Assembly: GCA_013306675.1 (NCBI GenBank)
Contig: JABLUY010000130.1
Coordinates: 40,574-104,573, forward strand
DNA: 64,000 bases
Reading direction: 5' to 3'
DNA from: Thraustochytrium sp. TN22
Lineage: Eukaryota; Sar; Bigyra; Thraustochytrida; Thraustochytriidae
Position 1 is the first letter of the stretch. Every line of letters begins with the position of its first letter. The notes under the pieces were generated by a model. It was not told where the DNA came from, ran no database searches, and saw only the letters and a program-made list of their open reading frames with translations. Of this stretch, positions 1-64,000 are shown in pieces. Made by a program: the position numbers and the translations under genes.

Positions 1-983
1 CGCGGCGTAGTACGAGTTCCACTCCACGCGGCCGGCCGGCCGGCCGGCGGCGGTTGGCTCCTCGACCTCTCTGTGAGTCTCTGTGGTCGAGGCGAGTCTG
101 AGCCGCGCCGAGTCGACCTCGAGGCGAGCTGAGCTGCCTTCAACGCGCGAGTCGCCCGGTGGTCAGCACAACTTGGGCTCCGACGCGTCGGATGGCGTGG
201 AATCAGCCTAGCTAGCTAGCTCTAGCGAGCTAGCGAGGATGATCGACTGTCACTCCCCTCCTTTTTCCTTCCTCGTGCGCTGCGATGCGCTGCGGTGCGA
301 AGCGCTGCGAAGCGTGGGCGGTGCGGAGAGATGCGAACATCGGACAAGGACGCACTTGCTGCGGCCTCAGTGCGGCCTCGCTCGCTGTCAGGTGAGCCAG
401 CTTGTTGCAGCTTGCGACCATGGTTGCGACTGGTGGGACTCATGACATCTCTGACGCGTAAAGTCAAGCAAGCGAGCGAGCAAGCAGGCAAGCAAGCAAG
501 CAAGCAAGTAAGCCAGCAAGCACACATGGTTGGCGGAGTGGCAACCTCAGCCCGCGCCGACTCGGAGAGGGCTAGAAGACTGAGCGGGCCGCCACCGGCA
601 AGGCCCAGCTCCGCCCTGGCAGGCAGGCTCTTGTCCCGGACGAGGCTAAAGAGCCACTGAATTCTCTAGCTGGTTGGCTAGTAGCGCTACCTCACTGTTA
701 GGCCTCGAAAGGTCAGCCAGCGCAGGCAGGAGCGAGCTAACTTCAAGTTGTGCTTGCCGCTCCTGGCTTGTTCAACCTCGCAACAAAGCCAGAAAGAGAA
801 ACTGTGATGCAACGCATGAGCGAAGCAATCTGCTTGCCCTCTTGCAGACAGCCAGTGCTTGGCCTAGGCACGCTTGAAAAGATGGCGCCGGATTCAAGTT
901 CGAAGCCACTGCAGGGGCCGGCCACCGCAGTCTTTACACCAGTACAAGTGACGTACAAGTTGACTCGGACAGCAAATCGCTGC
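1..983. other. Intergenic, no gene recognised
   Basis: I see no convincing gene here. Short ORFs occur on both strands but have low-complexity composition and no recognisable motif. A (GCAA)n-like simple repeat lies at about 472-522. The stretch runs into the 150-bp tandem repeats that start near 984. It could hold the upstream region or the 3' end of a gene lying to the left of the window. Confidence 0.5.
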
Positions 984-1412
984 GCACGGCGCCGCGGCAA
1001 CCGCGTGGTGGCGGAAGCCAACCTGCTGCGGCTTTTGCAGCTGTCCTCGGAGCTCGTTCACCTGAACGAGAAGGGACCTGATCGAGCGCGAAGAAACAGA
1101 ACAAGGTCTCGGTGTCTCCTTGCCAAGCTTTCCGCACGGCGCCGCGGCAACCGCGAGGTGGCGGAAGCCAACCTGCTGCGGCTCTTGCAGCTGTCCTCGG
1201 AGCTCGTTCACCTGACCGAGAAGGGTCCTGATCGAGCGCGAAGACACAGAACAAGGTCTCGGTGTCTCCTTGCCAGGCTTTGCGCACGGCGCCGCGGCAA
1301 CCGCGAGGTGGCGGAAGCCAACCTGCTGCGGCTCTTGCAGCTGTCCTAGGAGCTCGACCTGATCGAGCGCGAAGAGACAGAACAAGGTCTCGGTGTCTCC
1401 TTGCCAGGCTTT
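984..1412 (+). repeat. 150-bp tandem repeat, three copies, partly derived from RPAP1
   Basis: Three head-to-tail copies start at 984, 1134 and 1284. The first two are full length (150 bp) and the third is shortened by an internal deletion of about 20 bp. About 75 bp of each unit (for example 1157-1230) closely matches positions 5117-5190 inside the RPAP1 coding region downstream, in the same orientation. Because 150 is a multiple of three, the array stays open in the frame that encodes the RPAP1-like peptide (EVAEANLLRLLQ against EVADANLLRLLQ) until a TAG in copy three. The rest of the unit has no source that I can see in this window. Confidence 0.85.
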
Positions 1413-1628
1413 CGAGCTGTGTGCTGTGCAGTCATCGGCACCAAGAGAGCGTCGTCACATTGGCGCCAATGATCATGAGCCAAGCAACTCGGCCTCAGCT
1501 GTCCGTGCACCCGCGATCTTGTAGCGATGGGTCTTGGTCATGTCATCGTCACGGTCACTCTCCATGGCAATGCTTGAGAGGCTGATGGAGCTCCAGAACC
1601 CGATTCTTGGCTGTCGCCAGCGACGAAG

Positions 1629-4600
1629 ATGCTGCATCCGCGCGCGCGCAGCCTGGAGGAGGACCTGGAGCTGGCGGCGGCGGGCCGGCTGGAGCCGTCC
1701 GCCGCGCGCGTGAGCAGCGGCGGCGACGCAGGGTCGGCGACATCGGCGCGGGATGCCGAGCGCCAGCCATCCGACACGACGGCCGATGGCCGCCGCCGCG
1801 TGAGGTTCGAGCTGCCGGAGGACCACAGCGAGGCGCGCGAGGCGCGAGCGAGCCGCCACCCCGCCGGCCTAGCCGGCGCGAGCGAGCAGGAGGATGAGGA
1901 GGACCCCTTCGAGCGGCTGGCGGACCACGACCGCCGCTCCAGCGTGCCGGGGCTGCTCTCCGGCATCCGCGAGCGCGAGCAGGGCGCAGACACCAAGGCC
2001 ATGTTTCTGCCCGAGCGCGCCAAGGCCACGCCCAAGGGCTTTCCGCAGCCCTTTCGCACGCAAGGCGCGGCGCCGGAGCCGACGGGGCGCAAGCGCGTCT
2101 CGCTCTTCAAGCAGCGCATGCTCGAGAAGCGCGGCGAGGCCGTGCCGGATGGCGAGGGCGCTGGCGAGCAGCGCGCAGCAGGGGCCGCCAGCCTGCGAAT
2201 GCCGCGCGCGCCCTCGGGCGACGCGGCGCTAGACGCCAATTCCGCGCAGGTCGACAGCATGACGCCCGAGCAGATCGCGCGCGCCCAGGAGGAGATCCGC
2301 ATGCAGTTCGACCCGGAGATCCTGAGCAAGTTCATGGCAAAGATGGGCAGCCGCGGCGGCGGTGGCGGCGATGCGAGCAAGGCGAGCCCCGCGGAAGGGC
2401 CCAAGGACGACGCGCGCGCGGAGCGCGAGGCCAAGCTCAAGGACCTCTCGTGGATCAGGTCCGAGGAGCAGCTGGACGAGGCCATCAACATGCTCCCGAC
2501 GCGCGAAAAGGACAAGCTGCGGTGGACCGGCCGCATTCACGACCCTCCGACGGCGCCCGACCCGGAGGAGGCGCTGGAGGCCGCCGCGCAGCAGGCCGCG
2601 GCCGCCGCCGGCGGCGCCGGCGCGGACCTGGTGCCGGCCAACTTTCGCACCTCCGTGGAGACCGCGCGCTTCGACCTCGAGGGCAACTTTGTGATGCCGG
2701 ACGCGGACGCGCCGCCGCGGTCGGCGCTCTATCACCACGGCGACGAGCCGGACCGCGCGGGTTACACAATCCTGGAGCTCACGCAGCTCGCGCGGAGCAC
2801 GGCCGCGGCGCAAAAGTCGCTGGCGCTCGGCTGCCTGGCGAAGATCCTGCGCAAGCGCCACGTGGCGCTCTACGGCGAGGGCACGCCGGCGGCCGAGGAG
2901 CGCGCCGCGCTCCTGGTGAACGGCAGGCATCCGCTGTTCAGCCTGCCGGCGCAGCTGGGCGTGATTGTTCGCATGGGGCTCGACAACGGCAACGTCAGCG
3001 TTGTGACCAGTGCCGTGGACGCGCTCGAGGCCTTCTTCGTGCCGAGGCTGCACCTGGATGCGGTCTTTGCGTCGGCCGGCTTCGCCCTTGGTCGCGTCCT
3101 GCCGGGCGACCTGCCGCGCGCGCAGGGCGCGCAGGACGTCTTCGCGCGAGCCTTCGACGAGGAGGCCCTCGACGTGGGCGCTGGCGAGACTACCGAGGCT
3201 GAGAAAGAGGACGACGAGGACGCCGTGGAGGACGCGGAGGCGGTGGCGAATTCGCCCGTGGGCGGCCTCGTGCGCATCGGGCTCATCGAGCGCATCCGCT
3301 TTTTGTTGCGCATCGACCGCGCGCTGGCGACCGGCGTGGAGCTGGACGACGAGCGCGTCGGCCGCTGTCTGGATATGCTCACGACCATCGCGCTGCACTC
3401 GCCGGCTGGCGCGGGGCTCGTGGCGCGGGCGTCGGGGCTCATGCCCTGGCTCGCTGACCATCTCGCGCGCGCGCTCGGCGGCGACAGCCCGGCCGCCGCT
3501 GCCGAGCCCTGGCTGCGCCTCGCGTACGTGCTGTCGGCCTCACAGCGGGAATTCGCGAGCGCGCTGGCGCAGCCGGCCACGTGCGCGGCGCTCCGAGAGG
3601 GGATTCTCACCGGGTCTGCACCACTCGCGCGTGTTCTTCTGCGCGTGTGGCGCAGCATGGGGCTCGCCGCGCGCGTCGAGCAGGACGGCCCGTATCGCGT
3701 GAGCGGGCCGACCCACGCGACCCCGGAGGAGGCCTTCGAGGCGGTTGCGGAGATCTGGGCCGGCCGCGCCTGTAGCGAGGCCTTCATGTGCGCGCACGCT
3801 TACCTGCGCAGCGGGTCGCAGGATGAGACTGTGGTGGAGGACCTGACGTACATTCACATCGTACACGCCGAAGAGGTTGTCCCGCTCGAGATTCGTGACA
3901 ACCTCGTTCAGGAGATGGCTCGCGCCGTGCAGGCACGCCTGGAGACCGTGTTGCCGACCCTGCTGGACTCGCCTGGGATGCCCATCGCCGACGAAGTGCT
4001 GCTTCTCGTGGACCTGCTGCTTGCCCTCGTGCGGCGCGAGGACGTGCGGTCGACATGGGCCGAGGTGCTGGCTCCGGAGGGTACGCTGCGGGAGCTCGTC
4101 GACGGTCTGCTCGCCATGGGCCTGCCAGAAGAGCTGGCCAAGGCGCGCAGCGCGAGCACGGTGGCACCCGGCGAAATCTGCCTGCAGCGCACCTTCTCCA
4201 TGATTTGGATTCGCACGGCGCAGGTGCTCGCCCGCGTTTGCGGCGTGGTGAGCCCGGACGAGGAAGAGGCGGCTGCGGCTGCGGCTGCGGAAGAAGGGGA
4301 GGAGGACGAGGAGGAGGAGGACGAGGAGGTTGACGCGGCGGAGGCCAGCTCCGTGGAGCAGGCGCGGCGGCGCTTCATCACAGACTGCATGCCGGCCGTG
4401 GACGCGCGCGTGTCGGGCGAAGAGTATGTGGTGGCGGCGCTGCTGGATGCTGTGTTGTCGCCGCGCCTGCACGTGGCCGGGCACGAGGGTGCGCTGGTGC
4501 TCAGGTCGGCCATTGTAGCTTGCCTCGGCGGAGAGCGCGCCGTGGACGCAAGCAGAGCGCTGCTGGCGTCGGGGCTCGGCACCACTGTCGTGGGCGACTC

Positions 4601-5624
4601 GCTCCAGTCGCTGCGTATCGGGCATTACCGGGAGAGTCTGAGCACGCAAGGCCGCCGTGCGGACACTGTCCTGGGCCGTCGCTGGCACGAGGCGCGGTCC
4701 GCGTGGTCGCTGCTGCCGCTCTTTGTGGCGTTTCGGCCAGAGGGCCCGGCGATGGTCACGGCCGCGCTCACGACGACGCAGCAGCTGCTAGTGGACGACG
4801 CAGTGTGCCCGGAGGACGTCCTCCTCGTGCTGGCGCGCGTGCTAGCCATGGTGGAGGCGCCGGCGCTGACGGACCCAGCAAACGCGAGTGCCATGACGGC
4901 GCTCGTGGACGGCGCACTGGCGGCCGTGTCACCGGGCGAAGAGATCTCGCTCCTGCTCCAGGAGGCGGCCTCGGGCAAGGGCGCGCTTCTCAAGTTGTGG
5001 GAGTCGCTGATTGCTGCGTACAATGAGCGTCTGAACGGGCACCCTGCCGCGACGGCGCTGCTGCTTCTCATGCTGCGCACGGCGGGCGACCGCGAGCTGC
5101 GGCTCATTGTGTGGAGCGAGGTGGCGGACGCCAACCTGCTGCGGCTCCTGCAGCCGTCGCCGGAGCTCGTTCACCTGACCGAGAAGGACCTGACCGAGCC
5201 GGAGGAGACCTGGGACGAGATCATCCAGTATGTCTCGCAGTCGCTGTGCACGCGCGCCCTGACACGCGGCGGGAATCCGTTCTTGTACGGCGTCGCGATC
5301 CGCCTGCTGGCGCAGTTCTTTTGGCGCCATAAGAGCTCGTGGAACCGGCGCCGGCTGCTCAAGTCGCTCGTGGCTGGCGGGCCGTTCGAGGAGATCGCCA
5401 CGCTGCCGCTCGAAGAGGACCAGGACGGGCTGCACCCGAATGCCTTTGCGGCGCTCCGGGCGGTGGCCCGCGAGGACGAAGCCGTCCGCGCGCGCATTGC
5501 CGTGGCCTTTCCCAAGGTGTTGGAGCGCGACGCGCATGAGCAGGCGCAGGTCTCGGAGATGCTCGTCGAGGCGCACATCAAGGCGCAGGAGGCGGGCGCG
5601 GATGCGGAAGACGGTGATCAGTAG
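1629..5624 (+). CDS. RPAP1: RNA polymerase II-associated protein 1 (RPAP1)
   Basis: Single-exon, 1331-aa protein, close to the size of animal RPAP1. RPAP1 acts with RPAP2/GPN-type factors in the assembly and nuclear import of RNA polymerase II. Residues about 210-240 match the RPAP1 N-terminal motif (MTPEQIARAQEEIRMQFDPE). Residues about 340-355 carry the RPAP1 C-terminal signature, in which an ARFDLEGNF core replaces the usual LRFDFEGNLL. The remainder is a long helical, HEAT-like region. An acidic low-complexity tract lies at about 878-905. Residues about 1163-1190 are encoded by the segment that also appears in the upstream 150-bp repeats. The start is the first ATG of the open frame after the repeat region. 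The protein N-terminus is charged and disordered. Confidence 0.88.
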   Translation: MLHPRARSLEEDLELAAAGRLEPSAARVSSGGDAGSATSARDAERQPSDTTADGRRRVRFELPEDHSEAREARASRHPAGLAGASEQEDEEDPFERLADHDRRSSVPGLLSGIREREQGADTKAMFLPERAKATPKGFPQPFRTQGAAPEPTGRKRVSLFKQRMLEKRGEAVPDGEGAGEQRAAGAASLRMPRAPSGDAALDANSAQVDSMTPEQIARAQEEIRMQFDPEILSKFMAKMGSRGGGGGDASKASPAEGPKDDARAEREAKLKDLSWIRSEEQLDEAINMLPTREKDKLRWTGRIHDPPTAPDPEEALEAAAQQAAAAAGGAGADLVPANFRTSVETARFDLEGNFVMPDADAPPRSALYHHGDEPDRAGYTILELTQLARSTAAAQKSLALGCLAKILRKRHVALYGEGTPAAEERAALLVNGRHPLFSLPAQLGVIVRMGLDNGNVSVVTSAVDALEAFFVPRLHLDAVFASAGFALGRVLPGDLPRAQGAQDVFARAFDEEALDVGAGETTEAEKEDDEDAVEDAEAVANSPVGGLVRIGLIERIRFLLRIDRALATGVELDDERVGRCLDMLTTIALHSPAGAGLVARASGLMPWLADHLARALGGDSPAAAAEPWLRLAYVLSASQREFASALAQPATCAALREGILTGSAPLARVLLRVWRSMGLAARVEQDGPYRVSGPTHATPEEAFEAVAEIWAGRACSEAFMCAHAYLRSGSQDETVVEDLTYIHIVHAEEVVPLEIRDNLVQEMARAVQARLETVLPTLLDSPGMPIADEVLLLVDLLLALVRREDVRSTWAEVLAPEGTLRELVDGLLAMGLPEELAKARSASTVAPGEICLQRTFSMIWIRTAQVLARVCGVVSPDEEEAAAAAAAEEGEEDEEEEDEEVDAAEASSVEQARRRFITDCMPAVDARVSGEEYVVAALLDAVLSPRLHVAGHEGALVLRSAIVACLGGERAVDASRALLASGLGTTVVGDSLQSLRIGHYRESLSTQGRRADTVLGRRWHEARSAWSLLPLFVAFRPEGPAMVTAALTTTQQLLVDDAVCPEDVLLVLARVLAMVEAPALTDPANASAMTALVDGALAAVSPGEEISLLLQEAASGKGALLKLWESLIAAYNERLNGHPAATALLLLMLRTAGDRELRLIVWSEVADANLLRLLQPSPELVHLTEKDLTEPEETWDEIIQYVSQSLCTRALTRGGNPFLYGVAIRLLAQFFWRHKSSWNRRRLLKSLVAGGPFEEIATLPLEEDQDGLHPNAFAALRAVAREDEAVRARIAVAFPKVLERDAHEQAQVSEMLVEAHIKAQEAGADAEDGDQ

Positions 5625-5732
5625 AAATGTCAAGAGAGGTTGAAGCCAAAAAATGAAAGTTTCGAAGAGTGGTGAAATAGAATGATCAGAAAGAGCTCGT
5701 GTGCGTGGGTGTGTGGGTGTGTGGGTGTGTGT

Positions 5733-7478
5733 CTACATGGTGAGCATCTCGTAATTGTCGAGAACGCCAATGCGCGCGGGCGCGTCGGGACTGTCGCCCG
5801 GGTACTGGACGCATAGAAGCGCTGGGACGGTGCTTGCCTTGTCCTTGGCGATGGCCGAAGCGTGGACGTTGTCGTCCTCGTCGTCTTCGTCTTCGACAGC
5901 ATCGTTGAAGACTGGAAATACGGCCGTGGCCGAGACCGTGACCTCGGACATTGCGCTGGAGGAGCTGGAGGAGGCGGAGCGCGGGCGCGGCGGAAGGACC
6001 TGAGATGGATCAAGGTATGCCGCAAAAGACGTGAAGCGGTAGAGCACGGCAAGACGCACGACAAAGAAGACGTCGGAGAGCTCGGAGAGCATGCCGAGAG
6101 CAAAGTCCGCGGTGGGCAGCTGTAGCATGCTGATCTGAACCATGAGCAAAAGGAAGGGTACGAAGCAGAAGAAGACGATCATCGCGATGCGCAGGCGGCG
6201 AAAGTTGGCGGCAACGTCCCTGAGGAAGGCACGGCGGCGCTCCAGCAGCCGCACGACGGCGGGGGGCGCATCCTGGCTGCGTCGTGCTGCCTCGAGCTGG
6301 TCCGTGATGCGGTCCGCCTGGTGGAGGAGCGAGCGCACCGTGTTGGCGGTTAGGAAGTGCGCGCTGGAGGTGATCACGACGTAAGCGAAGCAGAGGAAGA
6401 TCCAGAGCAGCAGGTAGCGCGCCCAGAGGAGGTAGAGCACGAGTGAGATGCCAAAGGTGAACACCATGCGGCGCACTTTGGCGACGTCAAGCGGCGAGAG
6501 GCGCTGGCGGATGATGGACTTGCCAAGCGAGAGCTCCAGCACGAGCTTGAGCAGGCGCGTGCAAAACGCGATGAGTAAGATGATGTGGAAGTAGCGGGCG
6601 CACTTGGCTGCGAAAGAGTACTGGCCGCGCGTGCCCTCCACCACGAGAAGCAGCACGCGCGCGCCGATGGCGGCCGCCTTTAGCGCGCCGACGGTGGCGA
6701 TGCGGCGCTGCAGCTGGGTGTCGCGGCACGGCGCCCAGGCCTTGATGTAGCGGTGGTAGGCCAAGAGTGCGAGGCACACGACGGCAAAGAGGCCAAGCAG
6801 GCCGCGTAGCAGCAGAGAGTCCGACAGGAGCAGGGCCGTGCTGGTGGCACTCTCGATGGTGAAGTCGGCCGACACGTGGAGCTGCACAAGGGACGGGATT
6901 TGGAAGGCGTCCACGAAGTCGCAGGCCGAGATCAGAAAGTAGCTGGTGCTGGCCTCCTCGCTGGCGATCTCATCCCGATCCAGGGCGTACTGGGCGATGA
7001 GGTCCCCGGCCTGCGCGTGCGCCGTTCTGCTGAGGTCGGCCTGCTGGACAAGGTTCAGGCGAAGGCGCTGGCAGAAGCCCGGCCTGTTGAGGGCGGAGGT
7101 GCAAAATGGCTCGCTAAAGCCGGCCTCTTGCAAGAAGATGTCCGAGTACTCGTCTGCGTTGCATATAAGAAGCTCTGGGCCGACGTCCGCCAGGCGCAGG
7201 CCCGAGGTGTCGAGGGCCCAGGGCTGCGCGGCCGTGCGCCATGTGAAGGCTGCCGAGGCGTTGACGCCGAAGGAGCTCTCGCTGTAGAGGTTGAACTTGA
7301 CCAGACCGACGAGCGCGCGCGTGTCGCCCAGGGTGATGCCGGCGTCCGCGTGGTGCTGCACCTCTTGCTCGGCCTCGTAATTTGTGAGTGTCCACAAGAA
7401 GGCGTCGCACGGTCGCACCTGGCCGCCTGCCAGGACGCTGAGCGCGACGAGCAGCTGCGCCGCGAACGTGGCGCGCAT
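5733..7478 (-). CDS. Seven-helix-like membrane protein with signal peptide and ectodomain
   Basis: The 581-aa protein starts at 7478, because MRATFAAQLLVALSVLAGG is a good signal peptide. The open frame extends 33 codons further upstream without membrane-protein character. After the signal come about 220 residues of a Cys-containing extracellular or lumenal region. Then follow several hydrophobic segments (about seven), with a charged loop containing RRAFLRDVAANFRRLRI between the last ones, and a Ser- and acid-rich cytoplasmic tail. The layout (signal, ectodomain, helical bundle, tail) resembles GPR180/TMEM145-like or lung 7TM receptors, but I do not recognise a family signature. It converges on RPAP1 with only about 108 bp between the stop codons. 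Confidence 0.75.
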   Translation of the reverse strand: MRATFAAQLLVALSVLAGGQVRPCDAFLWTLTNYEAEQEVQHHADAGITLGDTRALVGLVKFNLYSESSFGVNASAAFTWRTAAQPWALDTSGLRLADVGPELLICNADEYSDIFLQEAGFSEPFCTSALNRPGFCQRLRLNLVQQADLSRTAHAQAGDLIAQYALDRDEIASEEASTSYFLISACDFVDAFQIPSLVQLHVSADFTIESATSTALLLSDSLLLRGLLGLFAVVCLALLAYHRYIKAWAPCRDTQLQRRIATVGALKAAAIGARVLLLVVEGTRGQYSFAAKCARYFHIILLIAFCTRLLKLVLELSLGKSIIRQRLSPLDVAKVRRMVFTFGISLVLYLLWARYLLLWIFLCFAYVVITSSAHFLTANTVRSLLHQADRITDQLEAARRSQDAPPAVVRLLERRRAFLRDVAANFRRLRIAMIVFFCFVPFLLLMVQISMLQLPTADFALGMLSELSDVFFVVRLAVLYRFTSFAAYLDPSQVLPPRPRSASSSSSSAMSEVTVSATAVFPVFNDAVEDEDDEDDNVHASAIAKDKASTVPALLCVQYPGDSPDAPARIGVLDNYEMLTM

Positions 7479-7918
7479 CGTGCCCTCTTTTAAAATCTGC
7501 CGGTGCACGCCCCTGGTGCACCAATGCGAGTGCTGCGTATCGTGTGCCCTTGCGCGTGTCAAGCAAGACTCGGCCAAACGGCACGTGCCGGATCTCCGCT
7601 AGCTCGCTCCAGCGGGGAGGCTTTTACGTTGCCGCAGGCCTTATGAAAGCTGAAAGCTAGCTTGAAAGCACGCGGTCCCCGAGGACGGACCGCCCAAGGC
7701 GCAAACGCTGGTCACTGGCGGTCGCCGAGAGCGCCAAAGGCCGGGAGCAAGGGCCGGGAAGACAGATGCGAACGGGTATAGCGCGCACCTGCGCGCGAGC
7801 GAGCCATAAGTCGTGGCTGCAAAGCTGATCAGAGCAGCAGACACGAGAAGAAGAAGGAGACGAAGAAGAAGAAGAAGAGGGAGCTGCGCGGCGGCGGCGG
7901 CGGCGCGCGGAGGAGAGC

Positions 7919-8433
7919 ATGTCGGTGCCCGCCGTGCTGGAGGAGCTGCCGTGCGGACGCAACGCGTACGCCGGCACGCTCATTGGCGCGACGTGCGGCT
8001 TCCTCTTTGGCACGAGTAGGTTTAGTCGTGGCCAACAAATGGGGGGCTCTCTCTCGCTGGGGCGCCCCCCGAGGGGCTCGCTCGCTGACGGAAAGGACGA
8101 CGCGCGTGCGCACGAGCAGCGGAGGCCGGCAAGAACGCCGGGCTGACCATGGATATGAGCAAGACCATGACGAAGCTGCGCGACCCGGTGGTGATGCGGT
8201 TCTTCTTCAGGCAGCAGCTCGGCACGACGGCGATGTTTGCAGGCATGTTCGCGACGTACCAGACGGTGCAGTGCATGCTGAGCGAGCAGGGTATGGAGCG
8301 GCCTGTGGCCGTGGCGGGCGGCGCGGCGGCCGGCATGGCGCCGTTTTTGCCGAACCGCCTCTTTCGGCGCAGCCTGCCGTGGGCGCTCGTGCTGGTGGGC
8401 ATGGACGTGTACAGCGGCGGCATCAAGAGCTGA
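7919..8433 (+). CDS. Small Tim17/Tim22/Tim23-like four-helix protein, two exons
   Basis: Exon 1 is 7919-8015 and exon 2 is 8120-8433. The intron (8016-8119) begins GTAGGT and ends GAGCAG and joins the frames in phase 1. The spliced product is about 136 aa. The first exon encodes a Gly-rich helix (AYAGTLIGATCGFLFGT) after a short N-terminus. Exon 2 encodes further Gly/Ala-spaced helices (GTTAMFAGMFATYQ, AVAGGAAAGMAPF) and ends at DVYSGGIKS. Small size, Gly-rich helices and a basic loop between helices fit the Tim17/22/23/PMP24 family of mitochondrial or peroxisomal inner-membrane proteins. I cannot assign a specific member. It could also be an unrelated organelle membrane protein. Confidence 0.6.
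8016..8119 (+). other. Inferred spliceosomal intron (104 nt)
   Basis: The boundaries are GT at 8016 and AG at 8118-8119. Removal restores one continuous frame across two helix-encoding exons. Without removal, the upstream frame runs into unrelated Ser/Arg-rich sequence and the downstream frame has only an internal ATG. Confidence 0.65.
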
Positions 8434-8464
8434 CGAGGACGAAGGAAGAGGAGGACGAGAACGA

Positions 8465-8575
8465 GGAATGGGGAAAGTGGAAAATAACATTGGTAAGACC
8501 GTGACGCTCACTTGAGAACGTGGAATGGGGAAAGGAAAGTGGAAAATAACTTTGGTAAGACGCTCACTTGAATCC
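8465..8575. repeat. 57-bp imperfect tandem duplication in convergent 3' region
   Basis: Two copies start at 8465 and 8522. They share GGAATGGGGAAAG, AGTGGAAAATAAC and TTGGTAAGAC blocks and differ by small indels. The pair sits between the stop codons of the Tim17-like gene (+) and the racemase gene (-), so it probably lies in overlapping 3' UTRs. Confidence 0.75.
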
Positions 8576-8645
8576 TGTGTAAAAGAAAGAAGCTTCTTCG
8601 GAATGGGTCTGTCTGTGGGGGGGAGAGGAGACAGGGAAATGCGCA

Positions 8646-9827
8646 TCAGAGCTTGGCGATGGCCTTGGCCTCGAGGAGCTGCGCGATGCGCTTGGCGTCG
8701 ATGCCGTATTCGCGGAGCACCTCCTCGGTGTGCGCGCCCGGGGTAGGGCTCTTGAGCGAGTTAAGTCCCGGGGTGCGCTCAAGGAAGGGCGCCGGGCGCG
8801 GCTCATAGGTGCCGTCGCCGTCACCGTTGGGGACAAAGGTGCCGCGCTGCTTGTTGTGCGCGTACTGGCGAGCCTCGTCGATGTCGAGGATGGGAAAGGC
8901 GCAGGCGTCCGTGCCGTCGAAGATGGCGGCCCACTCGTCGCGCGTCTTGGTCTTGAAGATGGCGGCGAAGCGCTCCTTCATGGCGGGCCACTGCGAGGTG
9001 TCCATCTGGCGCGGAAGGTTGTCGCGCTTGGGGTCAAGGTTCATGCCGGCGAGGAGCTCCTTGTAGAACTGCGGCTCGATGGCGCCGACGCTAAAGTGCT
9101 TGCCGTCCTTGCAGGTGTAGGCGCCGTAGAAATGCGCGCCGCCATCGAGCAGGTTCGTGCCGACGCGGTCGAGCGCGTTGCTGATGCCGCCGGCAGCGAC
9201 GCCGCGGAAGATAAAGTTGCTCACGTAGGAGGCGCCGTCGACCATGGCGGCGTCAATGACCTGGCCCTTGCCGGAGCGCGAGCGCTCGATGAGCGCGAGC
9301 AGGATGCCGAGCGCGCACATGAGGCCGCCGCCGGCAAAGTCGCCGAGCAGGTTGATGGGCGGCTGCGGCGCCTCGCCCTGCTTGCGCAGCTGCGAGAGGA
9401 TGCCGGTGACGGCGATGTAGTTGATGTCATGGCCGGCGGCCTTCTCGACCTTGCCGTCGCCGCCCTGGCCGAAGCCCGTCATGCGCGCGTAGATGAGCCG
9501 CGGGTTGGCCTTGCAGAGCACGTCGGGGCCGAAGCCGAGGCGCTCCATCACACCGGGGCGGAACGGCTCGATGAGCACGTCGGCCTTGGCCACGAGCTCC
9601 CTGAAGACGGCCTTGCCCTCCTCGGACTTGAGGTCCACGGCCACGGACCGCTTGCCGCGCGCCAGGTTGTCCAAGTTGGGCGCGATGGACCCATCGGCGC
9701 CGCTCCTGTCCACGCGCACCACGTCGGCGCCAAAGTCCGCCATCACCATGCCTGCGAAGGGCGCCGGCGCGAGCCCTGCGATCTCCACCACCTTGACGCC
9801 GGCCAGCGGCGCCGCATCCGCGCCCAT
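8646..9827 (-). CDS. AMACR: Alpha-methylacyl-CoA racemase, peroxisomal (CoA-transferase family III)
   Basis: The 393-aa protein has the family III CoA-transferase fold signature from its first residues (LAGVKVVEIAGLAPAPFAGM, then ADFGADVVRVDR). It also has the conserved GDFAGGGLMCALGILLAL and QVIDAAMVDGASY blocks typical of AMACR. This enzyme interconverts R and S 2-methylacyl-CoA esters so that branched-chain acids can enter beta-oxidation. The C-terminus is AKL, a canonical type 1 peroxisomal targeting signal, so peroxisomal location is likely. Length matches the family (about 380 aa). The gene is head-to-head with the MYST acetyltransferase across about 600 bp of extremely GC-rich DNA. Confidence 0.92.
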   Translation of the reverse strand: MGADAAPLAGVKVVEIAGLAPAPFAGMVMADFGADVVRVDRSGADGSIAPNLDNLARGKRSVAVDLKSEEGKAVFRELVAKADVLIEPFRPGVMERLGFGPDVLCKANPRLIYARMTGFGQGGDGKVEKAAGHDINYIAVTGILSQLRKQGEAPQPPINLLGDFAGGGLMCALGILLALIERSRSGKGQVIDAAMVDGASYVSNFIFRGVAAGGISNALDRVGTNLLDGGAHFYGAYTCKDGKHFSVGAIEPQFYKELLAGMNLDPKRDNLPRQMDTSQWPAMKERFAAIFKTKTRDEWAAIFDGTDACAFPILDIDEARQYAHNKQRGTFVPNGDGDGTYEPRPAPFLERTPGLNSLKSPTPGAHTEEVLREYGIDAKRIAQLLEAKAIAKL

Positions 9828-10425
9828 CCTGCCTGCCTGGCGAGCGAGCGAGCCAGCGAGCGACTTGCTCAGCGGTCCGAGCTCGCTTATTCAAGGTCTG
9901 CTTCCGCCCGCGCGCGCGCAGGATCGCCCGCGGCGTCTCGCGCCCGCCTCGTCCGCCCCCACGGCACGGCCCAGTCTGCGCGTCGCGCCGCCCGTGCCGA
10001 CCGCGCAGCGGCCGCGCGCCGCGCCCCCAGTGTGCGCGCCTCGCGGCCGCGGCCGCGCCCCGGACCCGGCGGCCCGCCGCAGCGGCCCCGCGGGCGGCCG
10101 CGCGACCCGTGCACGGGCCGCCGCCGGTGGCGAGGCGCGGGGCGGCGCGCGCGCGGCGCGGCGGCGGCGGCGCGCGCGCGCGGCGCGGCGGCGCGCGGCG
10201 GCGCGCGCGCGGCAGACCGCTCCGACGGGCCCGCGCCGGCCGCGACGCGCCGGCCGCGGCGGCGGAGCCGCCCGGCCGCGGCGGCGGCGCGGCGAGCGCG
10301 GCGAGGCGCGGCGCGGCGAGGCGAGGAGGCGAGCGCGGCGGCTCGCGGCGAGGCAGCCGCGGGCGGCGCGCGGCAACGGCCGCGCGCGCGCGCGCGCGCG
10401 CGGCGCGCGGCGCGGCGCGGGAGCG
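9828..10425. other. Divergent promoter region, extreme GC
   Basis: About 600 bp between the AMACR start (-) and the MYST start (+). It is almost entirely G and C in the right two thirds, with long CG-alternating runs near 10379-10402. No TATA-like element is visible. Open frames in every direction here are a by-product of composition. It probably serves both genes as promoter and 5' UTR DNA. Confidence 0.55.
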
Positions 10426-12435
10426 ATGGGCACGGCGGCAGGCGCGAGGCGCGACGCGCTGCAGGCGGCGGCGCTCGTGGCGCGGCAGGCGCGGCCGCGC
10501 AAGGGGCAGGAGCGCGCGGCCAAGGCGGCCCAGGGGGACCGGGGCAAGGAGGAGGAGCATGAGGAGGAGGAGGAGGAGGAGCAGGAGCGCCGGCGGCAGG
10601 ACGCGCGAGGACGCGCGGCCAAGAAGGCGGCGGCCGCGGCCGCGGCGACGACGGCCTCGCGCAAGCGCGCGCGAGCGAGGGCCGCCGCGAGGGGGGCCAG
10701 GGCGGGTGCCGAGGCCGACGCGGACGACGAAGCACGCGAGCAGGAGCAGGAGCAGGAGCAGGAGCGCGGCGCTGAGGCGGACCAAGACGCGGGAGAAGAC
10801 GCGCCAAGGCTCAGGCAGAAGCGGCGGCTGCGGCAGCAGCGAGACGTGGACGAGCATGCGGACGCGGACCACGAGCACGGAAAGGAGCAGGAGAGGGCCG
10901 ACGCAAGCGAGGAGCGCGGCCCCGCGCAGCTGCGGCGGCAGCAGCAGCAGAGGCAGCAGAGGCAGCTCGAGAAGCCGACGCGCGCGCGGCGGCACGCGGC
11001 AAGGCTTCACGTGCGTACGTCCCATGAGGACACGACGGACTACCTGTCGGACCACGACAACATGAGCGGGCGCACAGACGAGTCGCTGTCACCGCAAAAG
11101 TCGCGCCCCCCCAAGCACGCGCGGCGGCTCGAGGCGCCGACGCCACGCGTCCATGTGCCCAAGCCCGCCACGCCCATGGTGGGTCGTAAGCGCACGGATG
11201 ACGCGGACCGCGGCGGCCACGCGCGCCAGGCCAAGCACGACGACGACGACGCCTCGGACGCCTCCGACACGCCGCAGCGGCTGATCGAAAAGGTCCAGCT
11301 GGGCGCCTTCGAGCTCGACGTCTGGTTCTTTACGCCGTACCCGCCAGAGGTGTGCGCCGGCACGCCCAAGCTGGGCATCTGTGAGCAGTGCTTCAAGTAC
11401 TTTTGGTCCGCGCACGCGCTGCGCCGGCACCGCGCGCGCTGCCCGCTGCGCAGGCCGCCCGGCACCCTTGTATACAAAGATTCGCAGGACCGCGAAATCT
11501 ACCTGGTGGAGGGCAAGCGCAACCGCGACTACTGCCGCAACCTGTGCCTCTTCTGCAAGCTCTTCTTGGACCAGAAGACGCTCTTCTACGACGTCGACAT
11601 GTTCTACTTCTTCGTCATGGCCGTCAAGGGCACGGTCGTGGGCTACTTTAGCCGCGAGGCGCGCCACAGCAAGGGTCTCAACCTCTCGTGTATCCTCACC
11701 TTCCCCCAGTACCAGGGCTGTGGCTACGGCAAGTTCCTCATCTCTGTCTCGTACGCCATCTCAGTGGCCGAGGGTCGCGTCGGCAGCCCGGAGAAGCCGC
11801 TCTCGGACTATGGCCTGGCCGCCTATCGCTCCTATTGGCGCGCTGCGCTGCTCGAGTACCTCCTGGCGCGCTTGCAGGCGCTGCCGGCCTCCGTGCTGGC
11901 GGAGAGTTCGCTGCCGGCGCGCCGCGCGCGGCCCACCTCCTTTGTCGGCCTCGATGATGCCGGTTCCAGCGCCAAGCGTACCTCGGGGGAGGACGCGCTG
12001 GACTCCGACGGCGAGGGGGCGGCCGCCGCCGCCGCGACTGCTGCTGCCGCTGCCGCTGCCGCTGCTGCCACCGCTGCCGCCGCCACGACCACTGCTGCCA
12101 GTGCTGCCCCTGCCTCTTCCTCGTCCTCGGATGACACGGCTTCGCGCGGAGAGAGACCGCGTGAGCCTTTTGCAGAGGCCACCGACGTGGTGGCCCTGGC
12201 TGGCCCGCTCTGGGTTGACATGAAGTCCCTCGCCAAGGAGACCGGCATCGCGCCCCACGATATTCGCGACACGCTGCAGCACAACCAGATGCTCCTGCGC
12301 CACGACAGCCAGACCATTCTCTACGTCCGTCGCGAGCTTCTCGCCAAGCACCTGCGGTCCCATCCCGCGCGCCACTTTTGCTCGCCCGATCTTTTACGTC
12401 GCGACTTGCTGCCCAAGATCGAGTCGCGCAGGTGA
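10426..12435 (+). CDS. MYST-family histone acetyltransferase
   Basis: The 669-aa protein starts at the ATG at 10426. The frame is open further upstream, but only through GC-rich noncoding-like sequence. Residues 1-285 are charged and disordered (Glu/Arg/Gln/Ala-rich). From about 290 the MYST catalytic domain follows: the beta strand LGAFELDVWFFTPYP, a C2HC zinc finger (CEQCFKYF ... HRARC, about 318-340), the presumed catalytic Cys in LSCILTFP, the acetyl-CoA loop QYQGCGYGK (about 428), and the catalytic Glu in SPEKPLSDYG (about 456). An Ala/Thr/Ser-rich insertion (about 530-570) splits the C-terminal helical part, which resumes as TGIAPHDIRDTLQHNQML. I see no chromodomain in the N-terminus, so assignment among the Tip60/Esa1, MOF, KAT6/7 groups is open. 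Confidence 0.92.
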   Translation: MGTAAGARRDALQAAALVARQARPRKGQERAAKAAQGDRGKEEEHEEEEEEEQERRRQDARGRAAKKAAAAAAATTASRKRARARAAARGARAGAEADADDEAREQEQEQEQERGAEADQDAGEDAPRLRQKRRLRQQRDVDEHADADHEHGKEQERADASEERGPAQLRRQQQQRQQRQLEKPTRARRHAARLHVRTSHEDTTDYLSDHDNMSGRTDESLSPQKSRPPKHARRLEAPTPRVHVPKPATPMVGRKRTDDADRGGHARQAKHDDDDASDASDTPQRLIEKVQLGAFELDVWFFTPYPPEVCAGTPKLGICEQCFKYFWSAHALRRHRARCPLRRPPGTLVYKDSQDREIYLVEGKRNRDYCRNLCLFCKLFLDQKTLFYDVDMFYFFVMAVKGTVVGYFSREARHSKGLNLSCILTFPQYQGCGYGKFLISVSYAISVAEGRVGSPEKPLSDYGLAAYRSYWRAALLEYLLARLQALPASVLAESSLPARRARPTSFVGLDDAGSSAKRTSGEDALDSDGEGAAAAAATAAAAAAAAAATAAAATTTAASAAPASSSSSDDTASRGERPREPFAEATDVVALAGPLWVDMKSLAKETGIAPHDIRDTLQHNQMLLRHDSQTILYVRRELLAKHLRSHPARHFCSPDLLRRDLLPKIESRR

Positions 12436-12996
12436 CGAGACTAAAAGAAGAGAGAGAGTGGCGCGCGTCACTGGAGACAGACAAACGAACATTGAATTTT
12501 GATGCAAGATGTATGTTGTGGCGTACCACCTCTGCAGGCCAATCAATGCAGATTGTGCAGGCCAATGCAGAGTGTGCAGGCCAATGCAGAGTGCAAGCCA
12601 GTCCTTGTGCCAAAAATTGAGAGTGCGCATGGTGTGTGAGAAACAAATCATGAGAATCGATGCAAGGTGTGACCTGATTTCCCAGCAGCCTGGAGCCACG
12701 GTAAATACACAACGCACAATGCAACCTGATTTGCCGCCAACAGAGCAGCGGACGAGCCAGCCAGCTGGAAAACTTTCAGCAATGAGGCATCGGCATCAAC
12801 TCGCGGTCCGCTAGGTGTGAGGTGGTCGCCGAACATGCCAATCACCACCGTCAAGAGCCGGGCCGGCCGCACGGCGCCGGGCGACAGAAAGAAACTGAGC
12901 AACGAGAAGATGTAAAAAGGTAGAGCACGAAAGGAAAAGAACTAAAAGCAAGGAACGAGCTGACGGTGAGTGAGTGCCTTCGGCCCGCACCCACAA
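12436..12996. repeat. Convergent intergenic region with 19-bp tandem repeat
   Basis: The region lies between two convergent stop codons. At 12545-12599 there are three tandem copies of AATGCAGAGTGTGCAGGCC (the last shortened), preceded by a partial unit. The sequence is less GC-rich than the neighbouring genes. No coding sequence is seen. It probably holds the two 3' UTRs. Confidence 0.7.
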
Positions 12997-13374
12997 TCAG
13001 TCCTCGTAGCCATCGTCGGCGGTGTAGGCGCTGGAGAAGCGCACAATGGCACGGCCAATGGCGCCGATCCACTCGTCCTTCTCCTTCTCCGTGTCGGCGA
13101 AGAGGAAGTAGACCTCCTGCGGCGTGGCGACCTCGAAGCTGTGGCGCTTGTTGGTCTTGTCCTCTGCGCTCTTGACGGTGAGGCAGTCCTTGAGGTCAAT
13201 CTCGCCGTGCGGCGTCTTGCCGGGCGCCTCGCTAAAGTACAGCCGGTTGCCCTTGAGCACAAAGTACCGCTTCCGCCACTGCTTGAGCCATTTGCTGCGC
13301 TTGGTCAGGTAGCCGGAGAAGTCCGGCTCCGACAGGTCCACGCCCGCCAGCCCGCCCGCCGCGCTCGCCGCCAT
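12997..13374 (-). CDS. Small pleckstrin-homology domain protein
   Basis: The 125-aa protein starts at the ATG at 13374 (a GTG-initiated extension upstream is unlikely). After a short Ala/Gly lead, almost the whole chain is one PH domain: FSGYLTKRSKWLKQWRKRYF (strands 1-2 with a basic phosphoinositide-type loop), LYFSEAPGKTPHGEIDL, HSFEVATP, VYFLFADTEKEKDEWIGAIG with the invariant Trp of the C-terminal helix. The Lys/Arg-rich first loop (KRSKWLKQWRKR) suits phosphoinositide binding. It is likely a membrane-recruited adaptor. A stand-alone PH domain of this size is common in protists. Confidence 0.88.
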   Translation of the reverse strand: MAASAAGGLAGVDLSEPDFSGYLTKRSKWLKQWRKRYFVLKGNRLYFSEAPGKTPHGEIDLKDCLTVKSAEDKTNKRHSFEVATPQEVYFLFADTEKEKDEWIGAIGRAIVRFSSAYTADDGYED

Positions 13375-14414
13375 GCTGCCGCCGCGCTCGTTCGAAACGC
13401 GGGCGAGACGCAACGCGCGCCGGCCCGGCCCGCCCCGCGCCGCCGCCGCCGCCGCCGCCGCGCGCCGCGAGTCCCAGCCCAGCCCAGCCCAGCGCAGCTC
13501 AGCTCAGCGCGCCCGAGCGCAGCGAGCGCAGCGCCGCCGTCGCCGCCGCCCTCCGCTCCGCTCTGCCGCCGCCGCGCGCCGCCGCCCGCGCCGCGCCGCC
13601 GGCCGGTCGCCTCCTCCCGCCGGAGAAAGGGAGAAAGAGAGAGAGGCGGAGAAGAGGCGGAGGCGAGCGAGGCGGAGCGACCCGGCGCGGATCGGCGCCG
13701 GGCCCGCCGCGGCGCGGGCGCGCGTCCCCGCCGCGGCGGGCGGGGGACCTGCACGGGCACGTGCTAGCTAGCAAGACGATAGTTTGGTTTGCAACTTGAA
13801 CTTGAAGCGCCAAACCAAGCCGAGCGAGCGCGGCGGCTCGGCGGCGACTCGGCGGCGACGGCGGCGGCCAGCTGCGACTCGGATGGTCGGCAGTGATCGA
13901 GGGCGCTCGGAACTTTGGAAGGCCGTGCCCTGCGTACGTTTGGGAGCCATCGCGTAGTTAATGATACCGTCGGTGAGGCCATCCAGTCTGAGCGCGAGCC
14001 TCGAACCACTTCTTGGCCAGCGTGAAGGCAAGGGACCGTCACCGGGACCGCAACCTGAACTTGGTCGAACTTGAGGGCGTTGCCTCGCAGGAGGACTGGC
14101 CGGTGGCGCTCGCAGGACACGGTCTGCCAGGTCTCCCTCACTCTCTGTGAGTCACGTCGCTCCGACTTTGGGTTTGGCGCGGCGGCGCGCCTCAGTCACT
14201 GGCAGGCTGTGATAGTGGAAGCTTGTGTTGTGGCGTCACTGGCGTGTTGTCCCCCCACCGGACGTACGTGTGCGCGGTGTGTGGTAAGGGCCCCGCGGCC
14301 ACGGCAAGTGCTGCGCGCGCCTCGCGGCGCCTGTGCAGTGCACTCGAGGGCAGCAGAGCTCGTACGGACAGCGAGGGCGAGAGTCGGCGCCCGAGCGCAC
14401 GAGGCAGCCGCGAG
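13375..14414. other. Divergent intergenic region
   Basis: About 1 kb between the PH gene start (-) and the membrane-protein start (+). It is very GC-rich with CGC/GCC simple runs near 13437-13465. A purine-rich block lies at about 13624-13665. No gene is recognised. It should contain both promoters. Confidence 0.45.
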
Positions 14415-15128
14415 ATGGCGGAGGAGGCGAGCGTGGCGGTGGCGGCGGAGGGCGAGACGGACGTGGTGTCCAAGGAGGAGGTGGCGGAGTCTGTGGCGTC
14501 GGAAGCGGGAACCTCGGACGATAACTGGCTGGCGCACTACGCCGCCGCGGTGCTGGCCACGCAGTCCGAGGCCTTCTTCGTGCTGGGCGTGTGCTTGGAC
14601 TCGGTCGACGAACGCAACCCGAATGAGATGGGACGCACGCTGTTTGGGATTGTGTCAAGCGGCCTACCCATCATGCTTGCCAGCATCAGCGTGCTGTACA
14701 AGTGTTGGCAGATCGTCGGCAACACCAAAGTGGTGCGCCCCTCCCTCGATATGCGCGACTCCATGGCCGTCGAGAAGGTCTCATCCTCCTTCTTCATGGC
14801 GCTAAGCTGTTATCTGGCCCGCGGCTACGAGAATATCGCCATGCGCCAGTACTCGAGTCTCATGTTTCTCATCATCGCCACCTTCACCGACTTCGTCGCT
14901 GTCACCGACGTATGGCGCGACCGCAACTACTACTTCCACCTTGCCTACGGCGACGACGCCGATGACAACTTTTACGGCAATACCGTGAAGCGCACCTACT
15001 TTCAGGCCTACACGCACGCGCTCAAGTGGGGACGCAGCGACACCATTGCTGCCTCCTTCGTCTTCATCGACGCCGCGCTCAGTATTACCGTCTGGACCCT
15101 CATCTTTACCTTTCGCTTTGAGCTCTGA
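14415..15128 (+). CDS. Uncharacterised multi-pass membrane protein
   Basis: The 237-aa protein starts at ATG 14415 (MAEEASVAVAAEGE). An acidic N-terminus of about 45 residues precedes hydrophobic segments around AAAVLATQSEAFFVLGVCL, IVSSGLPIMLASISVLY, SSLMFLIIATFTDFVAV and a final ASFVFIDAALSITVWTLIFTF, so probably four helices. I do not recognise the family. The 3' 165 bp of the coding sequence plus the next 76 bp are tandemly duplicated immediately downstream (see repeat). No signal peptide is visible. Confidence 0.72.
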   Translation: MAEEASVAVAAEGETDVVSKEEVAESVASEAGTSDDNWLAHYAAAVLATQSEAFFVLGVCLDSVDERNPNEMGRTLFGIVSSGLPIMLASISVLYKCWQIVGNTKVVRPSLDMRDSMAVEKVSSSFFMALSCYLARGYENIAMRQYSSLMFLIIATFTDFVAVTDVWRDRNYYFHLAYGDDADDNFYGNTVKRTYFQAYTHALKWGRSDTIAASFVFIDAALSITVWTLIFTFRFEL

Positions 15129-15446
15129 GACGCGGCTGAGCACGAAGGCCCGCACGCGCCGCGTGGGAGAGAGGGAGCGCGCGCCACACGCGATTGTCCG
15201 GGACGACAACTTTTACGGCAATACCGTGAAGGGCACCTACTTCCAGGCTTACACGCACGCGCTCAAGTGGGGACGCAGCGACACCATTGCTGCGTCCTTC
15301 GTCTTCATCGACGCCGCGCTCAGCATTTACCGTCTGGACCCTCATTTTTACCTTTCGCTTTGAGCTCTGAGACGCGGCTGGGGACGAAAGCCCGCACGCG
15401 CCGCGTGGGAGAGAGGGAGCGCGCGCCATACGCGATTGTCCGGGAG
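14964..15446 (+). repeat. 241-bp tandem duplication covering the 3' end of a gene
   Basis: Copy 1 is 14964-15204 and copy 2 is 15205-15446. Copy 1 contains the last 54 codons plus stop of the membrane-protein gene and 76 bp of 3' flank. Copy 2 matches it at all but about ten positions and has one extra T near 15329 that shifts the frame before the copied stop. Most of the substitutions in the coding part are at third codon positions. Confidence 0.95.
15205..15373 (+). pseudogene. 3'-terminal gene fragment (duplicate of membrane-protein tail)
   Basis: This is the coding part of the second tandem copy. It starts mid-gene at codons for DNFYGNTVKGTYFQAYTHAL and lacks any upstream portion or its own start. 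A one-base insertion converts the final hydrophobic helix into a different short tail (SIYRLDPHFYLSL). It is reachable only by readthrough in another frame from copy 1, so I regard it as a broken fragment. Confidence 0.8.
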
Positions 15447-15710
15447 TCCTGAGCGTGCGTCGAGTGCGGCCGGTCCCAGGTGAAACATGTAATTGTGTCC
15501 TTTGTTTCGTCTTCTTTTGCGAGGTGCACGGTGTGAAACGATGTGAAACGATGTGATGCGGACTGAATCTGCCCAGTCTCGCGCGGAACAAGCGTGTAGG
15601 TTGGGTTGGGCATGAAGCGAGACTGTCATCATGGAATCGGCAACAGCAAACATGCGCAATCTGTGGCAGCGCGAGCCCAAGGTCCTCTTGCACCGTGACA
15701 GACAGACGCC

Positions 15711-16150
15711 ACGTGCAGCTACGTGCAGCTACGTGCAGCTACGTGCAGCTACGTGCAGCTACGTGCAGCTACGTGCAGCTACGTGCAGCTACGTGCAGCT
15801 ACGTGCAGCTACGTGCAGCTACGTGCAGCTACGTGCAGCTACGTGCAGCTACGTGCAGCTACGTGCAGCTACGTGCAGCTACGTGCAGCTACGTGCAGCT
15901 ACGTGCAGCTACGTGCAGCTACGTGCAGCTACGTGCAGCTACGTGCAGCTACGTGCAGCTACGTGCAGCTACGTGCAGCTACGTGCAGCTACGTGCAGCT
16001 ACGTGCAGCTACGTGCAGCTTCGTGCAGCTACGTGCAGATACGTGCAGCTACGTGCAGCTACGTGCAGCTACGTGCAGCTACGTGCAGCTACGTGCAGCT
16101 ATGTGCAGCTACGTGCAGCTACGTGCAGCTACGTGCAGCTACGTGCAGCA
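15711..16150 (+). repeat. Decanucleotide array (ACGTGCAGCT) x 44
   Basis: Forty-four head-to-tail copies of ACGTGCAGCT with only a few single-base variants (near 16021, 16039, 16102 and in the last unit). Each unit is a chain of overlapping self-complementary tetramers ACGT, TGCA, AGCT. All three plus-strand frames are open and encode the same decapeptide TCSYVQLRAA in different phase. The minus strand meets TAG in every frame. No unit resembles a known gene, and I treat the encoded peptides as fortuitous. Confidence 0.97.
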
Positions 16151-16550
16151 ACGTGGCGTCGGGCGTCTTCTCCGTGGGCGCGTGCTTGCGACGACCCAGC
16201 AGAACTACTTCTCCAAAGCAATCAACTGGCCGAGCCCGGTGCGGCGGCGCGGCGCGGTGGGGCGCGGCGCGGCGCGGCGGCAGCGGCACGGCGCAACGGC
16301 AGCGGCGCGGCGCGGCGGCAGCGGCGGCAGCGGCGGCGAAGGAGGGGGGGGTGCGGGGAGGAAAGAAGAGGCGAATACAGGCAAGCGCCAGCAGCAGGAA
16401 CAGCCTCTTCTGGCCGAGAGCGCCGGGCAGATCGTGCCCTGCAACTGCGGTCTTACCGTCGAGGGCATGCCAACGCCCTGCCTCGAGTAGAAACGAGAAT
16501 CGCTAACAGTAGCAAGATACTGGCTTGCAGAGGCCGCGCGGTGATTGACC
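16151..16550. other. GC-rich region between decamer array and lectin gene
   Basis: The stretch contains GCGGC-type simple runs at about 16230-16340 and a G-run near 16342. It might hold the 5' UTR or an unrecognised first exon of the lectin-like gene. A CAG at 16528-16530, 20 bp before the lectin ATG, would be a usable acceptor. No donor can be assigned from sequence alone. Confidence 0.4.
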
Positions 16551-17063
16551 ATGGTCGTCGCGCCAGACAAAGAAGGCATCTTCCGCGCGAACGTCAAGTT
16601 CACCTTTTCAGAAGCGCTCGATTACTGCAAGCGCAACGGCGGAGAACTCGTATCCCTTCACTCCAAACGTCTGAATCAGTACGTGTACGAGACGTACTGC
16701 TGGGATCGCGATTGCTGGGTCGGCCTCCTACCTTTCGACAAGGTAACAAGCATGGACCAGACCCAGTGGATTTGGCTTGACGGGACACGAGTCGACTTTG
16801 AATTCTTCGCCGAAGGCGAGCCGAACATGAACGCACGTTTTGACAATCCGGGCATGACGTGCACCCAAATGCCTGGTGGCTTCAACGGGGTCTGGGACGA
16901 TAGGTCCTGTACATATCCGGCCTACCCGGTCTGCATGACGGTTGGCGACGAACCCCACGGCTCCATCACATTCCTCGCATTCGTCGTCGTCGCTCTTGTC
17001 GCCTTCGGGCTCGGCCGCTGTACTGCGCCTTGCCCCGATCAGCAGAACGCGAAGCGTGCCTGA
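16551..17063 (+). CDS. C-type lectin-like domain protein with C-terminal membrane helix
   Basis: The 170-aa protein starts at ATG 16551. Residues about 15-125 follow the C-type lectin pattern: FTFSEALDYCKRNGGELVSL, CWVGLLPF, the WIWLDGT core, FAEGEPNMN in the place of the long loop, CTQM, and a VWDDRSCTYPAYPVC ending. The expected four cysteines are present, and an E-P-N triad similar to the mannose-type EPN motif sits in the loop, so calcium and sugar binding is possible. A C-terminal hydrophobic segment (ITFLAFVVVALVAFGLG) is followed by a short tail. No signal peptide is visible in this ORF, so the true N-terminus may lie in an upstream exon. Confidence 0.78.
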   Translation: MVVAPDKEGIFRANVKFTFSEALDYCKRNGGELVSLHSKRLNQYVYETYCWDRDCWVGLLPFDKVTSMDQTQWIWLDGTRVDFEFFAEGEPNMNARFDNPGMTCTQMPGGFNGVWDDRSCTYPAYPVCMTVGDEPHGSITFLAFVVVALVAFGLGRCTAPCPDQQNAKRA

Positions 17064-18132
17064 AAGTAAAAAAGCCAAGCCTCGTTGTCATGAAGCCTTG
17101 ATGAAGAGACGGTCTCGCTGCAATGAGACCAAGTCGCCGCCAACCAGCCGCTACCACCACTTACGATTTCACCGTGTCCGCCGTCTCGCCACGAGCAGCG
17201 GCGATGACGGCACTGCCGGCGTCGGCGTGGCCGCACAGGCTCGCGCCAGAGCAGGCCTTCTTCCTGCTCTGTCGCGTGGCAACGCCTGGGAGCCGCCCGG
17301 CTGGCGCGTGACTTCGAGGGCTGGCAAGAAGTAAGTGCCACTGCCAGGCAGGCTTCCCGGCCAGCGGCGCGGCGCGGCGCGGCGCGCCCGCTTCCCAGCC
17401 AGCTCGAGCCGCCGGCGCAGCGCATCCCGGCAGCCTAGCTAGCTAGCTGGAGCGCAGAACTCGGACTCCGCGCGCCGGCGGCACCGGCAGCGGCAGCGGC
17501 GGCGGCGCGGCAGCCGTGGTCGCACGCGACTCAGGCTGACAGGCTGCCGTTCCGGGTCTGCTGCACCACTGACGCTTGATCGATTCAAATTCGAATTCGA
17601 ATTCAAATTCGAATTCAAAGCCAAAGCCGCCCGCGGCCGGCCAGGTCGGCCTCGGCCCCGGCGGCGGCGGCGGCGGCGGCGACCGCGCTCGCTGTGCGCG
17701 GGCGGCGCACGGCGACGCGCAGGCGGCAGGCGGTCGCGGTCAGCGCCGCGTTCGGAGGCGGCACGAGCAAAAGCCCAAAAGCTCGCTCACTGTCAAGCTC
17801 AAGCTCGCCCGCCGAGGCCGCGCAGCGGAGGGCAATCAATGATCAACCGGCGACCGTAGCTAGCCAGCTACCTCGGTCGGCGCGGCGGCCGCTCGCCCCT
17901 TCCGCCGGCGTCGGGGCCGGAGCGCGCGCGGCGGCGGCCTGGCCCGGCGCGGCAGGCGGGCAGCCAGCAGCAGCCAGGGGGCCAGCACAGCGACGGGCGG
18001 CCGACCTTTTGCACAACTCTGCGCGGACGCGAGCTCAAAGTCGAAGGCCAAGGCCAAGGCGAGGGCGAGGCAGGCGGCAGGCGCGGGGCGGCCGCAGAAC
18101 CCAAGCGAGGGCCGCGGCGCGCGCGCGACACG
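17064..18132. other. Intergenic region upstream of TPR gene
   Basis: A region of about 1.07 kb without a recognisable gene. At 17584-17620 there is a short AT-rich repeat made of overlapping AATTCGAATTC/AAATTCG units, conspicuous in this GC-rich DNA and containing TTCGAA palindromes. The remainder is GCGGC-rich. Confidence 0.5.
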
Positions 18133-21100
18133 ATGGGATGCACGCGGTCGTCGCTGCGGCGCGCGTCGTTCGCTGCGGCGCCGGAGGATGCCGCAGCGGC
18201 GGCGAGCGCGAAGGCCGGCAAGCGGCGCGGCTCGGGCAGGCCGGAGGATGAGCGCACGCGGACCGGCAGCGGGAGCGCTGACAGCCTGCACGGGAGGTCG
18301 GGCAAGGACGCGGCGGCGCGGAAGCGCGCGCTGGACCGCGGCGACGACGCAACCTCGGCCGGCCCCAGCGGTAGCGGGCCGGCCGAGGACGCGCCGCCGG
18401 CCCACGGGGACACCTTGTTGGGCCAGGTGCACCAGGAGCAGGAGCAGCAGCAGAAGCAGAAGCCACGGCGCGGGGCCGCGCGGCGCAAGCCGCAGCTGCC
18501 GGCACGCAAACGGAGCGAGGAGGATGAGGCGGTCCTGGTGAACGCCAGCGTCCCGCAGCGCCTCACGGACGTGGCGGCGCTGGAAAGCGAGGTCGTGCAG
18601 TTCGCCGGGATCAGGCTCAAGGAATTGCTGGAGCTCTGGCGCGCCGTGGTGGCCAAGGAGGCCGCCGCCAATGTCGTCCTGTACACGGCGCTCGAGGATC
18701 TGGACTGCGGTGTTGCCCAGGGCGACACGCTCGTGCGCGCGGCGCCTGCGTCACCGAGGCGCCGCGGCCTGGCGTCCTCCAGCGGCAGCGGCAGCGGCAG
18801 GAACCACAAGAACGGCAGCGGTCGCGTGCGCTGCATTGTGCCCATCCAGGAGCGCGAGGTAGAGGTGGACGCCAGCAAGGTGGCCGAGAAGGCCCGCGGC
18901 GACTGGACGCTCGCTGACGTGGCGGAGCATGTTGTGTACGCGCGCACCGGCGATGCGGAGTGCTTTCTGGCCGACACCATGGCGCCGGAAGCCTTTGGCG
19001 CGCCCTTCGAGGGCATCTTCGTGATCAGCGCGCTGGAAACCAGCATGGGCGCGCTGCTGAACGGCGTGCAGCGGTACTTTGAGCGTGCCGGCGTGCCGAC
19101 GGACCGCGCGTACCTGTGGCTGGACGTGCTGTGCGTGAACTGGTCGCTGATGACGCGGCGACTGCGCGGGCGGCCGGACGTGGCCGCGGCACAGCGGCGC
19201 AAAACATTCCGGCGCAGCCTGCACAAGGCGCAGGAGCACTTCGATGCGACCGTGCTGGTGCTTGAGGACTGGTGCGACGCGCGCCCGCTAGAGCGCGCGC
19301 TCTGCCTGTGGGAGGTCTACGGCGCGGCGCGCATCGAGCGCCCGTTTAGCTTGGTCTTCGGCGACGAGGACGGCGTTGACGTGCTCGGGTGGCTGCGCGC
19401 GGGCCGTGGCGGCGAGGAGCTCATTCAGGCCGTGTCCAACATCGACGTGCGCCGCATGCGCTGCCGCGATCCGGAGAACCTGTCGACCATCTGCCGTGCC
19501 GTCGCCAAGCTGCGTGGCGGCCTGCCCGAATTCAGCGCGACCGTGTCGTGCCGCCTCATGCGCTGGGTGCTGGACGAGGTGGAGCAAGCCGTGGTTTGCG
19601 CGGAGCGCGAGTGCCGCGATCCGACGCGCGACCGCGGCCTGGCCGACGTGCTGGTCAACGCCGGCGGCTTTATGCGTCAGATGGGCGAGCTTGAGCGCGC
19701 CGCTGCGTACTATAGCAAGGCCAGCAGCACGTACGAACGCCTTGAGGGCCCGCGTGGGGTGCGCGTGGGCCTCGCCAAACATCGCCTGGCGCTCGTGCGG
19801 CACGCACAGGGCAACGTGGACGCGGCCTACGCGCTCTTTGAGGAGGCGCTCTTCATCAAGCGCGCGCACTTTGGCGACCGCCACATGCGCGTCGCCGACC
19901 TTCTGCACAACTTCGCTGCCACGGCGCGCGAGCTGGGCGACTACGAGGACGCCGCGTCGCTCTACGAGGAAGCGCTTGCCATCAAGCGCGAGCTCGGCGA
20001 AGAGGTTTCGGCGGCCAACACGCTGCACGATTTGGCCTTTGTCAAGCGTCTGCAGGGCCGCTGCCAGGTGGCCTACGAGCTCTACGAGGAGGCGCTCGCC
20101 ATCTACCGCGCCTCGCCTGAGGACCGCCAGGCGGCCATCGCGCAGACGCTCAACAACATGGGCTCCGTGCTCGAGGCGCAGGGTCGCTTCGAGGACGCGC
20201 TCGTCATGTACCGCGAGGCGCTCGGTGTTTTGCAGGTCGATGACAGCGCGGCCGGCGGCGCGGCGGCCCAGGATGCTTCCGCCACCACAGCCTCGCAAGT
20301 GATGCCGCCACCGCTGCCGCTCCCGGAACAGCCGACACCGCTCAACACCCGGCACAAGCACCGTGCCTCTCTGGAGGCGCTCGCCGAGGAGGTGAGCAAT
20401 GCGGCGAGCGGGTCGGAGGACGACCCTGAAGATGACGACGACGAGGATGACGAGGGTGACGAGGATGACAAGGAGCGCAAGGCCGGCATCGCGGCGCGCA
20501 GAGAGACGGGCCAGAGTGGCACGAGCAGCAGCAGCGGCGGCGGCAGCGGCAGCGGCAGCGGGACGCGCCCCTCCTCGGGCAACGTGGCGGGCTGGCGCAA
20601 AAAGACCTCCACGACGGCGACGGGCCCGTCAGCGGCTGCGGCAGCGGCAGCCAAGCCGCCAACACCGCGATCGAGGCCCTTGAGCAAGAGGATTGGCAGC
20701 GGCGATGCGAGTGTGCCCAAGGCGCGCGCCGCGGGCGCCCGAGCCGCCGCGGCGGCGGCCGCGGCGGCCGCTGCCGTGGCGTCGTCGCGGCCGCGCGGGC
20801 CGAGCGCCGCCTCGTTGCCGGCCTTGGAGGCGGCGCACGAGCGGCGCGCCTCGGTGGCGGACGCGCTGGAGGGCATGGCGGTGGTCAAGGACGCGCAGGG
20901 CCGGCACGAAGAGTCGATGGAGCTCCTGCAAGAGGCGCTCGCGATCCGGCGCGAGTCGCTTTGCCAGTCACAGCTGCCAGGCGTGCGCGGCTTCGTGGAC
21001 GAGGCCGGCGTTGCGCATGTCCTGCGCGAGGACGAGGCGCAGACCGCGGACCGGCACGTGCAGGCGCGGCGGTCATCGGTGGCGCAGACGCTCAAGAGCA

Positions 21101-22629
21101 TGGCGGTGGTGACGGAGACGCAGGGCCGGCACGCCGAGGCGGCTGCGCTGCTGGAGGAAGCGCTGACGATCCGGCGCGAGACGCACGGCGAGCGCGACGG
21201 CGCCGTGGCGGACCTGCTGGAGTCCATGAGCGAGGCCGAGCAGGCGCAGGGCAAGCTGGATTTGGCGCATGCACACCTGGAGGAGGCGCTGGAGATTCGG
21301 CGCGCCGCCGCCGGCGAGACGCACGCCTCGGTGGCCAGCACCTTGGCCCGCATCGGCGCGGTGCGCAAGGCGCAGGGCCGGTACGAGGAGGCGCTGGCGA
21401 GCCTGGACAGCGCGCTAAGCATCCGCAAAACGGCGCTGGGCGCCTCTCACCCGCGCGTGGCAGATGTCCTGAATGACATGGGCGGCGTACGCGACGCGCA
21501 GGGCCAACACGAGGAGGCGCTGCGGCTGTACGAAGAGGCGCTCGCGCTGTATCGCGAGGCGGAGGCGCGCGGTGCGTCGGAGGCCACGACGCTCAACAAC
21601 ATGGGTATCGTGAAGAAGGCGCAGGGCAAGTACGAGGAGGCGCTGGCACTGTACCAGGCAGCGCTGGACATGAAGCGCGAAGCACTGGGGCCGCGGCACG
21701 TGTCGGAGGCCGACACGCTCAACAACGTGGCGGTGGTCAAGAGCCTGCAGGGTGACCTGGATGGCGCGCTCGCGCTTTACGAGGAGGCGCTGTCGATCCG
21801 GCGCGAGCGCCTGGGCGACCGCCACACGAGCGTGGCGGAGACGCTGCACAACATGGGCGTCGTGGAGAAGTCGCAGGGCAAGCACGACGCGGCCTATGCG
21901 CGCTTCGAGGAGGCGCTCGCCACGCAGCGCGCGCTCTCGCCGCAGCACCCGCTCGTGGCGCAGACGCTGAACAACATGGCGGTGATTTGCGAAAGCCAGG
22001 GCCGCTACGACGAGGCGCTGCGCCTGTGCGAGGAGGCGCTCGCCATCAAGCGCGCCATCTGGGGCGGCCGCCACCCGTCCGTGGCCGACACGCTCAACAA
22101 CATGGCCATTGTGCTGGAGGCGAACGGGAACGGCGATCGCGCGCTTGCGCTGTACGAGGACGTGCTGTCGATCCGCCGCGAGGCGCTCGGCGACAACAAC
22201 GTGGCCGTGGCGGACGCGCTTAACAACATGGCCGTGCTCATGGAGTCGCAGGGCAAGGACTACAAGGCGCTGGAGATGTACGGCGAGGCCCTCGCCATCA
22301 AGCGCCGCTGCCTGCCGGCGCGGCATCCGTCGATTGCTGACACGCTCAGCAACATGAGCGTGGTGAAACGCATGCAGGGGCGCTATGCCGAGGCACTCGA
22401 GCTCAACGAGGAGGCACTGGCCATCCACCGCGACGCCTTTGGTGATCACCACCCGATGGTGGCCACATCCATGTTCAACATGGCGCTCCTGCGGGAGGCG
22501 CTGGGCCAGGACGACCACGCGCTGCGCCTCGCCGAGCGCGCTTACGTGATTTGGCGCGACGCTCTGGGCGAGGACCATGCCGACACAGTGAATGCCGGGA
22601 TTCTGGTGCAAGACCTGCGCGGCATGTGA
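18133..22629 (+). CDS. Lipid-anchored HET-like domain plus TPR (kinesin-light-chain-like) repeat protein
   Basis: 1498 aa in a single exon. The N-terminus MGCTRSS fits N-myristoylation at Gly2 with palmitoylation at Cys3, so membrane attachment is likely. After a disordered basic and acidic region, residues about 285-480 form a globular module with FVISALE, AYLWLDVLCVNW (about 325) and ERALCLWEVYGA (about 386). Similar motifs occur in fungal HET domains (YxWIDxLCIN) and in algal or cyanobacterial TPR proteins. From about 500 to the end come roughly 18 TPR_12-type 42-residue repeats with the typical TLNNMAVVxxxQGxYxEALxLYEEALAIxR pattern. They are interrupted at about 700-900 by an acidic, Ser/Gly- and Ala-rich insertion. 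The TPR array should be a protein-binding scaffold. The effector role of the N-terminal module is unknown. Confidence 0.85.
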   Translation: MGCTRSSLRRASFAAAPEDAAAAASAKAGKRRGSGRPEDERTRTGSGSADSLHGRSGKDAAARKRALDRGDDATSAGPSGSGPAEDAPPAHGDTLLGQVHQEQEQQQKQKPRRGAARRKPQLPARKRSEEDEAVLVNASVPQRLTDVAALESEVVQFAGIRLKELLELWRAVVAKEAAANVVLYTALEDLDCGVAQGDTLVRAAPASPRRRGLASSSGSGSGRNHKNGSGRVRCIVPIQEREVEVDASKVAEKARGDWTLADVAEHVVYARTGDAECFLADTMAPEAFGAPFEGIFVISALETSMGALLNGVQRYFERAGVPTDRAYLWLDVLCVNWSLMTRRLRGRPDVAAAQRRKTFRRSLHKAQEHFDATVLVLEDWCDARPLERALCLWEVYGAARIERPFSLVFGDEDGVDVLGWLRAGRGGEELIQAVSNIDVRRMRCRDPENLSTICRAVAKLRGGLPEFSATVSCRLMRWVLDEVEQAVVCAERECRDPTRDRGLADVLVNAGGFMRQMGELERAAAYYSKASSTYERLEGPRGVRVGLAKHRLALVRHAQGNVDAAYALFEEALFIKRAHFGDRHMRVADLLHNFAATARELGDYEDAASLYEEALAIKRELGEEVSAANTLHDLAFVKRLQGRCQVAYELYEEALAIYRASPEDRQAAIAQTLNNMGSVLEAQGRFEDALVMYREALGVLQVDDSAAGGAAAQDASATTASQVMPPPLPLPEQPTPLNTRHKHRASLEALAEEVSNAASGSEDDPEDDDDEDDEGDEDDKERKAGIAARRETGQSGTSSSSGGGSGSGSGTRPSSGNVAGWRKKTSTTATGPSAAAAAAAKPPTPRSRPLSKRIGSGDASVPKARAAGARAAAAAAAAAAAVASSRPRGPSAASLPALEAAHERRASVADALEGMAVVKDAQGRHEESMELLQEALAIRRESLCQSQLPGVRGFVDEAGVAHVLREDEAQTADRHVQARRSSVAQTLKSMAVVTETQGRHAEAAALLEEALTIRRETHGERDGAVADLLESMSEAEQAQGKLDLAHAHLEEALEIRRAAAGETHASVASTLARIGAVRKAQGRYEEALASLDSALSIRKTALGASHPRVADVLNDMGGVRDAQGQHEEALRLYEEALALYREAEARGASEATTLNNMGIVKKAQGKYEEALALYQAALDMKREALGPRHVSEADTLNNVAVVKSLQGDLDGALALYEEALSIRRERLGDRHTSVAETLHNMGVVEKSQGKHDAAYARFEEALATQRALSPQHPLVAQTLNNMAVICESQGRYDEALRLCEEALAIKRAIWGGRHPSVADTLNNMAIVLEANGNGDRALALYEDVLSIRREALGDNNVAVADALNNMAVLMESQGKDYKALEMYGEALAIKRRCLPARHPSIADTLSNMSVVKRMQGRYAEALELNEEALAIHRDAFGDHHPMVATSMFNMALLREALGQDDHALRLAERAYVIWRDALGEDHADTVNAGILVQDLRGM

Positions 22630-22705
22630 TGGGTTTGGGCTCCTTTCGAGTGATCGATTGTTTCTGTTACATTTACATACGTTGATGGGCGGTGGTTGTT
22701 TGCTC

Positions 22706-24775
22706 TCAAGACTTGATTCTGCGTGTGATCTTAAGCACGGAGGCATTGCCGCGCTCCACAGCGTCAGCAGTGCGCTCGAGCTTGGCATTCTGGTCGTCGA
22801 GCTCGGCCGCCATGCGCTCCGCGACGACCCGGTTGTCGCTGAAGTTGGCCGCGGCCTCGTCTTCAAGCGAGGCGTCTGCGGCGAGGCGGTCGCGCGAGGC
22901 GCGCAGCGCAGCTTGGTCCCGCGCGAGCTCGCGGCGCAGCTCCTCCTGGCGCGCCTTGGCGTCGACCTGGCTAAGTTGGCCGCCCTGCCAAGTGACGAGG
23001 TTGCGCACGGCGCCAGTGAAGCGCGAGGCGCGATCGATGCGCTGCGTGTAGGTGGCGGCGTCGCCGACGAGAGCGGCGTTGCGCTCGGCGCGGGAAATCT
23101 GGTCGCCCTGGTCGGTAGCGCGCGACAAGGACTCGTTGAGCACAGTGTTGGTGGTGACGGAGCTGCGGTAGATGCCGTTCCAGAGCTGGCGCGTCTCGCG
23201 GTCCGCCGCGGAGAGCGCGGCGTCGCTGTCGGAGGCCTCGTGCAGCTGGCGCGCGCGCTCGAGCTTGGCAGCCGCGGCGCGGTGCGCGGGCGAGGTGCCG
23301 GGCTTGCCGACGAGGTAGCGCATCCAGAGCCGGCGGCGCACGACGCAGTTGCGCTTTGCCTCCGGGTACCAGGTGTCGGCGTTGGCGCGCGGCGCAAAGT
23401 CCCAACCGCCCAGGTCGGTGTTGGGGCGGTCCACGACGACGTCCCACTTGTGCGAGGCCCAGGTCCAGGCCACCTCGAGCTCGAGCTCGCGCCTGTGCAC
23501 GGCTTCGATCTCGTCCTCCTCGGCCTCGGTCAGGTGGTTGTAGTCGGAGCGCGCCTCGGCGAGCAGCTGCAGGCGTGCTTCAGCCGGCGTGTAGTCCTTT
23601 TCCGGGTGCGCGCCGCGGATGGGCTCGCCGAACTCGTCCGTCCAGAAGCGCTCGGTCTGCACCCACTTGCGCAGCATGAAGGACCACTGCTGCACCTCGT
23701 ACGCGTACACCTGCAGTGTGAACTCGCCGGACCGCTGCTTGCGCGCCGACAGCAGCGCCTTGATGCGCCGTGTCTCGGCGTTGATGGACCGCCGCTTGAC
23801 GGCGGCCACGCCCTTGCCTGCGATCATGCCCACGACGCCGCCGGCCGCTGCGCCGATGACCACGCCAACGGGGCCTCCCAGGATACCCACGAGGCCGCCC
23901 ACCGTGGCGGTGCCGAGCGAGGCTGTGGCAGCGCCCGTGCTGGCCTGCCGCCGGCGTGCGCGGCTCAGCTCGTGCACGCCCTCCATGGTGCGCTGCACAG
24001 AGTCGTCTGTGTTGTCTTCGAGCCGGCTCACGTCGTCGCCCTGCACCTCCAGCAGCGCACCCACCTCCGTGGCCATTTCCTCCACGAGCTGCGCGCTGCG
24101 CGCCACCTCGCGCAGCGCCGTCTGCTCGCTCTGCCGTGTGCTCTCCTCGTTGTACTCGCGCAGCGCATAGCCCTGCTGCTGCTGTTGTTGCTGCTGCTGC
24201 TGCTGCTCTTGCTCTTGCATGAGCATGAGCTGCTGCTGCTCCTGCTCCTGTTGCTCTTGCTGCTGTCGGCTCGAGAAGCGGCGCGCCTCGAGCTGGGCGC
24301 GCGCGCCAGAACGCCCTTCAGAGTGGGGCGCCTCCGGCGGCGGCGCGGCCGCCGCCTCGGCCAGGCGCTGCTGCTTGCGCAGTTCCGCCAGCACGAGCGT
24401 GGCGCGCTTGGCGGCCTGGTCCGCGCCTCGCACGCTGTCTGCGACGCGCAGCTTGCGGTCGTAGTCGCTCTTGAGCTTCTTGGCCTTGAAGGCCTGCGCG
24501 CCTGCGCCGGCCGCGCCACGCTTGACGAGCGCCAAGAACGCCTCGTCCTCCGCCTTGAGCTTGGCCTGCATCTCCGCGCACCGCTTCGCCTGCTGCTGCA
24601 GCTGGTCCGCGTCCGCCGCCAGCCGCCGCGCGTCGCGGCCCTGCGCCGCCGCCTGCTGCCGCTGCACCAGCGCGCCCAGCGCGCGCGCCGCCGCATCCGT
24701 CTTGCCGCACAGCTCGTGCAGCGCCACCAGCCGCCGCTGCGCGTCCTCCACCACGAAGCCCGCCGCGCCTGCCAT
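22706..24775 (-). CDS. Dysferlin-domain protein with three SNARE-like motifs
   Basis: 689 aa in a single exon. Order: helical coiled-coil N-terminus (1-140), Gln-rich tract (about 171-200), a syntaxin-type SNARE motif (about 215-270, core LEVQGDDVSRLEDNTDDSV with Gln244 at the zero layer), a Gly-rich hydrophobic segment (about 284-322), then a DysF (peroxin/TECPR1/ferlin) domain (about 352-490: VYEVQQW-like start, RFWTDEFGEPIRG, WTWASHKWDVVVD, GGWDFAP, VVRRRLWMRYLVG). The C-terminus has two more heptad segments resembling the Qb and Qc halves of SNAP-25: about 540-595 (NESLSRATDQGDQISRAE, Gln555 or Gln558) and about 645-689 (MAAELDDQNAKLERTADAV, Gln661). Established knowledge: DysF domains bind membranes and Q-SNAREs drive fusion. 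The combined role is inference. It is convergent with the TPR gene. Confidence 0.8.
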   Translation of the reverse strand: MAGAAGFVVEDAQRRLVALHELCGKTDAAARALGALVQRQQAAAQGRDARRLAADADQLQQQAKRCAEMQAKLKAEDEAFLALVKRGAAGAGAQAFKAKKLKSDYDRKLRVADSVRGADQAAKRATLVLAELRKQQRLAEAAAAPPPEAPHSEGRSGARAQLEARRFSSRQQQEQQEQEQQQLMLMQEQEQQQQQQQQQQQGYALREYNEESTRQSEQTALREVARSAQLVEEMATEVGALLEVQGDDVSRLEDNTDDSVQRTMEGVHELSRARRRQASTGAATASLGTATVGGLVGILGGPVGVVIGAAAGGVVGMIAGKGVAAVKRRSINAETRRIKALLSARKQRSGEFTLQVYAYEVQQWSFMLRKWVQTERFWTDEFGEPIRGAHPEKDYTPAEARLQLLAEARSDYNHLTEAEEDEIEAVHRRELELEVAWTWASHKWDVVVDRPNTDLGGWDFAPRANADTWYPEAKRNCVVRRRLWMRYLVGKPGTSPAHRAAAAKLERARQLHEASDSDAALSAADRETRQLWNGIYRSSVTTNTVLNESLSRATDQGDQISRAERNAALVGDAATYTQRIDRASRFTGAVRNLVTWQGGQLSQVDAKARQEELRRELARDQAALRASRDRLAADASLEDEAAANFSDNRVVAERMAAELDDQNAKLERTADAVERGNASVLKITRRIKS

Positions 24776-25779
24776 TGTTGCTGCGCTGCGCCTCGCCGCG
24801 CCGCCTGCACGACACGAGAGAGTTCTGCTGCATCAGCAGCAGTGTCTTCTTCTCCTTCTTCTTCTTCTTCGTCGCCGTCCCCAATCACAGGCAAGCAAGC
24901 AGAAGAAGAAGTTCGTCCATGCGTCCAAACCACGTGGTCAGGAGGATCACCGGCGAGCTCGTGAGAGGAGCGCCATGAACGAGCAGGGCAAGGCGCAACT
25001 TCGAACGAGAGACGAGGGCGAGTGTGACAAGAGCGAGCGAGACGGCGCGACAAGAGAGAGCTCTCCACGTCGGGGCTCTCGGCCAGAGGAACGTGCCTTT
25101 CTCGGCAGCGTCTCTGTGGCAGCGCTGTGATCGAATAGACTGCAAACTGCGGCCTTCAGAAAGTGCGGCCTTTTCATCTCTTGGCTTCAAGTTGGCTTTG
25201 AACTCGAAACGAGAACATCCAGAGCCAACACCCAGAGCCAACAAGAACGCAAGCGGGCTGATGATGACCCTCGGGGACGAGGCACGCGTCAGAGTGAGAG
25301 TCTCGCCAAGCCAAGCCAACCACAACTGACGGTGAACCGCCGCTCACAGACGGCCCTCGCTCGACCGCAGCTGCGGCACGCACTGCCGGGAGCCGAGCCC
25401 AATTTCATCAGCCCGAACTCCACCGTGCCGCCCGGCCATTCAGCTTCTCTCGAAGCCTTCACGTGCTCCGCGCCTCATCGGCCGCCCGTGTCAGCTACAG
25501 CTCCCGTCGACAGCACCGCGCATCGCATCGCCTCGCCTCGCCTCGCATCGCCTCTCATCGCAGCAGCCTGCCATCATCCCACGCGCCGGATCAGCGGTCG
25601 CCCAGTCAGTCTCATGAACGAGGCCAACTTCCAGCCTCGGCGCGCCCTGCTCCGCGTCAGCCCGCCTCGCCTCGCCGGCGGGCTCGACTCGAGCCCCGCT
25701 CCGATCAGCCCGCGCTTTGCAGTGCGCTGCGCGCCGCCGCCCCCGCCGCCGCGCCCGCCGCCGCCTCGCGGTCAGCTCC

Positions 25780-25810
<31 letters not shown>

Positions 25811-26520
25811 GCAGCTGCGCGCCGGCGCACCCGTGCGCCGCGCCCAGCCGCCCTGGCGCACCGGTGCGCCGCGCCCACAGACGCCGCGAGCAGCCTAGCC
25901 TTGCTTCAATGCTTCAATTTGCCTGGCCAGCCTCGGCCAGCCTCGGCCAGCGCGCCAGCGGCGAGCAGCGCGGCAGCAGCGACGGCGCGGACGCGAGGGA
26001 TCCCACCCCCGCCCGGCGCCCACGGCCAGGCCGGCGACGGCCGGCTCGCCGTGGCTGGCCGGGGCGGGCTCGGCAGCGCAGGGCGGCGTGCCGGTGCGGC
26101 TGCGGGCGGGCGGCGACTCGGAGGGCGCCGGGGGCGACGGCGGCTCGCGCTGTCGTGTCGCGCGGATTGGCCGCACGCGCGTGCGGCGTGCTTCCAATCA
26201 GCGACGGTGACTACCTTCTCTCTGCGCTGCGTTGGCGTGAAGTGGGAGCGAGCGCGCGCGCTGGACACGCGTGCTGCCCTGCTTAGGTAAGCTGCCTGTG
26301 TACTAGCGCTGCACTCTCGCACTCTCTCCCGCTCTCTGCCGGCCTGGTCAAGCTGGTCTGCGTGCAGAACCACATCGCGTCGCGGCTCGCAGGCAAGGAC
26401 GGCAGCGCGGCGCAGGTCGAGCCTCGTGCGGCGGCGGCGGCGGCAGCAGCAGCAGCAGCAGCGACAGCAAGCAGCAAGCAAGCAAGCAGCAGGAGGCGCC
26501 GGGTTCAAGGGCAGGCAAGA
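24776..26520. other. Divergent intergenic region with pyrimidine tract
   Basis: A 1.7-kb region between the SNARE-DysF start (-) and the small membrane-protein start (+). A (CT)n tract at about 25788-25811 ends in CAG, like a 3' splice site, so a 5' UTR intron of the plus-strand gene is possible. CATCGCCTCG-type runs occur at 25518-25560. A (GCA)n run lies at 26444-26463. No gene is recognised. Confidence 0.45.
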
Positions 26521-26889
26521 ATGAGCGCGACGGACAGCGCCAAGACCGCGCTGCGCGCGACGGGCCAGGCGATCTCGCGCGGCGCCAAGGCGAGCTATGA
26601 CTACGCGTCCAAGATGACGCTCAAGGAGGCGCTGCTCATGGGCGCCGGCGTGATCTTGGTCATCACGCTCATTTCGCAGCTGCTCGTGGGCTTTTGGCAG
26701 CGCTTCCTGCCGTCCGCGCTCATCACGCTCGTGCGCCTGTTGGTCTTTATTGTGATTCCCATGGTGGCGGCGGCGTCCACGGTCTTTGGCATGTGGCTCG
26801 AGAGCAAGTACGCCAAGTTCGACGAGCTGCACGACTACACGCTCGAGAAGGCCTCCGAGCTGCACAACTGGGTCTTCAAGTCGCACTGA
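26521..26889 (+). CDS. Small two-helix membrane protein, unknown family
   Basis: The 122-aa protein starts at ATG 26521. The open frame continues upstream through a poly-Ala and Arg-rich stretch that looks noncoding. Residues 1-35 are polar (MSATDSAKTALRATGQAISR). Two hydrophobic helices follow (LLMGAGVILVITLISQLLVGF and LITLVRLLVFIVIPMVAAASTVFGM) with a short loop containing WQRFLPS. A charged amphipathic C-terminus ends in FKSH. I do not recognise the family. Size and two-helix hairpin suggest an endomembrane or mitochondrial accessory subunit. Confidence 0.68.
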   Translation: MSATDSAKTALRATGQAISRGAKASYDYASKMTLKEALLMGAGVILVITLISQLLVGFWQRFLPSALITLVRLLVFIVIPMVAAASTVFGMWLESKYAKFDELHDYTLEKASELHNWVFKSH

Positions 26890-27134
26890 CTGTGAGCTGC
26901 GCGGCGCGCCTCTCTGTCTGACGAGTGGGTAGTGGTGGTACAGAAAAAAAGAGGGCGGAAAAGAATGTCTTTTTGTGATGTGTGACGCAATGCATTGATC
27001 AGAGCTGCCCGAGGATTGACTCTGCGTCTCTTGGCGGATGGCTCAACCACGCACGCTGCTTTTTTCATCTCGCCTTCTCAGGCTCCCTCTCTCAAACTAA
27101 CTTTCCTTATCGCCGTCGAGGTCTCGCTTCGTCA

Positions 27135-29944
27135 TTATATGCTGTCAAAGGTGTGCCGTGGGCCCGTCCTGCGCCGCGGGCAGCAGCACCTAGCCACCGG
27201 GGAGGGCGGGAAGACGGCGCAAAAGACGACGAGGGCGAAGAAGATGCCGGTGAGCGCGCCGCCAGTGACGCTCTTCTGCACGGCCGGGTCCTCGACAGAC
27301 TTGCGCACGGCGTGCTTGTAGGAGTTGAGGTCGAACCAGGACTGCTGTACGGTCTCCACCTCCTCCTTCTCCTCTTCGTCATCGTCGTCGGGCGCGTAAA
27401 AGTACTCGTCTTCGTCCTGGGGCGGCCATGGGTAGTAGGCGCGCTCGTCGGCCGTGCAGACGGAGGTCGGGTCGTCGAGGCAGCGGTTCATGCAGCGCTG
27501 CGAGGGAAAGACGAGCTGTGTGTACTTGCTTCCGGCGTCGAGCGCAACACCGGCGCACTGAAAGACGTCGGAAAACTCGACGGTGGCCGGGTTGTCCTGG
27601 ATGTAGTTTCCGTCGGCGGAGAAGACGCGCGCCCGGTGCGGCACGTCCTGGAAGAGCAGGGTCTCGTCCTCCTCACTGCCGGTGGTGTGCTCCACGAAGC
27701 GCAGCGTTGGGTGGTGGTGCATGATGTCAAAGCCGACCAGGTGCGCGCGCAGCAGAAAGGCGTTAAAGGGCGACCGCCGCAGCGCAAACTGCAGCGTGCC
27801 CTGGATCTGCAAGGACCCAAGGAAGACCGCCGGCCGGTCCTCGGCGGCGACCGTGGCGCCGGGCTCCACGATCATGAGTGCGGTGGCGCCGACGGTGACG
27901 TAGCAGTTAAAGACGGCACCGCCGGCGACCTCAATGACGCCGCTGTCGAAGAGCGCCATGCGGTCGCGCGAGAGGTTGACGCACTGCATGCCGCCTCCCG
28001 AGGCGACCGAGACGCGCGAGGTGGGCTGCATCTGCACGCCGGGCGAGCTGGCGGCCAGGGAAATGGCCGAGCCAGGGCTGATCTCCACGTGGCCTTGGAG
28101 CAGGACGATGGCGCCTTCCACGGCGACGCGCGCATCGGGTACCGCGCCAGGGTCGTCCGCGAGGTCGCCCTCCAGGGTGCGCAGCGTGGCGCCCTCGGCC
28201 ACGCGCACGTTGGGCAGCGTGCACCCGGTGCCCACCGTGATGATGGTATCGTGGCCTTCGACGGCCAGGAGCGAGTCCGGCGCAAAGGTCCACCCGGAGC
28301 CAGCCTCGCAGATGGTGGCGGTCGCCGTCAGGAGGAGCGCGTCGGCCGCGCCGAACTCGTACGTGGCCGTGGTCCAGGTCGTCGACTTGGGCGCGGGCGT
28401 CAGTATGGTGCGCTCGTCGCCAAAGTGGCCGGCGACATTGGGCGCATTGATGATGAAGTTGCCGTCCGGGGTGGTTTGCGTCTGCGCCTGCGTGGGCGCC
28501 GGCGCGGCCGAGGGCGCAGCGGACGGCGCGCGCGTCGGCCCGTCGGTCGCGGGCTGGTTCTCCTTCTGGTCGCCGTCGCCGTCGCCATCAGCATCGCCGC
28601 CGGCGGTGGGCGCCTTGGCGGCATTGAAGCCGTCCTTTTGCGCCTTGAGGCAGGAGCCGCAGCATTCGGCGCGCGAGGTGCGCGTGCCGGGCTCGTCGTC
28701 GCGCGATTTATCACAAATGGCGCGCGCCAGGCCGAGGCGTGAGTTGGACTGGTCGAAGATGTAGTCAAAGCCGCTCATGGTGAGCGCCCCGAGCATGAAC
28801 TTCTTGCGGTGCGTGTCGCGCAAGATGCCGACGCAGTAGGCCTCGTTGGAACGGAAGAAGTAGGTGCCCGGCGGCACGCAGATGCGCGCCGACTCGCCCT
28901 TGTACTGCGCGAACTCGATCTCGAGCGTAGGAAAGAGCTCGAGCCACGGGTCAAGGTCCTTGGAGTAGTCCTTGTCGGCCGGCGGTGCAAAGCAGGCCAC
29001 GGAGTCGCGACGGTCCTCCGGGTGCGCCGTGGACGGGTCGCGCGTGCCCGGGCAGTTGTCCTCGTCCTCGTTGCAGAACTTGTCAAAGTAGCTGGCCAGG
29101 GCGTCGGCCATGTCGGGCGACACGTACGTGAAGGTGGTGCCGCTATCGACCACAACCTTTTGCGACGCGCCCGGCACCTCGTACTCGCGGCCCTCCACGT
29201 AGAGCGACTCGACAGACACGCGGTAGTAGCCGTTCACCTCGAGCGGCGTCCACTGGACCGGTTCCAGGTGGCGCGTCGAGTCAAGGCCGCCGACGCCCAG
29301 CACGCCCACGTCGCTGGCCAGGCACATGGAGAAGAGGTCGTCCTCGAGGCGGTGCGCGCGGCGCAGGTCCGCGATGAGCGTGGTGGCGGACCCGCCCATC
29401 ATGCCAATGATGCCGTCCGCGAACTGGCGCTTGAAGGCGTTCGCGTACGTCTTGCAGCAGCCGAACACGTGCTCCAGGCCCTCGGTCTCGATGTCGCAGC
29501 CCTTGCCCAGACACATGGGCGCGCGCACATTGCTGCCGCGGTTGCACGAGCCCTCCTGGTAGCACTGCGAGTACGGCGAGGCCGTCACCGTGGCCCCGTT
29601 CGACGAGCTCGGGTCGAAGTGGTTGTGCGCCCCGCACGAGCACCCGGCGCACGGCACGGCGATCGTGCTGGACCCTGTATCCACGATCACGCTGAAGACA
29701 TCGTCCTTGTTTGGCCCGATGCGCAGCCACGACCAGTACACGCCGTCCGGCTCGCGCGAGATCTGCGCCAGCTCCTTGAACTTCTCCGCCTCCGCCAGCC
29801 GCCGCAGCGCGCGCCGGTCGTCGCTGCGCAGCCGCCGCACCAGCGGCACCTCCAGGCGCCGCCTTCCTTCCGCGTCCGTCAGCACGCGCGCGCGCAGCGC
29901 CTCCTCCTCCGCGGCGCTCGCCTCGCCGCGCAGCGTCGCCGGGC

Positions 29945-29985
<41 letters not shown>

Positions 29986-30059
29986 GCCGTCGCCGCTACC
30001 GCTGCCAGCGCCAGCGCCAGCGCCAGCGCCCGCAGCGCCGCCGCCGCCGGCCGCCGCAT
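27135..30059 (-). CDS. Pepsin-type aspartic protease fused to a repetitive ectodomain and membrane anchor
   Basis: 974 aa in a single exon. The N-terminal signal peptide is followed by a long Ala run (to about 38) and a pro-region. The A1 peptidase domain (about 105-490) has both catalytic motifs, VIVDTGSSTIAVP (Asp127) and VVVDSGTTFTY (about 304). It also has many cysteines and an FMLGALTMSGFDYIFD segment, as in plant/BACE-like secreted or membrane aspartyl proteases. After an acidic, Pro/Thr/Ala-rich linker, about 560-830 is a Val/Gly/Ala-rich region of short beta-strand-like repeats (VRVAEGATLRTLEG, VAVEGAIVLLQGHVEISPGS), suggesting a right-handed beta helix. An acidic stretch precedes one transmembrane helix (about 933-952) and a CCC-RRR cytoplasmic tail that could be palmitoylated. 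Probably a type I cell-surface or endomembrane protease. Confidence 0.87.
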
Positions 30060-31730
30060 CCTGCCGCGCGCGCCGCGCCTCGCCGCGTTGCCGGCCTGTC
30101 ACGCGCGCGGGGGCGGCGGCGGCGGCGGCGGCGGAGCTGAGCAGCACGACTCGGAGGAGGCGAAGAGGGCGAAGAGACGAGACGAGACAGGCAAACCAAG
30201 CAAGCAAGCAAGCAAGCAAGCAAGGCAGCCGGCCAGGTCACCTCAACTCCTGGAGCTCACCGAGGTCGACTCCGAGCTGAGGCCCCATCACGCTGGCAGG
30301 CCGAGGGCGGGCGCCTGCCGCATGGGAGCGACCTGCGAGAAAGAGGGCTGCTTTGGAGAGCGCCAGGGAGCGAGACCTCAGGTGGTGGTTGGCGAAGAAG
30401 AAGAAGAAGAAGAAGAAGAAGGAGAAGAGGAAGGAGAAGAAGAAGCAAAAGCAGGCGGACAAGCCATTTGGCTAGGTCGAGCACTTGATGACGGTGATGT
30501 GCAGCAGCATCACCAGCATCACCACTGCGGCACCAGTAGCACCAGTCGCAGTCGCAGACTCGCAGCAGCAGCAGCAACAGTCACCAACCACCAGCAGCAG
30601 AAACCTTGACTCGGAGAGCATACTTGTTTGCAGCAAGCCAAGAGCCCAGCGCCATCGTCTTTCACATCTTCTCAACTTGCTCTCGGGCAGCAAGGCGCGC
30701 AGCCTCGCTCAGAACAGCACCCGCCTGGCTGCAGTGCGCCGTACTGCCGCCGCTGCCGGCGCCGCTTACACTGGCGCCACCTACTGTAGCTACACAGCGG
30801 CGGGCCAGGCCTGGCCAGCAGCCAGGCGAAGGCTCGCCGAATAAGACCTGGCACACAAGAACAAGCAAGGGGGGCACGGCACACGCACCCAGCTATCACA
30901 GTGAATTGAGACGCCTGAGAGCGCAGTGAACTGATGAAGGCGATATGGCCGGAATGCGCGTTGTCTGGTGTAGTGATTCGCTGTTATCGAACCGGTACGA
31001 CTCTGAATGCCATGGTGCCCCCCTCTCGTCACAGCTTGTTCACAGGAGTGCGAAGCAATCGTGACATACCCGATACAGTCATGGTAGACAGGTGGAAGTC
31101 GCTGCGCAGGCCGTGGCGCGCGCGAAGCAGGCCTGCGAGGACTCTGGCCTGCGAGACACGTCTCAAGCGCGCTGTAGATGCGGTGTACAGCCGATGCCGG
31201 CCTTGCATACCCCTGAAAACTGTGTAAATGCAGTGGCCATCTGTGTGGTGGGGTGGTGGTACCCGTGTTGCGCAAGAGATCATCTGTCTGGGTGCGACAC
31301 GTGAATCGACCGACCTGTGAGAAGACATCTTTTCCCTCACAAGAACGGGCGAAGAAAAGGATGGAATGTTCGCATGTCAAGAATGTGTTGTGAATGAGCG
31401 CAGAGCAGCAGAAGAGAAAAGGACAGGTCAACAATGCGGTGTGAAAGAGCCCACTTGCTGGGTGCAAAAGCGAAGACGAAATGTAAACGGACTTGACGAA
31501 ATGTAAACGGACTCGGAAAAAGACTTTCTGTTGTCAGATTTAGTGTTGTGTGGTTTGAGCTGCAGCCAGACCAAGGGGCCTCCGAACCCCGGTCGGAGGC
31601 GCCGGGCAGACGGGCGAGCAGGCAGGCAACGAAACGGGCAGTGCAGGCAAGCAAACAGGCAGGACAGAGGACGGGGAAGGGAGGCGGAGGAGCGGGCAAG
31701 GTGAGTTTTGCTCAGGCAGCCCAGCTCAGC
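30060..31730. other. Intergenic region with simple repeats
   Basis: A 1.7-kb region without a recognised gene. It holds (GCAA)n at about 30199-30222, a GAA-rich purine tract at about 30396-30450, CAG/CAC runs at 30500-30600, and a 20-bp direct repeat (GACGAAATGTAAACGGACT) at 31475 and 31495. The part from 30900 to 31550 is markedly less GC-rich than the genes. A minus-strand ORF of 225 codons (30790-31467) has no domain or plausible composition. Confidence 0.5.
31475..31513. repeat. 20-bp direct repeat, two copies
   Basis: GACGAAATGTAAACGGACT occurs at 31475-31493 and again at 31495-31513 with a single base between. It lies about 220 bp past the stop codon of the H15-SWIB gene. Confidence 0.85.
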
Positions 31731-32822
31731 TCAGCAGGACCACTGCTCCTGCTGTGCCTGGTGCGCCTTGTCCTCCTCGTCCTGGTCCTGAGCCTCCTCG
31801 TACTGCTGGTCGCCGTAAAAGCCCTGGGGAGCCTGCTGCTGCTGCTGCGCGGCGTTCATCTGAGCCTGAAGCTCGTCCTGGTTGTCAGGCTTGGTGAGGT
31901 GCTCAGAGACGAGCTTGGGCATGCTGAACATGTCGACGCGGTCCATGTTCTGGAAGACGCGGCGCAGACGCTCGTCGCACATGATCATCTTCTTGTTGGA
32001 AGGGTCCTGGAGGTTGTTGGTCTTGATGTACTGCCAGAGGTTCTTGATGACGTCGGTGCGGCCCATGGAGACGCCGCCGCAGACCTGCGCGAGCTCGTCG
32101 GAGAGCAGCATGGGCTTGCTGAGGCCGCCGGCGCCGCGGCGCTTGGGGAGGCCGTCCTTCTTCTTCTTCTTCTTCTTTTTGTTGTTCTTGAGGGGCTCCT
32201 GCATCATGGTCTGCATGGGCGGCATGTGCTGGGGCGGGGGCTGGAAGAAGGGCGGGCCCATGTACTGGGTCTGCATGCCGGGGTAGCCCATGGGCGCGAA
32301 CTGCTGCATGCCGCCGCCGAAGTGGTGCTGCGCCGGGTGCGCGTGCGGGTGCTGCGCGTGCGGGTGCTGCGGATGCATGGGCGCGTGCGGGTGGGGCGGG
32401 TAGCCCATGTGCGGGTGCGGCGGCTGGCGCATGCCAGCCATGGGGTCGGCCTGCGCCGTGGCCAGGCGGTAGGAGTTCTTCTCCTGGATGAAGACGCCGC
32501 GGCTGACGCCGAGCTTGACCGCCTTGCTGACGCGGTTCTTCTCCTCGGCGTTGTTGTTGGTGAAGTCGATGCCGTAGCGCTCGGTGAGGAACTTCTTGAT
32601 GGCCTGCAGCGACGACCCCTTGCGGTTGCCCATGGTGGCGATCGCCTGGCTCACCATCTCCATCATGCTCGGCCGCATCTCCGTCGGCGGCGCCACGGGC
32701 ATTTGCATCATGGCGCCGGCCTGCAGCATGTTGCTGAAGCCGTCCATTTGCGCCTGCATCCTGTCTGCGGCGCCGGCCGGCACGCCCTGCTGCGGGCCCT
32801 GGTCCGCGTGCGGCGGGAACAT
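31731..32822 (-). CDS. Linker-histone H15-like plus SWIB/MDM2 domain protein
   Basis: The 363-aa protein has two DNA- or chromatin-associated modules. Residues about 49-121 are a winged-helix H1/H5-like domain (MVSQAIATMGNRKGSSLQAI, then SKAVKLGVSRGVFIQ and a final SYRLA strand). A His/Pro/Met-rich linker (127-207) and a run of nine lysines (about 214-222) follow. Residues about 232-310 are a SWIB domain (SKPMLLSDELAQVCGG, RTDVIKNLWQYIKTNNLQDP, MIMCDERLRRVF, MPKLVSEHL). Gln-rich acidic sequence ends the chain. SWIB domains occur in SWI/SNF BAF60 subunits and in UAF30-like RNA polymerase I factors. The H15 domain suggests nucleosome or linker-DNA contact. The protein is most likely nuclear. 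Confidence 0.9.
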   Translation of the reverse strand: MFPPHADQGPQQGVPAGAADRMQAQMDGFSNMLQAGAMMQMPVAPPTEMRPSMMEMVSQAIATMGNRKGSSLQAIKKFLTERYGIDFTNNNAEEKNRVSKAVKLGVSRGVFIQEKNSYRLATAQADPMAGMRQPPHPHMGYPPHPHAPMHPQHPHAQHPHAHPAQHHFGGGMQQFAPMGYPGMQTQYMGPPFFQPPPQHMPPMQTMMQEPLKNNKKKKKKKKDGLPKRRGAGGLSKPMLLSDELAQVCGGVSMGRTDVIKNLWQYIKTNNLQDPSNKKMIMCDERLRRVFQNMDRVDMFSMPKLVSEHLTKPDNQDELQAQMNAAQQQQQAPQGFYGDQQYEEAQDQDEEDKAHQAQQEQWSC

Positions 32823-35031
32823 CGCAGCAGCGCGCGCGGGGCCGCGAGCTTAACGGCGGCGGCGGCGGCGGCTTCGAGGGCCCCCGAGGGCGGAGAGTAC
32901 GCGACTTCAGGCCCAGCCAGCCCGCCAAGCCGGCCTGCGCGCTCCCTCGCGCCCGAGCTCGCGGGGCCTGCTCCGGGCGCGCTCGCCCGCCGCCCGCGCG
33001 CGCGCTCGCGCGCTCGCTGCTGCGCGCGCTCGCCGCGGCCTCGCTCGCCTGCGCGCGCGCTCGGTACTGGCCGCCGGCGCGTCGGTCGTCCGGCCGCTGG
33101 CTGGCCGACAGGCGGGCGGGCGCGCCGCCCTGCCTGCCTGCCTGCCTGCTGCCTGCCGCGGGCTGCCTGCCGCGGCCGCTCTGCGCGCGCCGCGCCGCCG
33201 CCGCGCCGCGCCGCGCCGCGCCCCGCTGCTGCGCGCGCGCGGCCCGGCGACGCGCGCGCGGCGTCCTCTCTCTTCCCCCTGCGCGCGCGAGCGAGGCGCG
33301 CGGGAGGGAGGGGAGGGAGGGAGCGCGAGAGGCGCGGAGGGAGAGGGCGAGGGGAGGGAGCTTTCGGTTTTCGCGACTGCCTCCCAGGCGCCGCCCCCCC
33401 ACGGCGCGGCGCCCTCTGGCGCGGCGCGCGCCGCTGCGGGGGCGGCCGCCGCCGGCTGCGGGCCGCTGCGGGCGGCCGGCCCCCTGCGCGCCGCCGGCCG
33501 CCGGCCCGGGAAAAAAAGCGCCCCGACCGGCGCCACTGGCCCTCCGGCGCGCGCGGCTGGGGGCCCCCGCCGCCGCCTACGCGCCGCCTAGGCGCGCGCC
33601 TAGCGCGCCGCGGCGGGAAAAAACAAGCGCCCGGCGCGAGCAGGCGGTGCGCCGAGCTGGGGGGGCGGCCGGACCGCGCGGGCGGCGGCGCCAGAGGGCG
33701 GCGCGCCGACAGAGGCAGAGGGCGCCGCCGCCGCAGCCAGCCGCCGAGGGAAAAATCAACCAACCGACTGTGAGTGAGTGCTGGGCAAGGGCCGCCTGCC
33801 AGGCCGCCAAAAAAAACCAAGCCAAGGGCGACCACCGCTGCTGGCCGGCCATGATCAACCAAGTGTTCAAGTTTCAATCAAGGCACGACTGGCTGCACTG
33901 TCGCAGTGCTGGCCTCGCCTGCCTGCCACTGCCTGCCTGCCCGCCGCCCTGCGGAGCCTTGGGTGGCTGCAGCTAACGTTAACGTTAAGCGCCTCAGCTT
34001 GGCCTTGGCGCGTGAGTAGTGGACTTGCGCGGAATTTGCGCCCTCTTGCAAGCGCTGAGAAGTTGCACTGGAGGCGGCTGCACTCACTGTTCAAACAGGC
34101 CGTCACGCCAGCCAGGGCAGGCCCGGCTGTCTTTCATTCTTTCGCTGCTGGCGGCGCACGGACGGGCGGCGCGGCGCACTCGTACCGTAGCAGCCTGCGG
34201 GGCTGGCTGATGACCGTGACGGACTCAACCAGCGGCTACGCCACCGCGCCGTGGTCATGGCTCGGTCGGCACTGCAGCGCCGTCGAAACCCCGGCGGCGG
34301 CCAGCGACGTGCGGCGAGGTGACGCGGTGACCTCAGGCTGCGACAGAGAGATGACGGGAAGCACGCGCAAGAGCAAGAGCAAGAGCGAGAGCGAGAGCAA
34401 GAAGAGCTGACTCACTCATCATCACTGTCAAGTCTCAAGCCAAGGCTTGGCAGGGCCAGGACAGGGCCAGGCAGGCCCCGCTCAGCTCAGCTGGAGAGCA
34501 GCCGGCCGCAGGCTTGGCTGCGGCCTGCCAGCGGCCAGCCTGCAGTGCAGCGAACGACGTTGTCACGTTGCTGGCTGTCACAGGCTGCGAGTAGCGAGGG
34601 TGGCCCAGCCAAGGCACGAGTCGCATGGCATGCCATGGCACGAAAGCGAGCAGCAGACAGCGCGCGGCGCGGCGCGGCGGCGGCGCGGCCATGACGCGCG
34701 AGCAAGGCTCGGGAGCGTGGCGCCAGCCGAGGCGCCGGCCGGGCAGCCAGCCGGGCGGAAGTTGAGCCTCGAGCAGCGCGTCGCGGCGAGGCGCACGTCG
34801 GCCTGCGCTCCGAGTCCTGCGACCGACTCGTGTCAGGCGACCAGGCAGAGTGGATTGCCAAAACTGGAGACCAGCTGGAGCGGAGCCCGAGGCAGGCAGG
34901 CAGCGCAGGCAGAGCGCGCGCGCGCAGCGTGGGCACCGGCGGCCGCCGCCACCACCGCCGCCCCGTCCGAGCCGCCGCGCCTCCGCGGCCGGCAGCGCGG
35001 GCGCGCAGTCAGACGGAGCTTGGCGGCGGCC
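32823..35031. other. Long divergent intergenic region
   Basis: A 2.2-kb region between the H15-SWIB start (-) and the oxidoreductase-like start (+). 32860-33720 is extremely GC-rich with CGCG and CCTG simple runs (for example 33118-33165). 33780-34430 is less biased and contains TAACGTTAACGTTAA near 33974 and a GAGCAA/GAGCGA purine run at 34370-34405. No coding sequence is supported, although several long composition-driven frames exist. It may contain promoters and noncoding 5' exons. Confidence 0.45.
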
Positions 35032-35739
35032 ATGCCGGCGGCCATGCCGGCCTCCAAGGCGGCGGCGCTGGCCGCAGCCGCGGTGGCGCTGGCGGCGCTG
35101 GCAGGGCTCGCGACGCGGCGGCGGCGGACGAGCGGACGCAAGCGGCAGCGCAGCAGAAGCTTGACGGCCGACGTGGTGGTGCTGGGCGAAGCGGGCTGGG
35201 AGGTGGTGCGGCTGCTGCGCGAGCGCGGCGCGGCGCCCGTGCGCGTGGTGCTGGTGAGCGAGGCGCCGCACGCGCACTGGCTGTGGCGCCTGCTCTGGGA
35301 CCGCGCCGCCTCGCCGGACCGCATCCTGGTGGGCCAGGTGGACTGCGTGAACTCGGACTCGGTCGTGTTGTCGAGCGGCCGCGCGCTCGACTTTGACGTG
35401 CTGGTGTGCGCCGGCGACGCGCGCCAGCCGCAGGCTGTGGTGCGCGATTCGGCCGACGCGCTCGCGGCGCGCCTCTGCGCACTGCTCTACGACCTCGAGA
35501 CCGACGCGGAGTCAGCCTCCGGTGCGAAGCCGCCCATGCTCTTTCCCGGCGAGTGGCAGAAGCGCGAGTGTGCTGGCCTCGATGTGGAGCCGGGCTCCTT
35601 TCGCGTGCGCTCCACGCCGCACGTGTTCGCCATGGGCCATCACGCCAACGTGCCTGCGGGCGGCATTTGGCCCGAAGATCCAACCGTCCAGGCCCAGGCA
35701 GTCGCCTCGAGCGTGCTTGCTGCACTCTTGGCCGCCTAA
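35032..35739 (+). CDS. Reduced FAD/NAD(P)-oxidoreductase-like protein
   Basis: The 235-aa protein starts at ATG 35032. A hydrophobic N-terminal helix (AALAAAAVALAALAGLA) is followed by an Arg-rich stretch, suggesting membrane anchoring. Then comes a Rossmann-like strand ADVVVLGEAGWEVVRLLRER, and strands VRVVLVSEAPHAHWLWRLLW, VVLSSGRALDFDVLVCAGDA. The C-terminal FRVRSTPHVFAMGHHANVP resembles the FAD-contacting segment of AIFM2/FSP1 and NDH-2 type oxidoreductases (usually VFAIGD). The normal GxGxxG is not clean, the middle NAD-binding domain is missing and the terminal Asp is replaced by His. At about two thirds of usual length it may be a degenerate, non-catalytic derivative. Confidence 0.6.
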   Translation: MPAAMPASKAAALAAAAVALAALAGLATRRRRTSGRKRQRSRSLTADVVVLGEAGWEVVRLLRERGAAPVRVVLVSEAPHAHWLWRLLWDRAASPDRILVGQVDCVNSDSVVLSSGRALDFDVLVCAGDARQPQAVVRDSADALAARLCALLYDLETDAESASGAKPPMLFPGEWQKRECAGLDVEPGSFRVRSTPHVFAMGHHANVPAGGIWPEDPTVQAQAVASSVLAALLAA

Positions 35740-35881
35740 AAAGATTCTAGCCTCGAGCGTGGCGTGCGTGCTGCACTCGTGGTCGTTTGTCTGATGCTTG
35801 TGGCCTCGGGCTCGGGCGCTGTTTTTGCTGTAAATTGAAAAAGTGAAGGAGTCTCTCCCCTTTCTCTTCGCTGTTCTCGGA

Positions 35882-35912
<31 letters not shown>

Positions 35913-36056
35913 GGAATGTGGTTGGTACCACTCGTACAACAAAAAACAACAACCTCTTGGTATTTTCACTTACTTGTCAAAAGAACAACGATGTCGAGAC
36001 GCAGCCATCGTGCGCGAATGCTAGCTAGGCCTACTCTTGGGCAGGCAGCAGAAGGC
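35740..36056. repeat. Convergent intergenic region with (CT)n tract
   Basis: About 320 bp between two convergent stop codons. A (CT)n tract lies at about 35880-35910. The remainder is comparatively AT-rich, as expected for 3' UTR DNA. No gene is seen. Confidence 0.7.
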
Positions 36057-38513
36057 TCAGAGCATGTCATCATCAACCTCAGAAGAAAACGAACGCTGGC
36101 TGCTGCTGCTGCTGGAAGCCGAAGCACCACTGAGGCGCTTGGAGGAGGCGAGCGAGAGGGACGCGCCGCTCTGAGCACCGAGCACGCAGAAGCGCTCCAG
36201 AGGCAGCTTGGCAACGCCAGCAAAGAGCTCGCTGGCCTCGTTGACGATGGCAATACCCCGGGCGCCCAGCAGCGAGAACGCGGCGTGAGGTGTGATGTGG
36301 AAGACGTGGCCATCACGCCAGAGAAAGACCCGCACCGGGATGGGCCCGCCCGACAACACGGTCTGCACGCTGTCGTGCTCGTAGGCGATCTTCAAAAAGG
36401 CCGTGATGCCCGAGTAGTAGCGGCCAAGGCCGCCCGTGCCCAGAAAGCCGCGCGAGAGCTCCTGGCGGCCGTCGTTGTGCTGGAACTTAAAGGACGGCAC
36501 CGAGATGCCCTCGCCCACGAAGAAGCGGCCAATGGCGTCCTCGACCGGCTCCATGCTCCACTTGAGCAGCAGCGTGCCACTCGAGGCCTCCGAGTAGCAC
36601 AGGTAGCACGCGGCGGGCGGCTCGCTGCGCGGCTTGTCGAGCGACCGCTGCAGGCTGGCATGCATGGCGGCACGGTTTACGCTCTGGCGACCTTGCGTCT
36701 CGCGCGCCTTGTTCTTGGCCATTTGCGCCTTGAGCGCCTCCATGCGCTCCAGGATCTCGGCGCGCGACTCCTCCTGCGCGCGCTCACTCTCCAGCTTGAC
36801 CTCCATCAGCTCGCGCTCCTTGGCCTCTAGCGCCGCCAGGTCCTCCGCCTCTGCCGCCTCCGCCTCCGCCTCCGCTGCGGCTGCTACATTTTCCGCCTCC
36901 TCCTCTTCCACGGTGGCGTCCTCGACATCCTCCTCGACGCTCCGACGGTGCGAGCGACGGCGCGAGCGACGGTGCGAGTGACGGTGCGAGCCGCGGCGCG
37001 AGCTGCGGCGCCGGGCGGCCGTCTTGGTCACCTGGGCCGCCTGGGCCGCCTGCTCCTCTGCCTCGACGTCACCCTCCTCGAGGTCCTCAACGGCCTGGTC
37101 GTCGACCTGGTCGTCGTCCTCCTCCTCGTCGGCACCCTCATCGTCCTCGAAGCTGTCGTGGACGTGGCCAAGCGCCGCCTCGGCGGTGCGCAGGTCCTCC
37201 GCGGCGGCGAGCTCCTCGAGCGGGCGCGCGTGGTCCTCAGCGCCACCGGCGTGCGACTCATCCTCCTCGTCGCTCGTCGCGAGCTCGACGACCGAGGGCT
37301 TTTGCTTGGTCATGGAGCGGTTCGTGCTCGTGCGGCGCGTGATGCTGAGGCGGCCGACGAGACGGCCCACGGACTTGCGCAGATTGCGGCGCTCCTCCGA
37401 AAGACGCGGAGGCGCGGCGGGCGGCGTCGAGCCCAGGGAGCCCGGCACGGCGCCGTCGTCCATGCTGGCGCGATCGCGCTTCATGACGCGCAGCGCGGCC
37501 AGCTCGCGCTCGGCGGCCCTGGCACGGCGCTCGGCCGCGATGGCCTTGTTTTGCAGCTCCTGCACACGCGAGGCGTGCTGGCTCGACATGAGGTTCATGA
37601 GCTCCGCCTCGCGGCGCTGCATCTCCTGGGCGCGATCCATAGCCTCGGCGCCGTCGTCGGCGCGGTTCTGCAGCTCGAGCCACATGCGCAGCTCGCAGAG
37701 GCCAGCGTTGTCGCCGTTGAAGTGGCGCATCGTGGCGCGCGTGGTGGCCAGCGCGTCGCGCACCTCGTCGGCGCGCTCCTCGAACTCGAGCGCGCCGTCC
37801 TCGTCGTCGCGCGCGCGCAGGTAGCCGGCCAGCGCCTCGCAGGCGTCGATCACACCCTTGTGCTCCTCGCCCATGGAGAGCTCCATCATGCGCAGCGCCT
37901 GGCGCAGGATGGTCTCCACGTTGCCGCTGGCGTTCTGCCGCACGAGCAGCTCGGCGCACCGCAGGTTGAGCTGCGCCTGGTTGCGGATCTCCTGCAGAAT
38001 GTGCTGGATCCACACCTCGGCCTCCTCGCCGTTCTTGGCGCGGAAGCGCAAGTGGCGACCGTTCGCCAGCACGAGCCCAAAGTTGCGCTCGCCGCGCCGC
38101 GCGTACCGCACGTCCGCCACGTTCGACAGGTTCACCGTGCTCTCGCTCGGCTCCGAGGACGCCGACAGCGAGCTGGACCGCGACTCCGTGAAGGAGCCCC
38201 CGGCGAACGGGTCGTCTTCGTCCTCGCTGCGCGTGATGCGCAGGCGGCCCTCCTCCAGCACCAGGAACCGCGTGGCCCACGCGAAGGGCGTGCGGCCCTT
38301 GAGCCGCTCGGACCTCATCTTGAGCACGCCCTCCATGCGCACGGACCTCCCGCCCGCCATGAGGATGCCCAGCGGCGTCGACGGCACGCTGGCGAACGAG
38401 GCCGCCGACGCCTCGCTCGACCTCTTGGCGCGCTCCAGGCGCTCGCCGCGCCCTGGCCGCATCGACATGCGCCTTGCGGCGCTCTCCACGCTCTCCAGCA
38501 CAGACGCGAGCAT
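36057..38513 (-). CDS. PH-domain, coiled-coil protein of unknown role
   Basis: The 818-aa protein starts at ATG 38513 (MLASVLESVESAARRMSMRP). The open frame extends 211 codons upstream, but that part is low-complexity GC-rich DNA. Residues about 56-175 form a PH domain with an acidic Ser-rich insertion (VRMEGVLKMRSERLKG, WATRFLVLEEGRLRI, then RHLRFRAKNGEEAEVWIQHI with the terminal-helix Trp). A short helical region resembling a TPR hairpin follows (ILRQALRMMELSMGEEHK). Then there is a coiled coil and a highly charged central region (Glu/Asp runs, RS/RH-rich block SRRGSHRHSHRRSRRRSHRR), and another Glu-rich coiled coil. The last about 190 residues (CYLCYSEASSGTLLLKW to the end) look globular but match no family known to me. 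Possibly a membrane-recruited scaffold. Confidence 0.8.
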   Translation of the reverse strand: MLASVLESVESAARRMSMRPGRGERLERAKRSSEASAASFASVPSTPLGILMAGGRSVRMEGVLKMRSERLKGRTPFAWATRFLVLEEGRLRITRSEDEDDPFAGGSFTESRSSSLSASSEPSESTVNLSNVADVRYARRGERNFGLVLANGRHLRFRAKNGEEAEVWIQHILQEIRNQAQLNLRCAELLVRQNASGNVETILRQALRMMELSMGEEHKGVIDACEALAGYLRARDDEDGALEFEERADEVRDALATTRATMRHFNGDNAGLCELRMWLELQNRADDGAEAMDRAQEMQRREAELMNLMSSQHASRVQELQNKAIAAERRARAAERELAALRVMKRDRASMDDGAVPGSLGSTPPAAPPRLSEERRNLRKSVGRLVGRLSITRRTSTNRSMTKQKPSVVELATSDEEDESHAGGAEDHARPLEELAAAEDLRTAEAALGHVHDSFEDDEGADEEEDDDQVDDQAVEDLEEGDVEAEEQAAQAAQVTKTAARRRSSRRGSHRHSHRRSRRRSHRRSVEEDVEDATVEEEEAENVAAAAEAEAEAAEAEDLAALEAKERELMEVKLESERAQEESRAEILERMEALKAQMAKNKARETQGRQSVNRAAMHASLQRSLDKPRSEPPAACYLCYSEASSGTLLLKWSMEPVEDAIGRFFVGEGISVPSFKFQHNDGRQELSRGFLGTGGLGRYYSGITAFLKIAYEHDSVQTVLSGGPIPVRVFLWRDGHVFHITPHAAFSLLGARGIAIVNEASELFAGVAKLPLERFCVLGAQSGASLSLASSKRLSGASASSSSSSQRSFSSEVDDDML

Positions 38514-39953
38514 GGTCCCTGCCCGCGGCGCTCTGCGCGCTCGCTGCCTGGCCTGCTGCCTGCCTGCTGCCTGCCTGCTGCTGCCTGTCTGCCGCCGCCC
38601 GCCCGCCCGCCCGCGCCGCGCCGCGCGCGCCGGTGGCAAACTGGTCTGCCTGCTGCACCCGCGCACGTGCCGCGCCGCGCTTGCGCTTGTGCGACCGCCG
38701 CGCCGCCGCGCCACCGCAGCCAGCCAGGAGTGGACCCGGCGGCGCTCCTCGCGCTCGGGCGCGCGACTCGGGTCTGCCCTCCGCCCGCGGCGAGCGGGGT
38801 TTCTTGGCCTGGCGGCTGGACCCGAGCGCGCCTGGCCAGGCCGGCGCCCTGGACTCGAGGCGAGGCTCCGAGTCGCGCCAAGCAGGCAAGGCCAGGCTGA
38901 CTCCGGGGGACGCGCGCGCGCGGTCCCGAGGCGACGTCGAGGCGACTGAGAGAGAGAGAGAGAGAGAGAGGGCTGCGGCGCGGCGCGTGCGGGCGGCCGC
39001 GAGGGGCGCGCGCCCAGTCGCGGCGCCTCGGCGCGCGAGGGCTGGCTAGCTCGCATCGACGCGGGGCCCGTGCGGTGCGCGGCGAGGCTGCTGGAGCTGG
39101 AGCTGGCATGGGGCGTGCTGGTGTTTTTTCTTCTCGTCCGGGTCATCTGTGGGGCACTTCAACTCGTGACAGCGTGCACTGCCTGCACAACTGCCAGACA
39201 GCGAGGAGTCGGAGGACCGGCTGGCTCAGACGCGCTGATGTGGAGAGCACGGCGAAGAGACCACGGCGGAGCTGCAGGAGCAGGCCGACGCGCCGCGCGA
39301 GGGAGTGCAGGCAGGCAGGCAGGTAGCAGCGAGCCTGGCAGCAGGGCCATCGAGCAGGAGCCGCGGCCCCAGCGGCCACGGCTCCGCGGGTGCAGCCTAC
39401 CTGCAGGGCCCGTGCGGTGAGGACTCGATCCTGGCCGAGAGCTCTCACGGGGGCGTATCGGACTCTAGGAGCAGGCTGTATGCGCGTGCACGCGTGCTCG
39501 CGTGCGGCCATCCTCGTCGTACGAGCGAGTTTAGTTCGCACCCCCCCCCCGGATGATTCATAGGCCGGCAATGCCAGTGCAACCTTTCCAGCATCAGCCC
39601 GCTCGAAATGACCGCCCTTGTGATGATGCCGTCCAGCGCCACTGTTCGCTTGGGCTTGTCGTTCGCTCGGGCTTGTCGTTCGCTCGCTCGCTCGTTGCGT
39701 CGGTGAAATGAAGTCTCTTCGTTCGACTTGGTGCTTGATTGCTCGCACTCACCTCGCGCGCGCCAAGGCTCGCTTGGACTTGGCTCCGTCGTTGCGAGCC
39801 TGTCTTCCAGAGCCTCCAGCGTGCGCAAGTTCTTCGCGTCGCTCGCGAGCTTCGCTTTAAGCTCTGGCGGTCTATTCGCGTACCTTGGGCCACTTGGCTC
39901 AAGTAGTTGAAGTAGAGGATCAACGGCGACGGCGACGTGCCGCGCTCGTGCGT

Positions 39954-39993
<40 letters not shown>

Positions 39994-40057
39994 ACGGTCG
40001 GTCGCTGGCGGCAGGGGCTGCGGCAGCGCGTGGCGTGGCGTGGCGTGGCGTGGAGCC
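38514..40057. other. Divergent intergenic region with simple repeats
   Basis: A 1.5-kb region between the PH/coiled-coil start (-) and the ING-SGF29 start (+). It contains a (GA)n tract at about 38949-38970, a run of ten C at 39541-39550, a CGCTCG/GCTTGT repeat block at 39645-39695, (CGG)n at about 39953-39992 and five TGGCG units at 40030-40052 just before the ATG. No gene is recognised. Confidence 0.5.
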
Positions 40058-41016
40058 ATGGCGCCCGGCGGCGGCGATCCGTATGGCGACGGCAAGGGCA
40101 GCGTGCTCGAGGAATGTATGTTGCTCGCCCGCCGCGTGCTTGTGCTCGCTCATTTTCATTTTCTGTGACTGAACTAACATCGAATGCCGATCAATGCCGC
40201 ACCGCAGACCTCGACACACTGCAGGTGATGCCGGCCGAGGTGCGCAGGTACACGACGCTCATGCGCGACCTGGACAAAAAGTGCGGGCAGGAGCTGCGAC
40301 GGCTCACGGACATGCAGCAGCGACTGCTGGAGACAGCGCGCGAGCGGTGCGCAGGCGAGACGACGCCGGCCGCGCGCGAGCGCGTGGTGCAGGAGCTGCG
40401 CGAGAGCGAGGCGTTCAAGCCGCTCGAGAGCCTGCGCGCGTCGCTCAAGCAAAAGATTGTTGAGAAGCGCAGCATCTCGGACCAGCTCTACGACATGTCA
40501 GAGCAGAACCTGAAGCGCCTGCGGTCCGACATCGACTACCTCAAGGACATCTTGAACATCACCGTCGAGGTGCAGGAGTCGCCGTACGTGCCGGGGCGGC
40601 TCGTGGCGGCCTACATCGAGGCGGACGCCACCTGGATCCTCTGCAAGGTATCCGAGTACTCGCAGACCTCGCCAGACCTCGTCACGGTCGCCGATGTGGA
40701 CGACAGCAAGACACGCTACGTGTTGCCGCTCGCGCGCGTCGCGCTCCTGGCCGAGCGCGAGACGCTCGCCACCGCCAAGACGCGCCTGTCCAGCCGCGGC
40801 AAGAAGGTGCTCGCCGTCTACCCCAAGACGACCTGCTTTTACAACGCCACGCTCGTCGCCACGCCCTTTCGCGAGTCGACCACGCCCGGCGCCCCGGTCG
40901 CGCACCCGCCGGGCACCTTGCTCTGCGGCGTGCAGTTCGACGACGACGAGGTCGACCAGACCACCGGCGCCGTCATGCGTCACTCCGTGCCGACCAAGTA
41001 TGTCTTTTCGCTCTGA
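40058..41016 (+). CDS. ING N-terminal domain fused to SGF29-type tandem Tudor domain
   Basis: Two exons, 40058-40115 and 40208-41016, joined across a 92-nt intron with GTATG donor and CCGCAG acceptor, give 288 aa. Splicing creates EEYLDTLQVMPAEVRRYTTL followed by MRDLDKK, which matches the start of the ING-family helical domain (inhibitor of growth; yLdtlesLPxElqRnftlMReLD). Without splicing this motif is broken. The C-terminal half is an SGF29-like double Tudor domain: GRLVAAYIEADATWILCKVSEY, VADVDDSKTRYVLPLARV, GKKVLAVYPKTTCFYNATLV, GVQFDDDE, KYVFSL. In SAGA, SGF29 reads H3K4me3. ING proteins normally read it with a PHD finger, which is absent here. Likely a SAGA-type or HAT-complex reader. 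Confidence 0.88.
40116..40207 (+). other. Inferred spliceosomal intron (92 nt)
   Basis: Donor GTATGT at 40116, acceptor GCAG ending at 40207, phase 1. Removal recreates an ING-domain start (EEYLDTL) across the junction, which is strong independent support. An AACTAAC branch-like sequence lies about 35 nt before the acceptor. Confidence 0.85.
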
Positions 41017-41380
41017 CTGTGAGCGCCATGTAAATTCTTCTTTTTGCCAGCTGTCACTGTCTGCCCTCGCTGAATGATCATCGTCTTGCTGGATGAGCTA
41101 CTTTCTTCACTTCTACGACTCTTGCACCACTTGCAACCGACGATGCCCACCCTTCTAAGAGAAAATGGGACCGAACGGAGGCGCGCGGTCGACGAAATAA
41201 ACCTCACAGTTCTCATGGCTGCTCCAGGCCGGCGGCCCGGCCGCAGTCTGGCTGGCTGAAGTGTGAATATGTGGTCCAGCAAGACCGCGCCGTGGCCGGC
41301 CGGGGAAAACGAGGACGAGTGATGCCCGACACGAAATGTGAGGTCAATCCCGTTCTCTCTCTCTCTCTGTCTGTCTGTCC

Positions 41381-41430
<50 letters not shown>

Positions 41431-41555
41431 CATCTCCCTCATCTCTCTCCTCTCCAAAGCCTTTATGTCCAGGCCGCGCATATGTCCAGGCCGCGCGCGC
41501 AGCGCGTCGGCGGCCAGCCCAGCGTAGCTGCAGGAGCGGCCTCGCCGCCCCAAGG
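41017..41555. repeat. Convergent intergenic region with long (CT)n tract
   Basis: About 540 bp between convergent genes. A (CT)n-rich microsatellite, with GT interruptions, spans about 41350-41430. A 3' flank of the carrier gene contains a repeated GTCCAGGCCGCGC unit (41468 and 41485). No gene is seen. Confidence 0.75.
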
Positions 41556-42437
41556 TCACGCATCGTCGCCAGGCCTAGGAGCCTCGAGGCGGATGAAAAA
41601 GTCCGTGAGAAAGATGGTGAGCGTAATGGGCACGGAGACCGCGACCAGGTTGGAGCCGAGGCCGCGCGTGGCCCAACCAAAAGAGGCCAGGAACGGGCTC
41701 GACGTGTTGGGCCGGCGCGCGAGCTCGTCGGCGCGCAGCTTGCGCACCGTGTCAAAGAGGCCGAGGTCCGTCTTGAACATCTCGTTGCGCAGAATGTCGG
41801 CCGGGTTGGTGAGGACGGCGCCCGCGACGCCCGCCAACGTGCTCTTGATGCAGGAGCGCACGAGGAACTCTGACTCGTTCTGCGCCTTGGGCAGGTGCAT
41901 CTCGCAGAGGTCCTTGACCACGACAGAGGTAATGTACTTGGGCACGCTCTTGATGAGGCCCGCCGGCAGGCCGTGCCAGAGCTTGAAGAACCCCTTGGTC
42001 TCTGCCAGGTGCCGCAGCGTGCTGAGCGTCGTGCGGTAGTTGGCGTCGTGCTGCACCTTGGGGTTTTGCATGGTGATGCTGGCGCGCACAATGGGCATGT
42101 TGACCGCCTGCACAAAGGACGAGATGATGAGCGGCGGCGTCATCATGGCCACCGCGCTAGGCGCGCCCATGTGCTGAAGGCGTGGCCGCCAGTAGTCCGA
42201 CCCGAAGAAGATGGCGCACCGCGCCCACGTCATGCCGAAGATCACCGCCGGCATGCCCCTGTACGGCGGCGAGATGGCCTGCTTGAAGACCTCCAGCCGC
42301 GCCACCAGCCCGTCGCCCTGCGGCGTGATGAAGGCCGACTGGTTCACCGCCGACGCCTTCCACAGCGGGTAGTTCACCGCCGCCGCGCCGGCGCTCGCCG
42401 CCAGGTATGCCCCGAAGTGCTCGGACTTGGGCGCCAT
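41556..42437 (-). CDS. Mitochondrial carrier family (SLC25-like) protein
   Basis: The 293-aa protein is the standard carrier length and starts at ATG 42437 (MAPKSEHFGAYLAASAG). It has the threefold layout of about 100 residues each. The signature positions are NYPLWKASAV (repeat 1), NMPIVRASI (repeat 2) and the best preserved, NPADILRNEMFKTD (repeat 3). The first two lack the acidic residue of the PxDxxK motif. Other conserved-type segments are FFKLWHGLPAGLIKSVPKYI. Carriers exchange metabolites across the inner mitochondrial membrane. The degenerate motifs give no substrate call. Confidence 0.82.
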   Translation of the reverse strand: MAPKSEHFGAYLAASAGAAAVNYPLWKASAVNQSAFITPQGDGLVARLEVFKQAISPPYRGMPAVIFGMTWARCAIFFGSDYWRPRLQHMGAPSAVAMMTPPLIISSFVQAVNMPIVRASITMQNPKVQHDANYRTTLSTLRHLAETKGFFKLWHGLPAGLIKSVPKYITSVVVKDLCEMHLPKAQNESEFLVRSCIKSTLAGVAGAVLTNPADILRNEMFKTDLGLFDTVRKLRADELARRPNTSSPFLASFGWATRGLGSNLVAVSVPITLTIFLTDFFIRLEAPRPGDDA

Positions 42438-42941
42438 GGTCCCGCGCGAGGCCGCCGCCGCCGCCAGCCCGCGCGCCCCGCCGCCGGCCCGCCGCCCGCC
42501 GCCGCCGCTCGCCGCCGCTCGCCGCCCGCGCCGCCGGACCCGCCGCCGAGGCCGCCGCCGAGGCCGCCGCCGCGCGCCGCGCTCTGCCGCCGCGCCGCCA
42601 GCCGCTGCTTGCCGCCGGCGTTGGCGCAATCTCGCATGCGTGGCAGCGCGCCGCCAGTGCGGCGCCGCCATGGCGAGGCCGAGCGGGCGCCCGCCCGCCG
42701 GCCGGGAGGCGGCGGGCGGGCGCCGGGCCCCGAGCCGCGCAAGCGCGCGCGGCGACCCGCGCAAGGCCGCGCCGCGACGCGCGGGGCGGCGAGAGGCCCG
42801 CGCCGGGCGCGCCGCGCTCGGACTGACCGGCAGGGAGGATGATGATGGCGGCGAGCCCGTGAGCTATGACGCGCTGAGGAGGATGACCCGTCATTTGCAG
42901 AACTCGGAAAGCGAGCCCGGGCTCTGGGCACGGAGTCCAAG
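42438..42941. other. Intergenic region between two minus-strand genes
   Basis: About 500 bp, intensely GC-rich (GCCGCC runs at about 42470-42610). It should hold the carrier promoter and the 3' end of the hydrolase transcript. Nothing else is recognised. Confidence 0.45.
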
Positions 42942-44498
42942 TCATTGGCGCGCAGAAAGGTGATGCTCGGCGAGAGCGGCGGAGAGGAAGCGGAGGACGA
43001 CGCCGCGCAGGAGCGCAAAGTCCGTGGGCCAGGAGGTGGCAGGCCAGCCGACGTGGCCGCCGTGGTGCGTGAGCAGGTAGGCGACGTTGGGGCTGTCAAA
43101 GTGGTAGGGGCGCGTCTCGACGCCGATGAGGTCGGGCGGGTGCAGAGGGTCGTCGTTGGCGGCGAAGAAGAGCAGCGGCACGCGGATGTTGGCGCGGAAG
43201 CGCTCGCCCTCGAGCGCAGCCTTCCAGGTGGCCAGGTCCGCGCCGCCCGCCGACGAAGCGCTGCCGGCACCGGCGAGGTGCGCAAAGAAGTTGGCGAAGA
43301 GCGCCGAGTAGCTGCGCGAGGGCAGCATGCGCGCCAGGTGGTCCGCGAGGCCCGGGCCGTAGCGCGCGACAACCTCCTCGAGGATCTTGGCCACGATGAG
43401 GGGCTGGTACACGGCCTCGTAGCGCGGCCAAAAGAGCATGTCGCAGCGAAAGGCGCCGCTCACCGCGACGCAGGCCACCACCTGGCGCGGAATGGCGTCG
43501 GCGTGGCGGCCGAGCGCGTTGCAGAGCGCAATGGCACCGAGCGAGACGCCGGCCAGCAGGATGGGCGCATCGGGCCGCGCGGCGTGCAGCAGGTCCAGCG
43601 TGTCCAGCAGGTCGCCCGTGTCGGCCGGGTTGAAGATGGAGTCCACCGAGGGCGCGCGCAGCGCGTTCCCCAGGCCGCGCGCCATGAGCACGCACGCCGA
43701 CCAGCCCTGCGCCGCGCACGCCGCCGACAGGTCCCGCATGTATGGCGCGTCCGAGTCGCCGCCCACGCCGGCCAGCAGCAGCACCATGGGCCGCCGCGGG
43801 TCCTCCTCGCCCGCCGGAGGAAACACCATGTCCAGCGTCACGGAATGCGCCTCGCGGCCCCGCCTCGACGCGAAGCTCCACCGCAGGTACACGAGCGGCT
43901 GCCGCGCGTACGCAACCGTGGGGATCACCGTGCGCAGGTCGCCGTGCGCAAGCCAGCGCGGCGGCTCGTACCGTACGACGTCCTGAAAGTCGTCGCAACG
44001 CGCCAGCACGCGCCGCAGGCGCGCCGCGGCCGCCGACCCCGCGAAGTTCTTGCCGCGGAAGAGGCCCGCCGGCACGGACCGCTGTGGCGCCAGCTCCAGC
44101 TTGTGCACCGGGTCCTTGAGCACGCCTCCCACCCCGTGCACCAAGACCAGGTCCAGCGCCACGGCCCACGCCAGCGCCTGGTGGCGGCTGCCGCGCTCCA
44201 CGAGATCGCGCCAGCGCCACGCCAGCGCCACGCAGAGACCAGCGGCCGCGCTGTACACGGCCCACGGCCGCACGAGCGTCCACACCACCTTGGGCAGCGC
44301 TCGCGCGAGCCTCCATGCGAGCCGCACGCGAGCCCAGACCAGCTGCAGCCGGCCGAGGACGGTAAGCGCCGGCACGTCTTCTTCGGACGCCGCATGGTGC
44401 ACGCCGCGACCGTCATGGGCGCCCAAAAACTGCGCGCCCTGCGCCCCCAGGGCAAGCGCCCATCGGTCCCGCGCCGCCTGCACTTGCTGCGGAGCCAT
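42942..44498 (-). CDS. Alpha/beta hydrolase of the ABHD1/ABHD3 (EMB8/YheT) type
   Basis: The 518-aa protein is read from ATG 44498. A longer frame with another ATG at 44585 exists, so the start is uncertain. A hydrophobic segment (about 65-105) precedes the lumenal or cytosolic catalytic domain, as in membrane-anchored ABHD1/3. Catalytic elements: PMVLLLAGVGGDSDAPYMRD (oxyanion strand), nucleophile elbow GVSLG (Ser about 318), acid in AANDDPLHP (about 448) and THHGGHVGW (His about 479). FRGKNFAG and VLMARGLGN are also typical of the EMB8 subgroup. Animal ABHD3 cleaves medium-chain phospholipids. The substrate here is unknown. Confidence 0.85.
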   Translation of the reverse strand: MAPQQVQAARDRWALALGAQGAQFLGAHDGRGVHHAASEEDVPALTVLGRLQLVWARVRLAWRLARALPKVVWTLVRPWAVYSAAAGLCVALAWRWRDLVERGSRHQALAWAVALDLVLVHGVGGVLKDPVHKLELAPQRSVPAGLFRGKNFAGSAAAARLRRVLARCDDFQDVVRYEPPRWLAHGDLRTVIPTVAYARQPLVYLRWSFASRRGREAHSVTLDMVFPPAGEEDPRRPMVLLLAGVGGDSDAPYMRDLSAACAAQGWSACVLMARGLGNALRAPSVDSIFNPADTGDLLDTLDLLHAARPDAPILLAGVSLGAIALCNALGRHADAIPRQVVACVAVSGAFRCDMLFWPRYEAVYQPLIVAKILEEVVARYGPGLADHLARMLPSRSYSALFANFFAHLAGAGSASSAGGADLATWKAALEGERFRANIRVPLLFFAANDDPLHPPDLIGVETRPYHFDSPNVAYLLTHHGGHVGWPATSWPTDFALLRGVVLRFLSAALAEHHLSARQ

Positions 44499-44737
44499 AG
44501 TCGGGCAGCGCCTTGATCTCGATCTGCTTGAAGTTCGTGCCGCTTGCGGCGGCGGCCCAAACAAAAGGGAGGGGAGGACTGTCATCACTGTCGTCACTGG
44601 TCAGGACTGGCGCGCCTTGCGACCCAATGTCAAAGGTCAAATGCCGCGAAGACATACTACTGTGCCCGTATGTGCAAACGCGTGCAAGCACGCAAGGATC
44701 GAAACCACTTTGCCTTATGGCCAAAGATTGCCTTCTT

Positions 44738-47470
44738 TCAGTCTTTTTGGGCGAATAGGTTCCTGAGCGCACCGCAGGCCTCGTCCTGCAACTCTGCATC
44801 GCCGCGATGCTCATCGAGCGCCGCGAGAATGTCAGTGCCCGCTTGCACTTCCTGGTCGAGGACCCTCCTGTTGGATGCATTGACGGCGAGGTGCTGCAGC
44901 GCACCACATGCCGCTACCTGCACCTCACGATCGGCTCGGTGCTCGCGCATGGCCGCGAGGATGTCGGGCCCGGCCCGAAGCTCCTGACATAGAATCACTG
45001 CATTCCGATCGTTCCTGTCGGCGAGGCTTCGTAGCGCATCGCAGGCGGACGCCTGTACGTCGCGATCGCCTCGGTGCTGGCGCATGGCCGCGAGGATGTC
45101 AGTGCCCGCTTGCACTTCCTGACCGAGTGCCCTCCTGTTGCGAGCATTGGCGGCGAGGTGCTGTAGGGCACCGCATGCCGCACTTTGTACATCCCGATTG
45201 CTTCGATGCTCGCGCATGGCCACGAGGATGTCAGGCCCGGCCTGCAGCTCCTGACCTAGAATCTCCGCGTTGCGAGCGTTGTCGGCAAGGCCCTGCAGCG
45301 CGCCGCACGCCTCGGCCTGCACCTCGCAGTCGCCTCGGTGCTCGCGCATGGCCACGATAATGTCAGCGCCGACCTGCAGCTCCTGGCCGAGGATCTCCTT
45401 GTTGCGCGCGTTGATGGCGAGTTTCCGAAGCGCACCACATGCGTTGGCCTGCACCTCGCGATCGGCCCGGTGCTCGCGCATGGTCGCGAGGATGTCGGCG
45501 CCGGCCTGCAGCTCCTGGCCGAGGATCTCCTGGTTGCGCGCGTTGCCGGCGAGGATCCGAAGTGCGCCACATGCCTTGGCCTGCACCTCGCGATCGGCCC
45601 GGTGCTCGCGCATGGCCGAGAGGATGTCGGCGCCGGCGTGCAGCTCCTGGCCGAGGATCTCCTTGTTGCGCGTGTTGCCGGCGAGGATCCGAAGTGCGCC
45701 ACATGCGTTGGCCTGCACCTCGCGATCGGCCCGGTGCTCGCGCATGGCCGCGAGGATGTCGGCGCCGGCCTGCAGCTCCTGGCCGAGGATCTCCTTGTTG
45801 CGCGTGTTGCCGGCGAGGATCCGAAGTGCGCCACATGCGTTGGCCTGCACCTCGCGATCGGCCCGGTGCTCGCGCATGGCCGCGAGGATGTCGGCGCCGG
45901 CCTGCAGCTCCTGGCCGAGGATCTCCTTGTTGCGCGTGTTGCCGGCGAGGATCCGAAGTGCGCCACATGCGTTGGCCTGCACCTCGCGATCGGCCCGGTG
46001 CTCGCGCATGGCCGCGAGGATGTCGGCGCCGGCCTGCAGCTCCTGGCCGAGGATCTCCTTGTTGCGCGTGTTGCCGGCGAGGATCCGAAGTGCGCCACAT
46101 GCGTTGGCCTGCACCTCGCGATCGGCCCGGTGCTCGCGCATGGCCGCGAGGATGTCGGCGCCGGCCTGCAGCTCCTGGCCGAGGATCTCCTTGTTGCGCG
46201 TGTTGCCGGCGAGGATCCGAAGTGCGCCACATGCGTTGGCCTGCACCTCGCGATCGGCCCGGTGCTCGCGCATGGCCGCGAGGATGTCGGCGCCGGCCTG
46301 CAGCTCCTGGCCGAGGATCTCCTTGTTGCGCGTGTTGCCGGCGAGGATCCGAAGTGCGCCACATGCGTTGGCCTGCACCTCGCGATCGGCCCGGTGCTCG
46401 CGCATGGCCGCGAGGATGTCGGCGCCGGCCTGCAGCTCCTGGCCGAGGATCTCCTTGTTGCGCGTGTTGCCGGCGAGGATCCGAAGTGCGCCACATGCCT
46501 TGGCCTGCACCTCGCGATCGGCCCGGTGCTCGCGCATGGCCGCGAGGATGTCGGCGCCGGCCTGCAGCTCCTGGCCGAGGATCTCCTTGTTGCGCGCGTT
46601 GACGGCCAGGTTCCCAAGTGCGCCACACGCCTTGGCCTGCACCTTGCAATCGGCCCGGTGCTCGCGCATGGCCGCGAGGATGTCGGCGCCGTTCGGCTCT
46701 TTCTGGCTGAGAATCTTGTCCAAGGCAAGACTCGCCAGCCCACGGCAGGTCTCAGCTTGAACCTTGCGATCGCCTCGGTGCTCACGCATGGTCTCTGGGA
46801 CTTCACATTCATCCTGCGGCCTTTGATCGCGTCCATTCGCGCTGCAAGGCTTGGGCAGGGCGAGGTCCCGATTCGCTTCACTTGGCTTGCCGGTCGATTC
46901 TTGGTCGATTTGGTGCGTTGAAATGCCGGCGCCTGAAGGCAACCCGTCAGAGGTGCCCTGGGCCTCCGCGGGAGCCCCAAGCGGCCAATCGAGGACGACG
47001 TAGCGGAACTCCGTCGAAGGAGGGCACATGGTAACAGCCGCGTCCACTTCGCTGGCGTCTGGCATGGGTGTGTCCGATTCGACCGAGGCGACGGCGGGGA
47101 GCTCCTGGCCAATTTCAGTGCGACGGCGGGCCGCAGGTCGCTCGAGGAGCAGATTATCGGAGCCATGATCCCGGACGGAGCGTTTGAACCCACGCGAGTA
47201 GCAGCGTACGGCCTCGCGCGTGCCAATGACCGTGGCCATGGTGGCGGCGAAGGCGAGCGGAACAGCGAGATAGGCCGGGTCCATGTTCTGATGCTGCTGG
47301 AGCACCCCGATCGCGGTGTGGCGTGCGACGTTGACAGCGGCCGCGGCCACCGCGGCCGTGCCGTCGACCAGGAATGCGGCGCCAAGCGCTGCCGCGCTCT
47401 GTACACGCGCCGGGCCCTCGCTCTTTACCGCCTCTGCCGCACGCTGGACGCCCGAACGGAGCGCCTCCAT
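44738..47470 (-). CDS. Armadillo-like repeat protein with near-identical tandem repeats
   Basis: 910 aa from ATG 47470. The N-terminal 230 residues contain two Ala-rich hydrophobic segments (AAALGAAFLVDGTAAVAAAAV and YLAVPLAFAATMATVIG) and a polar linker. About 16 repeats of 44 residues follow, with the pattern GADILAAMREHRADREVQ then ACGALRILAGNTRNKEILGQ. This is the ARM-type motif common in protist proteins (IVxAMxxH-VQxxACxALxxLA). Six central copies are identical at protein level and nearly so in DNA. The flanking copies at both ends diverge progressively. The repeats should form a superhelical protein-binding scaffold, possibly membrane tethered. It lies 239 bp upstream of the hydrolase start on the same strand. 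Confidence 0.87.
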   Translation of the reverse strand: MEALRSGVQRAAEAVKSEGPARVQSAAALGAAFLVDGTAAVAAAAVNVARHTAIGVLQQHQNMDPAYLAVPLAFAATMATVIGTREAVRCYSRGFKRSVRDHGSDNLLLERPAARRRTEIGQELPAVASVESDTPMPDASEVDAAVTMCPPSTEFRYVVLDWPLGAPAEAQGTSDGLPSGAGISTHQIDQESTGKPSEANRDLALPKPCSANGRDQRPQDECEVPETMREHRGDRKVQAETCRGLASLALDKILSQKEPNGADILAAMREHRADCKVQAKACGALGNLAVNARNKEILGQELQAGADILAAMREHRADREVQAKACGALRILAGNTRNKEILGQELQAGADILAAMREHRADREVQANACGALRILAGNTRNKEILGQELQAGADILAAMREHRADREVQANACGALRILAGNTRNKEILGQELQAGADILAAMREHRADREVQANACGALRILAGNTRNKEILGQELQAGADILAAMREHRADREVQANACGALRILAGNTRNKEILGQELQAGADILAAMREHRADREVQANACGALRILAGNTRNKEILGQELQAGADILAAMREHRADREVQANACGALRILAGNTRNKEILGQELHAGADILSAMREHRADREVQAKACGALRILAGNARNQEILGQELQAGADILATMREHRADREVQANACGALRKLAINARNKEILGQELQVGADIIVAMREHRGDCEVQAEACGALQGLADNARNAEILGQELQAGPDILVAMREHRSNRDVQSAACGALQHLAANARNRRALGQEVQAGTDILAAMRQHRGDRDVQASACDALRSLADRNDRNAVILCQELRAGPDILAAMREHRADREVQVAACGALQHLAVNASNRRVLDQEVQAGTDILAALDEHRGDAELQDEACGALRNLFAQKD
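45610..46570 (-). repeat. 132-bp coding tandem repeats, homogenised core
   Basis: Within the ARM gene, six 132-bp units (recognisable by CCACATGCGTTGGCCTGCAC near 45700, 45832, 45964, 46096, 46228 and 46360) are virtually identical in DNA, including synonymous positions. They are flanked by K-type variants near 45568 and 46492 and by diverged units outside. The unit encodes 44 residues and preserves the frame. Confidence 0.95.
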
Positions 47471-48158
47471 CGTTGCGTTGCTTGCCCGTCGCGTCGCGTC
47501 GCGTCGCGGGGCTCGTAGCGCTGTAATCCGCTCGTACCCGCGCTGCCTGGCCTCCCCGCTGCGTTGCACGCTCTGGGTCTTCTACTCCGCCTTGCGTCTT
47601 TGCAGCCTTGCCTTGCGCCTCGAGCGGATTCTGAGTCGTCTTGCCCTGCCCCGCCGCGTCGCTCTCGCGTCGCTCCGCGTCGCTCCCGCGTCGCTCCGGC
47701 GTCTCGCCAGACGCTCCTCGCGCGCTCCTCTTCTCTCTGGCAGTGACCAAGGCCCGGGTGAGTGTGAGGGGGGGACTCGGAGGACCGCATTTTCTCGTCC
47801 CAAGTTTGGGTTGCGGAGCGGGGCAGACCAGACGGGGCCCTCGCCGCAGGCGCTGCCCCACCTCGCGCCCATACGAAGCCGCCGCCAGTCCCGCTTACCC
47901 GTCCGGTGCCCCCCCTGCATATTTTGACGAGCGAAACTTGGACGCGCTCACTGCACTGCCTTCTCAAATGAGGGCCCAGACGACTCTGGGCGCTGGCGGG
48001 CGGCGGCGCTGCGGACTCGTACTTGTCTGTGTGACACCACTGCACTGGCACTCAACTCAAAGATAAGAGTTAGATCGCTTCATCAAGCTTCACGCGGCTG
48101 ATCAGCAAGCTTCACACGGCCGATCAGCAAGCTTCACACGGCTGACCTTGGTGTCACG
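47471..48158. repeat. Intergenic region with short direct repeats
   Basis: No gene is recognised. A degenerate CGTCGCTC(C/T)CG repeat lies at about 47657-47705. Three copies of AAGCTTCAC(A/G)CGGC followed by TGATCAGC-like sequence start at 48085, 48106 and 48128, just past the TTLL9 stop codon. Each contains a HindIII-type AAGCTT and two contain GATC. Confidence 0.75.
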
Positions 48159-49445
48159 TCACACCTCAGCGCCAAGCATGGAGGTGTAGGTGGCGTCAGC
48201 GCGAGGAGCGTTTTCGGCGCAGAGGAGGTCGAAGCCGCCGACGGAGGCCTCGGAGCCGTCGCGGCGGCCCTCCATGTCGATGACGTCGAACATGTCGTTG
48301 AGCATGCGGAACTTGAGGCTAAAGTCCTCGTCGGTGTTTGCGGCGAGCGAGGGGGAGGCGTTGACCTCGATGAGCCAGGGTTTGAGGGTGTCGTCGAGCA
48401 TGATGTCGTAGCCGTAGAGCTCATAGCAGTGTTTGTCGTGGATCATAACCTTTTGCACGCTGTGCAGGCTGCGGAGCACGATCTTCTCGATCTCCTTGAA
48501 GACTGCGTTGGCGCGCTCGACGCCGTGGCGCGACATGATGTAGAGCTTGAGTTCGCGCAGGCCCCACTTGCCGCCGGTCTCCTTGTTGTAGTTGTCGGCG
48601 CTCTTTTGCACGGCGACGTTGGTGAGGTGGACGTACTGATTGGCCATATCGCTGGCGAGCGCCGAGTATCGGGAGTTGCTGAAGCGCGCAAAGCCGCTCC
48701 GGTGCAGGTAGACGACGAGCGGCGTGAAGGAGGTGACGAGCGCGTAGATGCGCAGGTCGAACTTCTTGCCGCCGACCAGGTACGGGTTGTTGATGTAGCG
48801 CTGCACGATGTAGGACTCCACGTCCGAGTTGTCGGCCTTCCAGCGCGTCTCGGACTTCCATTTGCGGATGTCGTTGAGATTCCGGAATAAGAAGATGCCC
48901 TTGCCCTGGGATCGCCCGATGGGCTTCATGATCCAGGTCGTGTTGCCTGACTTCTTGAAGGTCTCCACGAAGATGGCGTACTCGCGCGGCAGCACGAAGG
49001 TGTCGGGGAAGAAATCGTACTCTGCGGCCTCGGGCCCGCCGTCGCGTTCCAGCTGGCGCTTCTGGCGCTTGAGGTTTTTGATGAGCAGATCCTTGCGGCA
49101 AAGTTCGCGGTCGTTGCGGAAGTGATTGACGCGCTGCCACGGTTCAAAGTGCGCGTTATCGAAGTGGTCGATGATCCAGTCGCGGTCGGACCAGTGCACG
49201 TCCCAGTCCATGTCCGAGTCTGTCTCCTTCCAGCCGCGCTTCACCATGACTTGGTACACGGTATTGCGAAAGTTTGTGCGGAACCTGATGCTGCTGGGCT
49301 CCACGGCCTGCGTCGTCTCGGCGCGGGCGCGCCGGGCCGGGCTCTGGAAGCCTTTCGACACGCGCGTGGCTCGGCCCGGGCCCTCCTCGCGCGCATCCTC
49401 CTCGTTCGGGTTGCCCGCCGGCCCCGTATCCTCGCTCTTGGGCAT
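48159..49445 (-). CDS. TTLL9: TTLL9-like tubulin polyglutamylase (tubulin-tyrosine ligase family)
   Basis: The 428-aa protein starts at ATG 49445 (MPKSEDTGPAG) and is close to animal TTLL9 (about 440 aa). The TTL/ATP-grasp elements are in order: IRFRTNFRNTVYQVMVKRGW, WQRVNHFRN, FPDTFVLP, TTWIMKPIGRSQGKGIFLF (nucleotide-binding Lys and Gly loop), YINNPYLVGGKKFDLRIYAL, YVHLTNVAVQK, and CYELYGYDIMLDD ending in WLIEVNASPSL (Mg-binding Glu/Asn). The TTLL9 group adds glutamate side chains to axonemal tubulin, so this gene implies a flagellated stage. It is divergent from the myristoylated unknown, about 950 bp apart. Confidence 0.92.
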   Translation of the reverse strand: MPKSEDTGPAGNPNEEDAREEGPGRATRVSKGFQSPARRARAETTQAVEPSSIRFRTNFRNTVYQVMVKRGWKETDSDMDWDVHWSDRDWIIDHFDNAHFEPWQRVNHFRNDRELCRKDLLIKNLKRQKRQLERDGGPEAAEYDFFPDTFVLPREYAIFVETFKKSGNTTWIMKPIGRSQGKGIFLFRNLNDIRKWKSETRWKADNSDVESYIVQRYINNPYLVGGKKFDLRIYALVTSFTPLVVYLHRSGFARFSNSRYSALASDMANQYVHLTNVAVQKSADNYNKETGGKWGLRELKLYIMSRHGVERANAVFKEIEKIVLRSLHSVQKVMIHDKHCYELYGYDIMLDDTLKPWLIEVNASPSLAANTDEDFSLKFRMLNDMFDVIDMEGRRDGSEASVGGFDLLCAENAPRADATYTSMLGAEV

Positions 49446-50399
49446 GGTGCGAGCCAGAGGCGCGAGTGCGAGCGAGAGCGCGAGCGCGAGCACGAGCACG
49501 AGCACGCGTACGCGCACAAGCGAGCAAGCGCGAGCAAGCGCGAGCAAGCGCGAGGGCGAGCGCGAGAGCGAGCGCGCTCCGCCCTCGATCAAGTGCACGT
49601 ACGCAGGCAGCGGCGTGAGAGCAGGGCAGGGCGGATTTCGAGCCCGAGTGCGAGTCGTCGAGGGGTAAAGAACTTGAAAGATCCGTTTCGCGCACAGGAA
49701 CCTGACGCGCTGCGTGGAAAAAGAAGCCGCCCGAGGCCGGCCACTGGCACCGGCAGGACGTCCGCAGCCACCGCGGCGGCGCGCGGCAAGGCAACGGGCA
49801 GGCGCAGTGGTGACAGCGCAGCCAGCCAAGCGCGGGTAAAATTGGCTGAAAAGCAAAGTATGCATACCAAGGTTTGCAGCGCGCCGGCCATGAGCCATCA
49901 CCACTGGCACGTGAGGGTGTGCGCGCGGACACGGACTCGGGCTCGGACCCGGGCCGGGCTCGGATTCGCAGGCTCCGAGTCGTTTTTTCTCTTCGGGCCC
50001 GGGCCGGCACAGCCAGGTGCTACTGCTTCTTCTTCTGCTTCTTGACGTGTCAAGTGCATGTGCGGGCGCAAGGTGATTGGTTACTTGGATTTCATGCGTA
50101 CAGCGCGGACTCGTGAGTCGTGAGCGAGCGCGTGCGGCGGCGAGCAGTGCGGTTCTGCCCGGGCCGCCGCTGCTGCGGTTGCTGCGGCAGACTGACTGCT
50201 GCGGCGCGGCGAGGCGCGGCGCGGCGCGGCGCAGCGGGGCACGGCACGGCACGGCACGGCACGGCACGGCACGGCACATCACGGCACGGCACGCAAAGGC
50301 GCTCTTGCGCGCAAAGCACGGCACGTAAAGGCGCTCCGCACGAAAAGGCGCTCTGGCACGCAAAGGCGCTCTTGCGCTTTTGCGTGCAAGGACGGGGGC
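49446..50399. other. Divergent promoter region with (ACGGC)n and AAAGGCGCTC repeats
   Basis: Between TTLL9 (-) and the myristoylated protein (+). It contains GCGAGC(A)-type runs at 49460-49560, an (ACGGC)n pentanucleotide run at about 50236-50290 and four copies of AAAGGCGCTC near the plus-strand ATG. No coding sequence is supported. Confidence 0.6.
50295..50371 (+). promoter_or_regulatory. Four AAAGGCGCTC repeats just upstream of an ATG
   Basis: AAAGGCGCTC occurs at 50295, 50327, 50344 and 50362, that is 29-105 bp before the ATG at 50400, within slightly longer CACG(C/T)AAAGGCGCTC(T/C) units. Either a promoter element cluster or a degenerate tandem repeat in the 5' UTR. Function is inference. 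Confidence 0.4.
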
Positions 50400-51620
50400 A
50401 TGGGTGCGGCCGCGAGCACGCGTGGGTCCAGCCGCGATGTGATGGAGGGGCAGGCGCAGGCCGAGGTCAAGGAGGCAACGCTGTCCAAGTCAGAGATCAA
50501 AGAGCTGTACACGCACCTGTCGGCCGAGTACAACAAGAAGGTGCTCGAGCTGATGAATACGCGTGCGGAACAAGCCGTGGACGAGCATGCGGAGGGCTCC
50601 GCTGGAAATGACGACGCCGACTCGCCTAAGCCGCTCGTAGAGTACGTGGTGGACGAGGACTTCACCGAGGACGAGTTGGACCCGGAGATGATCGCGACGC
50701 TGAGCACGAGCAAGGAGGCGATCAACATGCGGCGGGAGAGCGTTGAGCGGCGCAAGCTGTACCAAGGCAAGGACCTGCAGCGCAAGCTGATGGAGATCGT
50801 GCTCGAGGACCAGCCGGGAATCTTGAACATGAAGGTGAAGGTGAACACCAAGGCGCTGGATATGCTGGGGGACTCGACCCTGGACGAGACCGCGCGCAGG
50901 TACGTGAGCAGCAGCACAAAGATCACGCCCAAGGTGCTGGGCCGCCTTGGGTCCGCATTTATTATGCCGGAGAAGGCGGTGAAGCGGCTGGGTGACACGG
51001 AGATGTCGCGCGAGCAGCGGCTCGCCATGGTGCGGGCTGAGGAGAAGGAGGCGCGCGACCGCGCCGACCAGAAGCGCGCCGAGCTCGAGCGCATTTTGGC
51101 CATCGAACCGAGCCAGCGGCCGGACCTGGCCCGGGTGAACTCCGCCGCGCGTGTGCCGTGCAAGGCGTTGGACAAGCTGGGCGGCGTGGACGACGAGACG
51201 CTCATGCGCGGCGTGCGCGACCAGGTGACGCCCGACACGACCGTGAGCAAGAAGACCATTCAGCTCACAGGCGACGACAAGCTCCTGCCGCGCAAGGTGC
51301 TGGACCGCCGCGGGTCGGAGATGAACGAGTCGCAAAAGGCGGCGATGCGCAAGGCGCAGGAGATGGAAGCCAAGGCACGAGAAAAGCAGTACAAGGAGAA
51401 CCTCGAGCTCGTATTGGAGGCTGACCCAACCAGCTCCATGATGGAGGTCCCGGAGAACCTCAAGGGCAACACCAAGCTGCTGGAGATCGCTGGGGCCACC
51501 AACTTCCTTCCCGAGAAGGCCAGCAAGGTCCTCGGCGACGAGATGACCCCGGAGCAGCGCAAGCGGATGCTTGAGGCGCGCGACGACGTCAGCGTTGCCT
51601 CCGGCTCTGGGACGAACTGA
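50400..51620 (+). CDS. N-myristoylated coiled-coil protein, unknown function
   Basis: The 406-aa protein starts MGAAASTRGSS, which fits N-myristoylation (Gly2, Ser6). The remainder is highly charged and mostly helical with no transmembrane segment. A loose repeated element (KALDMLGD, KVLGRLGS, KAVKRLGD, KALDKLGG, KVLDRRGS, KASKVLGD) recurs about every 30-70 residues, suggesting a repetitive fold or peptide-docking motif. The block EMSREQRLAMVRAEEKEARDR recurs later as EMNESQKAAMRKAQEMEAK and EMTPEQRKRML. I do not recognise a family. Probably a membrane-peripheral, possibly flagellar, protein given its shared promoter with TTLL9. Confidence 0.78.
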   Translation: MGAAASTRGSSRDVMEGQAQAEVKEATLSKSEIKELYTHLSAEYNKKVLELMNTRAEQAVDEHAEGSAGNDDADSPKPLVEYVVDEDFTEDELDPEMIATLSTSKEAINMRRESVERRKLYQGKDLQRKLMEIVLEDQPGILNMKVKVNTKALDMLGDSTLDETARRYVSSSTKITPKVLGRLGSAFIMPEKAVKRLGDTEMSREQRLAMVRAEEKEARDRADQKRAELERILAIEPSQRPDLARVNSAARVPCKALDKLGGVDDETLMRGVRDQVTPDTTVSKKTIQLTGDDKLLPRKVLDRRGSEMNESQKAAMRKAQEMEAKAREKQYKENLELVLEADPTSSMMEVPENLKGNTKLLEIAGATNFLPEKASKVLGDEMTPEQRKRMLEARDDVSVASGSGTN

Positions 51621-51828
51621 TTGAGCTTTCCCCGGTCAAAAACTGTGTTGTGTCTTTTTCTTTTTCCTGCTTGTTGAGTCGTCGCGGTCATGAAGGCGTG
51701 CATCATGCAAGCAATGGCAAGGCTGAGCGAGACAAAGAAGGAGGGAATTTCCCTTGATGACGAGCGATGACGAGAGAGAAAATTTGGGTTGCATTCTGTA
51801 CGATTTCTGTTCACATGATGGTTTTTTT

Positions 51829-54768
51829 TTACCCCAAAAGGGGTCGGCTCGCAGGTCGCCCGGGGCGGCCGCGGAGGCGGCGCACGATGGCGCCGATGGC
51901 GCCGAGGAGCAAAAGGCCGAGGCTGAAGCGCTGCGAGGCCGCCAGAGCGCCGCGGCGCTTCAAAGCCTCAATGTCGCCCGCCACAGCCTGCTGGAGCGCG
52001 TGCGCCGGGTCAAGCGGACGCACGTCGCGGTAGAGCAAGGCCTGGAGGGTGGCGAGACGGTCGATGAGCTGCATGCCGTCGCCGGCGCAAAAGGGCATAC
52101 ACACCTCAAGGTGGCCGCCGCCGGAGCCGGACGAGGACGAGCCCCCCCCTGTTGGCGACGAGGCCGACGCGGGCGTGCCAGAGCCAGTCGCCCCGGCGCC
52201 CTGCTTGTCGTCGAGCGAGGAGGAGCTGCCCATGGAGGCGAAGGAGCGCGAGGAAGCAAAGGACATGAGCGAGGCCTGGGAGGTGCCGGCGAAGCCTGGG
52301 CTGCCCCCGGGCGGCGTCGCGTAGGCGGTGGGCGGCGCAACAATGTTCATCGCGACGAGGGCCTTGACGGCGGCGCGAAGCTCGACGGAGGAGAGCGCCT
52401 CGGGCGTGGCAGCGATGGGGCCAAGCGACGTGGCGCCAGCCTTACGCTGCGCCCAGTCAGAGCCGCCGCCGCGCGCGTGCGCGCAAATGATCTTGCGCGC
52501 CTGCTCGGTGACCTCATCGTGCGTGAAGATGGACTTGTGCATGAGCGCCACGACGGCGCCGAGCGCCGCGCAGCAAGCCGCCAGCGAGGGCGCCACAAGC
52601 ACGCAGAGCAGGCGCAGGTGGTCGCGCGCGGCGAGCGCAGCGCTGGGCTCCACGAGCGCCGAGGAGCCGTTCGCGTCGGCGCCGTCGTCGCGGTCCGCCA
52701 CGGGCGCCGGGCTGCCCGGAAGTATGCGTAGGAGGTCCATGTTGGCGAGCGTGTGGAGCGCGGCGCGCAGTGCGACGATGTCGAGCGCAGCGCCCGGCAC
52801 GTTGGGCCGCAGCATGTCGGCCACGACCAGGGCAGAGCGCAGGAGCGGGCCAACGCGCACGGCGGCCAGGTCGCCGCCGTGCTGCGCGGAGAGCGAGCAG
52901 AGCGCCGTGGCCACGGCGCAGTATGGCGCGAGTGCCGGGAGCAGCTGGCCGCACGAGTACCGCAGGCGCAGGCGGCGGCGCGCCTCGTCCTCGAGATCCG
53001 CCGCCTGCGCGGGGCGCTGGCCTCGCGGCGGCACGAGCAGCGCCGAGAGCACGTTGGCCGCGCGGCGCGTCTGCTTGGCGGCCTGCGCGCGGTCCGTGAG
53101 GTCGAGGCCTGGCGGCAGGCAGGCGCCTGCGGCGCGCGCAAGGCGGAAGCAGAGCGCCATGCGCGACTGCAGCGCGGCGTCTGGGCCGGCTGGCGCGCTC
53201 GCGTCGGCGGGCGTGGCGCCCAGGAGCGCGGCTGCCACGAAGGCGGCGGGCGACACGAAGCTGATCTGGCGCTGCGCGCGCACGACGGCGTCGCCCACGG
53301 CCTTGACGCAGACCTCCTCGGAGATGTACACGGCCGGCTGCTGGTGCTGGTGCTGATGCTGGTGCTGGTGCTGCTTGGATGCGCGGCTGCCACTGCCGCC
53401 GCTGCTGCTCCCGTCGCTGCGGTCGCTGCTGTTGTCCTCGTCGTCCTCGTCAGCGTTGTCCGTGTCGCTTGCCACAGCAGACGGCACGGGGCGGCTCGCG
53501 GAATCCCGCGCGGCGCCCGCAACGGCGGCTTCGAGATCTTCAAGCACGGCGCGCACGGAGATGGCGTCGGCAAAGTTGACGTAGACGTTGCCGTAGTCGG
53601 AGGCGCCGCTGACAAGGCCGACGCCGGAGCGCAAGGTGCCGAGCAGCGACTCCTTCTGCTTTTTGGAGCCCAGCAGCTGGTCGACGTGGCCCTCGGTCTC
53701 GAGTGTGCGCTCGTAGTCGATGGTGCTGGGAAGGAGCGAGACGTCGTGCAGCGAGCCATCGCGCACGAAGCGCACGGCCATGAGGATCATGCCGAGCTTG
53801 GGGTCGCTGATCATGCCGGTGCGCGTGCGGCCGCCCTCGATGAAGACCTCCACGGGCGTGCCTTCGCGCAGCTTGCGCAGTAGGTAGGCGTAGAGCACCT
53901 TCTTGTAGAGGTTGTCGCCGCGAAAGGACCGGCGCAGAAAGAAGGCGCCGGCGAAGGAGAAGAGCGGGCCGATGATGGGGATGTTGAGGTTGTCGCCCGA
54001 GGCAATGTGCGGCACGGGCAGGTCAAAGCCGAAGTGCACGTAGCTCATGAGCAGGTAGTCGATGTGGCTGCGGTGCGTGGGCAGCAGCATGACGGCGCTG
54101 TGGCGGTGCGTAGCGTCCTCGAGGCTGTCCCGCGCGCGGCGCAGGCCGTCCAGGTCCACCATGATGGCCGAGAAGACCATGCGCCAGAGCTTGCCGAGCA
54201 TCCAGCCGAGCAGGCGCACGGCTGACATGCGGCAGCGGCCCTCGATGCGCGCGAGAATCTCCTTCATGCGCCTGCTGATGAGCTGCAGGCTCGGGTCGAG
54301 CGAGTCGGCGTCGCCGTCACCAGCGCAGCTGCTCTCGAAGCCCTCGGCCGGCGACTGCGTGGGCTCGATCTCGACGCGCGCGTTGTACATTTGCTGCATC
54401 GACAGCGGCGGGCCGACCAGGCCGCCGCCGCGGAAGCGGCCCAGCGCGAAGGCCAGGTCGCCGGCCAGCGCCGACAGCACGCGCCGCCACGTCGAGCCGC
54501 GCTCGGCCCTCGTCGGCAGCGCCTCCTCGCGCGACCCGCGCACTCTCCACAGCCCGCGCATGATGTCCACCACGCGCTGGCCCAGCGCCGGCGCGGCGGC
54601 CAGCGGCGCCGTGCCGGCCGCCTTGGCCGGCAGGCGCTCCGGGACGGCCACCACCACCATGTCCTCCGCGTTTCCGCGCGCTCCCGCGCCGGACGGCGAC
54701 GGCGCCCGCGGCGGCGGCGACGCCACGCGCCGCAGCAGGCCCGCTAGCGGTCGCTCTGCCGTCTCCAT
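51829..54768 (-). CDS. Glycerol-3-phosphate / dihydroxyacetone-phosphate acyltransferase (PlsB/GPAT-like)
   Basis: 979 aa in a single exon. All four PlsC-superfamily blocks are present: HRSHIDYLL (catalytic His232 and Asp237), GAFFLRRSF (about 274), FIEGGRTRTG (about 309) and SLLPSTIDYERT (about 344). The spacing and the long C-terminal helical region fit the mitochondrial GPAT/GNPAT/PlsB branch, which makes lysophosphatidate or acyl-DHAP as the first step of glycerolipid or ether-lipid synthesis. An Asp/Ser/Gly plus His-Gln repeat insertion lies at about 430-475. A C-terminal hydrophobic helix (FSLGLLLLGAIGAIV) is followed by Arg-rich sequence, suggesting a tail membrane anchor. No AKL-type peroxisomal signal is present, which argues for ER or mitochondrial location. 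Confidence 0.9.
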   Translation of the reverse strand: METAERPLAGLLRRVASPPPRAPSPSGAGARGNAEDMVVVAVPERLPAKAAGTAPLAAAPALGQRVVDIMRGLWRVRGSREEALPTRAERGSTWRRVLSALAGDLAFALGRFRGGGLVGPPLSMQQMYNARVEIEPTQSPAEGFESSCAGDGDADSLDPSLQLISRRMKEILARIEGRCRMSAVRLLGWMLGKLWRMVFSAIMVDLDGLRRARDSLEDATHRHSAVMLLPTHRSHIDYLLMSYVHFGFDLPVPHIASGDNLNIPIIGPLFSFAGAFFLRRSFRGDNLYKKVLYAYLLRKLREGTPVEVFIEGGRTRTGMISDPKLGMILMAVRFVRDGSLHDVSLLPSTIDYERTLETEGHVDQLLGSKKQKESLLGTLRSGVGLVSGASDYGNVYVNFADAISVRAVLEDLEAAVAGAARDSASRPVPSAVASDTDNADEDDEDNSSDRSDGSSSGGSGSRASKQHQHQHQHQHQQPAVYISEEVCVKAVGDAVVRAQRQISFVSPAAFVAAALLGATPADASAPAGPDAALQSRMALCFRLARAAGACLPPGLDLTDRAQAAKQTRRAANVLSALLVPPRGQRPAQAADLEDEARRRLRLRYSCGQLLPALAPYCAVATALCSLSAQHGGDLAAVRVGPLLRSALVVADMLRPNVPGAALDIVALRAALHTLANMDLLRILPGSPAPVADRDDGADANGSSALVEPSAALAARDHLRLLCVLVAPSLAACCAALGAVVALMHKSIFTHDEVTEQARKIICAHARGGGSDWAQRKAGATSLGPIAATPEALSSVELRAAVKALVAMNIVAPPTAYATPPGGSPGFAGTSQASLMSFASSRSFASMGSSSSLDDKQGAGATGSGTPASASSPTGGGSSSSGSGGGHLEVCMPFCAGDGMQLIDRLATLQALLYRDVRPLDPAHALQQAVAGDIEALKRRGALAASQRFSLGLLLLGAIGAIVRRLRGRPGRPASRPLLG

Positions 54769-55661
54769 CGCGCCCGCGCCCGCGCCCGCGCCGTCGCGGT
54801 GGCGCTGCTCTGGCTCAAGGGCCCGCCGCTGACGAAATGAAATGCCGCGCGCCGCCGGCCCGTGCGCGCAGCCCGCTGCGCGCCCGCCCGCCCGCTCGCC
54901 GCGCGCCGCCTGCCCGCGCGCGCGCGCTCGCCGCGCGCCCGCCTGCCGCGCGCGCGCCCGCGCCGCTGCCCGCCGCCGCCGCCGCGCGCGCGTCGGCGGG
55001 ATGCCGGATGGGTGATTGGATGCCGCTGCGCAGCGGCCAGCCTGATCAGGCGCTGCTCCTGACCTGCCTGGCCTGGCCGACAGCGCCTGACGACAGCGCA
55101 GCGACAGACTGCGCCAGCAGCGGAGGCCGGCGGCGAGCGCGGCGCGGCGGCCAGCCGGCAGGCGGCCAGGCGCACGCAGGCGGCCAGGCGCGCTCGGCGC
55201 GGCGCAGTAGTAGTACAGCGCAGCGCCTGGCTGCTGGCAGCGCGTGCGTGCGTGCTGCCTGGCAGCCAGGCAGCCTAGCTAGGCTGCCAGTGCACTGCAG
55301 TGACTGCAGCGTGGCACGCGCGTGCGGGCGAAAGGGGCTGCGGAGAGCCTTGCAATTCGGGCGCAATGCGATTGAATGCTGACTGCTCTGGCTGCAGTGA
55401 GCTCGGATCACCGTCAACTTGTGTCAAGGGCAGGGCAGTGGGCAGGGCGGCAAGCGGGTGAATGGGCGGCCACGTGCCAGGGCTCGTGGCTCGCGACCTC
55501 GGTCGCGAACCGCGCCGCGCCGGCGGGTCCTTGATCAAGCGCACTTGCAGTTGGCGCAGAGGAGCGAGCGGTGCGGGGCCCGCGCGGCCAGTGCTGATGC
55601 GCGGCGGAACGCGCGTCTCTTCTTACATGGTCATGGATTTCTTGGTGCGTCTCTGACTCGG
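54769..55661. other. Intergenic region, no gene recognised
   Basis: About 890 bp between two minus-strand genes: the 5' side of the acyltransferase and the 3' flank of the 5-phosphatase. The left part is almost pure GC with CGCGC runs. GGCGGCCAGG(C) units recur at 55145-55195 (GGCCAGCCGGCAGGCGGCCAGG). Nothing coding is supported. Confidence 0.45.
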
Positions 55662-58529
55662 TCAAAGGACGGGCTCGAAGCATCGGCGCGGGACGAGACC
55701 CTCGCTGCCCGCGATGCGGGCGACGTACCAGCCGTCCTGGTCGTCCTCTTGGGGATTGATGGAGACGACGTGGGCGCGGTCGCCCTGCGTGAAGGATAGC
55801 TCGTCGGCGTCGGCGGCGTCGTAGTCGGCGACAGCGACCATCTCTACGTAGAGGTCGGCGCCGAGAAAGTCCTCGGTCCAAGAGCGCGAGCCGCTCGAGG
55901 CGAGCCTGCGCGTGCCCGTGGCGAGCGCCTTGCGCACGGCATTCATGAGGCGCTGGCGGCGGTTGAGCTCGCTCTCGAGCGTGCGCTGGCGCTCCTCGGC
56001 CTCGCGCAGGCGGGCAGCACGCTCGGCCTTTTTGCGGTCGTAGCGCAGCGCGGTGGCCTTGCGCAGCGCCTTGAGCGTGTTGCCGACGCTGGAGCGGCGC
56101 GACTTGGTGATGGCGCCCAGCGCGTTGACCGAGGAGGCCGGGAAGTAGCCGATGGCGCCGTCCACAAGGCGGCGGCCCAGCAGCCAGCCGTCGTCAATGA
56201 GGATCTTCTCCTCCATGAAGAGCTCCAGCAGGTCGCCGGCCCGGAACGAGACCTCCTCGGTCGAGGTCGCGTAGAAGTCGCGCACCGCCACCACCGTGCG
56301 CGCTGGCTCGCTTGCCATCATGCCGGGGGCGGCTGCGCTGGTCAGCTCGCCGTCGTCGCTGTACCAGTCGCGCTCCAGGGAGAGGTCCTCATCCTCGTCC
56401 TCGTCCAGGCCGGTTTGCACGGTTCGGCGCCCGCCGGTAAGGCTGCCGTCGTCGGAGAGGGCGCCACTGTGAGCGCCACTGCCGAGATCCTCGCCGGCCG
56501 CGGGGCTCCCGAAGCTCCCGAAGCTCCCAAAGCTCGCGCCCTCCTCGTCGTCCGGCAGGCCGTCGCGGTCGTGGTCGTGGTCGTGGTCGTGGTCGTCATC
56601 GCCGTCGGCCGACTTTTGCTCCAGAAGCGCGGCCGAGTCGGGCTGCGGCGACACGAGGTCGTCGAGCGTCGCAAAGCCGGGGCCAGCTGGAGAGGCGGCA
56701 TGGTTCTTCTGGTGATGGTGCGGTTGACCCTGCTGGGCCTGCAGGCCCTGCTGGGCGGCCCGGTGGCGGCGGCGCGAGGCTTGCGAGCCGCCGCTGGCGA
56801 CCGAGAAACCGCCCGAGGCGGGTGACTTGAGCGCGCCCGAGAGCTCGACAAAGGGCATGACGAACTCGGCGCCCACCGGCTTGTGGTCGGAGATCTTGTA
56901 GTCTGCGCACGAGTAGTAGGAGCACTGCTGCACGGTGTTGGTGGCAACGGTGTCGTCGTGGCGCCAGAGAATGCGGTCACACCAGGCCGGCGTGCGCGGG
57001 ACCTTCTTGCCGCCATCCTTGGAGCCGCGGGTATCGTAGTGGTTGGTCCCAGGCTGGAACTTGTAGGTGGGCACGAAGTTAATGACACCTTCATGGAACT
57101 TTTGAAAGACGCGGTCGTGGGCGCGCTCCGTGATGAGCTGGTCGTGCTCCATGAGGCGGGGCAGATTCTTTTGGCGAATCAGCGCGATCGTTTCTCTCCA
57201 CGAGAACGAGTCGATGCGATAGTTCAGGTCGCCGAACCAAAAGATGAGGTCGTGGTGCTCAATTTGCAGCGGCTCATCGTCCACGCGGCCGTACGAGAAC
57301 GCCAGCAGGTCCGACTGTCGCGAGAAGTCTTCGCCCACGGGCAAGCCCGTGATGCCGCTGGCCTTGAGCCGGTCTCCATACGGCCCCATGCCCTGCTGCG
57401 GCGCGGGCGGCGATGCCGCCGCCGCGGCCCCGGCCGCCGAAGACGCGGACCCGCTGCCCTGCCAGCGCTGCGGCACGCCCAGCCGCAAATGCGCCGGCTG
57501 CTGCGGCTTGAGCTTGCGGATCGACTCGTTGATGCGGCTCAGGCTCCGGCCCGCCGTCGATTTGCGCGCCCGCGTCCGCAGCCGCGACAGTCGCGTTGGG
57601 GAGCTCGGCGGCGAAGCATCGCCCGTCACGCTGGCCGCCTCGTCGAGCGCTGCGGCCGTGGCGACCAGCGCCGCTTCCTCCTCGTCCTCGTCCTCGTCCT
57701 CGTCCGCCGCCGCCGCCGCCGCCGCCGCCGCCTCTGCGTCGGCTTCTTCGAGGTCCAAGTCGTCCTGGTGCTCAGCTTCGGCGCCCGGAAAGGCGGCGTC
57801 CTCGCCGGCGGCCTCCGGCTCCGGCTCGGACGCGAAGAAGCCACTGGCCGCCGCGACGAGGGGGAAGCGAAAGCCCTCCACCTCGCTCGCGCTGCGCAAG
57901 TCGTCGATGCTGCCGCGGCGAAGGCCGAGGAAAGTCTCCACCGGCACAATACTGCGCGAGAGGTACTCCTTGGAGGCGGACTCGTCGAGCGGCGCGAAGC
58001 GGAGGTTGTGGAAGATGCCTGCGTAGTCGGCGTTGCGCTTGAGCACCTCCTTTTGGTGCGCGCTCAGGTGGCAACCCACGAAGCAGAGCGTCTTGAACTT
58101 GTGCACGCCGGTCCGCAGGCGGAAGCGTATTGCCACGGCGCCCTTGTTTCCCAGCACGCCGAAGCGGCCCACGGCGTAGTAGCCGATCATGAGCTGCGAG
58201 ATGCGCGCGCGGTGTTCGCGGCGCACCAGCACGCACGTCATGACGCCAATGAGCTGCGAGACCGCCAGCACGCAGTACTGCGCGCCGCCATAGGCTTCGT
58301 GTGACTCCAGGCACTGCACGAACTGCCGCGCCCACAGCTCCGAGTTCTCTTCGCTGCGCTTGTTCTGCACGTACGTCGTCACGTCCGACAGCTGCACGAT
58401 CTCCTGCAGGCCCACCGCCACCACGTCCGGCGCCGTCGCCGACTTGCACAGCCACTTGCGCAGGTCCAGCCCGGTCCCGGTCTTGGCGTTCACGTTCCAC
58501 GACCCGATCAGGATCCGCAGCTTGGTCAT
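55662..58529 (-). CDS. Inositol polyphosphate 5-phosphatase with two SH3 domains
   Basis: 955 aa in a single exon. The catalytic IPPc domain begins at residue 4 (LRILIGSWNVNAK, VVAVGLQEIV, KGAVAIRF, FVGCHLSAHQ) and is interrupted by an acidic Ser/Ala/Glu-rich insertion (about 225-400). It then resumes with HHDLIFWFGDLNYRID, TPAWCDRILW and SDHKPVGAEF, so all catalytic and Mg-binding residues appear intact. A low-complexity linker follows with an acidic HD-repeat. SH3 domain 1 (about 742-800: VVAVRDFYATSTEEVSFRAG, GWLLGRR, GYFPASSV) and SH3 domain 2 (about 897-953: VAVADYDAADADELSFTQGD, GWYVARI, GLVPRRCFE) close the chain, with a coiled coil between. Such enzymes dephosphorylate PI(4,5)P2/PIP3. 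SH3 domains would recruit it to proline-rich endocytic or actin partners. Confidence 0.93.
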   Translation of the reverse strand: MTKLRILIGSWNVNAKTGTGLDLRKWLCKSATAPDVVAVGLQEIVQLSDVTTYVQNKRSEENSELWARQFVQCLESHEAYGGAQYCVLAVSQLIGVMTCVLVRREHRARISQLMIGYYAVGRFGVLGNKGAVAIRFRLRTGVHKFKTLCFVGCHLSAHQKEVLKRNADYAGIFHNLRFAPLDESASKEYLSRSIVPVETFLGLRRGSIDDLRSASEVEGFRFPLVAAASGFFASEPEPEAAGEDAAFPGAEAEHQDDLDLEEADAEAAAAAAAAADEDEDEDEEEAALVATAAALDEAASVTGDASPPSSPTRLSRLRTRARKSTAGRSLSRINESIRKLKPQQPAHLRLGVPQRWQGSGSASSAAGAAAAASPPAPQQGMGPYGDRLKASGITGLPVGEDFSRQSDLLAFSYGRVDDEPLQIEHHDLIFWFGDLNYRIDSFSWRETIALIRQKNLPRLMEHDQLITERAHDRVFQKFHEGVINFVPTYKFQPGTNHYDTRGSKDGGKKVPRTPAWCDRILWRHDDTVATNTVQQCSYYSCADYKISDHKPVGAEFVMPFVELSGALKSPASGGFSVASGGSQASRRRHRAAQQGLQAQQGQPHHHQKNHAASPAGPGFATLDDLVSPQPDSAALLEQKSADGDDDHDHDHDHDRDGLPDDEEGASFGSFGSFGSPAAGEDLGSGAHSGALSDDGSLTGGRRTVQTGLDEDEDEDLSLERDWYSDDGELTSAAAPGMMASEPARTVVAVRDFYATSTEEVSFRAGDLLELFMEEKILIDDGWLLGRRLVDGAIGYFPASSVNALGAITKSRRSSVGNTLKALRKATALRYDRKKAERAARLREAEERQRTLESELNRRQRLMNAVRKALATGTRRLASSGSRSWTEDFLGADLYVEMVAVADYDAADADELSFTQGDRAHVVSINPQEDDQDGWYVARIAGSEGLVPRRCFEPVL

Positions 58530-59108
58530 CCTGCCGCCTCGGCCGCTGCGCGCCTGGCCCCCGCTCGGCGGCCTCGTACGTCACCTGCACGCCGCGCGCC
58601 GCGCCTTGACCCGCTTCGAACCGCACGAGGCTTGGGTTCCCCTGCGACCGAGGCGCTGGCCTCGCTGCCGCGGCCGCGCGCTCGCCGCGCTCGCCTAGCC
58701 GCGCCGCGCCTAGCCGCGCCGCGCCGCGCCGCGCCGCGCCGCGCCGCGCCGCGCCTAGCCGCGCTCGCTCTGTCGCTCCGCGCCGCGCCGAGCGCCCCCG
58801 CGCGCGGCGGCGGGTGGAGATGGATGAACGCGACGGCTGGATCGATGGGCGCCGCTGCTGATGCGCGAGCGGGGCACGTGCCCGCGCGCGCCGCGCCGCG
58901 CCGCGCCGCGCCGCCCATCGTCGCCCGCCGCCGGCCCGCGCCCGCCCGCGCCGCGCCGCCGCCTGGCGCGCCCGCGCCGCCTGCCCGCGCCCGCTCCGCT
59001 CTGCGGCGGGCCGCGGCCTGGCTTGCGAGCGAGCGCGCCTGAGCGGGCGAGCGAGCGAGGGGCGGGCGGGCGGCGCGGCGCGGCGCGGCGAGAGCCGAGA
59101 GAGAGCCT

Positions 59109-59139
<31 letters not shown>

Positions 59140-60135
59140 GTCCGCGCCGCAAGGGCCGCGGCGCGTGTGCGGAACTCACTTGCGGCACGCGCCGCCAGTC
59201 GGCTATAGCGGCGCGCCAGTGCGGCGTCAGGCTTTGGTGGCCTTTGGCGGCTTTTGGTGGCGGTGCTGGTGGCGGCCGACGGGGGTGTGCGTGGCAGCGG
59301 TGACGGTCGGCCGCGGGGCGGAGCGGGGATGGGCTGTATGGACGAAGCGGAGCTACATACAGGAAGTGAGGTACTCGGAGGGCGGGCGGGCGAGCTTGAC
59401 GAGCGAGATCTGGAGAGCTAAAGACGAGCTGCTACCCGTACGAAGTTCGTCGAGCTCTTCATTGTCCCGCGACGCCCGGGCAGAGCTGTGCCGTAGTCCA
59501 TCACGATCCACATCACGACCGAGCCGGGTGGGCGCCAGCGTGCGGTCACATGAGACAGGGCACGCGCAGGCCGGCGGCGGCCGGCGGCGGCCGCGGCGGC
59601 GCCACCAGCGGCGGCGGCCGCCGGCGGCGGCGGCCGCCGGCGGCGGCGTCCTTCACTTCTGCTTTGGACTTCTGCTTTGGACTCATCACATCACTCATCT
59701 TCGCCACCGCGGCGCGGCGCTCAGGGCAAGCCCGTCATACACTTGGACTCCCTCGCTCAAGCTCAGGTTCAGGCTCGCCCTCGCTCACTGGTCGTTCACG
59801 CGTTGACATCATCCTTGGCCCAAGCGGCCATGCGCACTGCACCGCATCGTGATCAAGAATCAAGACGGAGGTGCGTTTTGCATATCATTTTGGCAGCCAG
59901 CCGGCCGGTGGCGGGCCAGGCCGGCCTGGCGGGCCAGGCTGCACTAGCTAGTGAGGCAATGGCCGCCAGGGCCAAGTGGCAACCAGAGCGCCAAATGGCC
60001 GCGAGGGCCATTTACACACGCTCGCTCATGGCCAGGCCGCAGGCGGCCGTGGCAGGCCAATGCACGCAGCGCGCGGCGCGGCGCCTCGGTCAGCAGAACA
60101 GAATCGAAGCAAGACACGAACTGGCTGATAGGAGG
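58530..60135. other. Divergent intergenic region with many simple repeats
   Basis: A 1.6-kb region between the 5-phosphatase start (-) and the G8-protein start (+). It contains a GCCGC(GCCTA) run at about 58695-58765, a (CAGG)n run at about 59110-59139, a (CGG)n-rich block at about 59570-59648, and GGCCAGGC repeats at 59900-59940 and around 60030. No gene is recognised. Confidence 0.5.
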
Positions 60136-63100
60136 ATGACAGCGGCGATGGCGGTGGCGGCGGCCGTGATGCTGGTGCTGGCGCTGGCGCAGCAGGCTCA
60201 CGCGCAGTGCACGCCGACGTCGAGGACGAGCGCGTCAGCGTACGCGGCGGACAGCGGGTTCGCCACAGCTGGGCTGGTGAACATGGCGAGCGCCACGGAG
60301 AACATCCAGCTGCGATTCACGCCCAACTCGCCGCCGGTCGGCTGGGACGCCAGCTCGAACTGCCCGCACGCGGCGAGCGGGCTCCTGGCGTGGGAGGACG
60401 CCGGCACGTGGGGCGGCTCGGTGCCCGCGCACGGCGCGGACGTGACGCTGCCCTCCGGCAGCAAGGTGCTCGTGAGCGGGTGCTCGATCGCCGCTGGCAC
60501 GGTGTTCGGCCTCATCAGCGTCCCGGCGACCTCGGAACTCATCTTCGCGGACGAGGACATTACTTTCGAGGCCACGGGCATGGACGTGCAGGGCAAGCTG
60601 GTCATGGGATCCGAGACCTGCCGCATCAACAGCCAGGTCGTCGTGACGCTGCACGGCAGCCGGCCGGTCAGCGTGCCCGCCGCGGCCACCTACAAGGGCA
60701 TCGTAGCGTCCGGCAGCGGAGCACTGGACCTGCATGGTGGCATCTACCACCCGACGTGGACGCGCCTGGCCGCAACGGCGTCGCCCGGCGACACGGACAT
60801 TTACCTGATGCACCGCGTCAACTGGCGGGCGGGCCAGCAGGTGGTGCTCACCGGCACGGAGTTCAAGGATTCGCGCGACTGGCATCGCAACGAGGAGCGC
60901 ACGGTGTCGTCCGTGGCCATTAGCGGCGAGTTCTCGCGCGTCACGCTCACACAGGCGCTGCAGTACACGCACTACGGCGGCCAAGAGTACCAGGGTGAAG
61001 TGGGGCTGCTCTCGCGCAACATTGTCATCCAGGGCGAGGCATCGTCCTCCGAGCCCACCGACACCTCGCCCGCTGTCTGCAGCGACGACACCTTCAGGAG
61101 CTACCCATGCGAGGACACCTACCTGACGGGCTTTGGCGGGCACACCATGGCGGCCGGCCCGGACGCCACGGCGCGCTTCGAGGGCGTTGAGCTGTACCGC
61201 ATGGGCCAGACCAATGCGCTCGCACGCTACCCGTACCACCTGCACCTGGTGGGCGACGGCGGCTCGCGGTCGTATCTCAAGCACTCCAGCATGCATCACA
61301 CCTTTTACCGGTGCGCTACGATCCACGGAACCAACAATACGCTCATGCAGGACAACGTCGCGTACGACGCCATTGGTCAATGCTACTACTCGGGTGAGGA
61401 CGGCGTCGAGGTCAACAACACGCTGGCCTACAACCTGGCGGCCCACGTGCACTTCATTGGCTACCCGCAGACCGCCGGTGCGCAGTTCATGTATGACGTG
61501 TACGGCCACGACAATCTCATCCAGCCCGCTGACACGACGGCCAGCGGCTTTTACATTACCAACGCCTACAATCGCTACTATGGCAACGCTGCCTCGGGCG
61601 GCTACGCGGGTTTCGCTATCGTCAAGCTGCCGCGGCCCATTATGAACTTTCAGACCACCGATGAGCTGCCACCGGGGCTGGCGCCGGACCAACGGCCCAT
61701 GCTCGAGTTTGACGGGAACTCCTGCCACTCTACAGGCTACTGGTGGGTGGTACGTTTCTCTCTTGTTCTCTTTCTCGTCGTTTTTCTATCTTGCGGGCAT
61801 GCGTGCGTGCAACATGCATCGCATCGCATTACATCGCGTCGCATCGCATCAGACGAATATTCACAGGCAGGTTCAAAACTAACGCCTTCTCCGCGCACAT
61901 CACAGATGGCTGGCTGCATCTACGTGGGCGGCCTTCTCGAGCACGTGGGCGACACCACACAGCTCATGTACAACCCAGGACGCCAAGTTTTTGGCCGCGA
62001 CACGCACTGCCTAACGAACCCAGAGAGCACCAACATTTACGAGCGCTACACGACGTGCCCCTTGGTGATGAACAACACCAAAGTGTTCCTGAGCAACTGG
62101 GGCCTCAACAACTGGGGCCTGCGGTCCACCATCGACGGCATCGAGGCGCACGATACGGTGCGCGCCGTGGCCATCCTCGGCACGCACTACGTGACCAACA
62201 TGCTGACCGTGTGCCGCACGGGCAGCTTCACGCCGGAGCAGCCCGATGAGGGCTGGTACGGCACGCGCTGGTTCGACTACCACATGGGCTTTGAATGGTA
62301 CGACACAGCGCAATTTCACATCATTGACGGCATCACCTTTCGCAACTGCGGCGCGGGGCCGACCAACCCAGACGACCCAGATGATCACGGCTCGCCTGTT
62401 TGGCGCGTCCTCACGCACTCCGACCGCTTCCTTCCGGGTGTCCTGCAGGGGACACGCAATGTGCGGTACGAGAACGTGGACCGCTCGCGCCTCGTCGTGC
62501 CCTCGGTCCCCGACTACCTGTCAGGCAGTGGCTGGCTCGCAAGCTGGCTCGACGCCGATGGCTCCGTCTTCGGCGCCGAGGACGGTTCCGATGGCCCCAA
62601 GATCATTGGCGCGGCGCGCAACGGCGTCGAGTGGTGGAACATGGGCGCCGACTGCACGCGGGACGCCGACACTGGCCTGTGGTACGTGTGCGACCAGACC
62701 GACCCAATCACAGGCTTCCGACGCAGCGTCGCGAGCTTTGAGGTCGTCTCCAACCAATTCTACCGCACGCAGTTCGAAAACCCGGACACCTATCACCTGT
62801 GCGGCAATGGCGAGTATCCGCGCTGGGATTGCCCGCGCATTGGGTCGGCCATGCGCCTCAGCATGTCGGGCGACCCCAACACGGTTGGCCTCCCGCTCTC
62901 CATCAATACTGTGGTCACCGGACCGACGCTCGGCGACGACGCCTGGGTGCTCCACTTTGACGACGGCCCTTCCTCACACGTCATCTTCAGAACCATGCAG
63001 CTCGACGAGGACGACCTCTTGCTCATCGCACTGCCGTACCCGCCCGAGGCGAGCTTCTCCATGCGCTACTACGCCGGCTACTGGTGCGCCTACGCCATTT

Positions 63101-63504
63101 GCGAGCACAACTTTACCGCCGCTACCAGTCTGCAGGCCGTCATGGATGGCGTCGGCGACCTCTTCTTCTACGATGCCACCCAGGAGCTGCTCTTCTTCCG
63201 CCTCGTGTGGCAGAACCCGTGGGGGCTGGACTTTAGCCAGCCACCGGGCTATGGAGTGCAAGGCAACACAGTGTACTTTGAGCACTCCAACATTCGTCTC
63301 CCACCCATTATGTGGGGCGGCCATGTTGAGCTCAACGTCACCGGCATCATCGACAACGGGCCCACCTCACCCCCCACCACCTCCACCGGCACCCAGCCGC
63401 CAGTCTCCTCCTCCTCCGCCGCCGCGAAGAAATTCCCTCCCAGCTGGTATTTGGCGCTATCCCTTGTTTCTGTATTCCTCCTCACTGCGTGCAGGATGGA
63501 TTAA
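60136..63504 (+). CDS. G8-domain, CEMIP/PKHD1L-like secreted or anchored protein, two exons
   Basis: Read from ATG 60136, which begins a clear signal peptide (MTAAMAVAAAVMLVLALAQQ, cleavage near AHAQC). Exons 60136-61749 and 61906-63504 give about 1070 aa. Residues about 80-205 match the G8 domain (LLAWEDAGTWGGSVPAHGADV, then VLVSGC, LISVPATSELIF, LVMGS). Parallel-beta-helix segments follow, including ARYPYHLHLVGD and CATIHGTNNTLMQDNVAYD, as in CEMIP/TMEM2 hyaluronidase-type and fibrocystin-like proteins. The junction STGYWWV joined to MAGCIYVGG matches the family pattern. A Pro/Thr/Ser stalk and hydrophobic tail (WYLALSLVSVFLLTA, four residues from the end) suggest a GPI-anchor signal. Substrate unknown. 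Confidence 0.88.
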   Translation: MTAAMAVAAAVMLVLALAQQAHAQCTPTSRTSASAYAADSGFATAGLVNMASATENIQLRFTPNSPPVGWDASSNCPHAASGLLAWEDAGTWGGSVPAHGADVTLPSGSKVLVSGCSIAAGTVFGLISVPATSELIFADEDITFEATGMDVQGKLVMGSETCRINSQVVVTLHGSRPVSVPAAATYKGIVASGSGALDLHGGIYHPTWTRLAATASPGDTDIYLMHRVNWRAGQQVVLTGTEFKDSRDWHRNEERTVSSVAISGEFSRVTLTQALQYTHYGGQEYQGEVGLLSRNIVIQGEASSSEPTDTSPAVCSDDTFRSYPCEDTYLTGFGGHTMAAGPDATARFEGVELYRMGQTNALARYPYHLHLVGDGGSRSYLKHSSMHHTFYRCATIHGTNNTLMQDNVAYDAIGQCYYSGEDGVEVNNTLAYNLAAHVHFIGYPQTAGAQFMYDVYGHDNLIQPADTTASGFYITNAYNRYYGNAASGGYAGFAIVKLPRPIMNFQTTDELPPGLAPDQRPMLEFDGNSCHSTGYWWVVRFSLVLFLVVFLSCGHACVQHASHRITSRRIASDEYSQAGSKLTPSPRTSQMAGCIYVGGLLEHVGDTTQLMYNPGRQVFGRDTHCLTNPESTNIYERYTTCPLVMNNTKVFLSNWGLNNWGLRSTIDGIEAHDTVRAVAILGTHYVTNMLTVCRTGSFTPEQPDEGWYGTRWFDYHMGFEWYDTAQFHIIDGITFRNCGAGPTNPDDPDDHGSPVWRVLTHSDRFLPGVLQGTRNVRYENVDRSRLVVPSVPDYLSGSGWLASWLDADGSVFGAEDGSDGPKIIGAARNGVEWWNMGADCTRDADTGLWYVCDQTDPITGFRRSVASFEVVSNQFYRTQFENPDTYHLCGNGEYPRWDCPRIGSAMRLSMSGDPNTVGLPLSINTVVTGPTLGDDAWVLHFDDGPSSHVIFRTMQLDEDDLLLIALPYPPEASFSMRYYAGYWCAYAICEHNFTAATSLQAVMDGVGDLFFYDATQELLFFRLVWQNPWGLDFSQPPGYGVQGNTVYFEHSNIRLPPIMWGGHVELNVTGIIDNGPTSPPTTSTGTQPPVSSSSAAAKKFPPSWYLALSLVSVFLLTACRMD
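61750..61905 (+). other. Inferred stop-less intron (156 nt, multiple of three)
   Basis: Donor GTACGT at 61750 and acceptor CACAG ending at 61905, phase 0. The segment has no in-frame stop, so the ORF reads straight through it. It encodes an unrelated hydrophobic then basic peptide (VRFSLVLFLVVFLSCG, with a HRITSRRIASDE part) that breaks an otherwise family-like alignment. It is AT-richer than the exons and contains CATCG runs. Confidence 0.75.
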
Positions 63505-63593
63505 AAGAGTGCTTTTCATGTTGCTTGCTTGCCTTTCCGATCGAGAGCGAGTGCTGGACGGCTGTCGCCCTCCCAGACTCACAATAATGTACT

Positions 63594-64000
63594 TCATCCA
63601 AAATTATGATTCCTCACGGTCGGCCTTGAGGCAAAGGAGCCAGCTTCCTTCATCTTGAGAATGTGCACCATGCCGGACGCATCACCAGCAACGATGGTAG
63701 CGTCCCGACGGATGCGAACAGAGATGATATACTCCGTCGTGAAGCCCACCAGGACATCATTAGGCAAGATTCGGAGGTCGCTTTCTGCCGCCTCATCCGG
63801 AAGAGCGTGATGCCCTGCGTCCGGACGCGTCGCCGCGGCTTGCGCGTCCACTTGCGCACCAGTCTGCAGGTCCCAGTGCAGCACGGTGCCGCGGATGTCC
63901 TTGCTGGTGATGATGCCGCCGTCCAAAGCCACGCTGTAGACTGTTGACGTGTGCCCCTCGAGCACGTGCAGCATTTGGCCGGTGTGAGCGTCCCACACGC
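63594..64000 (-). CDS. WD40-repeat protein, 3' part only
   Basis: The reading frame enters from the right edge and ends at 63594, giving about 135 C-terminal residues. Motifs VWDAHTGQMLHVLEGHTSTV, YSVALDGGIITS and VLHWDLQTG identify two WD40 blades. A third blade reads ATIVAGDASGMVHILKM and is followed by a short tail. The protein is truncated by the window, so the full architecture (for example an NLR/NACHT-WD40 or an F-box protein) cannot be judged. It converges on the G8 gene with about 90 bp between stops. Confidence 0.82.
   Translation of the reverse strand, partial: VWDAHTGQMLHVLEGHTSTVYSVALDGGIITSKDIRGTVLHWDLQTGAQVDAQAAATRPDAGHHALPDEAAESDLRILPNDVLVGFTTEYIISVRIRRDATIVAGDASGMVHILKMKEAGSFASRPTVRNHNFG

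Follow-up and report, generated by a model that had tools for sequence, protein, structure and literature searches.

We describe an open reading frame of 689 amino acids (P0001) on the minus strand of the window, the 64,000-nucleotide stretch of Thraustochytrium sp. TN22 DNA that was analysed, at positions 22706..24775, and propose that it encodes a natural fusion protein, in which a syntaxin-17 (STX17)-like Qa-SNARE shares one chain with a DysF domain and with a Qbc-SNARE resembling SNAP29. We give this reading slightly less than an even chance (roughly 0.45). On the same near-even odds, the protein would be a natural one-chain Q-SNARE acceptor that brings together Qa, Qb and Qc, is held by a syntaxin-17-type hairpin anchor and is gated by a lipid-sensing DysF domain. 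The modules are known ones, joined as Qa, DysF and Qbc in an order that we have not seen described: neither a natural protein combining a SNARE with DysF nor a natural one-chain Q-SNARE was found among the titles and abstract openings listed from the open-access literature, in keeping with the sequence-only reading, which knew of no described protein with such a set. A Qa motif, a DysF domain, a Qc motif and a hairpin-type anatomy can be recognized in the chain, and besides Qa and DysF it appears to hold at least one, and probably two, further fusion helices. The frame is real, and four of five pieces proposed for this protein hold. Qa and DysF are firm and Qc is supported, while the Qb segment fell short of significance.

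The frame runs through 689 codons with 0 stops, and each of ten consecutive blocks has a GC3 of 0.80-0.97. The ORF therefore reads as a single coding exon would, also across the junction of the Qa and DysF parts, in agreement with the earlier view of a single minus-strand polypeptide. Along the chain the order is Qa, Gly-rich segment, DysF, Qb-like helix and Qc, and the letters pointed out before are all present, namely LEVQGDD (Gln245), DQGDQ (Gln556), ELDDQNAKLER (Gln662), those of DysF and the Gly-rich segment. That two neighbouring genes, one for a Qa-SNARE and the other for a DysF-Qbc protein, are read as one frame by chance or through an assembly or splicing error appears very improbable; the join would fall at about residue 345, which is just where STX17 would end, but GC3 is 0.88 and 0.93 in the blocks flanking this point and no stop interrupts the 689 codons. 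Between the stop of the ORF and the end of a convergent TPR gene (18133-22629) lie just 76 bases, which makes it unlikely that another exon there supplies a membrane anchor at the C-terminus. This neighbour, on the plus strand, encodes 1498 amino acids with many TPR_12/TPR_10 repeats and is of the nephrocystin-3 kind. The GC3 filter did not retain an antisense frame of 790 amino acids (22592-24964, plus strand). Elsewhere in the window (36057-39146, minus strand), an ORF of 1029 amino acids carries a PH domain together with an IMP2_N domain (PF18590, E 1e-14), of the apicomplexan family named Immune Mapped Protein 2. Searches with six short peptides per query confirmed no relatives in a viral contig collection (14, 1 and 31 pattern candidates) or among prokaryotic genome contigs (105 pattern candidates).

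The N-terminal part, residues 1-142 (24350..24775, minus strand), is predicted by single-sequence AF2 to form three helices (2-40, 47-87 and 99-142; block pLDDT 45-76), which may make up a Habc-like regulatory bundle. Foldseek with the model returned the N-terminal domains of syntaxin-1A (1ez3, E 3.7) and syntaxin-12 (2dnx, E 5.5), neither of them significant. A Gln/Glu-rich tract lies at residues 169-201 (24173..24271, minus strand).

The Qa-SNARE motif occupies residues 219-280 around the zero-layer Gln245 (23936..24121, minus strand), and its assignment is firm on the sequence comparisons made. A Qa profile of 19 sequences, 13 reference motifs and 6 Qa motifs of the same genome, scored 20.6 bits there, a value reached by 0/2000 block shuffles, which bears out the proposed syntaxin-like Q-SNARE with a central Gln. 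When every possible anchor was scored without gaps, position 245 ranked first of 638 for Qa with 43.3, the runner-up having 7.5. Pfam SNARE (PF05739) matched residues 250-280 at E 0.002 with 18.5 bits, below its cut-off of 26.8 bits, and the 27 PDB matches of the Qa/hairpin region at E<=10 (best E 0.048) comprised 18 syntaxins, 2 designed SNAREs and 7 unrelated proteins. The ungapped Qa scores were led by STX16, L005 and STX7, with STX17 absent among the 14 rows listed, and in a 20-row tree of Qa motifs the ORF was the longest end branch, lying in an open fork and not joined to STX17. Leave-one-out scoring placed all three motifs of the protein below every reference member (for Qa, 43.3 vs a minimum of 43.7). 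SNARE class calls are loose in the ungapped test, because the Qa segment scores 27.9 on the Qc profile and the Qc segment itself 27.7.

We call the protein STX17-like on the basis of its anatomy and one genome-wide search, not of motif scores or the tree. STX17 is set apart from other syntaxins by a hydrophobic domain of 44 residues, likely a hairpin (PMC11864666, Kato and Tagaya). Residues 277-320 of the ORF (23816..23947, minus strand) form a Gly-rich hydrophobic segment of the same 44 residues, without any Lys, Arg, Asp or Glu and with a hydropathy of up to 1.94 over 19 residues, and the segment starts 33 residues past Gln245, the same spacing as in human STX17. Immediately behind it comes a basic tail (residues 321-351; 23723..23815, minus strand) with 10 K/R and 2 D/E, and among all 30-residue windows of the protein those starting at 319-321 are the most basic, with a net charge of +9. 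The STX17 tail past the hydrophobic domain varies, being basic in human and nematode and acidic in fly (PMC11864666). Judging from its length and hydropathy, the Gly-rich segment is likely to be a hairpin anchor like that of STX17, and the resemblance suggests the Qa type. The segment noticed earlier is present; it was treated then as a spacer, but it matches the described STX17 hairpin anchor. A single transmembrane anchor after Qa is unlikely: 44 uncharged residues are too long for one pass, one pass would part the motifs, and the uncharged tail runs measure only 16-28 residues in 6 other Qa-type frames among 8 read (tails cut by eye).

When human STX17 was compared with the whole 37.9-Mb genome (453 contigs), the ORF came first of 5 matches at E 5.2e-6, aligned to query residues 149-285, that is, motif plus hairpin; the second match, at E 0.129, was a Qa resembling the plasma-membrane type by eye. 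Residues 142-228 of the query were verified letter for letter against the PDB. The real score was reached by 0/1000 sequences in which motif, hairpin and tail were all shuffled in place and by 12/1000 and 13/2000 in which the hairpin alone was shuffled, implying that the Gly-rich composition inflates the hairpin match. Several other matches were put down to composition and set aside, namely the bacterial Gly-zipper lipoprotein SlyB (E 0.14), PdsO (E 7e-4, 19 bits vs a cut-off of 152), C19orf12 and DUF456, all of them confined to the Gly-rich stretch and the part behind it.

Lys254 of human STX17 is reported as required for autophagosome targeting (PMC11864666). No equivalent of it occurs within the hydrophobic segment 277-320 of the ORF, which speaks against the protein simply being sent to autophagosomes by the rule known from animals, and nematode SYX-17 is likewise without the hairpin-loop Lys (PMC11864666). 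The membrane of the ORF protein could equally be an ER contact, the mitochondrion or the lipid body. STX17 is described as ancient and lost in several lineages (PMC11864666), and its distribution as patchy (PMC5399786).

The basic tail leads into the DysF domain at residues 352-489 (23309..23722, minus strand), composed of N and C halves with a poorly predicted insert between them that adds ~40 residues. The two best PDB matches of this region were the DysF domains of dysferlin and TECPR1, and the predicted model matched DysF structures at ranks 1-9. The sequence-profile match spans 404-487, the N half being based on alignment and model. Taken together, the sequence matches and the predicted fold make the DysF assignment firm. 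Pfam PF06398 gave no match to the ORF; the same profile was over its cut-off at two other places of the genome (C132 and C291) and sub-threshold on C1, and we therefore rejected the ORF as a Pex24p/Pex30 orthologue. DysF also occurs in two very large frames, both VPS13-like by eye, one of 3896 amino acids (L010/L017, C132) and one of 3785 amino acids (L014/L018, C291), the latter carrying two DysF domains.

Beyond DysF, ~42 residues lead to a Qb-like helix (residues 532-584, candidate zero-layer Gln556; 23024..23182, minus strand), and another ~53 from this helix to a Qc-type SNARE motif at the very C-terminus (residues 638-688, zero-layer Gln662; 22712..22864, minus strand). The two segments had been likened to the halves of SNAP-25, which is supported for Qc and falls short of significance for Qb. 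The Qc profile made here matched residues 652-688 with 11.5 bits, reached by 0/2000 shuffles, and this HMM, giving the Qa segment 4.3 bits, separates the two segments. A one-against-one hhalign comparison with Qc gave E 4e-4 with a probability of just 34%, the best single relatives of the segment were STX8, SNAP29 and SNAP25, and in the leave-one-out test it scored 27.7 vs a reference minimum of 35.6. The third motif is thus supported by the profiles built here, its SNARE nature being surer than its class.

The Qb profile at the Gln556 segment scored -1.6 bits, which 113/2000 shuffles reached, and a profile of SNAP-type Qb motifs only was reached by 73/2000. The top match of the Qb profile in the protein was instead the C-terminal helix 651-673 (5.9 bits), hhalign found no Qb match at the Gln556 segment, and the leave-one-out score was -2.2 vs at least 16.3 for all true Qb motifs. 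In Pfam, the C-terminal 194 amino acids had no SNARE match, only a weak one to Snapin/Pallidin (E 0.17), and the C-terminal 184 amino acids gave nothing in the PDB at E<=10. HMM searches with the second and third segments were thus divided, Pfam reporting no SNARE and our own profiles being significant for Qc and not for Qb. The refuting outcome named beforehand, a lack of significant SNARE hits for these two segments, therefore applies to Qb but not to Qc. These results would suit a protein made of a Qa-SNARE, DysF and one extra Qc, in which 532-584 is a linker coiled coil and a separate V-SNARE_C Qb completes the bundle. Such an arrangement is a serious though unlikely alternative: Qb is the sole motif failing significance, and PF12352 finds 8 Qb-type places in the genome, 6 of them over the cut-off. 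Against it, the helix lies in the right place with a well-placed central Gln and a Qb-type layer pattern, and its Qb score was matched by 2/1811 Pro-free background windows and 0/82 Gln-anchored ones, a small comparison drawn from 18 other window ORFs. Among the 638 anchors, position 556 also comes 4th for Qb, where 662, 245 and 648 score higher, but only 99th for Qc.

Returning to a Qbc-type C-terminus, the spacing between Gln556 and Gln662 is 106 residues and therefore leaves room for a SNAP-type linker, whose length is similar to the ~53 residues found here. The only Cys residues of the protein are 23, 66 and 477, with none between the two C-terminal helices, and the SNAP29 linker is Cys-free as well. 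When SNAP29 was used as a genome query, the 6 matches obtained at E<=10 did not include the ORF, which goes against a SNAP29 label. A whole-chain AF2 model made without an alignment (pLDDT 51.6, pTM 0.27) is too poor to judge a parallel bundle. The best Foldseek match of this model, a chain of the Sec18-Sec17-Sec9-Sso1-Snc1 particle (E 0.33), was left unused, the helices being drawn through the DysF region, and short [WFY]xx[LIV] motifs, 4 of which were found, occur at chance level.

Three or four separate proteins make up a SNARE complex, and the way in which the Q-SNAREs are united ranks among the major questions in membrane fusion. For the protein described here, we infer the Qb part, the assembly, the membrane and the function. 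In the one-chain acceptor that we favour, the 44-residue segment would insert as a hairpin and the parts before and after it would stay cytosolic, so that Qa, DysF, the Qb-like helix and Qc would be on the same side of the membrane and could meet; a single pass would place Qa and DysF-Qb-Qc on opposite sides. DysF would bind a lipid, for example phosphatidic acid, that lies on or becomes exposed at a membrane of the endolysosomal system, an ER contact or autophagy, and would thereby place or switch the protein. The DysF of Pex30 binds phosphatidic acid and acts at ER contact sites, and that of TECPR1, which acts where autophagosomes meet lysosomes, binds sphingomyelin (PMC12101078, PMC12128658); from this lipid binding we infer a lipid-placed one-chain acceptor. 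The chain would then fold back to align Qa, the Qb-like helix and Qc in parallel. Since the three Q helices would be on one chain, no soluble SNAP partner would have to be recruited, and the acceptor would await an R-SNARE on the opposite membrane. The animal pair of STX17 and SNAP29 works with VAMP8, VAMP7 or Ykt6 (PMC5937789), VAMP8 being named also in PMC11864666. Synaptobrevin-family places are found in the genome, 5 of the 8 listed being over the cut-off, and so is ATG8 (best 159 bits). One synaptobrevin-type motif, just over the cut-off with 27.0 bits (L032, C449:84125-84289), lies in a frame of 1066 amino acids that is possibly tomosyn-like.

The same parts might serve otherwise, as an inhibitory or tethering scaffold without a role in fusion, in which Qa is blocked by the C-terminal helices lying against it in the manner of an i-SNARE or Habc domain, and DysF keeps the protein at lipid droplets or membrane contacts; we find this reading unlikely. 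Each of the three motifs diverges more than every reference member tested, and thraustochytrids are rich in oil, both of which favour a scaffold. So do the non-fusion roles of STX17, mitochondrial fission and lipid-droplet expansion (PMC11864666), and the activity of the Pex30 DysF at ER contact sites (PMC12101078). On the other hand, each of the three helices has a Gln in its central layer, where a scaffold would have no need of it.

If the one-chain acceptor is true, a chain with all Q helices would remove the step of Q-SNARE assembly and could be used as it stands as a fusogen in reconstitution. Such a chain would also be a 'Rosetta' fusion tying STX17, a SNAP29-type Qbc and DysF together outside animals, one gene merging the metazoan STX17-SNAP29 pair with a TECPR1-like DysF module, which would suggest that the partnership of the three is old or has arisen again. 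It would be a hint that lipid sensing by DysF and fusion of the STX17 type share one pathway, for which membrane repair, autophagy and lipid-body turnover would be candidates.

Other unusual genes were seen in the same genome. One frame (L027:841-2403, C256) has a Qb motif, followed by a domain of the PH type (PF15409, E 9e-7, slightly below the cut-off) and a Qc-like motif (by eye), and thus resembles SNAP25 with a PH domain placed in the linker. At the zero-layer column, Ser takes the place of Gln in an STX5/Sed5-like Qa-SNARE frame (L004, C65), as does Asn in a Qb frame (L022, C257). A PUFA synthase PfaA frame of 3044 amino acids (L048, C124:28500-36500) contains ten acyl-carrier domains (PF00550) 327 bp apart, nine of which score identically, and NCBIfam on the fetched part of the frame gave PfaA at 1974.6 bits vs a cut-off of 1010.1; a tandem array of about nine or ten ACPs in PfaA is typical of thraustochytrids.

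Compared with known systems, the ORF is similar to L027 in that one polypeptide combines a Qbc-type SNARE with a domain of a lipid-binding type, whereas L027 has its PH-type domain between Qb and Qc and neither Qa nor a hairpin. The designed sc-t-SNARE (PDB 9y5f) likewise seems, judged by name alone, to carry several Q helices in one chain, but by its name we take it as an engineered construct, and to our knowledge it has no hairpin or DysF. With TECPR1, dysferlin/myoferlin and Pex30 the ORF shares the DysF sequence and predicted fold, while Pfam reports no C2, tectonin repeats or reticulon-like region in it and the ~40 residues between its DysF halves are additional. Like SNAP29/SNAP25-type Qbc proteins, it has a Qb-like and then a Qc helix at a Gln-Gln spacing of 106; in contrast to them, it is not a separate protein but fused behind Qa and DysF, and its Qb half is not significant. 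STX17 has in common with it the Qa motif, the 44-residue uncharged segment 33 residues past the zero-layer Gln, the Gly-zipper-like letters in this segment and the basic tail. The ORF differs in having no Lys254 equivalent and in standing apart from STX17 in the motif tree and the top motif scores, and, whereas STX17 ends after the tail, the ORF goes on with DysF and SNARE-type helices.
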